Assembly: GCA_016191225.1 (NCBI GenBank)
Contig: JACPPC010000006.1
Coordinates: 62,001-126,000 of the forward strand
DNA from: Gemmatimonadota bacterium
GTDB taxonomy: Bacteria; Gemmatimonadota; Gemmatimonadetes; Gemmatimonadales; Gemmatimonadaceae
DNA: 64,000 nt
Direction: 5' to 3'
In this document: positions 1 through 64,000 of the stretch, in pieces
How the letters are laid out: each line of letters starts with the position of its first letter
Numbering within the stretch: position 1 is the first letter of the stretch
Program-made: the position numbers and the translations under genes
The notes under the pieces: model-generated
Seen by the model: the letters and a program-made list of their open reading frames with translations, nothing else
Database searches by the model: none
What the model was told of the DNA's origin: nothing

Positions 1-1362
1 CACCGCCGCACGGAGCTCGCGCTCCCCGTCGGCCAGCGCTCCCCGCTCCATGAACCACGCCCCGAGGTTGTAGCGCGCACGGTACGACTGCGGCGCGTCG
101 GCGACGGTCTGCCGGAACAGCGTCTCGTTGTCGCGCCACACCGGCCCTCGCTCCGCGCTGCGCCATGTCCCGAGCGCCACCAGGGCCATGACCGTCGCCG
201 CTCCCGCGCCGCGCAACACGGCCGCGCGCGGCGCCTCCCACTCGAGCGCAACCTGGGCCAGCCAGGCCACCGCCAGCATCGCCGCCACGCTCGGCAGGAG
301 CAGCGTGCGCTCGGCAAGGATCAGCCCGGCCACCACGAACGTGTTGCTGACCGGAAATAGCGTGACCACGATCCACGCGCTTGCGAAGGCCACCAGCGGC
401 GCCCGGCGAAAGGCAACCACCATGAACGACTTCACGCCATAGACGAGGATCGCCGCCGGCAGCAGGGCCCACGACCAGTGGTCGATCAGCCGGATGTGCG
501 GCGGCGTGTACTCGGCCGAGAGCCGCGCCGGCCAGAACAGCAGCCGCAACCATTCCATCGCCACGCCGAGCATTGTCAGCTCGCGGGTCAGCGTCGGCAC
601 CACCGCCCACACCACGTGCGGGTACTCCCCCTTCACCGCGTGCAGCGCGTGCGCCCGCAGCACCAGGTAGCCCGCGGCGACCGCCATCAGGCCAGCCATC
701 AGCGGCAGGCTGCGACGCGCCCGCTCGCGCCACGGCCCCGTGCCGCGCATCAGCACCACTTCCGCCGCCACGAGCAGCAGCGGCAGCATCGTGCCGTTCT
801 CCTTGCTCAGGCTGGCCGCGGCATAGCAGCCGCACAGCACCACCACGTCGCGGCCGCCCAGCGCGCCGGCGCGCCGGCGCTCCACGAACCAGGCCACCGC
901 GAACACCATCGGCACGGCGGCCATCAGTTCGGTGAGGGCGACCACGTTCGCCACCGCCTCCACGTGCACCGGGTGCGCCGCGAACAACGCCGCCCCCACC
1001 AGCGCCGCCCGCTCGTCCGCCACCAGGGCGCGCATCAGCCGCAGCACCACCGCGGCGAGCACCGCGTACAGCACCACGTTCACCGCGTGGAACGGCCACG
1101 GGCTGCCGCCGCCGAGCGTCCACTGAGCCGCCCACACGAGCATCGGCAGCGGCCGGTACAGCCCGCCCCCCCGCTCCGGGGGCCAGTACGGGCTCCCGAA
1201 GATCTCCCACCAGCGCGACAGCGAATGCACGACCTCGTGGCGCTGCACGATCGGCACGTCGTCCAGCGCGAACCCGTTGCCGAGCCCGGATGCCGACGCC
1301 GCGAGCGCCACCGCCACCACGAGCGCCACCCCCCACCACCGCCGGCCGTCAGCGCGAGTCAC
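1..1362 (-). CDS. Multi-pass membrane protein, TMTC/DUF1736-like with C-terminal TPR (3' end outside the window)
   Basis: The minus strand stays open from a GTG at 1362 to the window edge. Translation gives FALDDVPIVQRHEVV...FAAHPVHVEAVANVV...LSKENGTMLPLL...YRARYNLGAWFMERGALADGERELRAA. It is absent from the ORF track because its stop lies outside. Confidence 0.75.
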   Translation of the reverse strand, partial: MTRADGRRWWGVALVVAVALAASASGLGNGFALDDVPIVQRHEVVHSLSRWWEIFGSPYWPPERGGGLYRPLPMLVWAAQWTLGGGSPWPFHAVNVVLYAVLAAVVLRLMRALVADERAALVGAALFAAHPVHVEAVANVVALTELMAAVPMVFAVAWFVERRRAGALGGRDVVVLCGCYAAASLSKENGTMLPLLLVAAEVVLMRGTGPWRERARRSLPLMAGLMAVAAGYLVLRAHALHAVKGEYPHVVWAVVPTLTRELTMLGVAMEWLRLLFWPARLSAEYTPPHIRLIDHWSWALLPAAILVYGVKSFMVVAFRRAPLVAFASAWIVVTLFPVSNTFVVAGLILAERTLLLPSVAAMLAVAWLAQVALEWEAPRAAVLRGAGAATVMALVALGTWRSAERGPVWRDNETLFRQTVADAPQSYRARYNLGAWFMERGALADGERELRAAV

Positions 1363-1435
1363 GCGCGCAAGATACCGCCCGGCACGGCCCGCCCGTAGCT
1401 TTCCGCCTTCCCCTGTCCCCCCGCATCGTCACCGC

Positions 1436-2878
1436 ATGCCCAGCGCCGCCACTCCCCGCACCATCACCCTCCTCCCCGGCGACGGCATCGGCCCGGAAGT
1501 CACCGGCGCCGCCCGACGGATCGTCGACGCCTCGGGGGCGCGCGTGCGCTGGGAGCCGTGCGTGGCCGGCGGCGAGGCGTTCGCCCGGGGGATCGCCTCC
1601 GGCGTGCCACAGGAGACGATCGACTCGATCAGCCGAACCCGCGTCGTCCTCAAGGGGCCCCTCGCCACGCCCCTCGGCAAGGGCGAGCGCAGCGCCAACG
1701 TCACCCTGCGCGGGCTCTTCGAGACCTTCGCCAACACGCGCCCCGTGCGCGAGCTCCCCGGCGTCCGCACCCCGTACGCCGGACGCGGCGTGGACCTCGT
1801 GGTGGTGCGCGAGAACGTCGAGGACCTCTACGCCGGCATCGAGCACATGCAGACGCCGGGCGTCGCGCAGGGCCTCAAGCTCATCTCGCGCAAGGGCTGC
1901 GAGAAGATCGTCCGCTTCGCCTTCGAGTTCGCCCGGTCCGAGGGCCGCTCCAAGGTGAGCTGCGCGACCAAGTCGAACATCATGAAGCTCACCGAGGGCA
2001 TGCTCCAGCACGTCTTCGAGGAGGTCGCGCCCGAGTACCCCGACATCGCCGCCGAGCACCTTCTCGTCGACAACTGCGCCCACCAGCTCGTCATGGCCCC
2101 CGAGCAGTTCTCGGTGATCGTGATGACGAACATGAACGGCGACATCCTCTCCGACCTCGCCTCGGGGCTCGGCGGCGGCCTCGGCTTCGCCCCATCCGCC
2201 AACATCGGCTCCGGCGTCGCCATCTTCGAGGCCGTGCACGGCACCGCCCCGTCCATCGCCGGCAAGGACGTCGCCAACCCCACTGCCCTCGTTCTCTCGG
2301 CCGTCATGATGCTGCGCTTCATCGGTGCCTTTGCCGAGGCCGACGCCGTCGAGAACGCCGTGCTCGTCACCCTCGAGTCGCATGTGCACACCTCCGACAT
2401 CGCCCGCGTCGGCACCGCCGTCGGCACCACGGCCTTCGCCGATGCGGTGATCGCCAACCTCGGGCGGCACTCGCGCACCTTCGTGCCCCGCGCCCACAAG
2501 CCGATCCGGGTTCCCGCCGTCCCGGCGACCGGCCCCCGGCCGGGGCACCGCGCCGTCGTCGGCGCCGATGTCTTTGTCGAGAGCACCGCCGGCGTCGACA
2601 CCATCGGCACCGCCCTCCAGCAGGCGGTCGCCGGCAGCGCCGTTTCGCTGCAGATGATCGCCAACCGCGGCACCCAGCTCTGGCCCAGCCGCGCCGGGGA
2701 GACCGACGTCGTGGACTCGTGGCGCTGCCGCTTCGTCCCCGTCGCCGGCGAGCTCTCCGACGCGCAGCTCCTCGACCTCCTCCAGCGCATCGGCACCGCC
2801 TGCCCCTGGACCCACGTCGAGAAGCTCAACCAGTTCGACGGCGTGAATGGATTCAGCAAGACCCAGGAGGGCCGGTGA
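1436..2878 (+). CDS. icd: NADP/NAD-dependent isocitrate dehydrogenase with C-terminal extension (Thermus/Rickettsia type)
   Basis: [75 protein letters not shown], plus about 130 C-terminal residues. Confidence 0.9.
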
Positions 2879-3366
2879 CCACTCCTGCCCCCCTCGTCGG
2901 CGTGATCATGGGAAGCACCTCCGACCATGAGGTGCTCGCCGCCGCCTGCGAGATCCTCGACGAGCTCGGCATCCCCTACGAGAAGCAGGTCGTCTCCGCC
3001 CACCGCACGCCGGACTTCATGTTCGAGTACGCCTCCACCGCCGAGGCCCGCGGCCTCGAGGTCGTCATCGCCGGCGCCGGCGGCGCCGCCCACCTCCCCG
3101 GCATGGTCGCCGCCAAGACCCTCGTTCCCGTCCTCGGCGTCCCGGTGCCCGCCACCGCCCTCAACGGCATCGACGCCCTGCTCTCGATCGCACAGATGCC
3201 CGCCGGTGTCCCCGTGGGCACCCTCGCCGTGGGTCGCCCGGGCGCCGCCAATGCCGCCCTCCTCGCCGCCGAGATCCTCGCCAACACCCGCCCCGCCCTG
3301 CGCGAGAAGCTCCGCGCCCGCCGCGCCGCCCGCGCCGCCGACGCGCGCAACAGCGTCCTCCCCTGA
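2875..3366 (+). CDS. purE: 5-(carboxyamino)imidazole ribonucleotide mutase
   Basis: [44 protein letters not shown] start overlaps the icd stop. Confidence 0.95.
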
Positions 3367-3408
3367 GCCCGCACGCCGGCATGGGCGCCCCCGCGTGAGC
3401 GGCGTCCC

Positions 3409-4560
3409 GTGACCCGCCCCATCCTCCCCGGCGCCACCATCGGCATCGTCGGCGGCGGCCAGCTCGGCCGCATGACCGGCATGGCCGCGCGGGCGATGGG
3501 CTACGACGTCCACATCCTCGACCCCGACCCGCGCTGCTGCGCGCGGGCGATCGCCAGCCGCACGGTCACCGCGCCCTACGACGACGAGCGTGCCCTCGTC
3601 GACTTCGCCGAGCAGGTGCACGTGATCACGATCGAGATCGAGCAGGTGTCCACGGCGGCCCTCGCCGCGGCGGCGCGCGTCGCCCCCGTGCATCCGCGGC
3701 CCGAGGCCATCCACACGGTGCAGGACCGCGCCCGGCAGAAGACCTGGCTCGCCGCCAACGGCTTCCCGGTCGGCGACTTCCGCGTCGTGGCCAGCGAGCC
3801 CGAGTGCGCCGACGCCGTCGCCGCCCTCGCCCCGTGCATCGTCAAGAGCAGCATGGGCGGCTACGACGGCCGCGGCCAGCGCCGGGTCAGCGACCGCCTC
3901 GGCGGCGCGGAGGCCTGGCGCGCCATCGGCGCCCCCATGTGCGTGGTCGAGCGCTGGGTGCACGTCGAGGCCGAGCTCTCCGTCCTCGCCGTGCGCAGCA
4001 CCACCGGTGAGGCGCGCGTCCTCCCGCCGTCGCTCAATCACCACGACCACGGGATCCTCACCTGGTCCGTCTCCCCCGCGCCCGTGGACGACCGGCGCGC
4101 CCGGGACGCCCAGGCCCTCGGCGCGGCGATCGCGAAGGCGCTGGGCGTGGTCGGGCTCCTCGCCGTCGAGCTCTTCGTCACCACCGACGGGCGCCTCCTC
4201 GTCAACGAGACCGCGCCCCGCCCGCACAACACCTTTCACCAGACCGAGCGGGGCAGCGAGACCAGCCAGTTCGAGCAGCTCGTTCGCGCCATCTGCGGCC
4301 TGCCGCTGGGCGGCACCGGCGCCGTCACGCCGACGGCGATCCACAACCTGCTCGGCGACTGCTGGCGGGACGGCGGCGCCCCCGACTTCGCGGCGGCCTG
4401 GGCCATGCCCGGCGTGCGCGTGCACCTCTACGGCAAGGGCGACGCCCGCCCCGGACGCAAGATGGGCCACCTCTCCGCGGTGGCCCATTCGAGCGAGGCG
4501 GCGCGCGACCTCGTGCGCGCCGCCTACGCCGCCGCCGTGACCCGCCGCCACGCGCCGTAG
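3409..4560 (+). CDS. purK: 5-(carboxyamino)imidazole ribonucleotide synthase
   Basis: IGIVGGGQLGRMTGMAARAMGYDVHILDPDPR, VKSSMGGYDGRGQ, NETAPRPHNTFHQTERGSETSQFEQ. Confidence 0.95.
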   Translation: MTRPILPGATIGIVGGGQLGRMTGMAARAMGYDVHILDPDPRCCARAIASRTVTAPYDDERALVDFAEQVHVITIEIEQVSTAALAAAARVAPVHPRPEAIHTVQDRARQKTWLAANGFPVGDFRVVASEPECADAVAALAPCIVKSSMGGYDGRGQRRVSDRLGGAEAWRAIGAPMCVVERWVHVEAELSVLAVRSTTGEARVLPPSLNHHDHGILTWSVSPAPVDDRRARDAQALGAAIAKALGVVGLLAVELFVTTDGRLLVNETAPRPHNTFHQTERGSETSQFEQLVRAICGLPLGGTGAVTPTAIHNLLGDCWRDGGAPDFAAAWAMPGVRVHLYGKGDARPGRKMGHLSAVAHSSEAARDLVRAAYAAAVTRRHAP

Positions 4561-4570
4561 CGCGCAGCCC

Positions 4571-5323
4571 CTACGCCGAGCGGATCTTCCGCGCCTCGCC
4601 GTCGTCGTCCACCGCACCGAACCGCCGCTGGCGCGCGCGGAACTCCTCCATCGCGGCGGCGAGGTCCTCCTCGCCGAAGTCGGGCCACATGCGCCGCGTG
4701 AAGTACAGCTCGGCGTAGGCGCACTCCCACAGCAGGAAGTCCGACAGCCGCTGCTCGCCGCCGGTGCGGATCAGCAGGTCCACATCCGGCACCGTGCTCC
4801 CCGAGTGGTCGGCGGCGCCCATCAGCGCGGTGAACCGCTCGCGGGTCAGCGGCCCGCCCTCCGCCGCCGCCCGCTCCGCCGCGCGAACGATCGTGTCGCG
4901 CGAGGCGTAGTCGAGCGCCACCCGCAAGTGCATCGTCGCGCAGTGCGCCGTCGCCGCCTCCACCGACTCGATCGTGAGCAGCAACTCGCGCGGCAGGCGG
5001 TCGCGGCGGCCGATGAAGCTCAGCCGCAGGCCGCGCTGGATGCAGCGCTCCTGCTCGGCCAGGATCGTGCGCCGGAACAGCCGCATCAGGCCGCTCACCT
5101 CGCGCCGCGGGCGCTGCCAGTTGTCGCCGCTGAACGCGTACAGGGTCAGCGTGCCCACTCCCTGCCGCTGCGCCACCTCGACGATGTCGCGCGCCGTCCG
5201 CGCGCCGACCACGTGCCCCGCGGTCCGCGGCCGGCCACGCGCGGTCGCCCAGCGGCCGTTGCCGTCCATGATGATCGCCACGTGCACGCCAGCGGGACGC
5301 GAGGAGATGGAAGTGTTCGGCAT
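4571..5323 (-). CDS. uppS: Isoprenyl transferase (undecaprenyl diphosphate synthase)
   Basis: HVAIIMDGNGRWA, LYAFSGDNWQRP, DLLIRTGGEQRLSDFLLWECAYAELYF. Confidence 0.95.
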   Translation of the reverse strand: MPNTSISSRPAGVHVAIIMDGNGRWATARGRPRTAGHVVGARTARDIVEVAQRQGVGTLTLYAFSGDNWQRPRREVSGLMRLFRRTILAEQERCIQRGLRLSFIGRRDRLPRELLLTIESVEAATAHCATMHLRVALDYASRDTIVRAAERAAAEGGPLTRERFTALMGAADHSGSTVPDVDLLIRTGGEQRLSDFLLWECAYAELYFTRRMWPDFGEEDLAAAMEEFRARQRRFGAVDDDGEARKIRSA

Positions 5324-5349
5324 GAGGGGAGGGAGAGTCCGGCGCGCGC

Positions 5350-5769
5350 TCAGCGCGCGCGCGTGGCCTCGATGAGGGATTCCATGTGGTGCAGGTAGCG
5401 CTCGAGCGCCTTCCGGCCGGCGCCCGTGAGGCGGAACTCCGTCTTGGGCACCCGCCCCTCGAACCGCTTGCTGCAGGTCAGGTAGCCGGCTTCCTCGAGC
5501 TTGCGCGCGTGCACGCTCAGGTTGCCGTCGGTCGTCTGCATCAGCTGCTTGAGGTCGTTGAACGTGAGGGCATGGTTCACCGCCAGCGCGCTCACGATCC
5601 CGAGCCGGATCCTCTCGTGGATCAGGCGGTCGAGCGCCATCGCGCCAGCCTCGGCGCGCGCCCCCTTCACCGGCGCCAGCGCGGCGCCCGGCGGCGAGCC
5701 CGACGCCGCGCCGGCGCCACCGCCGCGCTTGGACCGCGGATGCGACACCGCGCCGCCCGCCCTAGCCAC
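5350..5769 (-). CDS. Winged-helix transcriptional regulator (HTH_34-like)
   Basis: RLIHERIRLGIVSALAVNHALTFNDLKQLMQTTDGNLSVHARKLEEAGYLTCSKRFEGRVPKTEFRLTGAGRKAL. GTG start overlaps the upstream gene's stop. Confidence 0.8.
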   Translation of the reverse strand: MARAGGAVSHPRSKRGGGAGAASGSPPGAALAPVKGARAEAGAMALDRLIHERIRLGIVSALAVNHALTFNDLKQLMQTTDGNLSVHARKLEEAGYLTCSKRFEGRVPKTEFRLTGAGRKALERYLHHMESLIEATRAR

Positions 5770-6376
5770 CGTGCCGCCGCGCGATCGCGTAGCCGAAGCC
5801 CATGTGCAGCCCGCCGAAGCCGAGGGCCATGAACCAGTTTCCCCAGACCGGCGCGAGCAGCGCGCCCGCGCCGAGCATCATGAAGCACGCCCCCATCGCC
5901 GGCACCAGCCGCACCGAGAAGGCGCCCCCGGCCATCACCGCGGCGCCGTACACCAGCAGCCACAACCCCGCGACGTGGGTGAGTTCACCGGCGTTCACGC
6001 GGCTCAGCGTGAGCAGCGCGCCGGCAAGCATCGTCGGCGCGAACGAGACGAGGAACTTGCGCCCGGCGCCCGTGATCAGCGACAGCTGGAGCCGCCGGGC
6101 CTTCTGCGCCGACATGAACACGGAGATCCCGAGGCAGGCCACGGCCGTCGCCAGCCAGGTGGTGACGAACGCCTGCGGCGTCGCGCGCCAGCGCGCCACG
6201 ACTGCGGCGACCACGGCCACGCCGCCCACTACCACCAGCCCCCACCCCGACACGGCGGTGAACGACGCCGCGCTCTCCATCGTCTCGCGGATGAAGCGCA
6301 AGTTGTCCATCGCCCGGGCGTGGAGGGCCGGCGGTTCGTCGCGGTGGGCGGCGCGCTTGTGCAGGGTGGGGCGCAT
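5762..6376 (-). CDS. Hypothetical multi-pass membrane protein
   Basis: Several hydrophobic helices (GWGLVVVGGVAVVAAVVA, GLWLLVYGAAVMAGGAF, GACFMMLGAGALLAPVWG). Overlaps the regulator start. Confidence 0.65.
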   Translation of the reverse strand: MRPTLHKRAAHRDEPPALHARAMDNLRFIRETMESAASFTAVSGWGLVVVGGVAVVAAVVARWRATPQAFVTTWLATAVACLGISVFMSAQKARRLQLSLITGAGRKFLVSFAPTMLAGALLTLSRVNAGELTHVAGLWLLVYGAAVMAGGAFSVRLVPAMGACFMMLGAGALLAPVWGNWFMALGFGGLHMGFGYAIARRHGG

Positions 6377-6505
6377 GACGGGGTGAAGTCTCTTAGGGTC
6401 GGCGTCCCGGGTCAAGTACTTTACCGCGCAAAGTTCGACCTGTTCCGTGACCCGGCGCACACCCCGCCCCGGCGGGTTTCCCCGACACCGGCCACCTCGC
6501 CGCGG

Positions 6506-7264
6506 TCACGTCCCCCCGTACCACTCGTAGCCCCTGTCGGTCCAGTAGCCCCCGTTCCGATCGGCCATGAACATCACCGACGTCAGGTACTTCGTGTTCT
6601 TGTACCCCAGCCTCGTGGGCGAGTGCACCCGCGCCGGCGCCCCGTACTTCGGCGAGAGCGGCTGCCCGTCCTTGGCGTACACCACGAGCGTCTGGTCGTG
6701 CTCGGCGCTCTCGCGGTCCCAGCTTTCGTGGTACCCCTCGTCGAACGAGGTGAAGTCCACGTACCCCGCCTGGGGATGTGCTCCCGCCAGCGTCGCCAGT
6801 TCGCGCACCCGCACACCGGTGACTTCCGCCACGGCGGTCCATCCCTCCACGCAGTAGTGCGGCACCCGCTGCGTCACCCGCGGCATCGCCATCAGCGCCT
6901 CGAGCGTGATCCGCAGCGGCGTGCGCACGAGCCCGCCCACGGCCAGGGCCCACGTGCCGTTGGTCGCCACATCCCACTCCGGCTCCTCGTCGGCGATGTG
7001 GTAGCTCGGGAATGCGTCCCCCGCCGCCCGCGCGCCGCCCGGCACCCGCGCCATCGACGTGTGCCGGAACAGCCCGCGCTCCAGGCGCTCGTTCTGCCGC
7101 TCCGCGAAGTCGAGCAGGGGCTGCGCCGACCGCGGCCCCTCGCTGTCGCACGCCGCCAGCAGGCCACCCGACACCAGCAGTCCGCTCGCCGTCCTCAGGA
7201 AGCCCCGCCGGCCCATCGGACGCCCGTCCCCACACGCCGCGCCACGCCCGCCACGGTCACTCAT
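6506..7264 (-). CDS. Molybdopterin-dependent (sulfite-oxidase-fold) oxidoreductase, Tat/lipobox N-terminus
   Basis: GRRGFLRTASGLLVSGGLLAACD; PLRITLEALMAMPRVTQRVPHYCVEGWTAVAEVTGVRVRELATLAG; ARVHSPTRLGYKNTKYL. Confidence 0.85.
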   Translation of the reverse strand: MSDRGGRGAACGDGRPMGRRGFLRTASGLLVSGGLLAACDSEGPRSAQPLLDFAERQNERLERGLFRHTSMARVPGGARAAGDAFPSYHIADEEPEWDVATNGTWALAVGGLVRTPLRITLEALMAMPRVTQRVPHYCVEGWTAVAEVTGVRVRELATLAGAHPQAGYVDFTSFDEGYHESWDRESAEHDQTLVVYAKDGQPLSPKYGAPARVHSPTRLGYKNTKYLTSVMFMADRNGGYWTDRGYEWYGGT

Positions 7265-8000
7265 CGGGAGCCTCCGCCTTGGCCGCGCGCCGCGGCAACA
7301 GGTTCACCAGCGGCCGCGCGTTGCGCGCCTCGGGCGACAGCGACGCGTTGTAGCGCCCGGTGAGCATCGCCCGGAGGGAGTAGGGATCCACGGCCAGCAC
7401 CATGATCACATGCCCCACGCTCAGCACGATCAGCGCCGCCATCGCCAGGAAGTGCCAGTACCGGGCCCAGGCGTAGCCGCCCATCAGCGCGCCGAGCCAG
7501 CCCAGCTGCACGGGCTTCCAGATGGCGATGCCGGTGACCACGCTCACCGCCGCCACGTACGGCATCACGAAGTACGCCCCCCGTTGCAGCGCGTTGTGCT
7601 TGCCCTGCCTCGGGTGCTCGCCCGCGATCCACAGGTAGAACTTCGCCATCGCCAGCGCGTCGCGCACGAAGCCGCGCCGTGGCACGAGGTCGCGCCATTC
7701 CCCGTGCAGCCAGATGAACCCCAGGTACACGAGGCCGTTCATCACCAGCGGCCACATCGCCGCGAAGTGCCAGTGCCGTGCCCCGCCCAGCCAGCCGCCA
7801 AAGGTGAGGTTGTCGGCAATCATGCTCCCCTCCCACGGCCAGCAGCAGAACGACTCCCCGCGAGGCGCGAACCCCGGGAACGCGTTGTAGATCCGCAGCC
7901 CCGACCCGATCATGAGCACGAGCGCGATCGCGTTCGCCCAGTGCGTGACGCGCACGATCCAGTGATGGCGATGGACGACCTGCGGCTGGGACTCGGTCAT
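7257..8000 (-). CDS. Cytochrome b561/thiosulfate-reductase-type membrane subunit
   Basis: VHRHHWIVRVTHWANAIALVLMIGSGLRIYNAFP; RYWHFLAMAALIVLSVGHVIMVLAVDPYSLRAMLTGRY. Overlaps the oxidoreductase start. Confidence 0.85.
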   Translation of the reverse strand: MTESQPQVVHRHHWIVRVTHWANAIALVLMIGSGLRIYNAFPGFAPRGESFCCWPWEGSMIADNLTFGGWLGGARHWHFAAMWPLVMNGLVYLGFIWLHGEWRDLVPRRGFVRDALAMAKFYLWIAGEHPRQGKHNALQRGAYFVMPYVAAVSVVTGIAIWKPVQLGWLGALMGGYAWARYWHFLAMAALIVLSVGHVIMVLAVDPYSLRAMLTGRYNASLSPEARNARPLVNLLPRRAAKAEAPDE

Positions 8001-8076
8001 GCGCGGCTCGGCTCGGGCGACGCCGGCAGTTCTACGGCTGGATCGGCGACGCGGCCACGCGTCGCCGAAACGGCAA

Positions 8077-8108
8077 CGCGGGGCCTGTCCCGTGGGACCG
8101 GCCCCGCG
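8077..8108 (-). terminator. Hairpin downstream of the PEP-CTERM gene
   Basis: CGCGGGGCC-t-GTCCC-gt-GGGAC-c-GGCCCCGCG, a near-perfect inverted repeat directly after the gene ending at 8127. Confidence 0.6.
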
Positions 8109-8126
8109 TGCCATGAGGTGACGGAA

Positions 8127-8750
8127 CTACGCGGCGACCTTGCGGCGGCGCGCCACCACCAGCAGCCCGGCCAGCCCGGTGCCCAGCAGCGCGATTGACG
8201 CCGGCTCCGGGACCGCGCTGGCGTCCACGCCCACCAGAATGTCGTCGAGCAGCACGTTCGACTCGTACGGCAGCGTCGAGTCCCAGCGCACCAGGTCCAC
8301 GCCGGTGAAGTTGAACACGTACTTGGTCATGGCCTCCGTCAGCGTCACCGTCGACGAGTAGATCTCCGTGCCAAGCTTGAAACCGCGCACCCTCTGCATG
8401 GCCGGCTCGCCGCAGGCTCCGATGGCACAGGCCATGTACACGCTGCCGAAGTCGAAGTCCGTCGCCCGCGACATGGTCAGGTACGTCCCGCCGTTGCTCC
8501 ACGCGTTGTCGATCCCCGACACCGGCTGCAGGAGCGGCGACCCGAACGACGAGCCGAGCACCCAGCTGCCGTCGGCCGATCCACCCAGCCAGTCGAAGCC
8601 GGCATATCCGCCGGTCACGAACACCGAGCCGCCCATCCCCTCGAAGTCGAGCACCTGGGCCGAAGCGGGGCTCGCGGCGGCCGCGGCGAAGCCGGCGGCG
8701 AGCATCGCGGCGCGCATGGCGCGCGACAGGGCGGTCAGACGTGCGATCAT
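8127..8750 (-). CDS. PEP-CTERM sorting-domain protein (secreted)
   Basis: C-terminus VPEPASIALLGTGLAGLLVVARRRKVAA; N-terminal signal peptide. Confidence 0.85.
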   Translation of the reverse strand: MIARLTALSRAMRAAMLAAGFAAAAASPASAQVLDFEGMGGSVFVTGGYAGFDWLGGSADGSWVLGSSFGSPLLQPVSGIDNAWSNGGTYLTMSRATDFDFGSVYMACAIGACGEPAMQRVRGFKLGTEIYSSTVTLTEAMTKYVFNFTGVDLVRWDSTLPYESNVLLDDILVGVDASAVPEPASIALLGTGLAGLLVVARRRKVAA

Positions 8751-8991
8751 CGCGAGGAATCCTGGCTGGAGGAGGCGTAGTCGCTAAGTACCCGCGACAT
8801 GGCCCTGCAGAGCAAGGCGCGTGCCCAGTCGACCCAGCCGGTAACGCCAAGCGCCGCAACGATATGTAGCCGAACCGCCGAGCTGGAGCGTTGCGTCGGG
8901 GCAACGGTGGAGCGCCGCACCCCGCCGCCCCGCCTCGAAGGTCGAGGATCGCCGCTCAAGCTGGCAGGAGACTCGTTGACTTCCTGTTTGC

Positions 8992-9042
8992 GCAATATTC
9001 AGCAAAAGTATTGCAGCAAAACAACTTGCTGCGTTATCCACA
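8992..9042. promoter_or_regulatory. Clustered inverted repeats plus a consensus DnaA box upstream of holB
   Basis: GCAATA-N11-TATTGC (8992-9014), GCAGCAA-N6-TTGCTGC (9013-9032), TTATCCACA (9034-9042); relaxed TTTTCCACT at 9078-9086. Confidence 0.5.
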
Positions 9043-9119
9043 GACTACGTCATTTTGGCGCATTCACGTTCGGCCAGTTTTCCACTTCCCCAACCAACGA
9101 GGAGGCCTACTTTTCGGTC

Positions 9120-10187
9120 GTGCCCATCGTCCCTCTGGCCGGTCACACCGTCCTTCGCCGGCGTTTCGAGGAGAGCCTCCACCGGGGCTCCCTTCCCGCC
9201 AGTCTCCTGGTCCACGGACCCCGTGGAGTGGGGAAGCAGCGGCTCGCCCTCTGGCTGGGCCAGCTGCTCCTCTGTGGGACCCCAGAGGCGCCCTGCGGCG
9301 AGTGCAGCAACTGCAGGCACGCCATGGACTTGACCCATCCTGACCTGGTCTGGGTCTTTCCACGGCCTCGCAAGGACGATCAGGCCGACGCAGCGCCCGA
9401 CGAGGTGGCCGCGAATCTCGCCGAGGCCGTCTCCGAGCGGCGCGAAGCGCTCGGGTTGTACGCCGCCCCGCCAGGAACCGACGGCATCTTCGTCTCCGGC
9501 GTCCGGTCGCTGGTGCGCGAGGCGATCAAGCCTCCGTCCGTGGCCCGCCGGCGGGTGGTCGTGGTGGGGGATGCCGAGCAGATGGCGCGCACCGAGGACG
9601 CAGCCGAGGCCGCCAACGCCTTCCTCAAGCTGCTGGAGGAGCCCCCAGCACACCTCACGATCATCCTCACGTCGAGCGAGCCCGGCGCCCTCCTGCCGAC
9701 TATCCGCTCCCGCGTCGTGTCCATCCGGGCTGGCCGCCTCAGCGACGCCGAGGTCCGGGCGCTGCTCTCGCGCCCGGAGGTGTCGGCCTTCCTCGACCGG
9801 GTAGACAAGGACTCGCTCGACCTGCGCGTCGGCCGCGCCGGTGGCGCTCCGGGCTCGCTGCTCAGCGCCACCAGTCTTGCCGCCGCCCGCGAGAATGCAC
9901 AGCGGATCCTGGCCGCGGCGAGCGGCTCGCGGGGCGCGCAACTGCGGGTCTCGCTGGCCCAGGGGGCGAGCGGGGCGCGGGGCTCCTACAGCGACACGCT
10001 CGATGAGCTCACCCGCCTGCTGCGCGATCGCGTCGCGACCTCCCTCGACGCCGGCGACGGCGCCGCGGCCCGGCGCATGGCCCGTGGCATCCCGGCCGTG
10101 GAGCGCGCCAAGGTGCGTGCCGCCGGCAACACCCATCCGGGGCTCCTCACCGCGCAGCTCGTGCGCGAGCTGGCGGGGATGAGCTGA
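9120..10187 (+). CDS. holB: DNA polymerase III delta' subunit
   Basis: [23 protein letters not shown], Cys-rich [61 protein letters not shown] start chosen. Confidence 0.9.
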
Positions 10188-10666
10188 TGGCCGGCGGGTT
10201 CACGCACCTCAACGCGCAGGGCGAGGCGCACATGGTGGACGTCTCGGCCAAGCCCGAGAGCGCCCGCTGGGCCACCGCCGAGGGCGTCATCGCCATGGGC
10301 GACGATGCCCGGCGGGCCGTGCGCGAGCAGTCGATCGCCAAGGGCGACGTGCTCGCCGTGGCGCGCGTGGCGGGCATCATGGCGGCCAAGCGGACGGCGG
10401 AACTCGTTCCGCTCTGCCACACGCTCGCGCTGCACCAGGTTGAACTGACGCTGGTGGACGACGCGTCCGCCGGCGGCATCCGGGCAACGGCCACCGCCCG
10501 CACGACCGGCAGGACCGGCGTGGAACTGGAGGCCCTCACCGCCGTGTCGGTGGCACTGCTCACCGTGTACGACATGGTGAAGTCCGTGGACCGCGGCATG
10601 ACCATTGGCGGCGTGCGCCTGCTCGAGAAAGGCGGCGGGCGCTCGGGAACCTGGCGGGCACCGTAG
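10187..10666 (+). CDS. moaC: Cyclic pyranopterin monophosphate synthase
   Basis: [73 protein letters not shown]. Confidence 0.95.
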
Positions 10667-10779
10667 CCGGGACCGGCACTGGGATCGACGAAGGGTTCCG
10701 CGGCACGACCGGCGTGCGCGCGCCGTCCCGCCACTGGGGCGTGCGCGAGCGGCCGGCTCCCGATCGACGGAGGATTCGC

Positions 10780-11478
10780 ATGTTGCGTGCAGGCATGAGG
10801 GTGTCGGACTACGTGCGGCGCGGTGACCGCGAGCGCCGCCGCGCGCGGTGGCGCTACATCGCGCTCTCGGCGGGATTCCTGGCCGCCGTGGCGCTGCTCG
10901 TCACCGCTCGCGAGGCGCCGGAGGCCGAGGCGCGGCCCAGCGGCTTCTCGCTCGGCGGATGGAGCGAGGCGCGCCGCCTCGGCAACGAACTCGAGAACGC
11001 CCGGGGCGAGCTGGCGATCGCCGGTGTGCAGCTGGCCCGGTACGAGCAGATGTTCCGGCTCGCCGCGCGCTACGAGGTCCCGGCGCGTCTCGCCGAGAAG
11101 ATCCACGACGCGGCCGTGCGCGAGCGCATCGAGCCCGAGCTCGCCTTCCGCGTGGTGAAGATCGAGAGCGACTTCAAGGAGAACGCGGTCAGCCCCGTGG
11201 GCGCCATCGGGCTCACCCAGCTGATGCTCAACACGGCGCGCGACTACGAGCGGAACGTGACGCGGGAGCAGTTGTTCGAGCCGGAGCGCAACCTGCGCAT
11301 CGGCTTTCGCTATCTGCGCGGGCTGGTGGAGGAGTACAAGGACGTCCGGATAGCGCTGCTCGTCTACAACCGTGGGCCGGCGGCCGTGCAGAATGCGCGC
11401 GCGGCGGGCCTCGACCCGAGCAACGGCTACGAGCACGTGGTGATGCGTGGCTATCGCGGGCGTGGCGTGATCGACTAG
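10780..11478 (+). CDS. SLT-type lytic transglycosylase
   Basis: N-terminal [68 protein letters not shown]. Confidence 0.9.
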
Positions 11479-11496
11479 CCACCCGCGGCGGGAGGA

Positions 11497-13197
11497 CTAT
11501 CGGCGGGTGCCCCTCGAGGTGCCCGCCGCCCGCTGTTTCGCCGCAGTCGCACGCCGCGCCGCCGAAGGCCCGCTCGCGGGAGGTTTCGCCGCCGCCCTGG
11601 GCGCCGCGGCAGCCGTGCCACCTCGAATCGCCAGCACCTGGCCTGGGGCGATCATCGTGCCGCGCAGCCGGTTGCGGGCCATCAATGCCCTGACGGTCAT
11701 GCCGAAGCGCCTCGCGATCGCGTCGAGCGTCTCCCCCTCCCTCACCACGTGCGTCACGGCCCTCGACCGGCCGCGGGCCGCCCGCGGGTAGCGCTCGATC
11801 GCGGGGTCGGGGACGTCGCGCGCCGCGGCCAGGACCGGAAGCCCCGGCACGAGCAGCTGCTGCCCGGCCACCAGGGTGCCGTCCCTGCGGCGCTGCGGCT
11901 TGCGATTGTACCAGCCGAGTTGCTTCGCCGTGATGCCATGCGCCGCGGCCAGGCGCGACATCGTCTGCCCCTTTCGCGTCGTCACGCGCGTCACGGCGCG
12001 GCGTTCCGAGTCGGGGAGGGTCGCGAGCCGGTCGAGGATCCCCGCGCCGCGTCCCGGCGGGAGGCGCACGGCGTATCCCTCGTCGGGGGGCGTCATGCCG
12101 CGCAGGAGGTGCGGGTTCAGCTCGCGCACCTCGTCGAGCGTGACGCGGGCGGCCGTCGCGATGGCCGCCAGCGACGTGGCCGCGCTGATCGTCACCGTGT
12201 CGTAGGCGAGCGGCGGCTGGGTGTCGATCGCCAGCCCGTATCGCGCCGGGTCCTTGGCGATCAGCGCCGCGGCGACGATCTGCGGCACGTAGTTGCGGGT
12301 TTCGCTGCGCAGCGCCCCCGTCTCGGCGAGGGCGAAGAACATCGAGTCGCCGCTCATCTCCTCGAATCCGCTGGCATAGCGCGACAGGCCGCGCGCCACC
12401 CGCCCGGGGCCGCCGTTGTAGGCCGCCGCGGCGAGGTACAGCGACCCGAACTGCTTGCGCAGGAAGTTGAGGAAGCGCACCGCGGCCTCGGTGCTGCGCA
12501 CGGGGTCGCGCCGCTCGTCGACCCACCAGTCCACGCGCAGCCGCAACCCCCGCGCGGTGCTCGACATGAACTGCCACATGCCGACCGCCGCCGCCTTCGA
12601 GTAGGCATCGGGGTCGTAGCCGCTCTCGACCATCGCGAGGTACGTCATGTCCTCGGGCAGCCCGCCGGCACGCAGCCTGGCGCGGATCATCGCGTCGTAG
12701 CGCGTGCCGCGCGAGAGGCGTCGCGTCACCCGCTCCTTCGCGTCGCCGCTGAAGAGCTGCACGAAGTGCATCACCCGCTCGTTGGTCGCGAACGAGCGCA
12801 CGTCGATGTCCCAGCTCGGCTCCGCGCCCCCGGGACCGGCGGGCGCGTCGACCAGTGGCGTCGGCGCACTGTCGCCGAACACCAGCGCCGCCTCCCGCGC
12901 GATGTCGTCGCCGGTGGGCGGCGCCGGGCGCACCGATGGGCGGCCGATCCCCGCGCGCGGGCGCAGGCTGTCGGCAGGCGCGAGGGCGGCCGCGTCGGCA
13001 ACGCCGGATTCCGCGGTCGCCGGGTTCGCGCGCGCCGGGGTGGCGCCGGCGGGCGTCGGGGCCGGTGGGGCGGCGTCAGGGCCGGCCGCCGACGATCTCC
13101 CGCGTCCCTCGCCTCCCGGCGCCTGACGGAGCGGAGCGCACGCCTCCCCCGCGCCCACGGCCAGGAGCGCGACGAGCACCATCATGCGGCTCGTCAT
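11497..13197 (-). CDS. MltD-like lytic transglycosylase lipoprotein with LysM repeats
   Basis: LAVGAGEACAPL lipobox-like start; MVESGYDPDAYSKAAAVGMWQFMSSTARG; AAAYNGGPGRVARGL; LysM-like THVVREGETLDAIARRFGMTVRALMARNRLRGTMIAPGQVL. Confidence 0.9.
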   Translation of the reverse strand: MTSRMMVLVALLAVGAGEACAPLRQAPGGEGRGRSSAAGPDAAPPAPTPAGATPARANPATAESGVADAAALAPADSLRPRAGIGRPSVRPAPPTGDDIAREAALVFGDSAPTPLVDAPAGPGGAEPSWDIDVRSFATNERVMHFVQLFSGDAKERVTRRLSRGTRYDAMIRARLRAGGLPEDMTYLAMVESGYDPDAYSKAAAVGMWQFMSSTARGLRLRVDWWVDERRDPVRSTEAAVRFLNFLRKQFGSLYLAAAAYNGGPGRVARGLSRYASGFEEMSGDSMFFALAETGALRSETRNYVPQIVAAALIAKDPARYGLAIDTQPPLAYDTVTISAATSLAAIATAARVTLDEVRELNPHLLRGMTPPDEGYAVRLPPGRGAGILDRLATLPDSERRAVTRVTTRKGQTMSRLAAAHGITAKQLGWYNRKPQRRRDGTLVAGQQLLVPGLPVLAAARDVPDPAIERYPRAARGRSRAVTHVVREGETLDAIARRFGMTVRALMARNRLRGTMIAPGQVLAIRGGTAAAAPRAAAKPPASGPSAARRATAAKQRAAGTSRGTRR

Positions 13198-13643
13198 CGG
13201 GTCGCGACGGTGTTTCCGATCAGTCGGTTGGTCGCGTTCAGGACGCTCAACGCCGCCCCCTTGATCGGGTCCGGCTCCGCCAGTACACATCCCAGCAATT
13301 TGGCGACGCCGTCGCTGCGGTGGGCGAGGATCGACACCACGACCAGGTTCGCGTCGAACGCCTTGATCGCCTTCACCCCGATCAGGTCGAAGCGGATCGC
13401 GCCAGCGGTGAAGCCGCCGATGGCGTTCAGCGCCGCTTCGGCGGCGATGCGGTAGTCGCCGAGCGGGCTCGACTGGCCCCCCGCGCGGCCGGTCACGGTG
13501 CGGCCGTCGGTCCAGGTGAGTTGCACCTCGGCGCTGCACTGCCCGGCCTGCGACCGCTGGAAGCGGAAGCCGGTGAAGCGCAGGCGCCCGCGATCGGGGG
13601 CCGGCGAGTCGTCGAGGTCGATGGTGCGGGGCGGGAGGGTCAC
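13194..13643 (-). CDS. Hypothetical protein, LeuA C-terminal-domain-like (internal duplication)
   Basis: AEVQLTWTDGRTVTGRAGGQSSPLGDYRIAAEAALNAIGGF ... VVVSILAHRSDGVAKLLGCVLAEPDPIKGAALSVLNATNRLIGN. ATGA overlap with the next gene. Confidence 0.7.
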   Translation of the reverse strand: MTLPPRTIDLDDSPAPDRGRLRFTGFRFQRSQAGQCSAEVQLTWTDGRTVTGRAGGQSSPLGDYRIAAEAALNAIGGFTAGAIRFDLIGVKAIKAFDANLVVVSILAHRSDGVAKLLGCVLAEPDPIKGAALSVLNATNRLIGNTVATR

Positions 13644-13777
13644 GCGTTCCGCGGCTCCGGGCGGCAGGGGAGGTGCAAACGGGGCCCGGCCACCACGGTG
13701 ACCCGGCCCCTGCACTACGATTGACCACGCGCTTCGCAACGCTCGTGCGGTGCGCCACGCGCGCCGTGTGCGCCGCC

Positions 13778-14302
13778 CTACCAGAGCGAGATGACGACGA
13801 TCCCGCTCAGCAGCGCGATCGCCTGCCCGGCGATGACGTCGCCGGGATAGTGCACCCCGAGGCGTATGCGGGACAGGCCGACGGCGGACGAGAGGCAGAG
13901 GAGGGGCAGGGCCAGCGCCGGGAAGTTGACGGCATAGCTGAAGGCCACGCTCATCACCGCGGTGGCGTGTCCGCTCGGGAACGAGAAACGGTCGGGCACC
14001 ACGACCAGCGCATCCTGGTGCGTCTCGGTGGGGCGGGTGCGGAGAATGTTGCGCTTCATGACCTGCACCATCAGCGTGCTGAGGCCGAGCGCGATCCCGG
14101 CCTGCCAGCCGACGGGGGCGAGCACGGAGCTGCTGAAGACGATCGGGAGGAGCCCGGCCACGATGGTGGGGGTGGCCCCGCCGAGGTGGGTCAGGAGGAC
14201 CCAGATGCGGCGGTCGGGGCTGGCGTCGTCGCCGTCGAGGCGCCAGCGCCGGTAGAGGGCGGTGTCGCGCGCGTGCAGGCGGTCGAGGAGCGAGGGCAGC
14301 AT
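13778..14302 (-). CDS. PAP2-family phosphatase
   Basis: RPTETHQDALVVVPDRFSFPSGHATAVMSVAF; LSRIRLGVHYPGDVIAGQAIA. Confidence 0.9.
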   Translation of the reverse strand: MLPSLLDRLHARDTALYRRWRLDGDDASPDRRIWVLLTHLGGATPTIVAGLLPIVFSSSVLAPVGWQAGIALGLSTLMVQVMKRNILRTRPTETHQDALVVVPDRFSFPSGHATAVMSVAFSYAVNFPALALPLLCLSSAVGLSRIRLGVHYPGDVIAGQAIALLSGIVVISLW

Positions 14303-14440
14303 CGCCCGTAAAGTACGGCCTTCGGCGCCCGCGGGATTCCCGTGACGGGGCTGGTACGGAATTCGCGCCCGGCGGGGCGGGGCGCATCCTCGCAAATCGG
14401 CGAACGACCGTTCGTTTTCGTTCGCCGCGAGGGGGTTCGC

Positions 14441-14469
14441 TTGACATCGCCGGTTCCGGCCGATACGCT
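14441..14469 (+). promoter_or_regulatory. Sigma70-like promoter for the SAM-II/metX transcript
   Basis: TTGACA (14441-14446), 17-bp spacer, TACGCT (14464-14469). Confidence 0.65.
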
Positions 14470-14493
14470 CATCTCACAGTTGAAGGTCCGCTC

Positions 14494-14546
14494 CACGTGG
14501 TCATTTGCCGCCTATTGCCGCCACGATAAACAAGGTGCTAAAACGC
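14494..14546 (+). ncRNA. SAM-II riboswitch aptamer
   Basis: CGTGGTCATTTGCCGCCTATTGCCGCCACGATAAACAAGGTGCTAAAACGC: P1 CGTGG/CCACG and the conserved UUGC-GCCACG-UAAACAAG-GCUAAA segment, upstream of metX. Confidence 0.9.
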
Positions 14547-14551
14547 GATCT

Positions 14552-14580
14552 GCCCCGGCGGCCTCACCGTCCGGGGCTTT
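14552..14580 (+). terminator. Intrinsic-terminator-like hairpin after SAM-II
   Basis: GCCCCGGCGG-cctca-CCG-t-CCGGGGC followed by TTTGTGT. Confidence 0.65.
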
Positions 14581-14596
14581 GTGTCCTCGGGATCCT

Positions 14597-14652
14597 GCCC
14601 CGATCGCGTTCGTTCGCGCCCTCCGGCGCGAGCGTGGCGGCCGGGGCATTTC
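14597..14652 (+). terminator. Second long hairpin in the metX leader
   Basis: GCCCCG...CGTTCGCGCC-ctcc-GGCGCGAGCG...CGGGGC followed by ATTTCT, ahead of the GGGAGGAG SD. Confidence 0.5.
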
Positions 14653-14679
14653 TCGTTTCCCCAGGGAGGAGCACGAACG

Positions 14680-15843
14680 ATGTCCACCTCGACCACCGCC
14701 GGGAACTCGCCCGGCACCGTCACGCGAGTGGCGCACGCGGGGCTCGGGGCCCCGGCCAGTGCCCCCGCCACGCGCCCCCTCCACAGCTTGCACCTGCCGC
14801 GGCTGGCCCTCGAATGCGGCCAGGTGCTGCGCGATGTCCGGCAGGCGTATCACCTCGACGGCGTGCGCGACGCGGCCGGCACCAACGCCGTCATCGTGCT
14901 GCACCCCCTCACCGGCACCGCCGATGCCGCCGGTGACTGGTGGAGCGAAGTCATCGGTCCCGGGCGTGCGATCGACACGAGGCGCTACGCCGTGATCGCG
15001 CCGAACCTGCTCGGCTCCTGCCACGGCACCTGCGCCGGGGACGACCGCGCCGAGTTGCCGCCGGTCACCACGCGCGACCAGGCCCGGCTCGTGGTCGAGC
15101 TCGTGCGTGCCCTCGGCTTTCGCGGCATCGCCCTCGTGACCGGCGGCTCGCTGGGCGGGATGGTGGCGCTCGAGGTCGCCGCGTCCTTTCCACGGCTCGC
15201 GCACCGCACGGTGGCCTTTGCCGCGCCCGCCGCGCACACGGCGTGGGCGATCGGCTGGAATCACGTGCAGCGGCGCGCCCTTGCCACCGGAGGCGACGCG
15301 GGACTCGCCCTCGCCCGCGAAATCGCGATGCTCAGCTACCGCTCGGAGCGCGAGTTCGGCGCCCGCTTCGGTCGCCTGCGCGAGGAGGATGGCCGGTTCG
15401 CGGTGCAGTCGTACCTGCGTCACCACGGCGACAAGCTGGAGCGGCGCTTTACGGCGGCCGCCTACCGCGCCCTCACCGGCGCGATGGATGCGCACGACGT
15501 GGGGCGCGCCCGCGAGGGCGTCACGGCCGCCCTTCGCCGCGTGCGCGGCCTCCTCGTGGGCGTGGGCGTGACCGGCGATGCGCTCTACAGCGAGCGCGAA
15601 GTGCAGGCCTGGACGCGCGCCGCCGACGCCGAGTACCGCTGCATCAGCTCGGTGCATGGGCACGACGCCTTCCTCGTCGAGCAGGCGCAGGTGGCGGCGA
15701 TCGTCTCCGAGGCGCTGGCCACGCCGGTGCCGGGCGCCGGCGAGGCGGGACCGGCCGGCGGCGGCTACGCGGTGGCGGGGCTGGTGCCGGCATCATCGGC
15801 ACCGGGCGGCCAGCGGTCGTGCCAGGCGCAGGTGGTCGCGTGA
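14680..15843 (+). CDS. metX: Homoserine O-acetyltransferase
   Basis: NAVIVLHPLTGTADAAGDWWSEVIGPGRAIDTRRYAVIAPNLLGSCHGTCAG; VTGGSLGGMVALEVAASFP; VHGHDAFLVE. Confidence 0.95.
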   Translation: MSTSTTAGNSPGTVTRVAHAGLGAPASAPATRPLHSLHLPRLALECGQVLRDVRQAYHLDGVRDAAGTNAVIVLHPLTGTADAAGDWWSEVIGPGRAIDTRRYAVIAPNLLGSCHGTCAGDDRAELPPVTTRDQARLVVELVRALGFRGIALVTGGSLGGMVALEVAASFPRLAHRTVAFAAPAAHTAWAIGWNHVQRRALATGGDAGLALAREIAMLSYRSEREFGARFGRLREEDGRFAVQSYLRHHGDKLERRFTAAAYRALTGAMDAHDVGRAREGVTAALRRVRGLLVGVGVTGDALYSEREVQAWTRAADAEYRCISSVHGHDAFLVEQAQVAAIVSEALATPVPGAGEAGPAGGGYAVAGLVPASSAPGGQRSCQAQVVA

Positions 15844-17132
15844 GCGCCCCGGCCGGCGCCCTCGCGCCCGGTTGTCTCTTCACGGCCGGCGAGGACCGCG
15901 CCAACGCGCTCGCGTCGCACTTCGGCGTCGACCTCGCCCGGGCGCCGATCACGCCGCTGCGCGTCGCCCTCGCCGGCTGCGGCACGGTGGGGAGCGCCCT
16001 CGCCCGGCAGCTGATGGCCCACGGCGCTCCCGGCGGCCGCGCCGTGCGGATCGTGAGCGTTCTCGTGCGGGATCCCGGGCGGCCGCGGTCGTGCGCCATC
16101 CCCGCCGGCACGTTCACGGCAAGCCTCGACACCTTCCTCGCGACGCCAGCCGATGTCGTCGTCGAGGCGATCGGGGGCACGGGCGTGGCCCACGCGATCG
16201 TGCGGGCCTCGCTCGCCGCGGGGAGGCGGGTCGTCACCGCCAACAAGGCGCTCATCGCCGCGCAGGGGGCATCGCTGGCGGCGCTCGCGGTGCAATCGCG
16301 CACGGCGCTCGACTTCGAGGGCGCGGTGGGCGGGAGCATCCCGATCGTCCGCGCCCTGCGATCGGGCGCGGCCGGAGTGCAGGTGCGGGCGATTCGCGGC
16401 GTGCTCAACGGCACGAGCAATTTCGTGCTCGGGCGTACGCTGGCCGGGGCCACGCTCGGCGATGCCCTGCACGAAGCGCGGACTCGTGGCTTCGCCGAGG
16501 CCATGCCCGACCGCGACCTCGACGGGCGCGACGCCGCCGAGAAGGTCGCAATCCTCGCCTGGCTCGCCTTCGGCGTCGCCCCGCACATGCTGCAGGTGCA
16601 CCGGCGCCCCCTCGTCGACGCGATCACCCTCACGCCGGCGGTGGCCGCCCTCGGCTGCGCCACGCGCCAGCTCGCTGAGGTCGAGGTGACGCCGACCGGG
16701 CTGGTGGCGAGCGTCGAGCCGGCCGTCGTGCCACGGTCGCACCCGCTGGGCCGTGTCGACGACGAGTGGAACGCCGTCACCGTGGAGAGTGCGAGCGCGG
16801 GGACGATCGTGCTGTCGGGTCCCGGCGCCGGCGGCGATGCGACCGCGGGAGCGCTTTACGCCGACATCGGCGCCGGTGGCCCGCCCCTGCCGTTGCCCTC
16901 GGTGGCCCGCGTCGCCGCGCGCGACGAGCGGCGGTGCGCCTGGCTCGTGCGGAGTCGCTCCCCGGATGCAGTGGTGGCCTGCGCCAGCAACGGCGCCTCG
17001 CGCCCGGTGCGCGGTGCGGGTGGTGACGGGGCGCTGCATGCCGTGACCATGACGCGCGACGAGGTCGTGACCTTCTGCGACCAGTTGCGCACTTCGGGCG
17101 ACCCGCCGGCTTTTGCGCGGGACCTGAGATGA
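15840..17132 (+). CDS. hom: Homoserine dehydrogenase
   Basis: VALAGCGTVGSALARQL; VVTANKALIA; FEGAVGGSIPIVRALRSG; RGVLNGTSNFVL; DLDGRDAAEKVAILAWLAFG. GTGA overlap with metX. Confidence 0.95.
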   Translation: MSAPAGALAPGCLFTAGEDRANALASHFGVDLARAPITPLRVALAGCGTVGSALARQLMAHGAPGGRAVRIVSVLVRDPGRPRSCAIPAGTFTASLDTFLATPADVVVEAIGGTGVAHAIVRASLAAGRRVVTANKALIAAQGASLAALAVQSRTALDFEGAVGGSIPIVRALRSGAAGVQVRAIRGVLNGTSNFVLGRTLAGATLGDALHEARTRGFAEAMPDRDLDGRDAAEKVAILAWLAFGVAPHMLQVHRRPLVDAITLTPAVAALGCATRQLAEVEVTPTGLVASVEPAVVPRSHPLGRVDDEWNAVTVESASAGTIVLSGPGAGGDATAGALYADIGAGGPPLPLPSVARVAARDERRCAWLVRSRSPDAVVACASNGASRPVRGAGGDGALHAVTMTRDEVVTFCDQLRTSGDPPAFARDLR

Positions 17133-17190
17133 GGGCCTTCGCAGCCGCGGCCACGCCTTGGGTCCGCCAGCGCTCGAGCAGTCCCGGCCG

Positions 17191-17262
17191 CGGTGGCGTG
17201 CGCGGTGGCGTGCGCGGTGGCGTGCGCGGTGGCGTGCGCGGTGGCGTGCGCGCTGGCGTGCG
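17191..17262. repeat. 12-bp tandem repeat, 6 copies
   Basis: CGGTGGCGTGCG x5 plus CGCTGGCGTGCG, between convergent hom and the histidine kinase gene. Confidence 0.95.
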
Positions 17263-17272
17263 CCTCACCGCG

Positions 17273-18628
17273 CTACGGGAGCCGGTCGAGCGGGAGGACG
17301 ATGCGTGCGACGTGCGCGCCGGGCTCGCGCACCGACTCGAGGCGGCCGCCGTGTCCCCGCGCAATCCAGCCGACGATCGGCAGGCCGAGGCCGTCGCGCG
17401 CCTGGGCCTCGGCCCCCTCCTGGGCGAGGGCATTGCGCACCCTGACCGTCACCTCGCCGTCGCTCGCGGCGACCTCCGTCGTGACAGGCGCGCCATCGCC
17501 ACCATGCCGGCACCCGTTCTCGAGCAGTTCGAGCAACGCCTCGCGCAGCAGCGCCTCGTTCCCGCGCACGGCCACCGGCTCGATGGTGCCGAGTGCGAGC
17601 GTCCGGCCGAGCGCCATGGCGCGGGCGCGCATCAGCTCGGTGCACTCCAGCGCGAGGCCGTCGAGCTCGACGTCGTCGCCCAGCTCGATGTGCGCCCCTG
17701 CCTCGGCCTCGGCGAGCAGGAACAGCTCGTCCACGCGGCGGCGCATCTGCTCGGCGGCGGTACCGATGCGCTGCAGCGTGGCCCGCATGCGCTGGGTGGA
17801 GCTCTCGCGCGCGGCGAGTTCGTGGGCGGCCTCGCCGAGCACGAGGGTGAGCGGGGTGCGGATCTGGTGTGCGGCGTCGCGCACGAAGCCGCGGTTGCGG
17901 CGCTGCGCCGCATCGAGCCGCTCCAGCAAGCGATTGAACTCGAGGGCGAGGACGGCCAGCTCGTCGCGTCCGGCAGGCGCCGGGAGGCGGTGCGACAGGT
18001 CATCGGCCCCGACCGCCGCCATCGCCGCGCCGAGCTCGCCGACGGGGCGCAGCACGCCCCCCGCGAGCACGTATCCCGCGACCAGGCTGGCGATGATGAT
18101 CAGTGGCGACGCGAGTGCGAGCGCCGTGGCCAGCAGCTCCGTGTCGCCCTCGATTCCTTCGGTCGATCCCCACGCCAGCACGCGGAAGGGCTCGTCGGGG
18201 CCGCCACGGCGCGGCAGCAAGCCATCCGCCGGCACCACGCGCAAGTCGGGACCGCCGCCGGTCACGTCGAAGTGCCCGTCGACGCCGACGGACCGGCCGG
18301 CGAGCACGCGCCGCTTGTCGTCGCCCGTGTCCGTCGTCGCCCGGCGCGTCCCCCGCGCGTCGACGATGACCCAGGCGTCGCTCGTGCGCGGCCATTCCTT
18401 GGCGACTTCCGCCCCCACGTACGCGAGCGACGAGTCGGGAGTCTCGCGCAGTTCGCGCGCCACCGCCCGCAGCACGCCGCGCGCCACGCCGTCGAGGCGG
18501 GCGTCGAGCCGACGGTGGCTCTCGCGCCACAGGTAGCCCAACGCCAGCGCGGCAAGGAGCGCGAGGCCCGCGCCAAACGCCAGCGCAAAACCCGCCGCGA
18601 GGCGCAGTCGGAGCGGACTAAGGGGCAT
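17273..18628 (-). CDS. Sensor histidine kinase
   Basis: HAMP-like region, FVRDAAHQIRTPLTLVLGEAAHELA H-box, ENGCRHGG N-box, GLGLPIVGWIARGHGGRLE. Confidence 0.9.
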   Translation of the reverse strand: MPLSPLRLRLAAGFALAFGAGLALLAALALGYLWRESHRRLDARLDGVARGVLRAVARELRETPDSSLAYVGAEVAKEWPRTSDAWVIVDARGTRRATTDTGDDKRRVLAGRSVGVDGHFDVTGGGPDLRVVPADGLLPRRGGPDEPFRVLAWGSTEGIEGDTELLATALALASPLIIIASLVAGYVLAGGVLRPVGELGAAMAAVGADDLSHRLPAPAGRDELAVLALEFNRLLERLDAAQRRNRGFVRDAAHQIRTPLTLVLGEAAHELAARESSTQRMRATLQRIGTAAEQMRRRVDELFLLAEAEAGAHIELGDDVELDGLALECTELMRARAMALGRTLALGTIEPVAVRGNEALLREALLELLENGCRHGGDGAPVTTEVAASDGEVTVRVRNALAQEGAEAQARDGLGLPIVGWIARGHGGRLESVREPGAHVARIVLPLDRLP

Positions 18629-19313
18629 CGGGTCCCTGGTGGCGGTCCGCGAGCACGTAGCCCGCACCGCGCACGGCGTGCAGGAGGGCCGGGAGTCCCT
18701 CGGCGTCGATCTTGCGGCGCACCCGCCCCACCAGCACGTCCACCGCGTTGGCCACCGGCTCGAAGTCGTCGTTCCAGACGTGAGCGAGGATCTGGGCGCG
18801 GCTCAGCACCCGTCGGCGGTTGCGCATCAGGTACTCGAGCAGCGCGAACTCGCGCGCCGTGAGGCGAATCTCGCGCCCGCCCCGGGTCACGCGCCGGGTG
18901 CCCGGGTCGAGCGAGAGGTCGGCGAGCACCAGCTGCGGATCGAGCGTCGCGGGCGGGCGCCGCGCCAGGGCCCGCAAGCGGGCGAGCAGCTCGGATACGG
19001 CGAACGGCTTGGCGAGGTAGTCGTCGGCGCCGGCATCGAGGCCGCGCACCCGGTCGTTGACGGCGTTGCGCGCCGTCAGCACCAGCACCGGCGTGCGGTC
19101 GCCGCGCACGCGCAGGCGGTGGCAGAGCTCGAACCCGTCAACGCCGGGCAGCCCGACATCGACGACCGCCAGGTCGTACGGGGCGGCGGTGCCAAGCAAG
19201 CCAAGGGCGCGCTCACCGTCGGGTGCCGTGTCGGCGGCCCATCCCGCCTCGCGGATCACTCGCGCCAGGAAGTCGCGGACCTCCGGATCGTCCTCCACGA
19301 CGAGCACGCGCAT
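18618..19313 (-). CDS. OmpR/PhoB-family response regulator
   Basis: MRVLVVEDDPEVRDFLARVI; DLAVVDVGLPGVDGFELC; LTAREFALLEYLMRNRRRVLSRAQILAHVW. Confidence 0.95.
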   Translation of the reverse strand: MRVLVVEDDPEVRDFLARVIREAGWAADTAPDGERALGLLGTAAPYDLAVVDVGLPGVDGFELCHRLRVRGDRTPVLVLTARNAVNDRVRGLDAGADDYLAKPFAVSELLARLRALARRPPATLDPQLVLADLSLDPGTRRVTRGGREIRLTAREFALLEYLMRNRRRVLSRAQILAHVWNDDFEPVANAVDVLVGRVRRKIDAEGLPALLHAVRGAGYVLADRHQGPDAP

Positions 19314-19334
19314 CGCTGCACCGAAGGATAGCGA

Positions 19335-19724
19335 CTACGGCCTGCGGGTGGCGGGCGCGGCCGCGGGCGTGCCCCTGGCCTTGGCCGCGTCGGCGGCCTT
19401 CTCCTTTGCCTCGTCCGCTGGCGTCTCGTGTGCCACCGACAGCACCTTTCCCGTCACCGCGTCCACGGCGACCTCCTCGACGCCGGGCCGGCCGGCGACC
19501 TTGATGTCGAACGAGTAGATGATCCGTCCCTTGTCTTCCTCGAGATCGGCGGACTGGACCGTGCCGCCGGGAACGCGCGCGAGGGCGGTGGCTGTCGCCG
19601 CCTCGGCGGAGACCCTGGCCCGCTTCATGAGCCCCGGCCGGGCTTCCTTCACCACGACGCCCTGGGCGCGGAGCGGAACGGCGGCGAACAGCGAGAGTGC
19701 GATGGCGAGGCGGATCGAGCGCAT
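19335..19724 (-). CDS. PepSY-domain periplasmic protein
   Basis: Signal peptide; EAATATALARVPGGTVQSADLEEDKGRIIYSFDIKVAGRPGVEEVAVDAVTGKVLSV. Confidence 0.85.
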   Translation of the reverse strand: MRSIRLAIALSLFAAVPLRAQGVVVKEARPGLMKRARVSAEAATATALARVPGGTVQSADLEEDKGRIIYSFDIKVAGRPGVEEVAVDAVTGKVLSVAHETPADEAKEKAADAAKARGTPAAAPATRRP

Positions 19725-19785
19725 GCGATGCTCCTTTCGGGGGTGGGAGGGGGCGGCGACGGCGCCGGTGGACACCGGCACGGCG

Positions 19786-22700
19786 TCAACGCCCGGGGAG
19801 CCGGTACGCACGGCCGCGGAGTGCGACGAGCAGCACCGGGACGACGAACAACGTGACCGGCGTCGACAGGGCAAGGCCGCCGATCACCGCGAGGGCGAGC
19901 GGCTTCTGCAGCTCGCTCCCGGCGCCGACACCGAGGGCGAGGGGGAGCAGGCCGAACAGGGTGCAGAGCGTGGTCATCAGGATTGGCCGCAGGCGCACCC
20001 GCGCCGCCTCGCGAATGCCGGTCTCGAGGTCCACACCGTCCTGCAGCATTCGGTGCCGCGTGAAGTCGAGCAGGATGATCCCGTTCTTGACGATCAGCCC
20101 CACGAGGAGGATCAGTCCCATGAAGCTCGACACATTGAGGGCCGTGCTGGTGACGAGGAGGAGCGCCAGCGCTCCCACGAACGACACGGGGGCGGCGAGC
20201 AGGACCACCAGCGGCTCGGCGAAGGAGCGGAACTGCACCACCATTACCGCCATCACGCTCACCGCCGCGAGTGCCAGCACGAGGAGCAGGGCGCGGAACG
20301 CCGCCTGCTGGCCGGCGTAGCGGCCGCCGAGTTCCACGCGGATTCCCTCGGGGGCCGGTGTCGCGTCGAGGATCGCCTTCACATCCGCGATCACGTCGCC
20401 CAAGGGCCGCCCCTCGACCCCGGCCGTGAGGGCGAGCATCTGCTGCTGATTCTCGCGCAGGTGCTGGCTGCGCACCTCCGCCGGCGTGAAGTCGGCCAGC
20501 GCGGCGAGCGGCGTTGCCTGACGCGTGAGCGGCGAGTACACCGGCAGCGACCCGAGGCGCTGCGCGTCGAGGCGGATCGCGTCGGGGGCGCGCACCCGGA
20601 TGCCGATCGAGCGGTCGTCGAGGCGCACCTCGCCCGCGCGCACCCCCAGCAGCGCGCCCGCCACCGCCGCGCTCACCTGCCGCGCCGTGAGCCCCAGCCG
20701 GGCCGCTTCCCTCCCCCGCACACGCATCCCCAGTTCGGCACTCGGCTCCGCCACGCCGGCGAAGAAGTCGGTCAGCCCTGTGACCTTGCTCACCCTTGGC
20801 GCGAGGACGCCCGCGTACTGCTCCAGCCGGACGAGGTCGGCACCGAACAGCTTGAGTTCCATCGGCCGCGCCGCGCCCGACAGGTCGTCGAGCACGTCGG
20901 AGAGGATCTGGACGAACTCGACACGAACCCGCGGCAGGGCCGCCTGCACCTTGCCGCGCACCTCGGCCATGACCTCGAAGCTCGACCGGCGGCGGCGCGA
21001 CGGCGGCAGCAGGCGCACGGAGATATCGCCGCGATTCTGCGCGGTCGCGAACATGCCGAGCTCGGCGCCCGTGCGCCGCGATGTCCCCCGGACCTCCGGC
21101 GTCGCGGCGAGGATGCGCTCGATGACGTGGATCTGGCGATCGGTCTCGGCGAGCGCCGTGCCCCCCGGCGTCCAGTAGTCGAGAATGAACGAACCCTCGT
21201 CCATCTCGGGAAGGAACCCCGTTCCGACGAGCGCGTAGGCGCCGCCGCCGGCCACCGCCAGCGCCAGCGCGGTCGCCGCGACCCACCCCGTCCGGTGGAG
21301 CATCGCCTCGAGGGCGCGCACATACCGCGCCGCGAGCGCATCGAGCGCGGCCGACAGCCGCGCCAGCAGGCGCGGCCCCGCCGTGCGCGCGTTGCCGGCG
21401 GGTACCGTGAGGAACTGGTCGGCCATCAGCGGGATGATCGTGAGCGCGAGCGCCAGCGACACCAGCACGCTCACCGTCAGCGTCAGGGAGAGCGCGGCGA
21501 AGAACTGCCCCGACACCCCCTCGAGCAGGCCGAGCGGCAGGAACACCACCACCGTCGTCAGCGTGCTCGAGGTGACGGGCCAGAGCAGTTCCTGCAGCGC
21601 CTCGCGGATCGCCGCCGTGCGGTCGGCGGCGAGCGCGAGGTGCCGCACGATGTTCTCGGTGATCACCACCGCGTCGTCGATCACGAGGCCGGTCGCGATC
21701 GCCATCGCCCCGAGGGTCATCAGGTTGAACGTCTGCCCGAGGATGCGCATCAGGAACACGGTGACCGCGAGCGTGAGCGGAATCGCCGCCGCGCTGATGG
21801 CGGTGATCCGCAGGTGCCGCAGGAAGAGCAGCAGCACGAGCACGGCCAGCGCCGCGCCGACCAGCATCGCGTCCCGCACCGACGACACCGCGTCGCGCAC
21901 GAGCGCGGCCTGGTCGTACACCGGGGTGAGGCGGACCCCCGGCGGAAGCGCCGCTGCCAGCGACCTGGCCGCCTGCGCGACGCTGTCGCTGACCGCGACC
22001 GTGTTGCCGCCTACCTGCCGGGTGACGTTGATGAGCGCCGCGGGCCGGCCGTCGCCCGCCACGATCCGCACATGGTCCTCGGTGCCCGGCGTCACGGTCG
22101 CCAGGTCGCGCACTCGCAGCCCACCCCGCACCACGACGTCGGCCACGTCGGCCGCAGTGCGCGCCTCCTGTGCGGAGACGACCAGGTACTGCCGGTAGTC
22201 GCGCGAGACCCGGCCCACCGCGTCGACGGCAATTCCCTCGCGGATCGCGGAGGCGAGGGCGTCGTAGGTCAGCCCGGCCGCGGCCAGCCGCGAGGGGTCG
22301 GCCACGACCTCGATCTCGCGCACGTCCGTTCCCTGCACTCCCACGCGCCCCACGCCGGGAATGCGCGACAGCACGGGCTTGATCCGGTAGCGCGCGATGT
22401 CGTACAGGGTCGCCGCGTCGCCTCCCTCGAGGTTGTACGACAGGATCGGGAAGAGGCTCGGCGTCAGCCGCTCGATCTCGATGTCGAGGCCGGGCGGGAG
22501 GTCGCCGCGAATCTGCTCCACGCGCGTGCGGACCAGCTGCAGCGCGTAGTTCATCTCCGTCTGCTCGGCGAAGGAGATGTTCACCTCGCTTGCGCCGCGG
22601 ATCGAGCGGCTTCGAACCCGCACCACGCCGGGCACGATGCTCACCGCCTCCTCGATCGGCCGGGCAATCGCGAACACCACCTGCCGCGCCGCAAGGCTCG

Positions 22701-22884
22701 ACCCCTGCGCCACGATCGTGATCCGCGGAAAGGTCAGCTCGGGGTAGATCGCGCTGGGGAGCCGGAGCGCCGACCAGGCGCCGGCAATGCTCAGGAGCGC
22801 GACCGCGAGGTAGATGAACCGCCGCTGCGAGGCGAGGGCGTCGAACAGCGCCCATCCGCGGCGCACGGACGGGCCCCCCGTCAC
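19786..22884 (-). CDS. RND efflux transporter permease
   Basis: SAIYPELTFPRITIV; GQTFNLMTLGAMAIATGLVIDDAVVITENIVRHL; LNVSSFMGLILLVGLIVKNGIILLDF; 1032 aa. Confidence 0.95.
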   Translation of the reverse strand: MTGGPSVRRGWALFDALASQRRFIYLAVALLSIAGAWSALRLPSAIYPELTFPRITIVAQGSSLAARQVVFAIARPIEEAVSIVPGVVRVRSRSIRGASEVNISFAEQTEMNYALQLVRTRVEQIRGDLPPGLDIEIERLTPSLFPILSYNLEGGDAATLYDIARYRIKPVLSRIPGVGRVGVQGTDVREIEVVADPSRLAAAGLTYDALASAIREGIAVDAVGRVSRDYRQYLVVSAQEARTAADVADVVVRGGLRVRDLATVTPGTEDHVRIVAGDGRPAALINVTRQVGGNTVAVSDSVAQAARSLAAALPPGVRLTPVYDQAALVRDAVSSVRDAMLVGAALAVLVLLLFLRHLRITAISAAAIPLTLAVTVFLMRILGQTFNLMTLGAMAIATGLVIDDAVVITENIVRHLALAADRTAAIREALQELLWPVTSSTLTTVVVFLPLGLLEGVSGQFFAALSLTLTVSVLVSLALALTIIPLMADQFLTVPAGNARTAGPRLLARLSAALDALAARYVRALEAMLHRTGWVAATALALAVAGGGAYALVGTGFLPEMDEGSFILDYWTPGGTALAETDRQIHVIERILAATPEVRGTSRRTGAELGMFATAQNRGDISVRLLPPSRRRRSSFEVMAEVRGKVQAALPRVRVEFVQILSDVLDDLSGAARPMELKLFGADLVRLEQYAGVLAPRVSKVTGLTDFFAGVAEPSAELGMRVRGREAARLGLTARQVSAAVAGALLGVRAGEVRLDDRSIGIRVRAPDAIRLDAQRLGSLPVYSPLTRQATPLAALADFTPAEVRSQHLRENQQQMLALTAGVEGRPLGDVIADVKAILDATPAPEGIRVELGGRYAGQQAAFRALLLVLALAAVSVMAVMVVQFRSFAEPLVVLLAAPVSFVGALALLLVTSTALNVSSFMGLILLVGLIVKNGIILLDFTRHRMLQDGVDLETGIREAARVRLRPILMTTLCTLFGLLPLALGVGAGSELQKPLALAVIGGLALSTPVTLFVVPVLLVALRGRAYRLPGR

Positions 22885-23915
22885 GGCTTCCCCGACACGA
22901 CCCTGGTGCTGTCGTCCATGCCGTACGCACCCTTGGTGACCACGCGGTCTCCCGCCTTCACCCCCTCCGTGACCCAGGCGCCGCCGGCCGAGCGGCCGCC
23001 GATCTTTACCGCGGCGCCGTGCGCGACGCCGGCGGCGTCGACGACGAACACCTTGAACCCCTCCCCTGCGGGGACGAGCGCGTCGAGCGGCACCATCACC
23101 GCGCGGGAATGCATCGCGACCGCGATCCGCCCCGACAGCGCCTCGGCGATGCGCAGCGGCCGTATGGTCGAAACCACCGCCACGCGGACCGCCACCCCGC
23201 CGCTGGCGCTGTCCACCATTGACGCCACGCCGGCCACCTCGCCAAGGGCAACCGGCGCTGCGGCCTCGCCCGACCCAGGATAGAGCTGCACCAATTGTCC
23301 CACCTGTACGCGCGCCGCGTCGGTCGGTGACGTCGTCAGCACCACGTCGAGCGCGCGAAGGTCGGCAACCTCGACCAGCGGCTGGGCCGGGTCGGCACTC
23401 GCCCCAAGCACCGCGTTCATGCGCGTCACGGTCCCCGCGATTGGCGCCCGCAGCGTCGAGAGTTCGCGCGCCCGCCGAGCGTTGACGGCGTTCACGCGCG
23501 CCACCGCGAGCTCGGTGGCGGCCGCGTCGGCGTCCTTGCGCGGCAGCACCCCGGCCTCGGCCAGGCGTATCGCCCGCGCCGCCGCCCGTTCGGCGGCCGC
23601 CAGCGCGGCGTTGGCGCTCGCCGCCGCCGCCTCGAATGGCGCCTGCTCGAACTCCACCAGGGCGTCGCCGACGGCCACGGCCGCCCCCGCCACCACGAAC
23701 ACGCGCGACACCCGCGTCGGCGCCGGCGCCGCCAGCACCGCCACGTGCCCGGCACGGGGCGCGACGGTGCCCAGCGCGTCGACCAGTTCGTGAAAGACCT
23801 CGAGTCGAGCCTGCTCGACCGTGGCCGTCACCTCGGCGGCGGGCGAAGCCGGCTCGTCCGCGTGCCGGGAACAGGCGGCCGCGAACAGGAGGAGGAGGAG
23901 GGTGGCGCGGGTCAT
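22881..23915 (-). CDS. RND efflux periplasmic adaptor (membrane fusion protein)
   Basis: Lipoprotein-like FAAACSRHA; GDALVEFEQAPFEAAAASANAALAAAERAAARA; STLRAPIAGTVTRMNAVLGASADPAQPLVEVADLRALDVVL. Confidence 0.9.
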   Translation of the reverse strand: MTRATLLLLLFAAACSRHADEPASPAAEVTATVEQARLEVFHELVDALGTVAPRAGHVAVLAAPAPTRVSRVFVVAGAAVAVGDALVEFEQAPFEAAAASANAALAAAERAAARAIRLAEAGVLPRKDADAAATELAVARVNAVNARRARELSTLRAPIAGTVTRMNAVLGASADPAQPLVEVADLRALDVVLTTSPTDAARVQVGQLVQLYPGSGEAAAPVALGEVAGVASMVDSASGGVAVRVAVVSTIRPLRIAEALSGRIAVAMHSRAVMVPLDALVPAGEGFKVFVVDAAGVAHGAAVKIGGRSAGGAWVTEGVKAGDRVVTKGAYGMDDSTRVVSGKP

Positions 23916-25126
23916 GGCTCGGTCGGGTTCGCGGTGAGCGAGAGCAGCTTCACGAGGCCGGCCGCGTTGCGCGCCGCCGCCAGGTCGTCCAGATGCTGGG
24001 CCAGCGACCCGCGGGCGGTACGCTGCGCCTCGAGCACCGCCGGCAAGGCCGCCGCCCCCTCCTGATACGCGAGCAATGACAGCACGGCGACGCGATCCGC
24101 CGCCGCCACCAGTTGGCCGCTCCTCGCGGCCCGCACCCGCGCCACGACGAGCGCGCGCTGCGCCCGGGCCAGCGCCTGCGCCTGCTCGACGCGGGCCAGC
24201 GCGAGCGCGGCGGCCGACCGGTCGCGCTGCGCCGACGCCGCCGCGATCGCTCCCCGGTTCTGGTTGAGCAGCGGCAGGGGTAGGGCGAGCCCGATCGAGG
24301 GAAGCGTCCGGTTGCCCGTGCCGCCGGGATCGCGCGTCTCGTAGCCGATCGTGACTGACGGAGCCGGGAACAGGCGGCGCCGCTCCAGGGTGAGCGCGAG
24401 TTCGGCAGCGCGCGCGTTGGCGTCGGCGGCGGCCACCAGCAGCGGCGTCCCCGCCGCCGGCGGTCCGGGCGAGGGGGCCGCCTCGAGCGAGTCGGCCAAG
24501 GTAATCGTGGCCTCCGCCGACGTCCGGCCCATGATCGCCTGGAGGTTGAGCAGCGCGGTCGTCGCCTCGAGCGAGTCCGCCGCCGCCGAGTTCGCGACCT
24601 GGCCCGCACTCACGCCGGCGAGCTGCAGGTCGAGCTCGCTGGCATCGCCGGCCTCGCGCCGCACTCGGGCAAGGGCGAGCAGGCTGTCGGCGTCGCGCGC
24701 CGAGCGTGCCGAGTGGCGCGAACGCGCCGCGGCGACCAGCGCGCGGGTGTACGCCGTGTCCGCGTCATAGGCGACCGCCTCGCGCTCGAACGCATACCGG
24801 TGGCTGGCGGCGCGCAGCGCGGCATCCGCCGCCCCCACCCGCACGCTGCGCAGCCACGGCACGTTGAGCGGCACGTCGAGCGTGTAGTGCTCCCGCGGCA
24901 CGCTTTCGGTGCGCAGCAGGCCCAGCACGGGATTCTCGAACTGTCGCGCTACGCGCGCCAGCGCTAGGGCGGCGCCCGAGTCCGCGCGGGCGATCGCCAG
25001 GCGCGGCCCGCGCGCCAGCGCCGCCGCGACGGCGTCGGCGCGCGTCACGGCGGACACCTGCGCCCGCAGGCCCCGGGCCGCCGTCAGGGCGAACAGCCCG
25101 AGGGCGGCCAGCATCGCGGCGTGCAT
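23912..25126 (-). CDS. TolC-family outer membrane efflux protein
   Basis: VTRADAVAAALARGPRLAIARADSGAALA; RLFPAPSVTIGYE; SIGLALPLPLLNQNRGAIAAASAQRDR. Confidence 0.9.
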   Translation of the reverse strand: MHAAMLAALGLFALTAARGLRAQVSAVTRADAVAAALARGPRLAIARADSGAALALARVARQFENPVLGLLRTESVPREHYTLDVPLNVPWLRSVRVGAADAALRAASHRYAFEREAVAYDADTAYTRALVAAARSRHSARSARDADSLLALARVRREAGDASELDLQLAGVSAGQVANSAAADSLEATTALLNLQAIMGRTSAEATITLADSLEAAPSPGPPAAGTPLLVAAADANARAAELALTLERRRLFPAPSVTIGYETRDPGGTGNRTLPSIGLALPLPLLNQNRGAIAAASAQRDRSAAALALARVEQAQALARAQRALVVARVRAARSGQLVAAADRVAVLSLLAYQEGAAALPAVLEAQRTARGSLAQHLDDLAAARNAAGLVKLLSLTANPTEP

Positions 25127-25140
25127 CGAGCGCGGTGCGA

Positions 25141-26181
25141 CTACTTCTTCTCGAGCACGAGGATCGCGAACGACCCCGGCACCATTGGTGCCCGCGCCGG
25201 ACGGCCGTCGGCACCGGGAGGTGGCGGCGGGCCGAACTCGGCGCCGGCGAGGAAGATCCGGTGTGTCCTCGGGTCGAGCGCCATCGTGCGCGAGCCGCGC
25301 TGCGTCACCACGTTGCCCAGCACCGTGTACCTGTCCGCGGCGTCCTGCCGCACGACCGTCAGCGTGCCGTCGCCGCCGTTCGACGCGAACACGAGGCGCG
25401 CCTCGGCGTCATAGGCCGCCGCGTCGACCCCCGGGCCGATCGGCACCAGCGCCACGACCCGCCCGGTTGACGGGTCCGAGACCGCCATCACCTTGTTGCC
25501 GCAGACCGAGAACAACCGGTTGTTGCGGCGGTCGTACGCGAGGCCGGAGGGTCCCTCGCATCCCGCGAGCCAGTAGCGCTTCGTTTCCCTGAGCGTGCGT
25601 GTGTCGATCACCACGATCTGGCCGGTGTCGGTCTCCAGGTTCACGAACAGCTGCCCCTTGCCGTCGGACTGCGCGAACTCGGGCTTGGCGCCGAGCGGAA
25701 TCGTGCCGGCAACGGCGCCCGTCGCCGCATCGATCGCCGTCGCGTTCAGTCCGCGTCCGTTGAAGGTGAACACCCGCTTGCTCGCCGCGTCGTAGTGGAT
25801 CGCGTCGGGATTCGCCCCCGTCGCCTTCACCGAGCCGACCTTCTCCAGCGTCCTGAGGTCGAAGATCGTGATCGTGGTGTCGCGACCGTTGCTCGTGAAG
25901 CCGCGGCCGAGGTCCGTGGCGATCGCAGCGCCATGGATCCCGGGGGTGTTCGGCACTTCGCCCACCACGGTGTCGCGCGCAAGGTCGATCACGACCAGCT
26001 TGTTGGCGTGCGAGACGTAGAGCCGGTTGCCCTCCACGTTCGCGTAGTCCCAGCCTCCATCGCCTCCCACCGGGATCTTCTTGACGAGGCGGTAGCCGGC
26101 CGCGTCCTGCGCCGCTGCGAGGGTGGTGGAAAGGGCGAGCGCGACGACGGCACAGGCTGCACGCTTGAACGGGCGCACCAT
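25141..26181 (-). CDS. YncE/YVTN-like beta-propeller protein, secreted
   Basis: Repeats such as NRLYVSHANKLVVIDLARDTVVGEVPNTPGIHGAAIA, RVFTFNGRGLNATAIDAATGAVAGTIPLGAKPEF; signal peptide. Confidence 0.85.
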   Translation of the reverse strand: MVRPFKRAACAVVALALSTTLAAAQDAAGYRLVKKIPVGGDGGWDYANVEGNRLYVSHANKLVVIDLARDTVVGEVPNTPGIHGAAIATDLGRGFTSNGRDTTITIFDLRTLEKVGSVKATGANPDAIHYDAASKRVFTFNGRGLNATAIDAATGAVAGTIPLGAKPEFAQSDGKGQLFVNLETDTGQIVVIDTRTLRETKRYWLAGCEGPSGLAYDRRNNRLFSVCGNKVMAVSDPSTGRVVALVPIGPGVDAAAYDAEARLVFASNGGDGTLTVVRQDAADRYTVLGNVVTQRGSRTMALDPRTHRIFLAGAEFGPPPPPGADGRPARAPMVPGSFAILVLEKK

Positions 26182-26330
26182 GGGGAGACTCGGCGAAAGG
26201 ATGTGGGCAGACGCGGAACCGGACCGACCAAAGCCTATCGGCGGCGGATGTCAGGACGATGACACTGATGGCCGGCTCGGGACGGCGCCTGGCGCCTTGT
26301 GCTGGCCGGCGCCGCGCGGGCGGCCGACAA

Positions 26331-26403
26331 TGACCCGGGAGGGGATCGAACCCTCGACCTACGGATTAAAAGTCCGCTGCTCTACCAACTGAGCTACCGG
26401 GTC
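26331..26403 (-). tRNA. tRNA-Lys (anticodon UUU)
   Basis: Minus strand GACCCGGTAGCTCAGTTGGTAGAGCAGCGGACTTTTAATCCGTAGGTCGAGGGTTCGATCCCCTCCCGGGTCA: full cloverleaf, anticodon loop CTTTTAA, no encoded CCA. Confidence 0.97.
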
Positions 26404-26655
26404 GTGTGGAACGCCGCCGGGCACGCTCCGGCGGCGAATATAACGATGGGCGCCGGCGCCTCGTCCGGCACCGGCGCGTTGACCCGATGTGTAGTATCCC
26501 CCAGGGCGCACTGTGGCGGGGCCGCAACAAGCGAGGCGCGAACGCTCCCTTTACGCTCGAAGAATCAACGACTTAGCTCCGGCATACGCTGGCCCGTGCC
26601 TTGCGGTACAAGGCCGCGGCGGAGCGTCCGCCGGGACCCAACTCAGGAGAGCCCG

Positions 26656-26748
26656 ATGAACACGACCAAGAAGCCCTTCGTCGCCCCGACGCTGAAGTCC
26701 GAAGCGTCGCTGACGGAGATCACGCTGTCCGCGGGCATACCTGGCTAA
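26656..26748 (+). CDS. Lasso-RiPP-type leader peptide / putative precursor (30 aa)
   Basis: MNTTKKPFVAPTLKSEASLTEITLSAGIPG, SD AGGAGA at 26645-26650; FxxPxL resembles the YxxPxL RRE-binding motif; immediately 5' of HPrK/PqqD/B2 genes. Confidence 0.7.
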   Translation: MNTTKKPFVAPTLKSEASLTEITLSAGIPG

Positions 26749-26792
26749 GGGCGGCGGATTGCGGCGCCAACGCGCCGCTTCATCGTGATGCG

Positions 26793-26827
26793 CGAACGCC
26801 AGCCCCTTCGGGCTGGCGTTCGTGCTT
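26793..26827 (+). terminator. Strong hairpin after the precursor gene
   Basis: CGAACGCCAGCCC-CTTC-GGGCTGGCGTTCG, 13-bp perfect stem with a cUUCGg loop, then TGCTTT. Confidence 0.8.
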
Positions 26828-26849
26828 TCCGGCAATCAGTTTGCCCGCC

Positions 26850-27776
26850 ATGCCCCATGAGGTGAGTGTCCGCACCGCGCATGCCGGTCTCGCCTCGCTG
26901 TTGCGGGAGTGGCTCGACGACGCCCGGCTCGCCCTGCCACGGCCCGTCACGCTCGTGGTCGAGGTCGGTCCCCTCCCCCTTTCCCCGTCCGACTCGCGGG
27001 ACGTCTTCCGGCAGGGGAATGTCGCGATCCGCAGCGGCCCCCCCATCCACACCGTGTCGCTGGATTGGGAACCGCGGCTCGGGCGCGCCGTCCTCGCGCC
27101 GCAGTCGACCGCGGCCAACGTGATCATCACCGAGCAGGGCCTCCAGAGGGAGAACGAAATGCTGCGCTCCTTCCTGCTCAACGTCTGCATCCTGCTCGTG
27201 CGCCGCGTCGGCCTGCACCATGTGCACGCCGCGGCGCTCCGGGACCCGCACGGCCGAGGCTGGCTCCTCGCCGGAACGAGCGGGTCCGGCAAGTCCACCA
27301 CCACCGCCCTCTTCGCTCGTCACGGCTGGGGCATCGGCACCGACGACATCGCCTTCCTCGCCGAGGGAGCGGCGCCCCGGGTCACCGATGTCGTCTGCTG
27401 GCGGGAGCGCCTCGCGCTGCACGACGACGCCGTGGTGGCCGTGGGGCCCGACGGTGGAACGCCGCTCACCGCCCGCCGAAAGATGGGCTGGTTCCCGGAG
27501 GAGCTCGGCGCCGAGTGGCTCTCACGTATCACGCCGCAGGTGATCCTCTTCCCCGGTGCCGAGCATGGCGATACGACGTCGCTCACGCCGATCAAGGGCC
27601 GCGAGGCCGTGACGCGGCTGATGCGCTGGAGTCCATGGGTTGCCCTCGAGGCCGACTTCGCCGACGAGCACCTGCAGCGCCTCTCCCAGCTCGCCTCGCA
27701 GGCGCGGGCCTTCGAGGTCACGCTCGGTCGCGACCTGTTCGATTCCCCCGATCGCCTGCTCGAACTCGTGTCATGA
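26850..27776 (+). CDS. HPr-kinase/phosphorylase-like protein of RiPP (lasso) loci
   Basis: HHVHAAALRDPHGRGWLLAGTSGSGKSTTTALFARHGWGIGTDDIAFL: P-loop and HprK-like context. Confidence 0.85.
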   Translation: MPHEVSVRTAHAGLASLLREWLDDARLALPRPVTLVVEVGPLPLSPSDSRDVFRQGNVAIRSGPPIHTVSLDWEPRLGRAVLAPQSTAANVIITEQGLQRENEMLRSFLLNVCILLVRRVGLHHVHAAALRDPHGRGWLLAGTSGSGKSTTTALFARHGWGIGTDDIAFLAEGAAPRVTDVVCWRERLALHDDAVVAVGPDGGTPLTARRKMGWFPEELGAEWLSRITPQVILFPGAEHGDTTSLTPIKGREAVTRLMRWSPWVALEADFADEHLQRLSQLASQARAFEVTLGRDLFDSPDRLLELVS

Positions 27777-28045
27777 CGACCTGGTACTCGCGCCATCCGG
27801 ACCTTCGCCTCACCGCCGTCGACGGCGAGGGAGTCGTGCTGCACCTTGGCTCACGCCGATACTTTTCCGTCAACGAGACGGGGGTGACGATCCTCGAGGC
27901 CCTTGCGTCGCCGCAAACGCTCATCGACCTCACCGCCCGCGTGGCGGCCGAATACGACGTCACCGCCGCGGCCGCCGAGCGGAGCGTACGGGAGTTCCTG
28001 GACCGTTGCGTCGATGCGCACCTCGTCCGGGCGGAGGAACGCTAA
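27773..28045 (+). CDS. PqqD-family RiPP recognition element (lasso B1-like)
   Basis: LRLTAVDGEGVVLHLGSRRYFSVNETGVTILEALASPQTLIDLTARVAAEYDVTAAAAERSVREFLDRCVDAHLV. ATGA overlap with the kinase gene. Confidence 0.9.
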   Translation: MTTWYSRHPDLRLTAVDGEGVVLHLGSRRYFSVNETGVTILEALASPQTLIDLTARVAAEYDVTAAAAERSVREFLDRCVDAHLVRAEER

Positions 28046-28089
28046 TCGCGCGCGCGTCTCGCGACGCGGCGCGGTTCGCCGGGACCCCT

Positions 28090-28545
28090 GTGGGCAGCAG
28101 TGGCGCGGGGGGTGCACGATTGTCGCCGGGATGGAAGGTACGGGCCGTGCTCGGTGCCCTCGTGCTCCCCCCCCTGCTTGGGCTGGTCTCGTTCGCGCGC
28201 ATCGAGCGCGCCATCCTCCTGGCCGCCCGCCTCCGCCCCGCGGCGCCCCTCGATGACGACGTTGCCGCCCGGCTCGTCGACGCCATCCTGCTGCGGCTCC
28301 CCGGGCCATGGGGCTGGACCTGCCTGCGCCGCGCAGCCGTGATCTACTTCCTGCTCCGGAGCGCCCGGCGCGATGCCGAGCTGTGCATCGGTGTGCGGCG
28401 TGCCCACGACGGCTCGCTGCGCGCCCACGCCTGGCTCCTTCGCGACGGCGCCCTGTATCTCGAGCCGGAGCGCTTCCGCGATGGCGCCGCCGGCTTCACG
28501 GTCATCGCGAGGTTCCCCTCCACCACCACGGCCCCCGCCCGCTAG
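28090..28545 (+). CDS. Lasso peptide biosynthesis B2 protein (transglutaminase-like protease)
   Basis: GPWGWTCLRRAAVIYFLLRSARRDAELCIGVRRAHDGSLRAHAWLLRDGALYLEP: Cys/His/Asp-containing B2 pattern. Start uncertain (GTG 28090 or TTG 28123). Confidence 0.85.
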   Translation: MGSSGAGGARLSPGWKVRAVLGALVLPPLLGLVSFARIERAILLAARLRPAAPLDDDVAARLVDAILLRLPGPWGWTCLRRAAVIYFLLRSARRDAELCIGVRRAHDGSLRAHAWLLRDGALYLEPERFRDGAAGFTVIARFPSTTTAPAR

Positions 28546-28548
28546 CGC

Positions 28549-29730
28549 ATGGACGCGCTGCTCCACGGCCGGCTGCTCTGCGACACCCTGCGCCTCGGCG
28601 ACCTGGACGACGGCGAGCGCGCGCGCCTCGCGGCCCTCTGGCGGGACGCCGATCAGGGCGCGCTCGTCGCCTTGGCACTGCACGAGGGCGCGGAGCTGTG
28701 GCTGCAGCGGCGGCTCAAGGCCGCCGAGATCGCGCTGGCCGACGATGCCCGGGCCACCCTTGGCGCCGCGGCGACCCGTGTGCGCGCGGGGGTGATGCGG
28801 GCCGACGCCGCACTTGCCCGTGTGGCCGGCATCTTCGCCAGCGCCGGCGTGGAGATGGTGCCGCTCAAGTCGGCGGCGCTGCGCCGCCTCACCGGGCGGC
28901 TGCCGCTGGCGGATGCCCGTGGCGTCTCGGACGTGGACCTGCTCGTACCCGAGCTCGAGGCCGACCGGGCAAGCGTCGTGCTGCGCGGGCACCAGTTCGT
29001 GCCCCTGCAGGCCGAAGAATCGCGGCCGCCGGGCCACCATCACCGGGTTCCGCTCGCCGACGCGTGGGGCGTTGCTGTCGAACTGCACGAGAGCACGCAC
29101 CAGGCCGTGCGGCCGGCCGAGGCATGGCGCCGCGCGACCCATCGACCACAGCTCGCCTGGATCGATGGCCATCAACTGCAGCTCGCCTCCGACACCGAGC
29201 TCCTCTGGCATGCCCTGGTCCATGCCAATCGCGATGCTGGCGAACAGGCCCGCATCGGCCTGCGCCTGCGCTACTGGCTCGACGGCGCCGTGCTCGTGGC
29301 CGGCAGCGTGATCGACTGGTCCCTGATTCGTTCCCGCCTCGACGGCGGCGAGCTCGACTCGCCGGAACTGGCCCGCGCCTGGCTCTGGTGGGCGGCGAGC
29401 CTGGCCGGGCGGTCGCTTGGGTTCTCCGAGATCGGAATGGGCGAACTCGGCGCCCTGGACCTGCCGCGCCTCCTCGCCTGGCGGCTGCACGTCCTCGCCA
29501 GGCACTCCGCCGAGTCCCGCTGGCGCGAGAAGCTGCTCGAGGAGGGGGCGCGCGCCGAAGGCGGCCTGCCCCGTCGCGCCCGGAATCCCGGCGCATCGTT
29601 CGTCGCCGGGGCGCGCAGTGCCGCGGCGGCCCTTGCCGCGCGGGCCGCGCATGCGGCTTGGAAGGCGGGGCTGCGCGGGAGCGACGGCTTCACGCAGGAG
29701 TTCCCCGCCCCCACCACGCCGCCAACATGA
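28549..29730 (+). CDS. Nucleotidyltransferase family protein (NTP_transf_5-like)
   Basis: IFASAGVEMVPLKSAALRRLTGRLPLADARGVSDVDLLVPELEADRASVVLRGHQF; VELHESTH; commonly neighbours lasso-type genes. Confidence 0.8.
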   Translation: MDALLHGRLLCDTLRLGDLDDGERARLAALWRDADQGALVALALHEGAELWLQRRLKAAEIALADDARATLGAAATRVRAGVMRADAALARVAGIFASAGVEMVPLKSAALRRLTGRLPLADARGVSDVDLLVPELEADRASVVLRGHQFVPLQAEESRPPGHHHRVPLADAWGVAVELHESTHQAVRPAEAWRRATHRPQLAWIDGHQLQLASDTELLWHALVHANRDAGEQARIGLRLRYWLDGAVLVAGSVIDWSLIRSRLDGGELDSPELARAWLWWAASLAGRSLGFSEIGMGELGALDLPRLLAWRLHVLARHSAESRWREKLLEEGARAEGGLPRRARNPGASFVAGARSAAAALAARAAHAAWKAGLRGSDGFTQEFPAPTTPPT

Positions 29731-29735
29731 GGCCG

Positions 29736-29798
29736 CCCGGCCGGCCCCCTGCCTCGCCCGGCCGGCCCCCTGCCTCGCCCGGCCGGCCCCCTGCCTCG
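29736..29798. repeat. 21-bp tandem repeat, 3 perfect copies
   Basis: CCCGGCCGGCCCCCTGCCTCG x3, right after the nucleotidyltransferase stop. Confidence 0.95.
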
Positions 29799-29893
29799 CC
29801 CGCCTGCGCCATCGCCTCGCCGTGCCGTGTGCGTTCGAAACGGCGTCGCATGTCGCGGCGACCCTCTGGCCTGGCGGGCGGCCGGGCCGGCGT

Positions 29894-30355
29894 CTAGCTC
29901 GTGGCCGGCGGGGGGGGCGGCGCCGCGGCCAGCCGCGAAACCCGGCGCGCGTCGAGGGTCACGAGCACGGCGAGGATCGTGATCGACACGGCGCTGATCG
30001 CGCACCAGGGGCAGAAGGTCTTGAGCACCACGAACTCGCCGTACTTGAGCCGCAGCGTGAACAGCACCGCCGGCCAGATCATCAGTTGCAGGGCGCGCGT
30101 GGGCCAGGGGGCGTTGGCCAGCGCCTCCCGCGTTCCCGCCAACGACACGAGGAAGACCGCCGCATATCCCACGGTGCCGATCAGCGCCACGTCCACGCCC
30201 AGGAAGTAGCCGTACGAGCTGAACTGCGCGATCTCGCAGCCGTGGTTCGCGCCGCAGGTGAGCGCCCCCATCAGCCCGATCTTCCAGAGGTGCAGGTAGA
30301 GCGCGACCATGCAGTTGACCGCCGCCAGCATGGCCATCGTCATGCGCAGGGTCAC
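29894..30355 (-). CDS. Vitamin K epoxide reductase (VKOR)-family protein
   Basis: LTCGANHGCEIAQFSSYGYFLGVDVALIGTVGYAAVF; VVLKTFCPWCAISAVS (CxxC). Confidence 0.9.
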   Translation of the reverse strand: MTLRMTMAMLAAVNCMVALYLHLWKIGLMGALTCGANHGCEIAQFSSYGYFLGVDVALIGTVGYAAVFLVSLAGTREALANAPWPTRALQLMIWPAVLFTLRLKYGEFVVLKTFCPWCAISAVSITILAVLVTLDARRVSRLAAAPPPPPATS

Positions 30356-31200
30356 GACGTCCCCCAGCCGGCGGACTTGGCGAGCCACTCGCCCCCGTCG
30401 ATCACGAAGATGCCACCGGTGATCCAGTCGCCCGCCGGCGAGGCCAGGAAGGCCACCATGTTCGCGATGTCGCGCGGCGTGCCCATGCGCCCGAGCGGAA
30501 TCGTCCGTCGGGCGTGGGCGTCCAGCTTCTTTTCGGTCTCGGCAAAGACGTCGGCCACGCCGCTGTTGGCCGGCGGCGCGAACGCCTTGCGCACCCCCTC
30601 GGTCGGGATCGGCCCGGGCGCGATCGCGTTCACCAGGATGTTGTGGGGCGCCCACTCCACGGCGAGCGTGCGGGTCAGGGCGTCGATTCCCGCCTTGGCC
30701 GCGGTGGCGTGGGCCATCAGCGGCCAGCCGCGATAATGGAGCGTCATCGACGTGCTGACCACCCGGCCGCCCCCCTGCTCCTTCATCACCGGAAACACCG
30801 CCTGCGTGCAGAAGAAGGTCCCGAACAGGTCGATCTCGAGCACCGACCGCCACGCGTTCGGGCTCATCTCCGCGCTGGGCACGTAGAAGTTGCCCGCGGC
30901 ATTGTTGACCAGCAGGTCGATGCGCCCCTGCTCGGCCTTCACCGTGGCGACCATCGCCCGCACCGCCTCGACGTCGCGCACGTCCACCGGCACCGCGCTG
31001 GCCTTCCAGCCGCGGCGCAGCAGCGACTGCACACTCGGGTCGAGGTGCTCCGGCTTGCGGCTCGCGAGTACCACGTGCGCGCCAAGCTCGGCCAGCAGCT
31101 CGGCGATGCCGAAGCCAATGCCGGTGCCGCCGCCGGTGATGAGGGCGACCTGCCCCTGCAGGAGCCCTGGCCGGAAGACCTGCGTCGGGTCGGTGGTCAT
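30352..31200 (-). CDS. SDR-family oxidoreductase (2,4-dienoyl-CoA-reductase-like)
   Basis: QVALITGGGTGIGFGIAELLAELGAHVVLASRKPEHL; LVNNAAGNFYVPSAEMSPNAW; GDWITGGIFVIDGGEWL. Confidence 0.9.
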   Translation of the reverse strand: MTTDPTQVFRPGLLQGQVALITGGGTGIGFGIAELLAELGAHVVLASRKPEHLDPSVQSLLRRGWKASAVPVDVRDVEAVRAMVATVKAEQGRIDLLVNNAAGNFYVPSAEMSPNAWRSVLEIDLFGTFFCTQAVFPVMKEQGGGRVVSTSMTLHYRGWPLMAHATAAKAGIDALTRTLAVEWAPHNILVNAIAPGPIPTEGVRKAFAPPANSGVADVFAETEKKLDAHARRTIPLGRMGTPRDIANMVAFLASPAGDWITGGIFVIDGGEWLAKSAGWGTS

Positions 31201-31868
31201 GAGGTCGGGGGTGAGACGATGAGGGGAACGCCGGCGGCGTCGACGCGGGTGGGACGCACTCCGGCAAACGACGCACGATGATGGCGCGTGGACCCGTGTT
31301 CCGCCAATGCCGCGAGGTGCTGCGCCGTGCCGTACCCGGCGTTGTGGTCCCACCCGTACACCGGGTGCCGGCGGGCCAGCGCGTGCATCAGGCGGTCACG
31401 GGTGACCTTGGCCACGATGCTGGCGCAGGCGATCGCGTAGCAGGTGGCGTCCCCCTTCACCACCGCGGTGTGTGACACTCCGAGGGTGGCGAGCGGGGTG
31501 CCGTCGACCAGCACATGGTCGGCCGGCACGCGGAGCCGGGCGAGGGCGCGGCGCATGGCGAGGACCGTGGCGTGGTAGACGTTGTGGCGGTCAACCTCGC
31601 GCGCCGAGGCCGCGCCGAGGGCGAGGGACAGTGCGTGGCCGCGAATGCGAATGGCGAGGCGCTCGCGGGTGGCGGGAGTGAGCCGCTTGGAGTCGTCCAC
31701 CCCGGGAAGCGACCGGGCGCCGGGGGGCATGATCACGGCACAAGCGACGACGGGGCCCGCGAGGGGGCCCCGTCCGACTTCGTCGACACCGGCGATCAGC
31801 AGATGTCCGCGGGAGCGCAGGTCGCGCTCGATGGTGCTCCAACGGTGGACGCACGACGGGCGACCCAC
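31197..31868 (-). CDS. rnhB: Ribonuclease HII
   Basis: LLIAGVDEVGRGPLAGPVVACAVI; DDSKRLTPATRERL; VKGDATCYAIACASIVAKVTRDRLM. Confidence 0.95.
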   Translation of the reverse strand: MGRPSCVHRWSTIERDLRSRGHLLIAGVDEVGRGPLAGPVVACAVIMPPGARSLPGVDDSKRLTPATRERLAIRIRGHALSLALGAASAREVDRHNVYHATVLAMRRALARLRVPADHVLVDGTPLATLGVSHTAVVKGDATCYAIACASIVAKVTRDRLMHALARRHPVYGWDHNAGYGTAQHLAALAEHGSTRHHRASFAGVRPTRVDAAGVPLIVSPPTS

Positions 31869-31874
31869 GCTGCG

Positions 31875-32255
31875 TCAGCCCTGCGTGGTCTCGGTAACCG
31901 GCACCGCGACGCGCACCTTGCGCTCCTTGATGCGCCCCTGCTTCGCGCCGACGGCCTCGCGCAGGTAATACAGCTTGGCGCGGCGCACCCGGCCGCGGCG
32001 GACCACCGCGATCTCGGCGAGCATCGGCGAGTGCACCGGGAAGATGCGCTCGACGCCGACGCCGTTGGAGATCTTGCGCACCGTGAAGGTCTCGCTCACC
32101 CCTGCGCCACGGCGCGCGATGCAGACCCCCTCGAACGCCTGGAGGCGCTCCTTGTCTCCTTCCTTCACGCGCACGTTGACGCGCAGGGTATCGCCGGCGC
32201 GAAAGGGTGGAATGGTGCGAAGCCACTCCTTCTGCGTTTCGATGAACGGATGCAT
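31875..32255 (-). CDS. rplS: 50S ribosomal protein L19
   Basis: [83 protein letters not shown]. Confidence 0.97.
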
Positions 32256-32495
32256 ATGGTGCTCGGGGCGAGGCCCGGTGGAGAGGTCGATCGAGGTTCG
32301 GACTCAGCCTGTTAACTTATGCAGGCAGCAGCGGTTACGCCAGCCTGCCGTGTCACGCGAAGAACTGGAGGGCCAAGGGCCCGGGCGCACGCGCCGCCGG
32401 CGTAAGCCGTGCACCCAGCACCGGGCGCCGCGTCTCGCCCCTGAATCACAAACCTGACTCCGCCGCATGACGCGCTCGCGTGCGCCCCGCCGCCA

Positions 32496-33662
32496 TCAGT
32501 AACTGGTGAACAGCAGCCGGTTGGGCGAGCTGCGCCCCGCGCCGCCCACCACACCGAGCGTGGCGTTCGCGACCAGCGCGCTGGCCACCGCCGCCGGCGA
32601 CACGCCGGGGTTGGCGGCCCGGTAGAGCGCCGCGACCCCGGCCACATGGGGCGAGGCCATCGAGGTACCGCTGATCGTGTTCGTCGCCGTCGGGGACGTG
32701 TTCCAGGCCGAGGTGACTCCCGACCCCGGGGCGAAGAGGTCCAGGCACGAACCGTAGTTCGAGTACGACGCGCGGGCGTCGCTGCTCGTGGTCGCGCCCA
32801 CGGTGATTGCCGCCGGCGCGCGCGCAGGGCTGTACCGGCAGGCGTCGCGATTGCTGTTTCCGGCGGCGATCGCGTACGTCACGCCCGAGTTGACCGAGTT
32901 GGTCACCGCATTGTCGAGCGCGGTGCTCGCGCCGCCGCCGAGGCTCATGTTGGCGACCGCACCGGCCCCATGGTTCGCGGTGACCCAGTCGACGCCGGCG
33001 ATCACGCCGGAGTTGGTGCCGCTGCCGCTGCAGTTGAGCACGCGCACGGCCTTGAGGGCGACACCCTTCGCCACGCCGTACACGGTCCCTCCCACCGTCC
33101 CCGACACGTGCGTGCCGTGTCCGTTGCAATCGACGCCGTTGCGCCCGTCGCCGACCGCGTCGTACCCGAGCGACGCCCGGCCGCCGAACTCGGCGTGCGT
33201 GAAGAGAATCCCGGTGTCGATGATGTAGACGGTGATGCCGGCCCCGGTGCCCGTGTAACTGTAGGTGGTCGAGAGGGGCAGCGAGCGCTGGTCGATGCGG
33301 TCGATCCCCCAGGTGGCGCCGGCCTCGGTCGTCACGGCCGACATGACCTGGTCGGGCTCGATGTAGTCGACGTCCGGGTTGGCGGCGAGTTGCTCCCTCG
33401 CCGCATCCGAGAGGGTGGCCGCGAAGCCGTTCAGGGCCGCGCCGTACACATGGCGGACCTGCACCCCCGGCATGGGAATGACGCTGCGCATCACCTGGCT
33501 GGAGGGAGGCGCGGACTTCTTGAACACCACGATGTACTGGCCCGGAATCACCTGGGCCGCCATCGGCGTGAGGTCGCTGTCCTCGGTGGCGGCGACCGGA
33601 TTGCGGTCCGAGCAGGCGGCGAGCACGAGCGCGGCCGCGGCGACGACGGGCAGGTGGCGCAT
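32496..33662 (-). CDS. S8 subtilisin-like serine protease lipoprotein with I9-like propeptide
   Basis: VLAACSD lipobox; QYIVVFKKSAPP; IDTGI, HGTHVSGTV, GTSMASPHVAGVAAL. Confidence 0.93.
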   Translation of the reverse strand: MRHLPVVAAAALVLAACSDRNPVAATEDSDLTPMAAQVIPGQYIVVFKKSAPPSSQVMRSVIPMPGVQVRHVYGAALNGFAATLSDAAREQLAANPDVDYIEPDQVMSAVTTEAGATWGIDRIDQRSLPLSTTYSYTGTGAGITVYIIDTGILFTHAEFGGRASLGYDAVGDGRNGVDCNGHGTHVSGTVGGTVYGVAKGVALKAVRVLNCSGSGTNSGVIAGVDWVTANHGAGAVANMSLGGGASTALDNAVTNSVNSGVTYAIAAGNSNRDACRYSPARAPAAITVGATTSSDARASYSNYGSCLDLFAPGSGVTSAWNTSPTATNTISGTSMASPHVAGVAALYRAANPGVSPAAVASALVANATLGVVGGAGRSSPNRLLFTSY

Positions 33663-33756
33663 GTTCCTCTCTCCCAGTGAGCCGGCGTGAACGTTCCGTC
33701 TGGCGAGGCGACTGCACATTCTGCCACCGAGCCGGCCGGACGGCAATGGCCGCGCG

Positions 33757-34431
33757 TCACCCTCGGCCGTCGCGTGACCGTCGCTGGCTGGTGAGCCGCT
33801 CCCCCTCCGCCTTGCGCCACGCCGCGATCTTCGCGTGGTCCCCCGAGAGCAGCACCTCGGGCACGGCATGGCCGCGATACTCCGCCGGCCGCGTGTAGCT
33901 CGGCGCCGACAGTTGCCGGTCGAAGAAGGAGTCGGTGCGAGCGCTTTCGTGGTCGCTCATCGCGCCCGGGAGGAGGCGCACGACGGCGTCGGTGATTGCC
34001 AGCGCCGCCGGCTCGCCGCCGCTCAGCACGAAGGCGCCCAGCGAGAGTTCCTCGGACGCGAGGTGGTCGGCCACCCGCTGGTCGACATCCTTGTAGTGGC
34101 CACAGAGGAGGGTCAGCTCCGCGCCCTGGCTGAAACGCACGGCGTCGGCGTGGGTGAAGACGCGGCCCCGCGCCGAGAGGAGCACGATCGGCGCCCGCGC
34201 CCCGAGCCCCTCCACCGCCTCGAAGAACGGCTCGGGCTTCATCACCATCCCCGCCCCGCCACCAAAGGGGTAATCGTCGACCTTCTGGTGGCGGTCGTGC
34301 GTGTAGTCGCGCAGCTGCACCACGTTGAAGGCGACGCTTCCCGCCGCCACCGCCTGCGCCGGGATCGAGAGCGACAGCGGGGTGGCGAAGAACTCGGGGA
34401 AGATGGTGACGATGTTCACGACGAGCGTCAC
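33757..34431 (-). CDS. trmD: tRNA (guanine-N1)-methyltransferase
   Basis: VNIVTIFPEFFATPLS; PFGGGAGMVMKPEPFFEAVE; LTLLCGHYKDVDQRVADHL; LGAFVLSGGEPAALAITDAVVRLLPGAM. Confidence 0.95.
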   Translation of the reverse strand: MTLVVNIVTIFPEFFATPLSLSIPAQAVAAGSVAFNVVQLRDYTHDRHQKVDDYPFGGGAGMVMKPEPFFEAVEGLGARAPIVLLSARGRVFTHADAVRFSQGAELTLLCGHYKDVDQRVADHLASEELSLGAFVLSGGEPAALAITDAVVRLLPGAMSDHESARTDSFFDRQLSAPSYTRPAEYRGHAVPEVLLSGDHAKIAAWRKAEGERLTSQRRSRDGRG

Positions 34432-34976
34432 GCGAAGAGCCCATCCGGTGGACGGAGCGTGACGCGGCGGCCGGCCCGGTCGACGCCAACCACCACCTGC
34501 GCGGCGAACGGCACGAGGACCTCCGCGCCGTTGTGCCGCACGGACAGCAGGATCCCCTGCGGGAGCTCGTACCAGGTGTCGATCACCCCGGCGCTGGAAC
34601 CGTCCTCGAACACGGCCGCCATGCCGGGGAGTTCGTGCAGGAAGACCTCGCCCGCGGCGGGCTGCTCGACCTCGTCCATCGGCACGAGCAGGTAGCGGCC
34701 GCGCCACAACTCGGCGGTGGCGCGATCGCCGATGGCGTCGAACGTCACCAGCAGCCCGCCCTGGTGCTGCCGGGCCCCGGTCACCGCGAGCGGCTGGGGC
34801 CGGCCATCGGCGCCGGGGGCGAGGTCGCCGTGCACGTCACCGGCGAAAACGCGACGGCCGGACGCGAGCAGCACGTCCGGCGCATCGGTGAGCGGTTCCA
34901 CGGCGCACTCGCCGCGGATTCCGTGCGCCTTCCGGATACGCCCGACGATCGCGTACCCGGCCGACGGACTCGTCAT
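34428..34976 (-). CDS. rimM: Ribosome maturation factor RimM
   Basis: YAIVGRIRKAHGIRGECAVEPLTDAPD; GRYLLVPMDEVEQPAAGEVFLHELPGMAA. Confidence 0.95.
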   Translation of the reverse strand: MTSPSAGYAIVGRIRKAHGIRGECAVEPLTDAPDVLLASGRRVFAGDVHGDLAPGADGRPQPLAVTGARQHQGGLLVTFDAIGDRATAELWRGRYLLVPMDEVEQPAAGEVFLHELPGMAAVFEDGSSAGVIDTWYELPQGILLSVRHNGAEVLVPFAAQVVVGVDRAGRRVTLRPPDGLFA

Positions 34977-34988
34977 GCGGGCGCCGCG

Positions 34989-35294
34989 CTACTCCGCGAC
35001 CGGCACGGCGCTGCCGGCGCGCTTGGCACCCGCCTTCGCCTCGTGCCGCGCCTTCATGACGCCAGCCTTCCGGAGCAGCGAGCGGACGGTGTCGCTGGGC
35101 AGGGCGCCGTTGTCGAGCCAGTAGTTGGCGCGGTCGACCTTGAGGTCGACGGCCTTCTCGCCCGTGCGGGGCTGGTACTGCCCGATGACCTCGATGAACC
35201 TGCCGTCGCGCGGGCTGCGCGAGTCGGCGACGACGATGCGGTACATCGGCGCATTCTTGCGGCCGACGCGACGAAGGCGGATCCGTACTGCCAT
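34989..35294 (-). CDS. rpsP: 30S ribosomal protein S16
   Basis: [78 protein letters not shown]. Confidence 0.97.
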
Positions 35295-35407
35295 GGTGGT
35301 GCTCCCGATACGGGGTGAAGGTCCTGCGCCGGGCTCCTCGCGATCGCGGCGTTTCCGCGTCGCACCCGGTTCCTGCCGGTGGTGCGGGTCGTGCCGGTGG
35401 AACAAGC

Positions 35408-36736
<1,329 letters not shown>

Positions 36737-36822
36737 AGCCCTGAAACGTAGCTAGATTGCGGTGCGCAAACAAGTTACGCCCCTCACAGGCTTCCTCCGG
36801 AGCTGCCGCCAATTGGACCGAC

Positions 36823-39276
<2,454 letters not shown>

Positions 39277-39295
39277 GGTGCGGCGCCGGCGGGGC

Positions 39296-39508
39296 TCAGC
39301 CGCGCTTGCGAGCCCGCAGCGCCAGGGCGAGCGTCACGGCGCCGAATCCAAGCAGCACGCCGCCCCACACGAGGTTGATCGGCACGCCCGTTGGCGCCGC
39401 CGCCCCCGCCGCCGGTTCGCGCAGCCCCTCGATCAGCAGCAGCCCACCAAGCACGGCGAAGAGCGCCCCCACCGGCCACCGCACGTCGAACGGGACTCCG
39501 TGTGACAT
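39296..39508 (-). CDS. Small hypothetical two-TM protein
   Basis: WPVGALFAVLGGLLLIEGL and NLVWGGVLLGFGAVTLALALRARKRG; next to the SSS transporter gene. Confidence 0.6.
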   Translation of the reverse strand: MSHGVPFDVRWPVGALFAVLGGLLLIEGLREPAAGAAAPTGVPINLVWGGVLLGFGAVTLALALRARKRG

Positions 39509-39514
39509 GACGCG

Positions 39515-41251
39515 CTACCAGAAGAGGAGGTTGAGCGCGAGCAGGAGCGCCAGCACCACCACGCTCACGGCGACGGGCCGCTCGTGCCAGCGCGCCCCCG
39601 CGTCGGCGGGGTGCGGAGTGAGCCCCCACACGAGCCCGGCGAGCTCGTCCTCGGGGCGCGGCCGGGTCGCGAGGCTCACCACGATCGTCACCACGAGGCA
39701 GGTGGTCCACGCCACGATCGCCGTCCAGAAGGTCTGCGCGAGGTCGCTCGGGTAGGAAATCATGGTGGCCAGGTAGCCGCCCTTCACGCCGGCCACCGCC
39801 CCCGCCGGCAGCGACAGCCCGTGGTGGATCGCCGCCCCGGCCGTCCCGGCGAGCAGCCCGGCGAACGCGCCGTGGCCCGTGGTGCGGCGCCAGAACATGC
39901 CGAGCGCGAAGGTGGCGAACAGCGGCGCGTTCACGAACGCGAACACCAGCTGCAGCACGTCCATGATGTTGTTGAACGCGGCGGCGACGTAGGCCGCCGC
40001 GAGGGAGACCAGGATGCCCAGCACCGTCACCACGCGCGCCACGAGCAGGTAGTGTCGGTCGCCGGCGCCGGGGCGCACGAGCCCCTGGTACAGGTCGTAG
40101 GTGCACACGGCGTTGAACGCCGTCACGTTGCCGGCCATGCCGCTCATGAAGCTCGCCAGCAGCGCCGTGATCCCGAGCCCCAGCATCCCCGACGGGAAGT
40201 ACTTGAGCAGCAGCGACGGCGTGGCGAGGTCGAAGTCGAGCACGGTGCGCCCCAGCGCATCGAGCAGCGGCGCGCCGGCGGCATCGAGCTTGGGGGGAAT
40301 CACCCCCGCGCCCCCGCCGGCGCCGAGCGCCAGCGCGATCATCCCCGGCAGGATCACGAGGAACGGGAAGATCATCTTGGGGAACGCCGCGATCAGCGGC
40401 GTGCGCCGCGCCGCGCGCATCGAGTCCGCCGCCATGGCCCGCTGCACCACGAGGAAGTCGGTGCACCAGTACCCGAACGAGAGCACGAAGCCCAGCCCCG
40501 CCACGAGCCCGAACCACTCGACGCCGATCGGGTTCGCGGCCGCGCTCCCCAGGAGCGCCCAGCTGCGCGTGTAGGCGTCGGGGGCGAAGCCCTGCGCGGC
40601 CGAGACCGTCGCCAACCGCGCCGTGAGCCCGCTCCAGCCGCCGACGTCGCGCAGCCCGAGCCAGGCCAGCGGCGCGAAGCCGAACACGATCAGGAAGAAC
40701 TGCAGCACCTCGTTGTAGATCGCGCTCGTCAGGCCGCCGAGGATCGTGTAGGCGAGCACGATCCCCGCCGCCGCGATCATCGCCACGTCCATGTTCCAGC
40801 CGAGCAGGAGGCTGAACAGCTTTCCCATCGCGTAGAGCGAGATTCCCGACGAGAAGACCGTCATCACGGCAAAGGTCAGCGCATTCACCGTGCGCGTCTT
40901 CTCGTCGAAGCGCATCCGCAGGTACTCGGGAACGCTGCGCGCCCGCGACCCATAATAGAACGGCATCATGAACAGCGCGACGAAGCACATCGCGGGCACC
41001 GCCCCCACCCAGTAGAAGTGGCTGGTGGCGATGCCGTACTTGGCGCCGCTGGCCCCCATCCCGATCACTTCCTGCGCCCCGAGGTTCGCCGACAGGAAGG
41101 CGAGTCCGCTCACCCACGCCGGCATCGAGCGCCCCGACAGGAGGAACTCGTCGCTGCTCGTCATCGAGCGGCGCAGGCGGAGCCCCACGCCGAGCACGAC
41201 GGCGAAGTATGCCGCCATGATCGCCCAGTCGACCAGGTGGAGCGAAGTCAT
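39515..41251 (-). CDS. Sodium:solute symporter (SSS family)
   Basis: MTSLHLVDWAIMAAYFAVVLGVGLRLRRSMTSSDEFLLSGRSMPAWVSGLAFLSANLGAQEVIGMGASGAKYGI; multi-TM. Confidence 0.93.
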   Translation of the reverse strand: MTSLHLVDWAIMAAYFAVVLGVGLRLRRSMTSSDEFLLSGRSMPAWVSGLAFLSANLGAQEVIGMGASGAKYGIATSHFYWVGAVPAMCFVALFMMPFYYGSRARSVPEYLRMRFDEKTRTVNALTFAVMTVFSSGISLYAMGKLFSLLLGWNMDVAMIAAAGIVLAYTILGGLTSAIYNEVLQFFLIVFGFAPLAWLGLRDVGGWSGLTARLATVSAAQGFAPDAYTRSWALLGSAAANPIGVEWFGLVAGLGFVLSFGYWCTDFLVVQRAMAADSMRAARRTPLIAAFPKMIFPFLVILPGMIALALGAGGGAGVIPPKLDAAGAPLLDALGRTVLDFDLATPSLLLKYFPSGMLGLGITALLASFMSGMAGNVTAFNAVCTYDLYQGLVRPGAGDRHYLLVARVVTVLGILVSLAAAYVAAAFNNIMDVLQLVFAFVNAPLFATFALGMFWRRTTGHGAFAGLLAGTAGAAIHHGLSLPAGAVAGVKGGYLATMISYPSDLAQTFWTAIVAWTTCLVVTIVVSLATRPRPEDELAGLVWGLTPHPADAGARWHERPVAVSVVVLALLLALNLLFW

Positions 41252-41308
41252 GCGCCGGGAAACGACGCGGGCCGGCGCCCGGGTCCCCTTCCCCGGGGGC
41301 GCCGCGCC

Positions 41309-42580
41309 CTACCGGGGCCGGCTGACCGCCACTCTCGAGGCATCGAGGTCAACTGCGGTCCCCGCCGGCGCGTCGATCCACAGCACGCCGGGAATGCCCT
41401 CCACCGTCACCGGCCGCAGCTGGAGGATCCGCCCACCCTCCTGATACCTCCGCCCGCGATCGCCGAGCTTGCCGTACTCCTTCGGGGAAAATCGCTCGAC
41501 GATCGCCTCGTTGGCGAGGTCGAAGAACTCCCCGGCGTCGACCGCCGAGTCCCAGAGCGTCAGCCAGACGATGGCGTTGCCCTTCGGCGTCTTCACCACC
41601 TGGTAGGCATCGCCGTTCCATCCCATGGCCCCGCGCCCGGCGCTCGCCTGGTCCTTGCCGTACTGGTACAGCCAGAGCCGGGTCTCGAACTCGCCGAGGT
41701 CGTTCTCGTACGTGACGGTGCCCCCGGTTGCCCGCGGCAGCGCGAGCCGCGGCGGCGCCGGGTCGGTGCCGGCGATGAACCTGTTGGGGTGGAGCACCTG
41801 CTCGGTGCTGCGCGGCAGGTCGGACAGGAAGGCGCGCCTCGGGAACCCCTGCTTGAACGCCCGCGCGTACTCGGCGCCGGCGAGGTAGGGAAAGAGCAGC
41901 GTCTCCTGGATCACCATCGGCGCCGCCGCCAGCCGCGGCATCGTGGTCTTGTTGTCGCGGATCTGCTGCCGCACCATGTCCCAGGCGCCCGGCAGCCCCT
42001 CGATCAGGTTGCCCTTGCCCATCAGGAGCGACACCTGCTCGAACGTGGCCTGGCCCTCGATCGCCGCCGCGGCCGCCATGGCCCGGTCGTTCCCCCGGTT
42101 GGCCCGCTGCACCGAGTCGAGGTCCAGGTACTGGTCCTGCAGCGCGTGCACCAGCTCGTGCGTGAGCGTGATCCCGACCGCCTCGGGCGCGACCCCCTCC
42201 ACCACGTACAGCGTGTGCGTCCTCGGGTCGTAGATCCCCGCCACCTGCTCCACGAGCAGGTCGGTGAAGAGCCGCCGCAGGTCGGTCCCCGGCTCGAGGA
42301 AGCCGAGCAGCGTGTAGGCCTGCTGCTTCCCCTCCAGCTCGCTCGACTCGGCGCTCTCGAGGAACGCCGTCGTCAGGAACGCCCGCACCTCCCCCTGCGT
42401 GCGCGTGGCCACCTTGGGCGGCCGCTTGAACGACAGCCCGGTTGCCGCCTCGACCCTGGGAATGAGCTCGGCAACCTTGCGCGCATACTCCCCCTCGCCC
42501 TCGACCCGCCCGCGCTCGCCGCATGCGGTCGCGAACAGGAGAGCCATGGCCAGCGACCGTGACCGCGCGGCGGTGCTCAT
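41309..42580 (-). CDS. Hypothetical lipoprotein with zincin-like HExxH motif
   Basis: ALLFATACGE; YVVEGVAPEAVGITLTHELVHALQDQYLDLDSVQRAN (HELVH). Confidence 0.7.
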   Translation of the reverse strand: MSTAARSRSLAMALLFATACGERGRVEGEGEYARKVAELIPRVEAATGLSFKRPPKVATRTQGEVRAFLTTAFLESAESSELEGKQQAYTLLGFLEPGTDLRRLFTDLLVEQVAGIYDPRTHTLYVVEGVAPEAVGITLTHELVHALQDQYLDLDSVQRANRGNDRAMAAAAAIEGQATFEQVSLLMGKGNLIEGLPGAWDMVRQQIRDNKTTMPRLAAAPMVIQETLLFPYLAGAEYARAFKQGFPRRAFLSDLPRSTEQVLHPNRFIAGTDPAPPRLALPRATGGTVTYENDLGEFETRLWLYQYGKDQASAGRGAMGWNGDAYQVVKTPKGNAIVWLTLWDSAVDAGEFFDLANEAIVERFSPKEYGKLGDRGRRYQEGGRILQLRPVTVEGIPGVLWIDAPAGTAVDLDASRVAVSRPR

Positions 42581-43452
42581 GCGACAAGGAGCCTGAGGTA
42601 CCAGGCCACCAGCACGTCGCCCCAGAGGAGGGTCACGAGCGCCGCCGGTGCCAGGAAGACCCCGAACGGGACGAGCGGCGGTTCGCCCGCCGCAGCCGCG
42701 GGATCGTCGCCGCCCGCGGGTGCGGCACCGGTCGCCGGCGCGCCCGCCACCGCCCGGCGGCGCGCGCGCGCCACCGGCAGCACGATCGCGAGGAAGATCA
42801 CGGCGCCGAGGGTGGCCCCGACGAACACGGTCAGCAGCGAGCGCATCGGGCCCAGCGCCGCACCCGCGAACGCCATCAGCGTCGCGTCGCCGAATCCCAT
42901 CGCCTCCTTCTTGAGCGCGACCTCGCCCAGCCAGCCGGCGATCGTGATCGCGCCGGCGCCCACGCAGGCGCCCACGATCGCGTCGAGCGGGCCGGCGAAC
43001 GGCGACGGCCCGGCCACCACCGCCCCGGCGAACGCCGTCAGCAACACCCATCCGAGGCCGAACACGGTGAAGCCGTCGGGAATCAGGTAGTGCTCGAGGT
43101 CGGTGAGGGCGATTCCAAGCAGGATCGTCCCGAACGCCGCCACACGGATGGCCGTGAACCCCGGCCCGTAGGCGAGCCCGGCGGCGAGCCAGCCAAGGCC
43201 AACCAACAGTTCCACCGCGGGGTATCGAGGGGAGATCGGGAGCCCGCACCCGGCGCAGCGGGCCCGCAGCGCCAGCCAGCTCGCGATCGGGATGTTCTCG
43301 AACCACCGGATGGGGCGGGCGCAGCGCGGGCAGCGTGACCTCGGGCGCACCACCGACTCGCCAGCGGGCCACCGCAGCACGCACACGTTGAGGAACGAGC
43401 CGATGCAGGCACCCAGCAGGAAGACCATCGTCCAGAAGGCGGCCGCGATCAT
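42577..43452 (-). CDS. Prepilin peptidase (A24 family)
   Basis: LLGACIGSFLNVCVLRWPAGESVVRPRSRCPRCARPIRWFENIPIASWLALRARCAGCGLPISPRYPAVE; LTDLEHYLIPD; GFGDATLMAFAG. Confidence 0.95.
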   Translation of the reverse strand: MIAAAFWTMVFLLGACIGSFLNVCVLRWPAGESVVRPRSRCPRCARPIRWFENIPIASWLALRARCAGCGLPISPRYPAVELLVGLGWLAAGLAYGPGFTAIRVAAFGTILLGIALTDLEHYLIPDGFTVFGLGWVLLTAFAGAVVAGPSPFAGPLDAIVGACVGAGAITIAGWLGEVALKKEAMGFGDATLMAFAGAALGPMRSLLTVFVGATLGAVIFLAIVLPVARARRRAVAGAPATGAAPAGGDDPAAAAGEPPLVPFGVFLAPAALVTLLWGDVLVAWYLRLLVA

Positions 43453-44210
43453 GGCCGCACCGCCTGCAGGAGGATGCCGGTGGCCACGGCCACGTTGAGC
43501 GATTCGACGCTGTCGGCCAGGGGGATCGCCACCAGCCGCTCGCAGGCCGCGCGCACCGCGGGCGTCAGCCCCGCCCCCTCGTTGCCCATGCACAGCGCGA
43601 GCCGGCGGGGGGGCGCGGCGTCGCGCCCGAACGGCTGTCCCGACCTGTCCGCGCCCCACAGCGACGCCTCGACGCGCCCCGCCCACGCCTGCAGGTCGGC
43701 GAGGGTCGACGCGAAGGCGGGATGCACGAAGTGCGCCCCCATCGCCCCGCGCACCACCTTGGCGTTCCACAGGTCCACCGTCCCCGGCAGCGCAACGGTC
43801 GCGTCGGCCCCGAGGGCCGCGGCGGTGCGGACGATCGTCCCCACGTTGCCGGGATCCTGCACGGCGTCGAGGACGACGACCCGAACGGGGGCCTCCCCCA
43901 CCGGCTCGGGAAAGGCGCGCGCGGGGATCTCGGCGATCGCCAGGACGCCCTGTGGCGACTCGGTCTCCGCGGCGCTGGCAAAGTCGCGCTCGCTCACCTC
44001 CAGCACGTCGAGGCCGCTGGTGGCGAGGCGCGCATGCAGTGCCGCCCCACGCTGGGCCCCGTCGAGCTGGGGCGCCACCAGCACGCCGCGCACGGCGAGG
44101 GGCGACCGCAGCAACTCCTCGACGGCGCGCACGCCCTCGGCCACGAACACGCCGCGTTCCTCGCGCGCGCGCCGGCGGCGCAGGTCCCGGGCTTGGGTCA
44201 GCAATCGCAC
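43449..44210 (-). CDS. TrmH/SpoU-family RNA methyltransferase
   Basis: REERGVFVAEGVRAVEELL; VVLDAVQDPGNVGTIVRTAAALGAD; LCMGNEGAGLTPAVRAACERLVAIPLADSVESLNVAVATGILL. Confidence 0.93.
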   Translation of the reverse strand: MRLLTQARDLRRRRAREERGVFVAEGVRAVEELLRSPLAVRGVLVAPQLDGAQRGAALHARLATSGLDVLEVSERDFASAAETESPQGVLAIAEIPARAFPEPVGEAPVRVVVLDAVQDPGNVGTIVRTAAALGADATVALPGTVDLWNAKVVRGAMGAHFVHPAFASTLADLQAWAGRVEASLWGADRSGQPFGRDAAPPRRLALCMGNEGAGLTPAVRAACERLVAIPLADSVESLNVAVATGILLQAVRP

Positions 44211-44279
44211 GCGCGTATTCTACACGCCGGCGCCCGTGATGTCGTCCGCCCGCGCCGGCCTACCCTGAAGGAGTTCCCC

Positions 44280-45098
44280 ATGCGCCGCACCCGCCGCCTC
44301 GCACTCCTCCCCCCTGCCGTGGTGCTGGTCCTCGCCGCCGGCTGCCTGGCCACGCAGCAGCAGGAAGTGCAGATGGGGGCGGGCTACGCCGCCGAGATCA
44401 ACAGCAAGCTGCCGATCGTCCGCGACCCCGAGATCAGCGCCTACGTGAACCGCCTTGGCGACTCGCTGGCGCGGCTGGCCGACTCGCGCGGCCTCGAGTG
44501 GCACTTCTACGTGGTCGACGCCAAGGAGGTGAACGCCTTCGCGGTGCCGGGGGGCTACATCTACGTCAACCGCGGACTGATCGAGCGCTTCACCAAGATG
44601 GACCAGCTGGCGGGCGTGCTGGGGCACGAGATCGGGCACGTCACGCAGCGCCATACGATCAAGCAGCAGCAGAAGGCGACCGGCGCGTCGCTCGGCATCA
44701 CGCTCGGCTGCGTCCTCACCGGCGCCTGCAACAACCCCGCCGTCGGCTCGCTGGTGAACGTGGGGGCCGGCGCGATGATGGCCGGCTTCTCGCGCGACGA
44801 CGAGGCCGAGGCCGACCGCGTCGGGCTCGACTACGTGGTGCGGGCCGGGATCGACCCGCGGGGGATGCCGGAAACCTTCGAGATCCTGATGGCGGAGCGC
44901 AAGGCGAAGCCCGAGGGCGTCGCGTCGTTCTTCCGCACGCACCCGCTCGAGGAGGACCGCATTCGCGAGGCGCGCGCGCTGATCGCCAAGGTCCCCGCCG
45001 ACCGCCTCGTCGGGCTCACGGAGGACTCGCGCGCCTTCCAGCAGTTCAAGGCCCGCGTGAAGGCGTTGCCCCCGTCGCCGGCGTCGCCGTCGCCGTAG
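44280..45098 (+). CDS. M48-family metalloprotease lipoprotein
   Basis: VLVLAAGCLATQQQEVQMGAGYAAEINSKLPIVRDPEISAYVNRLGDSLA; GVLGHEIGHVTQRH; FFRTHPLEEDRI. Confidence 0.93.
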   Translation: MRRTRRLALLPPAVVLVLAAGCLATQQQEVQMGAGYAAEINSKLPIVRDPEISAYVNRLGDSLARLADSRGLEWHFYVVDAKEVNAFAVPGGYIYVNRGLIERFTKMDQLAGVLGHEIGHVTQRHTIKQQQKATGASLGITLGCVLTGACNNPAVGSLVNVGAGAMMAGFSRDDEAEADRVGLDYVVRAGIDPRGMPETFEILMAERKAKPEGVASFFRTHPLEEDRIREARALIAKVPADRLVGLTEDSRAFQQFKARVKALPPSPASPSP

Positions 45099-45111
45099 CT
45101 GCCGGCTTCGC

Positions 45112-45891
45112 ATGCGCGTCGTCCTCTCCATCGCGGGCTCCGATTCGGGCGGGGGCGCCGGCATCCAGGCCGACCTCAAGGCCTTTCACCGCTTCGGCAC
45201 CTTCGGCACGACGGTGATCACCGCGATCACCGCGCAGAACACGCGGGGGGTCATGGGTTGGCGCGCCGTCGACGCCGCGCTCGTGCGGGCGCAGCTCGAC
45301 GCGGTGGCGGGCGACCTCCGTCCGGCGGCGGTGAAGTCGGGGATGCTGGCCGACGAGGCGGTGGTGCGCGCCGTCGCGGCCGGGCTCCGCGCCCACGCGC
45401 TGGTGCCGTACGTCTGCGACCCGGTGATGGTCGCGACCAGCGGCGACCGGCTGCTCGCCGCCGGGACCGTGGCGGCGATCGTCACGGAGCTTTTTCCCCT
45501 CGCCGCGCTCGTGACCCCCAACCTCGACGAAGCCGAACTGCTGCTCGGCGAGCCGGTGCGCACTCCCGAGGCCATGCGCCTGGCCGCCCGGCGGCTCGTG
45601 CGCGACCTCGGCGCCGGCGCCGCCCTCGTCAAGGGCGGCCACCTCGCCGGCGAGGGTCTCGTGGACGTCTTCTTCGACGGCACGACCGAGGAGTCCTTCG
45701 TCCACGCCCGCATCGCAACCACGAGCACCCACGGCACCGGCTGCACCCTCTCGGCCGCGATCACCGCCCAGCTGGCGCTCGGCTCAACGCTGCGCGACGC
45801 GGTGTCGCAGGCGCTCTCGTGGGTGCGCAAGGCGATCGAGACGGCGCCGGGGCTCGGGAGCGGGAACGGGCCGCTGAACCACTTCGCGTAG
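45112..45891 (+). CDS. thiD: Hydroxymethylpyrimidine/phosphomethylpyrimidine kinase
   Basis: SIAGSDSGGGAGIQADLKAFHRFGTFGTTVITAITAQNT; CDPVMVATSGDRLL; TSTHGTGCTLSAAITAQLA. Confidence 0.95.
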   Translation: MRVVLSIAGSDSGGGAGIQADLKAFHRFGTFGTTVITAITAQNTRGVMGWRAVDAALVRAQLDAVAGDLRPAAVKSGMLADEAVVRAVAAGLRAHALVPYVCDPVMVATSGDRLLAAGTVAAIVTELFPLAALVTPNLDEAELLLGEPVRTPEAMRLAARRLVRDLGAGAALVKGGHLAGEGLVDVFFDGTTEESFVHARIATTSTHGTGCTLSAAITAQLALGSTLRDAVSQALSWVRKAIETAPGLGSGNGPLNHFA

Positions 45892-45969
45892 CGAAGGACA
45901 GAAGCGGCGACTTCGACCCACCGCGGACGAGAAGGCTCGGCTCCTCCGCCCCTCGCGAGGCGAGGCGGC

Positions 45970-46004
45970 GCCCGTTCGTCAGGGCGCGCCGGACGAACGC
46001 GGGC
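45970..46004. terminator. Bidirectional hairpin between convergent thiD and purine nucleoside phosphorylase genes
   Basis: GCCCGTTCGTC ... GACGAACGcGGGC inverted repeat. Confidence 0.5.
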
Positions 46005-46007
46005 GGC

Positions 46008-46829
46008 CTACAGCCCGCCCACGAACCCCGTCACGAGCCGCTCGAATCGTTCCGCCGCCGCCTTGCCCACCGCCACCACGTGCGCGTGGTCGATCGGCTC
46101 CGGCGAAATCCCCGCCGCCTTGTTCGTCACCAGGCTGACTCCCGCCACCCGCATCCCGATCGCCCGCGCCACGATCACCTCGGGCACGGTGCTCATCCCG
46201 ACGGCGTCGGCGCCAAGCGTCTCGAGCATCCGCACCTCGGCCGGCGTCTCGTAGGTCGGGCCGAGGAGTCCGCAGTACACCCCCTCGGCCAGTGGCACCC
46301 GCTCGCGTGCCGCGACGGCGTGCAGCTGCGCCCGCAGCGCCGCGTCGTACGGGGCCGACATGTCCGGAAAGCGCTCGTCGCCCGGCTCGACCGGGCCGGT
46401 GAGTGGGTTGACCCACATCAGGTTGATGTGGTCGGCGATCGTCATCAGGTCGCCCGGCCCGAAGCTCCGCCGGACACCGCCCGCCGCGTTGGAGACGAAA
46501 ATCACCGGCGCGCCCAGCGCGTGCAGCACGCGGGCGGGAAAGGCCGCCAGCGCGGCCGGGTGTCCCTCGTACATGTGAAAGCGACCGGCCAGGCAGGCCA
46601 CGCGGCGCCCGGCGAGCGTCCCCACGACGAGCGTGCCCTCGTGCCCGGCCACCGTCGCACCGGGGAAGCCGGGCACATCGCCGTACGGAATGCGCACGGC
46701 GCCCCCGATCCGCGCCGCCAGCCCGCCGAGCCCGGAACCGAGCACGATCGCGCAGGCCGGCTTCTCGCTGCCGGCGCGCCGCCGGATCGCCTCCGCGCTG
46801 GCGCGGGCGGCCGCGGCGCCCCAGGTCAT
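46008..46829 (-). CDS. Purine-nucleoside phosphorylase
   Basis: CAIVLGSGLGGLAARIGGAVRIPYGDVPGFPGATVAGHEGTLVVG; FHMYEGH; VSNAAGG; GADAVGMSTVPEVIVAR. Confidence 0.93.
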   Translation of the reverse strand: MTWGAAAARASAEAIRRRAGSEKPACAIVLGSGLGGLAARIGGAVRIPYGDVPGFPGATVAGHEGTLVVGTLAGRRVACLAGRFHMYEGHPAALAAFPARVLHALGAPVIFVSNAAGGVRRSFGPGDLMTIADHINLMWVNPLTGPVEPGDERFPDMSAPYDAALRAQLHAVAARERVPLAEGVYCGLLGPTYETPAEVRMLETLGADAVGMSTVPEVIVARAIGMRVAGVSLVTNKAAGISPEPIDHAHVVAVGKAAAERFERLVTGFVGGL

Positions 46830-47872
46830 GCGACGAAGGCGCGCAGGGCGTCGATCTCGGGGGTCACTCGGGCCAGCAGCACCTGTCGCTCCGGCCACGG
46901 CAGGAAGGCGCTCCGGAAGCCGTTGAGCGCGACGTCGCAGAGCTCGTCCATGGTGAACGCGAGGTGCGTCGCCGCCGCCGCGTACTCGTCGGTGAGCGTC
47001 ACTCCGCTCATCAGCCGGTTGTCGGTATTGAGGACCACGTTGAGCCCCTCGTCGAAGTAGCGCCGGAACGGGTGCACCTCATACGTCGTCGCCACGCGCG
47101 TCTGGACGTTGCTGGTGAGGCAGATCTCGAGCGCGATCTGGCGGTCGGCCACGTACTCCACCAGGTCCGGATCCTCGGCCAGCCGGGTGGCGTGCCCGAT
47201 CCGGTGCGCACCGCAGCGGTGCACGGCCTCGCGCACCGACTGCGCGCCGTCGCCCTCGCCCGCGTGGCAGGTGCAGGCCATGTCGTGCTCGCGGGCGAGG
47301 AGGAAGGCGCGCTCGTGCGCCGACGCCGGGAACCCCATCTCCCCGCCGGCGAGGTCGAACCCCACCACCCCTCGCCCACGGTACTCGGCGGCCAGCTGCG
47401 CCATGCGGATCGACTCTGCCGGCGCGTTGTTGCGGAGGGCGGTCACGATCGTGCGGGCGACGATCCCGGTCTCGTGCTCGGCGCGCGCGAGTCCGCGCAA
47501 CGGCGCCTCGATCGTCGCGCCGAGGTCGAGGCCGCGGCGCTGGTTGAGCGTGGGGCAGTATCGGATCTCGAGGTATCGCACGCCCTCCGCGGCGGCGTCG
47601 ATCGCCAGTTCGTAGGCGATGCGCTCGAGCGCCGCCTCGGTCTGCATCACCGAGAGGGTGACCTCGAACCGCGCCAGGTATTCCTCGAGGCTGCGGGCGT
47701 CGCGCACCAGCATGTAGTGGCCCAGTTCCTCGGCGGTGGCGCGGGGCATCCGCGCCCCCTCCTCGGCGGCCAGCTCGATCAGCGTCGCCGGGCGCACGGA
47801 GCCGTCGAGATGGCAATGCAGCTCGGCCTTGGGAAGCCGTGCGAGCAGTTCCCGGCTGGGAGGCGCGCTCAT
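46826..47872 (-). CDS. add: Adenosine deaminase
   Basis: LPKAELHCHLDGSVRPATLIELA; GFDLAGGEMGFPA; CTCHAGEGDGAQSVREAVHRCGAHRIGHATRLAEDPDLV; VLNTDNRLMSGVTLTDEY. Confidence 0.93.
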   Translation of the reverse strand: MSAPPSRELLARLPKAELHCHLDGSVRPATLIELAAEEGARMPRATAEELGHYMLVRDARSLEEYLARFEVTLSVMQTEAALERIAYELAIDAAAEGVRYLEIRYCPTLNQRRGLDLGATIEAPLRGLARAEHETGIVARTIVTALRNNAPAESIRMAQLAAEYRGRGVVGFDLAGGEMGFPASAHERAFLLAREHDMACTCHAGEGDGAQSVREAVHRCGAHRIGHATRLAEDPDLVEYVADRQIALEICLTSNVQTRVATTYEVHPFRRYFDEGLNVVLNTDNRLMSGVTLTDEYAAAATHLAFTMDELCDVALNGFRSAFLPWPERQVLLARVTPEIDALRAFVA

Positions 47873-48135
47873 TCGTCGGCGGCCGCGTCGGTCGCGCCGG
47901 CGCGATTGCGCACGATCCGGTAGATCGCGCCGACGTGCACCGGCCCGTCGGGCGGCGTGGCGATGCCACGACTGTCCACGACGGATCGCTCGCCGGCCGC
48001 CACCTGCGCCGCGACCGCCGCGTCCCAGCCTCGCACGGCGTCGAGGGCCGTCGCGCCGACAGGGACGTCGACCGGCGCCGCATTCACGTACACGCGCACC
48101 TGGCGCGGGGATGTCGGTTCGGACATCCGGAACAA
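47869..48135 (-). CDS. Small hypothetical protein, possible beta-grasp (ThiS/MoaD-like) fold
   Basis: RQVRVYVNAAPVDVPVGATALDAVRGWDAAVAAQVAAGERSVVDSRGIATPPDGPVHVGAIYRIVRNR; 4-nt overlap with add. Confidence 0.55.
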   Translation of the reverse strand: MFRMSEPTSPRQVRVYVNAAPVDVPVGATALDAVRGWDAAVAAQVAAGERSVVDSRGIATPPDGPVHVGAIYRIVRNRAGATDAAADE

Positions 48136-48321
48136 GGTAGCGCCCCGGCAACGCGGGCGGGAGCGCGCACGGGTCGCAAGTCACGGTCTCGGCACGCCTT
48201 ACGTGGCCCCTTCCGAGACCGGCACGCGCGCCCCCCGCGCGGCGATACCAAACCGTGACGGCGGCACTCTTCTATTTTCGTTACACAACGGGCATCCTCC
48301 CCCTCGCATGAAGGCCCCCCG

Positions 48322-48963
48322 ATGGAACGCAAGCGACCGCTCCTGATCGGCATCGCCGGTGGCACCGGTTCCGGGAAGTCGACGGTGGCGCGCAACGTCG
48401 CCGCGGCGCTTGGCTCCAACGAGGTGGCCTTCATCGAGATGGACGCGTACTACTGGGACCTCGCCCGCATGCCGCTTGACGAGCGGCACCGGGCGAACTT
48501 CGACCACCCGGCGGCATTCGACCTCGAGCTGCTCGCCCAGCACCTCGAGGCACTCGGCGAGGGACGGACAGTGGAGATGCCGGTCTACGACTTCCGACAG
48601 CACACGCGCGCACCGGAGAGCCGGCGAGTGGCACCCGGCAAGGTCGTGGTCGTGGACGGCATCCTGCTCTTCGCCGAGGAGCGGCTGCGGCGCGTGCTCG
48701 ACGTGAAGGTCTTCGTCGACGCGGACGCCGACATCCGGCTGGCGCGCCGGATCCAGCGCGACGTCGCGGAGCGCGGACGCTCACTCGAGAGCATCCTCGA
48801 CCAGTACCTCACCACCGTGCAGCCCATGCACCTGCAGTTCGTCGAGCCGAGCAAGCGGTACGCCGACATCATCGTCCCGCGGGGCGGGCACAACACGATT
48901 GCGGTGGAGATGATCGTGGCCAAGATCCAGCGCCGGCTCGCCGCCGCCGGGTTCGCGCAATGA
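48322..48963 (+). CDS. udk: Uridine kinase
   Basis: LIGIAGGTGSGKSTVARNVAAAL; IEMDAYYWDLARMPLDERHRANFDHPAAFDLELL; DADIRLARRIQRDVAERGRSLESILDQYLTTVQPMHLQFVEPSKRYADIIVPRGG. Confidence 0.95.
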   Translation: MERKRPLLIGIAGGTGSGKSTVARNVAAALGSNEVAFIEMDAYYWDLARMPLDERHRANFDHPAAFDLELLAQHLEALGEGRTVEMPVYDFRQHTRAPESRRVAPGKVVVVDGILLFAEERLRRVLDVKVFVDADADIRLARRIQRDVAERGRSLESILDQYLTTVQPMHLQFVEPSKRYADIIVPRGGHNTIAVEMIVAKIQRRLAAAGFAQ

Positions 48964-49670
48964 CCGCCGCCGGCGAGCGGGTCCTCGTGGTCGACGACGA
49001 GGCCGACATCGTCGCGCTCGTTGCCTACCACCTCGCCAAGGCGGGCTACACCGTCTCGACCGCCGCCACGGGCGCCGATGCCCTGGCCCTCGCGCGGCGC
49101 GACCGCCCCGCGCTCGTGGTCCTCGACCTGATGCTCCCCGGCATCTCCGGCTACGAAGTGCTGGAGCAGCTGCGGGCGGACGCGGCCACGCGCGACATCG
49201 CAGTGCTCATGCTCACCGCCCGCCGCGAGGAGGCCGACCGGATCAAGGGCCTCTCGCTGGGCGCCGACGACTACCTCGCCAAGCCCTTCAGCCCGCAGGA
49301 GCTGGTCCTCCGCGTCGGCGCGATCCTCCGCCGCACGGGCGCGGCGTCGGCCGGGGGCGCCACGCTGACCATCGGCCCGGTCGCGATCGACCGGGCAGCG
49401 CATCGCGTGACCGTGGATGGCGTCGAGGTGGAGTTGACTCCCACCGAGTACAAGCTGCTCTCGACCCTCGCCGAGCGCCGCGGCCGGGTGCAGGGGCGCG
49501 CCCACCTGCTCGAGACCGTCTGGGAGGCCGCGCCGGACATCCAGACGCGCACCGTCGACATGCACATCCAGCGCCTGCGCACGAAGCTCGGCGCGGCTGG
49601 TGACCTGATCGAGACCGTGCGCGGCTTCGGCTACCGCCTCCGCGCGCCGGTGCAGTCGCGCACGGCGTAG
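48960..49670 (+). CDS. phoB: PhoB-like response regulator
   Basis: VLVVDDEADIVALVAYHLAKAGYTV; VVLDLMLPGISGYEVLEQLRAD; ELTPTEYKLLSTLAERRGRVQGRAHLLETVW. Adjacent PhoR-type kinase and pstS/ppx/ppk. Confidence 0.85.
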   Translation: MTAAGERVLVVDDEADIVALVAYHLAKAGYTVSTAATGADALALARRDRPALVVLDLMLPGISGYEVLEQLRADAATRDIAVLMLTARREEADRIKGLSLGADDYLAKPFSPQELVLRVGAILRRTGAASAGGATLTIGPVAIDRAAHRVTVDGVEVELTPTEYKLLSTLAERRGRVQGRAHLLETVWEAAPDIQTRTVDMHIQRLRTKLGAAGDLIETVRGFGYRLRAPVQSRTA

Positions 49671-49705
49671 CCGGCGCCACGTCGCGCCGGCGTAGATTTC
49701 CCCGC

Positions 49706-51421
49706 GTGCGGCTCACCACCCGGCTCCTCATCGGCGCCTGCCTCATCATCGGCGGCCTCGCGGCCTTCGTCGCGCTCACGGCGGAGACGCGCATGCGGCG
49801 CATCTTCACCGAGGCGCACGCTGGCCAGCTCGCCCGGTCCGCGCGGCTGGTCGTCGCCCAGTGGCACGCCGGCGCCCGCCCCGCCGAGGTGGCGGCGCCG
49901 GCGGCGATCGCGCTCGGCGCGCACGTGACGCTGCTCGACCGGCGCGGCGTTCGCCTGGCCGACTCCGACGTCCCGCAGGGCGCGCCACTCGACCCGGCAC
50001 CCCTCGCCGACCAGCCCGAAGTGAAGGCCGCCCTCGCGTTCGGCACCGGCGTTGACGAGCGGCGCGACGCCCCGGACGGCGCGCTCCGCCTCTTCGTGGC
50101 CGTCCCGGCGCGCGACGGCGCGGTGCTGGTCGACGTGCCCTTCGCCTCGTTCGCCGCCCCGTTCGACGCGGCCAGCGGCAGCCTGTACGCCGCCGGCGCC
50201 TTCGCGATCGTCCTTGCCCTCGTCGGCGCGTACGGCATGGCACGCGGGATCGCCGGCCCGGTGGAGGGCATGCGCGATGTCGCGCGCGGCCTCGCCGCCG
50301 GCGACCTCACCCGCCGACCGGCGCGCGACGCCCCGGGCGAGCTCGGCGAGCTCGAGGCCGCCCTCCACGGCGTCGCCGAGCAGCTCGGCGCGCGCATCGC
50401 CGCGCTTTCCTCGGAGGATGCCCTGCTCAAGGCCACCCTCGAGTCGCTCAACGAGGGGGTGGTGGCCATCGACGGGAGCCGCCGGGTGATCCGCATCAAC
50501 GAGACCGGCCGCGCGCTGCTCGACGTCGGGCATCCCCTTCCCTTCCCGGCCGACCACCTGCCGCGTGACCGCGTGCTGCGCGAGGCCCTCGAGGCCGCCC
50601 TCAATGGTGTCGCGACCGAGGGAGTCGAGACGGAAATCGCCGGTCGCACGGTCACGCTCACCGCGCTCCCCCGCACCAACGGCGGCGCCGTGATTGCCGT
50701 CTTCGACCTCACCAAGGTGCGCCGCCTCGAGATCGTGCGGCGCGACTTCGTCGCCAACGTCTCGCACGAGCTCAAGACGCCGCTCACGATCATCAGCGGC
50801 TTCGCCGAGACGTTGCTCGATCCCGACGTCGCCGTCGAGCACCGCCGCCAGTTCGCCGAGACGCTGCTCGCGCACGCCCGCCGGATGCAGCGCATCGTGG
50901 ACGACCTGCTCGACCTGTCGCGCATCGAGTCCGGCGGCTGGATTCCGAACCCCGCCTGGGTCGCCCTCGCCTCTGCCGTTCCCGAGGCGACGGCGGCCAG
51001 CGCGGCCGCGGCCGCCCGGCGGGGCGTGGCCTTCGAGGTCGCGCTGGAGCCGGGAGTGGAGCGGGTCTGGGGCGACGCGACGGCCGTGCGGCAGGTGCTC
51101 GGAAACCTTGCCGACAACGCGGTTCGGCACACCACGCACGGCGGGGTCACGGTCTTCACGGAGGAGACGTACGAGGGCACCTGGCTCGGCGTGCGCGACA
51201 CCGGCGTCGGCATTCCCGCCGAGCACCTGCCACGGATCTTCGAGCGATTCTACCGGGTTGACCCCGGGCGCTCGCGCGACGCGGGGGGCACGGGACTGGG
51301 CCTCGCCATCGTGAAGCACCTGGCGGAGGCCCATGGGGGGCGCATCCGCGCCGAGAGCGCCCCGGGCGAGGGGACGACTGTGGCCTGCCTCTTTCCCGGG
51401 CCGCCGGCCGGGGTCCCGTGA
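49706..51421 (+). CDS. phoR: PhoR-like sensor histidine kinase (HAMP-PAS-HisKA-HATPase)
   Basis: RRDFVANVSHELKTPLTIISGFAETLL; NLADNAVRHT; FERFYRVDPGRSRDAGGTGLGLAIVKHLAEAHGG. Confidence 0.87.
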   Translation: MRLTTRLLIGACLIIGGLAAFVALTAETRMRRIFTEAHAGQLARSARLVVAQWHAGARPAEVAAPAAIALGAHVTLLDRRGVRLADSDVPQGAPLDPAPLADQPEVKAALAFGTGVDERRDAPDGALRLFVAVPARDGAVLVDVPFASFAAPFDAASGSLYAAGAFAIVLALVGAYGMARGIAGPVEGMRDVARGLAAGDLTRRPARDAPGELGELEAALHGVAEQLGARIAALSSEDALLKATLESLNEGVVAIDGSRRVIRINETGRALLDVGHPLPFPADHLPRDRVLREALEAALNGVATEGVETEIAGRTVTLTALPRTNGGAVIAVFDLTKVRRLEIVRRDFVANVSHELKTPLTIISGFAETLLDPDVAVEHRRQFAETLLAHARRMQRIVDDLLDLSRIESGGWIPNPAWVALASAVPEATAASAAAAARRGVAFEVALEPGVERVWGDATAVRQVLGNLADNAVRHTTHGGVTVFTEETYEGTWLGVRDTGVGIPAEHLPRIFERFYRVDPGRSRDAGGTGLGLAIVKHLAEAHGGRIRAESAPGEGTTVACLFPGPPAGVP

Positions 51422-51444
51422 CCTGTTCGTGACACGTCCGTAGG
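51417..51444 (+). promoter_or_regulatory. Pho-box-like 11-bp direct repeats upstream of the TonB receptor
   Basis: CGTGAC (51417), CGTGAC (51428), CGTAGG (51439), each exactly 11 bp apart, overlapping the phoR stop. Confidence 0.5.
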
Positions 51445-51534
51445 GGGGTCGATACCCGATCGAGAAAGATTCCGGGCTGCGGCAGGCACGACCTTCGCCT
51501 GCGGTGACGCCGCTCCCTCCCGGACCCCGACGCC

Positions 51535-54303
51535 ATGTTCCCCGTTCGCCACCGAATCGCCCCTCGTGCCGCCTTCGGCGCCCTGCTGCTCGCCCTCTCC
51601 CTCTCGTCCCGGCTCGCAGCGCAGGACACCCCGACCGGCCGCATCGTCGGCCGGATCGTGGACGCCAAGTCCGGCCAGGGGATCGTCGCGGCCGGCGTGC
51701 AGGTCGTGGGCACGACGATCGGCACCGTCTCGGGCGTGGATGGCCGGTACAGCATCCCGCGCGTCCCGGCGGGAACCCTCACCCTCCAGGTGCGCCGCAT
51801 CGGCTACAGCGCCAAGACGGTCACCGGCCTTTTTCTCGAGGCCGGCGCGGTCTTGCAGCAGGACGTGAGCCTCGGCGCCGCCACGGTGCAGCTCCAGGCA
51901 TCGGTCGTCACCGTCGAGAAGGAGCAGGGCTCGGTCAACTCGGCGCTCGACGCGCAGCGCAACGCCACTCAGATCGTGAACGCCATCACCGCGGAGCAGA
52001 TCTCGCGCAGCCCCGACGGCGACGCGGCCCAGGCGGTGCAGCGGGTGAGCGGCGTGACGGTGCAGGACGGCAAGTACGTGTTCGTGCGCGGCCTCGGCGA
52101 GCGCTACACCACGGCATCGCTCAACGGCGCGCGGATGCCCAGCCCGGAGCCGGAACGCAAGGTGGTGCCGCTCGACCTCCTTCCGAGCGGGCTGTTGCAG
52201 AGCGTCACGACCAGCAAGACCTTCACACCAGACCTGCAGGGCGACTTCAGCGGCGCGCAGGTCGACATCCGGACACGGGAGTTTCCCGCCGCGCGGCAGT
52301 TCTCGTACAGCTCGTCGCTGGGGTTCAACGACGCGGCCTGGGGCCAGCCGGTGCTGCGCGGCCCGCGCACCGGGGGCGAGTACTTCGCCGTGGTGGGGGG
52401 CGCGCGCAACCTGCCGGCGGGACTCGTGAACCCGAACTTCGGCACGATGTCGCAACTGCAGGTGAACCGGATCCTTCAGTCGTACAACAACAACTGGTCG
52501 CCGGCCGCGGCGCGCGGGCTGCCACAGGGCTCGTTCGGCCTCTCGGCGGGAGGGAACGATCCCGTGCTGGGCCAGCGCATCGGGTACGTCGTGTCGGCGC
52601 AGTACAGCGCGGCGCAGGAAGTGCGGCGCGACGAGACGCAGGCCTACGGCACGCTGAACGGCGCCCGGGTCGACCCCCTCTCCTCGTACCGGGGCGAGAC
52701 GGGACGCATCAGCGTCCTCTGGGGCGGGATCGCGAACTTCAGCACCCTGCTCGGCGGCGCCACCCGGCTCTCGCTCAACAACACGCTGTCACGCACCTCC
52801 GACAACGAGGCCCGGCGCGACATCGGCTTCGACGAGAACCTGTCCGACACCCTGCAGCGCACGACCTTGCGCTACGTGGAGCGGGCGATCTGGTCGTCGC
52901 AGCTCGCGGCCGAGCAGCAGCTGGGCCGCCACAAGCTCGACTATTCGCTCACCCTGTCCGGGACGTCGCGCGACGAACCCGACCGGAGCGACATGGCGCA
53001 GATCGTCCGGCGAACGGGCGCGGGGCGGAGCTTCATCCTGCTGGCGTCGGCGCTCGACGGCGCGCGCCGCTCGTTCTTCGCCCTCAACGAGCGCAACTCG
53101 GTGGTGCAGGTGAACGACCAGCTCCAGGTGGGGGAGCCGTCACGGGGCAACAGCCTCAAGTTCGGCGCCTACGCGCGCGCCACCAGCCGGGCCTCCGACG
53201 CGCCCAGCTTCGCGTCGATCGCGACCGGCCTGTCCACCGCGGCGCTCTCGCAGGCGCCGGAGGTGATCTTCTCGCCGGCGTACACCTGCGACGCCTGCGC
53301 GAACTTCGTCCTCCAGCCGATCGGGCAGGCCGGCTCGTACACTGCTTCCGACCAGACCGTCGCCGGGTACGCGATGGCCGACTGGGGATGGACGAGCCGT
53401 GTGCGCGTGATCGTCGGCGCGCGTCTCGAGAACAGCCGGGTCGAGGTGAACACGGTGACGCAATTGGGCACGCGCTACCGCGCCCGGCGCAACGACACCG
53501 ATCTCCTCCCGTCCATCGTCGTCAATGCCCGCCTCTCGGAGTCGCAGGGCGTCCGGTTCGCCGTCTCGCAGACCCTCGCCCGCCCCGAGTACCGGGAGCT
53601 CTCGCCCGCGCAGTTTCGCGACGTGATCGGCGGCGTTTCGGTGACCGGCAACGAGCGCCTCCAGCGCACGCTGATCCAGAACGTCGACCTGCGCTGGGAA
53701 TGGTTCCCCAGCCCGTCCGAGGTGGTGAGCGTTGGCCTGTTCGCCAAGAACTTCGCCAGGCCGATCGAGCGCGTGGAGCAGCCCTCCTCCGGCGGGGCGA
53801 CGGCGCAGTACGCCAACGCCGGCTCGGCGCAGAACATCGGCATCGAGCTCGAGGTGCGGCGGTCGCTCGGCATGTTCGCGCGGGCCCTCGAGGACCTCAC
53901 CGCGTTCAGCAACCTCACCCTGATGACCAGCCGCGTCGACCTCAAGGGCGTCACGAACAATGTCAGCAACCCCAACCGGGCCATGGTCGGCCAGGCGCCG
54001 TACGTGCTGAACGCCGGCCTGACCTACGCCTCGCGCTCCGGGCGGACCAGCGCGACGCTGCTGTACAACGTCGTCGGCAGGCGCATCGTCGCCGCCGGTC
54101 TCCTGCCGATGCCCGACGTGTACGAAATGCCCCGGCAGATCGTCGATGCCTCGCTCCGCATGCCGGTGGCGCGCGGCATCGAGGCGCGATTCGACGCCAA
54201 GAACCTTCTCGACGCCGAGTATCGCGAGCAGCAGGGGGACCTGGCGCGCGTGACCTATCGGTCGGGCCGCGTCTTCGCCTTCGGCCTCAGCTGGCGGCCG
54301 TAG
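51535..54303 (+). CDS. TonB-dependent receptor with N-terminal carboxypeptidase-like domain
   Basis: TGRIVGRIVDAKSGQGIVAAGVQVVGTTIGTVSGVDGRYSIPRVPAGTLTLQVRRIGY; plug VNAITAEQISRSPDGDAAQAVQRVSGVTVQDGKYVFVRGLGERYTTASLNG; C-terminal GRVFAFGLSWRP. Confidence 0.93.
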   Translation: MFPVRHRIAPRAAFGALLLALSLSSRLAAQDTPTGRIVGRIVDAKSGQGIVAAGVQVVGTTIGTVSGVDGRYSIPRVPAGTLTLQVRRIGYSAKTVTGLFLEAGAVLQQDVSLGAATVQLQASVVTVEKEQGSVNSALDAQRNATQIVNAITAEQISRSPDGDAAQAVQRVSGVTVQDGKYVFVRGLGERYTTASLNGARMPSPEPERKVVPLDLLPSGLLQSVTTSKTFTPDLQGDFSGAQVDIRTREFPAARQFSYSSSLGFNDAAWGQPVLRGPRTGGEYFAVVGGARNLPAGLVNPNFGTMSQLQVNRILQSYNNNWSPAAARGLPQGSFGLSAGGNDPVLGQRIGYVVSAQYSAAQEVRRDETQAYGTLNGARVDPLSSYRGETGRISVLWGGIANFSTLLGGATRLSLNNTLSRTSDNEARRDIGFDENLSDTLQRTTLRYVERAIWSSQLAAEQQLGRHKLDYSLTLSGTSRDEPDRSDMAQIVRRTGAGRSFILLASALDGARRSFFALNERNSVVQVNDQLQVGEPSRGNSLKFGAYARATSRASDAPSFASIATGLSTAALSQAPEVIFSPAYTCDACANFVLQPIGQAGSYTASDQTVAGYAMADWGWTSRVRVIVGARLENSRVEVNTVTQLGTRYRARRNDTDLLPSIVVNARLSESQGVRFAVSQTLARPEYRELSPAQFRDVIGGVSVTGNERLQRTLIQNVDLRWEWFPSPSEVVSVGLFAKNFARPIERVEQPSSGGATAQYANAGSAQNIGIELEVRRSLGMFARALEDLTAFSNLTLMTSRVDLKGVTNNVSNPNRAMVGQAPYVLNAGLTYASRSGRTSATLLYNVVGRRIVAAGLLPMPDVYEMPRQIVDASLRMPVARGIEARFDAKNLLDAEYREQQGDLARVTYRSGRVFAFGLSWRP

Positions 54304-54305
54304 CG

Positions 54306-54321
54306 CCGGCCCGCGGGCCGG
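54306..54321. terminator. GC hairpin after the TonB receptor gene
   Basis: CCGGCCC-GC-GGGCCGG immediately after the stop. Confidence 0.4.
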
Positions 54322-54345
54322 TGGCGGGCGCGTGGCGCCCGGCGG

Positions 54346-54384
54346 CGTGACCGGGCCGTGACCTGTTCGTGATTCGGCCGGCAC
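54346..54384 (+). promoter_or_regulatory. Pho-box-like array, four 11-bp-spaced units
   Basis: CGTGAC-cgggc-CGTGAC-ctgtt-CGTGAT-tcggc-CGGCAC at 54346, 54357, 54368, 54379. Confidence 0.6.
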
Positions 54385-54451
54385 AGGCGGCGGCGTTCGT
54401 ACCGTGTCCGCACCGGCAAAATCACATCTTCCAACCGCTTTCCAGGTGACC

Positions 54452-55918
54452 ATGCGCAGCAGCCTGCGTCCGCTTGCCCTCGCCGCGACCACGCTCGTGG
54501 CGGTGGCCTGCTCCGACAGTTCGTCCACCGGCACCGGGCCCGTCGCCACCGGCGCCGCGACGCTCAGCGGCACGATCAACGTCGACCGCACCCTCTCCAA
54601 GGACACCGTCTACACACTGAGCGGGTTCGTGAACGTGGCCAATGGCCGCACACTCACGATCCCTGCCGGCACGCGGCTCGTCGGCGACACGAACGTCGCC
54701 GGCAGCTCCCTCTTCATCCTCCGCGGCGCCCGCATCATTGCCAACGGCACCGCCGCCGCGCCGATCGTCTTCACCTCGGCGCGGAGCCCTGGCAACCGCA
54801 AGCCGGGCGACTGGGGCGGCCTGATTCTCGTCGGCAATGGCCGCAACAATCGCGCCGGTACCGTCGTCATCGAGGGTTCCGACGCGGCCGTCCCCGGAGG
54901 GATCGCCGGCGGGGTCCAGTACAACGGCGGCACCGACGACAACGACAACAGCGGCGTGCTGCGCTACGTGCGCGTCGAGTTCGCCGGCTACGCGGTGGCC
55001 CTTGACCAGGAGCTGAACTCGTTCAGCATGGGCGCCATCGGCCGCGGCACCACCATGGAGTATCTGCAGTCGATGGCCGGCCTCGATGACTCGTTCGAGT
55101 TCTGGGGGGGGGCGGTGAACGCACGCTACCTTGTGTCCTACGAGTCGGGCGACGACCACTTCGACACGTCCGAGGGATACAAGGGCAAGGTGCAGTTCCT
55201 GATCGGCCTGCAGTCCACCCTCCTTCCGCCGCGCGCGGGAACCGGCTCGCTGTCGAGCGACCCGCAGGGCTTCGAGGTCGACGGCTGCAATGGTTCCGGC
55301 TGTACCGCCCCCCCGGGGGGCAACCTCCAGAGCTCGGGCGCGACCGACGGCAACTGGACCATGAACGTCTTCTCGAACTTCACCCTCGTCGGCACCGGGC
55401 CGGGGGTCGTGCCCGCCGGGGGCGGTTACGGCGCCGTACTCCGCCGCGGCACCGGCGGCGTCTACATGAACGGCATCTTCGCCCGCTGGCCGTCGCAGGC
55501 GATCACGATCCGCGACACGACGACCAACAACCGGCTGCTGGTGGACTCGCTGACCCTCTCCAACATCTACTCGATCGAGAACGCCGCCACCTTCGACGCC
55601 GGCAGCGCCACGACCTTCGGTACGGCCGCCACGATCGGGAGCGCGTTCACGATCGCCCCCGGCGGCGTCGCCCTCTCGGGCGGCGTCTTCCAGGCCACCT
55701 TCCCCGCCGCCGGCCAGGTGCCCAGCGTCGCCACCCTGAACTGGCAGCCAATCGCCGGCGCACCGGTCAACACCATCGGCCTCAACACCTTCGCCGGCAA
55801 GCCGAACATCGCCGCCCGTGCCGGGACGTTCATCCAGCCCACGAGCTTCGTTGGCGCCGTCGACCCGGCCGCTCCCACCCGATGGTACGAGGGCTGGACG
55901 GTGTACTACCGCAACTAG
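54452..55918 (+). CDS. Secreted lipoprotein, Gly/Asn-rich beta-helix-like, unknown function
   Basis: LVAVACSDSSSTGTGP lipobox; LTIPAGTRLVGD...LFILRGARIIANGTAAAPIVFTSARSPGNRKPGDWGGLILVGNGRNN; GVLRYVRVEFAGYAVA; FEFWGGAVNARYLVSYESGDDHFDTSEGYKGKVQFLIGLQ. Confidence 0.8.
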   Translation: MRSSLRPLALAATTLVAVACSDSSSTGTGPVATGAATLSGTINVDRTLSKDTVYTLSGFVNVANGRTLTIPAGTRLVGDTNVAGSSLFILRGARIIANGTAAAPIVFTSARSPGNRKPGDWGGLILVGNGRNNRAGTVVIEGSDAAVPGGIAGGVQYNGGTDDNDNSGVLRYVRVEFAGYAVALDQELNSFSMGAIGRGTTMEYLQSMAGLDDSFEFWGGAVNARYLVSYESGDDHFDTSEGYKGKVQFLIGLQSTLLPPRAGTGSLSSDPQGFEVDGCNGSGCTAPPGGNLQSSGATDGNWTMNVFSNFTLVGTGPGVVPAGGGYGAVLRRGTGGVYMNGIFARWPSQAITIRDTTTNNRLLVDSLTLSNIYSIENAATFDAGSATTFGTAATIGSAFTIAPGGVALSGGVFQATFPAAGQVPSVATLNWQPIAGAPVNTIGLNTFAGKPNIAARAGTFIQPTSFVGAVDPAAPTRWYEGWTVYYRN

Positions 55919-55950
55919 CCCGCCGCCGCCACGATTCCCCACGCTCGGCC

Positions 55951-55984
55951 GGGCGGCCGGTGTTCCCACGAGCGCCGGCCGCCC
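55951..55984. terminator. Inverted repeat after the lipoprotein gene
   Basis: GGGCGGCCGG-N14-CCGGCCGCCC. Confidence 0.45.
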
Positions 55985-56007
55985 GCGCGTTCCTCCCGTC
56001 CCCAGCC

Positions 56008-56661
56008 GTGTCGCGACCCCTGCACCTCCGTCCCCTTCTCGTCGCCGCGCTCCTCGCCGCCGCTTCGACCGCTCCGTCAGCCTGCCGCCGCGACGAGGCC
56101 GACCCGGCGCGCGCCGCCCTCGACGTCGACAGCGTCCGGCGCGTCCTCGCGGCCGCCACGCCCGCGCACGTCGACTCGGTCTTCGCCCCCGACGAGGAGG
56201 TCCGCCGCTTCAAGGCCGCGGTGCGTGATTCCACGGACACGCTCCGCCAAGCCGCGCCCTCGCGCGACGCCCTCGTGCGCGCTCTCGCCACCGCCGTCGC
56301 TCGCAACGATACGGCGAGGCTGCGCGCCCTCGCCATCGACCTCCGCGAGTTCGCCTGGCTCTACTATCCGACAAGCCGCTTTGCACATGACCCCTACTTC
56401 CTGAAGCCCGACGTCCTCTGGCTCCAGCTCACGGCAAACAGCGATCACGACGGCGGCGTCCTGCTGCGCAAGTATGGCGGGCGCCCCATGCGTGTAGCGG
56501 CGGCCACCTGTCCGGGCGCGGCGCGGCGCGAGGGTCGCAACCTGCTCTGGGAGGGCTGCCGGCTCCGGTTGGAGGGGGACAGCGTCCCACGACAGTTCTT
56601 CGGCACGATCCTCGAGCGCGACGGACGGTTCAAGCTGGTCAGCCTCGCCAACAAGCTGTGA
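56008..56661 (+). CDS. Hypothetical lipoprotein-like protein
   Basis: VAALLAAASTAPSACRRDEADPARAALDVDSVRRVL...EFAWLYYPTSRFAHDPYFLKPDVLWLQL. Confidence 0.7.
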   Translation: MSRPLHLRPLLVAALLAAASTAPSACRRDEADPARAALDVDSVRRVLAAATPAHVDSVFAPDEEVRRFKAAVRDSTDTLRQAAPSRDALVRALATAVARNDTARLRALAIDLREFAWLYYPTSRFAHDPYFLKPDVLWLQLTANSDHDGGVLLRKYGGRPMRVAAATCPGAARREGRNLLWEGCRLRLEGDSVPRQFFGTILERDGRFKLVSLANKL

Positions 56662-56708
56662 ACCGGCGCGGCCCTCACCGCGGCAGCCGAGTGCGGTATC
56701 TTCCCGCG

Positions 56709-57776
56709 ATGCGACGCCACGGCCCAGGGACGCTCCTGCTCGTCGCCGGCGCGCTGCTCGGCTGCGGCCGCGGCGACAAGGCGCCACCGGCCGGCGGCAG
56801 CCGGGCCATCGACCTCGCCGGGGCGGGGGCCACCTTCCCCTATCCCGTGCTCGCCCGGTGGTTCTCGGAGTACGCCGCCGCCTCGGGCGTTCGCATCAAC
56901 TACCGCAGCGTCGGCAGCGACTCGGGCATCCGCGAGCTGGCCGCCGGAACGGTCGACTTCGCGGCCTCCGAGGCCCCGGCGACCGATGCGGAACTCGCCG
57001 GGCTGGCCGGCGGACCGGTGCTGCAGCTCCCCGTCGTGGCCGGCGCGGTAGCGGTCACGTACAACCTGCCGGAGGTCACCGCGCCGCTGAACCTGACCGG
57101 CGAGGCGCTGGCCGAGATCTTCCTCGGCCGCATCACCCGCTGGAACGACCGGCGTCTGCGGGCACTCAACCCGCTCGCGCCGCTCCCTGCGCAGCCGATC
57201 GGCGTCGTCACCCGCATCGACGGGAGCGGGACGACCTTCGTCGTGTCGCAGTTCCTCGCGGGCCTGAGCCCGCGCTGGGCGGCGGGCCCGGGCGTCGGCA
57301 AGCTGGTCGACTGGCCGGTCGGGAGCGGCGCGCACGGCAACGAGGGCGTCGCGGGGCAGGTCAAGCAGGTGGCGCACACCATCGGCTTCGTGGAACTCGC
57401 GTACGCCCGGCAGAACCGGCTGCCGGTGGCCTCCATCCGGAACCGGCGCCAGACTTTCGTCGCGCCGTCATCGGCCGCGGGGGCCGCGGCCGCCGTCGAG
57501 GTCCTGCACGCAGCGCCGGCGGGCGACGACCTGCGCATCCCGCTGGTGAATGCCGACGGCGAGGGAGTGTACCCCATCTGCTCGTTCACCTGGCTCCTGC
57601 TCTACCGGACACAGGCCGACCCGGCCCGCGGCCGAAAGCTGGCCGCGTTCGTGCGCTGGGCGCTGCGCGACGGTGGGCCGGGGGCGATCGCGCTCGACTA
57701 CGCGCCCCTGCCCGCGCCCCTCGCGCGCCGCGTCGACCGCGCCCTCGACTCGCTGCGGCCCGGCCCCGGCGGCTGA
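56709..57776 (+). CDS. pstS: Phosphate ABC transporter substrate-binding protein
   Basis: LLGCGRGDK lipobox; AGATFPYPVLARWFSEYAAASGVRINYRSVGSDSGIRELAAGTVDFAASEAPAT; GRITRWNDRRLRALNP; RIDGSGTTFVVSQFLA. Confidence 0.95.
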   Translation: MRRHGPGTLLLVAGALLGCGRGDKAPPAGGSRAIDLAGAGATFPYPVLARWFSEYAAASGVRINYRSVGSDSGIRELAAGTVDFAASEAPATDAELAGLAGGPVLQLPVVAGAVAVTYNLPEVTAPLNLTGEALAEIFLGRITRWNDRRLRALNPLAPLPAQPIGVVTRIDGSGTTFVVSQFLAGLSPRWAAGPGVGKLVDWPVGSGAHGNEGVAGQVKQVAHTIGFVELAYARQNRLPVASIRNRRQTFVAPSSAAGAAAAVEVLHAAPAGDDLRIPLVNADGEGVYPICSFTWLLLYRTQADPARGRKLAAFVRWALRDGGPGAIALDYAPLPAPLARRVDRALDSLRPGPGG

Positions 57777-57827
57777 TCGCGGCGGTCTATGGACTGGCGC
57801 ACGGCCAGTCCATTATCGTGCAGCCAG

Positions 57828-59462
57828 ATGGCCACGATCATTCGCGGGTCGCCCGCGGTTGACGCCTCGCCGCGACCGTACAAGGAGGATGTCGAGAAGC
57901 GCATCGCCGCGATCGACATCGGCTCCAACTCGATCCGGCAGATCGTGGCCGACGTGTCGAGCACGGGCAGCATTCGCGTCGTCGATGAAATGAAGGCCGC
58001 CCCGCGCCTCGGCGCGGGCCTCTCCGGGACCGGCAAGCTCGACCCCGCCGCCTGCGTCGCCGCGATCGACGCCGTCACCCGCATGGTGACCCTCGCCCGG
58101 CACCTCGGCGCCAGGCGGATCGAGGCCGTCGCCACCAGCGCCGTGCGCGACGCCGAGAACGGCGCCACCTTCATCGACCAGCTCAAGAAGAGCGCCGGCA
58201 TCCGCGTCAAGCTGCTGCGCGGCGAGGAGGAGGCGCGCCTCTCGTTCGTGAGCGCCGTGGCGCACTTCGACCTTGGCACCGGCCGGGCGGTGGTGATGGA
58301 CATCGGCGGCGGCTCGCTCGAGCTGGCCCTCTCCGCCGACGGCCTCCTCGAGCGGCTCGTGACCCTCCCCTTCGGCACGATCCGGATGAGCGAGAAGTTC
58401 CTGCGCCCCGACGCGACCTTCAAGCGCGTCCGGAAGCTGCGCAAGTTCATGCGCGACGACATCCGGCGGTCCCTCCCTGTGCGCGACTGGCGCGGCGCCC
58501 GGCTGATCGGCTCGGGGGGCACGTTCACGAACCTGGCCGGGATGGTCCTCGCCCGGCAGGGCGTGCAGACCGCCCGCTCCGTGCACGGCACCCGCGTCGC
58601 CCGCGAGGACCTCGAGCACATGCTCGACATCCTCCAGGAGATGTCGGCCGCCGAGCGCGCCGCCGTGCCGGGGCTCAACCCGGCCCGTGCCGACATCATC
58701 GTGGCCGGCCTCTGCGTCGCCGCCGAGGTGATGGCCCGCCTCGAGGCCCGGGCCCTCTTCGCCTCCGGCTACGGCATTCGCGAGGGGCTCCTCCTCGAGA
58801 CGGCCAGGGTCACCCCCGCCGTCACCGACCCCGGCCAGGCCCGCGAGCGGTCGGTGCGCGAGTTCGCCGAGCGCTGCCGCTACGAGGAGCCGCACGCGCG
58901 GCACGTGCAGAAGCTGTCGCTCCAGCTGTTCGACGCGATCGGGGCGCGGCTCGGCTGCGACGCCGCCGACCGCCGCGTGCTCTCCGACGCGGCCTTGCTG
59001 CACGACATCGGCTACCACATCAACTACGACAAGCACCACAAGCACTCGTACCACCTGATCCTGCACGCCGACCTGCTCGGCGTGACCCCCTCGGAACAGG
59101 TGCTGATCGCCAACGTGGCCCGCTACCACCGCGGCTCGCCGCCGAGCAAGAAACACGAGGAGTACGGCTCCCTCGAGGTCAGCCTGCGCAAGCGCATCAA
59201 GCGGCTGTCGGCGATCCTGCGCGTGGCCGACGGCTTCGACCGCGGGCACGTGGGTGGCGTCCGGGAGCTCCGCGTCCGCTGGCTCGAGCGGGCCCTCCGC
59301 ATCACGCCGGTCGCCGCGCCACGCGCCGTGCTTCGGCTCGAGCTCTGGGGGGCGACCCGCAAGAAGGACCTGCTCGCCGACGTCGTGGGCGTCCCCGTGG
59401 AGATCATCGGCCCCGACGGGCGCCCGGTCGAGGTGCGCACCGACGAGGCGGGCGGGGACTAG
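57828..59462 (+). CDS. ppx: Ppx/GppA phosphatase (exopolyphosphatase) with HD-type C-terminal domain
   Basis: IAAIDIGSNSIRQIVADVSS; VVMDIGGGSLELALS; LIGSGGTFTNLAGM; ALLHDIGYHINYDKHHKHSYHLILH. Confidence 0.92.
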   Translation: MATIIRGSPAVDASPRPYKEDVEKRIAAIDIGSNSIRQIVADVSSTGSIRVVDEMKAAPRLGAGLSGTGKLDPAACVAAIDAVTRMVTLARHLGARRIEAVATSAVRDAENGATFIDQLKKSAGIRVKLLRGEEEARLSFVSAVAHFDLGTGRAVVMDIGGGSLELALSADGLLERLVTLPFGTIRMSEKFLRPDATFKRVRKLRKFMRDDIRRSLPVRDWRGARLIGSGGTFTNLAGMVLARQGVQTARSVHGTRVAREDLEHMLDILQEMSAAERAAVPGLNPARADIIVAGLCVAAEVMARLEARALFASGYGIREGLLLETARVTPAVTDPGQARERSVREFAERCRYEEPHARHVQKLSLQLFDAIGARLGCDAADRRVLSDAALLHDIGYHINYDKHHKHSYHLILHADLLGVTPSEQVLIANVARYHRGSPPSKKHEEYGSLEVSLRKRIKRLSAILRVADGFDRGHVGGVRELRVRWLERALRITPVAAPRAVLRLELWGATRKKDLLADVVGVPVEIIGPDGRPVEVRTDEAGGD

Positions 59463-59468
59463 CCGGCC

Positions 59469-61646
59469 CTACAGCGGCCGCACCGTCGGCCGCTTCTGCT
59501 GCTTCTTCTTCTTCGGCGGGGCCGGCGCCGGCTGGTCGAGCACCGCCGGCATCGCGCCGCTGGTGCGCGCCATCCCCCAGCTCTCGCGCAGCAGCTGCAG
59601 GTGCGTCCCACGCTCCGGCTCGGCCCCCGGCGTCCGCTGCTGGTAGCTCCCGTCGGCCCGCAGGTCCCACGCCTGCCGGTTGTCGGCCAGGCACACGTCG
59701 AGCACCCGGCGCAGGCGCGGGTGCAGCGCCGCGTCGTCCACCGGCGCCACCACTTCCACCCGCCGGTCGAGGTTGCGCGGCATCCAGTCCGCCGACCCGA
59801 ACCAGTACTCCGGCTGCGCGTCGTTCTGGAAGAACCAGATCCGCGAGTGCTCGAGGAACCGCCCGATCACGCTTACGATCCGGATCCGGTCGCTGGTGCC
59901 GGGAATCCCCGGGCGCAGGCAGCAGATGCCGCGGATGATCAGGTCGATCTCCACCCCCGCGATCGACGCCCGGTACAGCGCGTCGATGATGTCCACGTCC
60001 ACCAGCGCGTTCATCTTGGCGATGATCCGCGACGGAAGTCCCGCCTTCGCGTTCGTCGTCTCCCGCTCGATCATCTCGAGAAACCGGCCCCGCATGTTGG
60101 CCGGCGCCACCAGCAGCTTGCGGTACAGCCGCTGCCGCGAGTATCCCGTGAGCGAGTTGAACAGGTCCGTCAGGTCCGCGCCGAGGCTCGGGCTGCAGCT
60201 GAACAGCCCCACGTCGGTGTAGACGCGCGCCGTCCGCGAGTTGTAGTTCCCCGTGCCGATGTGCACGTAGCGCCGGATCCCGTCGGCCTCCTTGCGCACC
60301 ACCAGCGCCGTCTTGGCGTGCGTCTTGAGCCCCGGCAGGCCGTACGTCACGTGCACGCCGTAGCTCTCCAGCGTCCGCGCCCACGTGATGTTGTTGGCCT
60401 CGTCAAACCGCGCCTGCAGTTCCACCAGCACCGCCACCTGCTTGCCGCGCTGCGCCGCCTCGGTCAGGGCGCGCACCAGCGCCGTCTCGCCGCTCGTCCG
60501 GTACAGCGTCAGCTTGATCGCCAGCACCTGCGGGTCCGTCGCCGCCTCGTCGATGAAGCGCTCCACCGTGCTGCCGAAGCTGTCGAACGGGTGGTGCACC
60601 AGCAGGTCGCGCTCCCGGATCACGTCGAACATCGACTTCGACTCGTCGCGCACCTCCACCGGCGTGACCGGCGTGAACGGCGGGTCGCGCAGCTCCGCGA
60701 TGTCGAGCATCGCGATGGCCATCAGGTCGCCAAGCTCGAGCAGCGAGCCCGACGCATGCACGTCGCGCGGCGAGAGCGGCGCCACCGGGTCGTCCGTCTC
60801 GTGCAGCTCCGTTGCCAGCAGCTCCCGCAGCTCCGGCGGCATTCCGTCCTGCACTTCGAGGCGTACGACCTCGCCGAAGCGCCGCCGGAACACCTGCTCC
60901 TCGATCGTCGACAGCAGGTCCTCGTTCTCCTCGATGCTGCCCAGGTCGAGGTCGCTGTACCGTGTGATCCGGAAGGCGTGCCAGCCGAGGATCTCCATCC
61001 CCGGGAACAGCGAGCCGAGGTTCGCCCCGATCACCTCCTCCAGCGGCACGAACTGGTGCGGCCGGCCGAACGGCACCCATCGCGGCAGGCTCTTCGGCAC
61101 TTTCACCCGCGCGAATTGCTCCACGCCGCGGTCAGGGTCGCGCAGCCGCACCGCCAGCGACAGGGACAGGTTGGAGATGTACGGAAAGGGGTGCCCAGGA
61201 TCGACCGCCATCGGCGTCAGCACCGGAAACACCTGCGCCTCGAAGAACTCGTCCACTGTCTGCCACTCGGCCGGCGACAGCTCGGACATCTTCACCAGCC
61301 GCACCCCCCGCTCCGCCAGCGCCGGGAAGATCAGCTGCTCCAGGCAGTGGCGCTGCATCGCCAGCAGCTCGCCCACCCGCAAGTGGATCCGGTCGAGCAC
61401 TTCCTGCGGGGAGATGCCGTCGGCAGCGGGCGTCAGCACCCCGGCGGCGACCTGGCGGCGAAGCCCCGCCACCCGGACCATGAAGAACTCGTCCAGGTTC
61501 GTGCTGAATATCGACGCGAACTTGAGGCGCTCGAGCAGCGCGTTGCGCTCGTCGGCGGCCTCGTGCAGCACGCGCGCGTTGAACTCGAGCCATGAGAGCT
61601 CTCGGTTCAGGTACAGCGCGGGCGTCGGGTAGCTGTCGGTGGTCAT
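59469..61646 (-). CDS. ppk1: Polyphosphate kinase 1
   Basis: YLNRELSWLEFNARVLHEA; HHPFDSFGSTVERFIDEAATDPQVLAIKLTLYRTSGETALVRALTEAAQRGKQVAVLVELQARFDEANNITWARTLE; GLKTHAKTALVVRKE. Confidence 0.97.
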   Translation of the reverse strand: MTTDSYPTPALYLNRELSWLEFNARVLHEAADERNALLERLKFASIFSTNLDEFFMVRVAGLRRQVAAGVLTPAADGISPQEVLDRIHLRVGELLAMQRHCLEQLIFPALAERGVRLVKMSELSPAEWQTVDEFFEAQVFPVLTPMAVDPGHPFPYISNLSLSLAVRLRDPDRGVEQFARVKVPKSLPRWVPFGRPHQFVPLEEVIGANLGSLFPGMEILGWHAFRITRYSDLDLGSIEENEDLLSTIEEQVFRRRFGEVVRLEVQDGMPPELRELLATELHETDDPVAPLSPRDVHASGSLLELGDLMAIAMLDIAELRDPPFTPVTPVEVRDESKSMFDVIRERDLLVHHPFDSFGSTVERFIDEAATDPQVLAIKLTLYRTSGETALVRALTEAAQRGKQVAVLVELQARFDEANNITWARTLESYGVHVTYGLPGLKTHAKTALVVRKEADGIRRYVHIGTGNYNSRTARVYTDVGLFSCSPSLGADLTDLFNSLTGYSRQRLYRKLLVAPANMRGRFLEMIERETTNAKAGLPSRIIAKMNALVDVDIIDALYRASIAGVEIDLIIRGICCLRPGIPGTSDRIRIVSVIGRFLEHSRIWFFQNDAQPEYWFGSADWMPRNLDRRVEVVAPVDDAALHPRLRRVLDVCLADNRQAWDLRADGSYQQRTPGAEPERGTHLQLLRESWGMARTSGAMPAVLDQPAPAPPKKKKQQKRPTVRPL

Positions 61647-61861
61647 CGGTCCGGGAGACAACGCGACGCCCGGGGCATGGTGAGGCTCGCCGCGGACGTC
61701 GTGAGTGGTGCTGCTCGTAAAGCTTACCCGCCGCGCCAGCGCCAGTCCAGCGAATGAGGGAGACCCGCCACAGGGCCACCCCGACGATCCGGCGCCACAA
61801 CCTCTTGCGTCGTAATGTCTTACGCTTTGGCGTGGCCTGTTGTAACACTACCGCAATCCGG

Positions 61862-63067
61862 CTAGAAGGTCACCAGCCAGTGGACGAACCACGTTGTCTG
61901 GGACGGGGGCTGTGCCGCCGGGAGATAGTTGCTGAAGCTTTGGCTTTGGTAGTCGAGCGTGATCGTATTGTTGCGGTTCGGATCCCAGAACACGCCCGCC
62001 ACCCAGTGCTGCTGGCTCGGGGTGCGCCCGCCCGCCCCGACCGCCCCGGTCCGGGGCACGAACTCGTCATGCCGCACGAGCAGTCCCCACGGCGACTTCC
62101 CGGTCCGGTCGAGCCACTCCGCCGGCCGAACCGACACATACTCCGAGACGACCGTGCCCGCGCTGTCGGCCAGCACCAGCGGGCTGGCCGCCGTGTTCGC
62201 GCCGGCCTCGAAGGTCTCGCGGCGCACCCCGTAGTCGAGCGCCACCGTGAGTCGGCGATCGTGGTTGCCGACGAGGATTCCCCAGCGGTCGTTGCGCAGC
62301 CGATCGGAGACCGGCCCCAGGGTGGCCGGTGCGGCATCGGCCTGGTGGGTGCTCGCGTTCGCGCCGGCCGAAATCCAGGGAGAGATCGTGAGCGTGCTGA
62401 ACAGGTGCTTCCCGCTGGCGAACGGCGTCAGCGACAGGCGCAGCGCGAGATCCTGGAACCGGTTCGTCTCCGCCGACACGAACCCCGACCCGTTGGTGAC
62501 CGTGGCGTACGCCTCGCCGAGCTTGCCCGGCAGCGTCACCAGCAGCGCCGCCCCCAAGTCGGACGACGGAAAGAACCCGTACATCTCGACGTCGGTCGTG
62601 CCGAGTGCGCGGGGCCAGAACGTCTCGTAGTGGTCGATCGCGATGGTGTGCACCATGCCGACGCGCGCCGCGGCGTTGAATCCCGCCAGGCCGCCGATGT
62701 CGTGCAGAAAGTCGAACTGCACGTAGGTGTACTTGAGGCGGATCGTCCATCCCGAGTAGTAGCCCGACACCGGCTGCTGGAAGACGTCGGTCGTCACCCG
62801 CACGCTGGCGTCCTCCCCCGCCGGCATCCGGAAGGTCAGGTACACCCGGTCAAGGTTGAACTGCGACCGCGGCTGCCCGCCGTTCGCGGCCCGGGTCGCC
62901 GAGTCGGTCCGGTACATGTAGTTGCCGAACATCAGCCCCGAGAAGTCGAGCGGGGACGCGGCTGGGCGCGCCACGGAGTCGCGCGCCTGCGCCGGCGACG
63001 CGCCCGGGAGGCCCGCGAGGAGGATGAGCGAGGCCGCGCATCGCGCGGCGTGGCGCCTGGTCGACAT
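61862..63067 (-). CDS. Porin-like outer-membrane beta-barrel protein
   Basis: Signal peptide; alternating strands SQFNLDRVYLTFRMPAGEDASVRVTTDVFQQP; C-terminus QTTWFVHWLVTF ending in an aromatic residue. Confidence 0.7.
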   Translation of the reverse strand: MSTRRHAARCAASLILLAGLPGASPAQARDSVARPAASPLDFSGLMFGNYMYRTDSATRAANGGQPRSQFNLDRVYLTFRMPAGEDASVRVTTDVFQQPVSGYYSGWTIRLKYTYVQFDFLHDIGGLAGFNAAARVGMVHTIAIDHYETFWPRALGTTDVEMYGFFPSSDLGAALLVTLPGKLGEAYATVTNGSGFVSAETNRFQDLALRLSLTPFASGKHLFSTLTISPWISAGANASTHQADAAPATLGPVSDRLRNDRWGILVGNHDRRLTVALDYGVRRETFEAGANTAASPLVLADSAGTVVSEYVSVRPAEWLDRTGKSPWGLLVRHDEFVPRTGAVGAGGRTPSQQHWVAGVFWDPNRNNTITLDYQSQSFSNYLPAAQPPSQTTWFVHWLVTF

Positions 63068-63136
63068 GGTGGGGGTGGGCGAGCCGACAATCTACCGGCA
63101 CGCCGCACCGCCCGACGCCCCCCCCCGTCGGGGACC

Positions 63137-64000
63137 CTACAACGGATGGATGGCTTGCAGGATCGTGAGGAAGATCGCCGCCATCACCGCCGTCGCCGGG
63201 ATGGTGAGGATCCATGCCCACACGATCCGGCCCGCCAGGCCCCACCGAACCGCCCGCAGCCGCTGCGTCGCTCCCACGCCGACGATCGAGCCGGTGATCG
63301 TGTGCGTGGTGCTCACCGGGATCCCGAACTGCGACGCGCCCAGAATCACGACCGCCCCTCCCGTCTCGGCGCAGAAGCCGCCCACGGGGCGGAGCTTCGT
63401 GATCCGCGAGCCCATCGTGTTCACGATCCGCCACCCCCCGAACAGGGTCCCGAGCGAGATCGAGGTGTACGCGGCCACCTCGACCCAGAGCGGGATCGTC
63501 CTGGCGTCGGCGTGGTAGAGGAAGTGCTGCCACCCCGTCTCGCCGGCGAATTGCGGCGCCACCGACACCAGCAGCCCCACGATGATTCCCATCGTCTTCT
63601 GCGCGTCGTTGCCGCCGTGCGACAGCGAGAGGAGCGCCGAGCTGATCAGCTGGCCCGGGCGGAACATCCGGTCGACCCGCGCCGGCGACGCCTTCCGGAA
63701 CAGGTTCAGCACCACGAGCATCAGCAGGTAGCCGAACAGCGAGCCAAGGAGCGGGGAGACGGCGATCGCCGACAACGTCTGGGCCCACTTGCTGCCATGC
63801 CCAACCGCCAGCGCGCTCAATCCCGCCTTCGCCATCCCCGCCCCGGCGAGGCCGCCAATCAGGGCGTGCGACGAGCTCGAGGGGATGCCGAACCACCACG
63901 TCACCAGGTTCCAGGTGATCGCCCCCAGCAGCGCCGCGCAGATCACGTTTGGCGTGACGATCGCCGGGTCGATGAAGCCGCTCGCCACCGCCTTGGCGAC
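63137..64000 (-). CDS. pit: Inorganic phosphate transporter, PiT family (5' end outside the window)
   Basis: WWFGIPSSSSHALIGGLAGAG; LISSALLSLSHGGNDAQKTMGII; FGIPVSTTHTITGSIVGVGATQRLRAVRW. Confidence 0.92.
   Translation of the reverse strand, partial: VAKAVASGFIDPAIVTPNVICAALLGAITWNLVTWWFGIPSSSSHALIGGLAGAGMAKAGLSALAVGHGSKWAQTLSAIAVSPLLGSLFGYLLMLVVLNLFRKASPARVDRMFRPGQLISSALLSLSHGGNDAQKTMGIIVGLLVSVAPQFAGETGWQHFLYHADARTIPLWVEVAAYTSISLGTLFGGWRIVNTMGSRITKLRPVGGFCAETGGAVVILGASQFGIPVSTTHTITGSIVGVGATQRLRAVRWGLAGRIVWAWILTIPATAVMAAIFLTILQAIHPL

Follow-up and report, generated by a model that had tools for sequence, protein, structure and literature searches.

Three kinds of described systems come closest to the locus analysed here. 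Linear polyphosphorylated peptides (LPP) are encoded by lpp clusters described as restricted to Bacillota, their kinase LppK phosphorylates Ser3 of the core and their leader peptidase acts poorly on precursor that has not been phosphorylated (PMC13381572; Nat Commun, May 2026). In the Bsf lasso peptide of Bradymonas sediminis the kinase BsfK phosphorylates core Ser3, and the RiPP recognition element (RRE) speeds phosphorylation and aids cutting by the B2 protease; the leaders of lasso peptides keep a common register at positions -17/-14/-12/-2 (PMC10368454). In the paeninodin/pseudomycoidin type, the C-terminal Ser is the phosphosite of paeninodin, and hexosylation on phospho-Ser has been reported for the related nucleotidyltransferase PsmN (PMC9266682).

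The present locus is a set of five genes, all on the + strand, at positions 26656-29730 of the window (the whole stretch of 64,000 nucleotides that was analysed) in contig C1 of a 3.04-Mb Gemmatimonadota genome. The gene order is precursor, HprK-like kinase, PqqD/RRE, B2 protease and NTP_transf_5, and the original prediction had read these five genes, with their order and their overlaps or short gaps, correctly. The coordinates of the features are collected in Table 1. The precursor gene begins with ATG at 26656 behind a Shine-Dalgarno site (AGGAG; CTCAGGAG), encodes 30 aa and ends with the stop codon 26746-26748. The kinase and PqqD genes overlap by ATGA (PqqD ATG at 27773), with short gaps elsewhere. 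GTG at 28090 is taken as the start of B2, TTG at 28120 being possible instead, and both B2 and NTP_transf_5 are present as one copy each in the genome. The operon contains no exporter gene. The region around the hairpin between the precursor and kinase genes folds with z = -6.05, and strong hairpins also lie 3' of the last precursor in several relatives; this hairpin is probably an attenuator that would leave the precursor transcript in excess. Between the end of the NTP gene and the VKOR gene there is, at 29734-29821, a tandem GC-rich unit of 21 bp, in 4.2 copies with 92% matches.

Table 1. Features of the cyclase-free locus and of its upstream flank, in positions of the window.
Feature	Position	Strand	Evidence or remarks
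tRNA-Lys	26331-26403		Upstream of precursor gene
Precursor peptide gene	26656..26748	+	MNTTKKPFVAPTLKSEASLTEITL (leader) + SAGIPG (predicted 6-residue core)
Stem-loop, precursor-kinase gap	26790..26825	+	16-bp stem, 4-nt loop
HprK-like peptide kinase	26850..27776	+	TIGR04352 1.2e-8; conserved residues; PEPCK/HprK fold
PqqD-family RiPP recognition element (B1)	27773..28045	+	PF05402 4.8e-16; lasso RRE structure matches
Lasso B2-type cysteine leader peptidase	28090..28545	+	NF033537 1.1e-17, PF13471 2.1e-17
NTP_transf_5 nucleotidyltransferase, PsmN/LppN-like role	28549..29730	+	PF14907 1.3e-18; DxD, Lys

The family-model searches that assigned the enzymes (Table 1) gave a match above the cut-off of NF033537 for the B2 protein, and the Cys and His columns of this peptidase are invariant in the alignment. 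The structure matches of the RRE include those of two lasso systems, 9x90 (PbaB1, 3.1e-6) and 5v1u (TbiB1, 3.6e-5). The kinase is weak by sequence, its TIGR04352 match lying under the cut-off and Hpr_kinase_C giving no significant match, but the known peptide-kinase residues H126, K148, D165 and D166 are invariant across 70 kinases, and the structure model, which is modest (pLDDT 64), was assigned the HprK/PEPCK fold by Foldseek with a best E of 2.1e-6. In the nucleotidyltransferase the DxD motif and the Lys are invariant in 42 proteins, and its model (pLDDT 72) is nearest to the small-molecule nucleotidyltransferases ANT(2'') and LnuA (E about 2e-3 to 2e-2), with FKRP ranking lower among the matches. 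Sequence searches of the PDB with the nucleotidyltransferase and with B2 returned nothing convincing.

The leader of the precursor, KxFVxPxLxxEAxLxxLTL, places F, P, L and T at -17, -14, -12 and -2, the register of lasso leaders, and this register predicts a cut after T-2/L-1. Cleavage there would leave SAGIPG in the present locus and, among the relatives, cores such as STII, SGNGIQL, NPVTSQTV, QAVTSRPE, SGLVVSNTD, LPQTSRLIT, AGAISSIR and GLQVSQGPRG. The median length of the 21 cores compared is 9 residues, most having 4-12, and 18 of them fail even a loose lasso test, the three that pass being longer (19, 27 and 40 aa). A Ser is found within +1 to +6 in all 21 cores, some of which were found with a precursor profile that included core positions; it is Ser+1 in SAGIPG. 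Ser makes up 21% of the residues at +1 to +6 and 6% of the later ones (Fisher P = 4e-4, for cores that are not independent of each other). Only 2/21 family cores end in Ser/Thr, as against 12/15 kinase-bearing lasso-type precursors of the phylum and 0/6 of those without kinase, and the present core ends in Gly, not in the Ser that is the paeninodin-type phosphosite. The presumed phosphosite is thus placed near the core start, as is Ser3 of Bsf and LPP, whereas paeninodin has its own at the C-terminus. A single fixed position is not obvious, with Ser at +1/+2 in some cores and at +5/+6 in others.

Within the open-access PubMed Central literature LPP is the nearest known system. The two share a discrete RRE, an HprK-like kinase and an NTP transferase with no cyclase, together with an aromatic-xxP leader motif and a Ser near the core start. 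The LPP peptidase is of SpI-like serine type, whereas a lasso B2 (NF033537) is found here, and LPP precursors have 35-200 aa and the motif YxxPxVLxHQxIxFETxxS, in contrast to 30 aa (mostly 26-41 in the family) and FVxPxLxxEAxLxxLTL. The locus was not filed as LPP because it differs in these two defining characters, peptidase and precursor motif; in addition, LPP clusters have an MsbA-like exporter and belong to Bacillota. The Bsf system resembles the locus in its RRE, B2, HprK-like kinase, leader register -17/-14/-12, phosphorylated Ser3 close to the core start and an RRE that assists kinase and B2, and differs in having a cyclase gene, a lasso-length core with Asp8 and an Ile at -2 of the leader. 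With the paeninodin/pseudomycoidin type the families of kinase and nucleotidyltransferase are shared, as are a discrete RRE and B2; that type differs by its C-terminal Ser phosphosite, its cyclase and its lasso product. The original prediction of a lasso-type locus holds where the machinery is concerned, with its leader register, RRE and B2, and fails for the core, which has six residues, no Asp/Glu and neither the acidic residue at 7-9 nor the threading tail of lasso peptides. A core of six residues without Asp/Glu cannot, judged from its sequence, form a lasso. As an asparagine-synthetase-like macrolactam cyclase was found neither at the locus nor, as a lasso-type protein, in the ten genomes described below, both defining characters of lasso peptides are missing, and the locus is filed as a variant of the cyclase-free phosphopeptide kind. 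This agrees with the option of a non-lasso modified peptide that had also been proposed.

The operon is best read as an RRE-dependent one, either a sister or a descendant of lasso-peptide loci. With a probability of roughly 0.7, its product would be a short linear Ser-phosphorylated RiPP without a ring, cleaved by B2 and given a further tag by the nucleotidyltransferase. In such a pathway the RRE would bind the leader at F-xx-P-x-L and bring the precursor to the HprK-like kinase. The kinase would phosphorylate, once or possibly several times, a Ser close to the start of the core, which is Ser+1 in SAGIPG. Cleavage after T-2/L-1 by the B2 cysteine protease would follow and free the 6-residue core, and the nucleotidyltransferase may add a group on the phosphate, for which a nucleotide, a sugar or an alditol phosphate are all kept as candidates because of the modest model matches and of the hexosylation reported for PsmN. 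The order of binding, phosphorylation and cleavage is proposed by analogy with the behaviour of the Bsf RRE and of the LPP peptidase. Ser phosphorylation, the NTP_transf_5 product and the free core as end product are likewise presumed.

The alternative that survives best, although we consider it unlikely, is that the pathway leads to a larger or otherwise different modification and that the leader or the whole phosphopeptide, and not the freed core, is the active product, for example as a regulatory phosphopeptide or as a carrier on which a small molecule is built by the nucleotidyltransferase. Conservation is far stronger in the leader (22 aligned codons, 95% identical between congeners) than in the core, little product would remain from a core such as STII, and one enzyme set faces up to eight precursors. 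A conserved leader with a variable core is, however, the usual RiPP pattern, and every complete locus keeps a leader peptidase with an intact active site, which favours the freed core as the product.

Of 40 neighbourhoods read, 39 surround B2 genes in relatives and the remaining one an AsnB region of the same genome; 21 of the 40 are lasso-type loci with the cyclase in view. Kinase, RRE, B2 and NTP follow each other without a cyclase in eight further Gemmatimonadota genomes, nine in all: that of a congener (L048), that of a member of another family (L051) and six that a scan of 399 genomes of the phylum added (L096, L097, L098, L099, L101 and L102), where L097 starts just upstream of the kinase and L096 stops soon after the NTP gene, so that their further flanks lie beyond the contig ends. 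L103, a more distantly related locus, shares this gene order. In the first set of relatives, the seven kinases that come from cyclase-free loci group in a single clade (100/99), separate from 18 lasso-type kinases, of which 15 belong to loci with the cyclase in view, and in the RRE, B2 and NTP trees the present locus groups with L048 and L051. The comparison of flanking genes of the cyclase-free loci revealed no conserved exporter or regulator. Spread outside Gemmatimonadota was looked for in one scan of genome contigs with two short patterns and in a plasmid search. With the kinase profile the contig scan found just two loci, both from Gemmatimonadetes MAGs, and neither the plasmid collection nor PHROGs gave a kinase match.

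These relatives bear on decay, by which a paeninodin-type lasso cluster would have lost its cyclase and had its precursor truncated. The missing cyclase, the very short core and the paeninodin-type families of the remaining genes are what such decay would leave. Against it stand the cyclase-free order common to nine genomes of two families, the separate kinase clade, the retention of all catalytic residues, the tandem precursors of one relative (G040) and the dN/dS values between the locus and its congener, which are 0.08 for the precursor (mostly leader), 0.33 for the kinase, 0.28 for the RRE, 0.41 for B2 and 0.47 for NTP. Decay, one of the explanations first offered for the locus, is thus rejected as very improbable, and relatives that all carry an adjacent cyclase, which would have made this a simple deletion, were not seen. 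Another genome of the genus, G002, seemed to lack the locus because no B2 was found in it, but its contig ends inside an NTP gene adjoining VKOR, so at least the NTP gene occupies this site in the three genus genomes seen (3/3). Three further loci (L049, L050 and L052) have precursors MYERPRLERFGTFRELT...RS next to B2 and kinase and no cyclase in the fetched stretch, which belongs to short contigs in L049 and L050 and to one of 15 kb in L052. They were left out of the cyclase-free family, given their precursors of lasso length, their kinases that fall with the lasso type and the shortness of the L049 and L050 contigs. In the B2 tree the B2-like genes nearest to the present clade are those of L064 and L067, two loci where neither an RRE nor a kinase, NTP or cyclase gene was found within about 8 kb.

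A lasso cyclase encoded elsewhere could also act in trans on the precursors. The cyclase noted as missing is indeed missing, since no Asn_synthase domain was found on the contig of the window, and the matches of the genome sit on contigs C2, C3, C12 and C14. AsnB-family genes are present elsewhere in several genomes, this one included, and 3/21 cores combine sufficient length with an acidic residue at 7-9. However, the scan of ten kinase-bearing genomes (E <= 1e-8) gave no Asn_synthase match in four (G182, G144, G363 and G285), which are 80-93% complete; one absence could be an assembly gap, four together are unlikely to be. In the other six genomes, the present one among them, the Asn_synthase proteins fall outside 22 lasso cyclases in a tree whose separating branch has a support of only 49, the label needing one change (0/500 shuffles as low). 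Nearly all of them begin with MCG (the glutaminase Cys), a start that 21/22 lasso cyclases do not have. Among the NCBIfam models, those for asparagine synthase or exosortase-type amidotransferase scored best on the three AsnB proteins of the genome; on four lasso controls the lasso-cyclase model scored best, yet under its cut-off. Moreover, a lasso needs an acidic residue at 7-9 followed by a tail, and cores of 4-9 residues that lack these cannot form one. As far as draft genomes allow, the proposal of a cyclase in trans is dismissed, its probability being as low as that of decay, and the whole-genome search suggested at the outset ended with AsnB-family genes, none of lasso type.

A chance origin of the 30-aa reading frame, with the enzymes using another substrate, would suit a short peptide without family-model match, but this is least probable of all given its conserved leader, SD sites, place before the kinase, tandem copies and low dN/dS, and the finding of matching genomes by precursor and kinase profiles (7 and 7 genomes, 5 shared of 396 after leaving out three training genomes, P = 5.5e-9).

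In G040 four tandem precursors lie upstream of the kinase, another four, preceded by good SD sites, are spread over three further places, and the single enzyme set of this genome probably serves eight peptides. The latter four, orphan precursors distant from the enzyme operon, are those of L132, L133 and L134, and in L133 and L134 they are directly upstream of secreted-looking amidohydrolase (PF01979) genes.

More speculatively, and with appreciable doubt, the loci may define a distinct RiPP family in which lasso leader/RRE/B2 machinery would yield linear oligopeptides of 4-12 aa in which a nucleotide, a sugar or an alditol is joined through phosphate to a core Ser, several precursor variants being supplied in trans to a single enzyme set; such conjugates would be of microcin-C size and possibly serve as signals or cofactors. 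The results suggest that cyclase-free lasso offshoots occur outside Bacillota with an ordinary B2 protease, and that RRE/B2/kinase modules are able to mature peptides of as few as four residues. Genome mining anchored on the cyclase would miss such loci, and their short cores would make the NTP_transf_5 reaction, nucleotidylation or glycosylation of a phosphopeptide, unusually accessible with synthetic substrates.

Cyclase-free loci with an HprK-like kinase and a radical SAM gene (PF04055) nearby were also seen (L070, L073, L076, L105, L135 and, as a contig-end fragment, probably L056), most of them also with RRE and B2, and they are possibly a radical-SAM branch of cyclase-free RiPPs. The precursors of L105 and L135 have a similar leader and longer cores ending in ..GSIFP and ..GSTGFFP, with no Ser in the first six core residues, which counts against the reading proposed for the present locus. 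Finally, a locus with a lasso-type cyclase (L040:9876-10154, G004) has two near-identical precursors of 28 aa (MKRTPWITPTLVSKPVSETLFVQD...), whose core would be about 8 residues long, odd for a lasso peptide.
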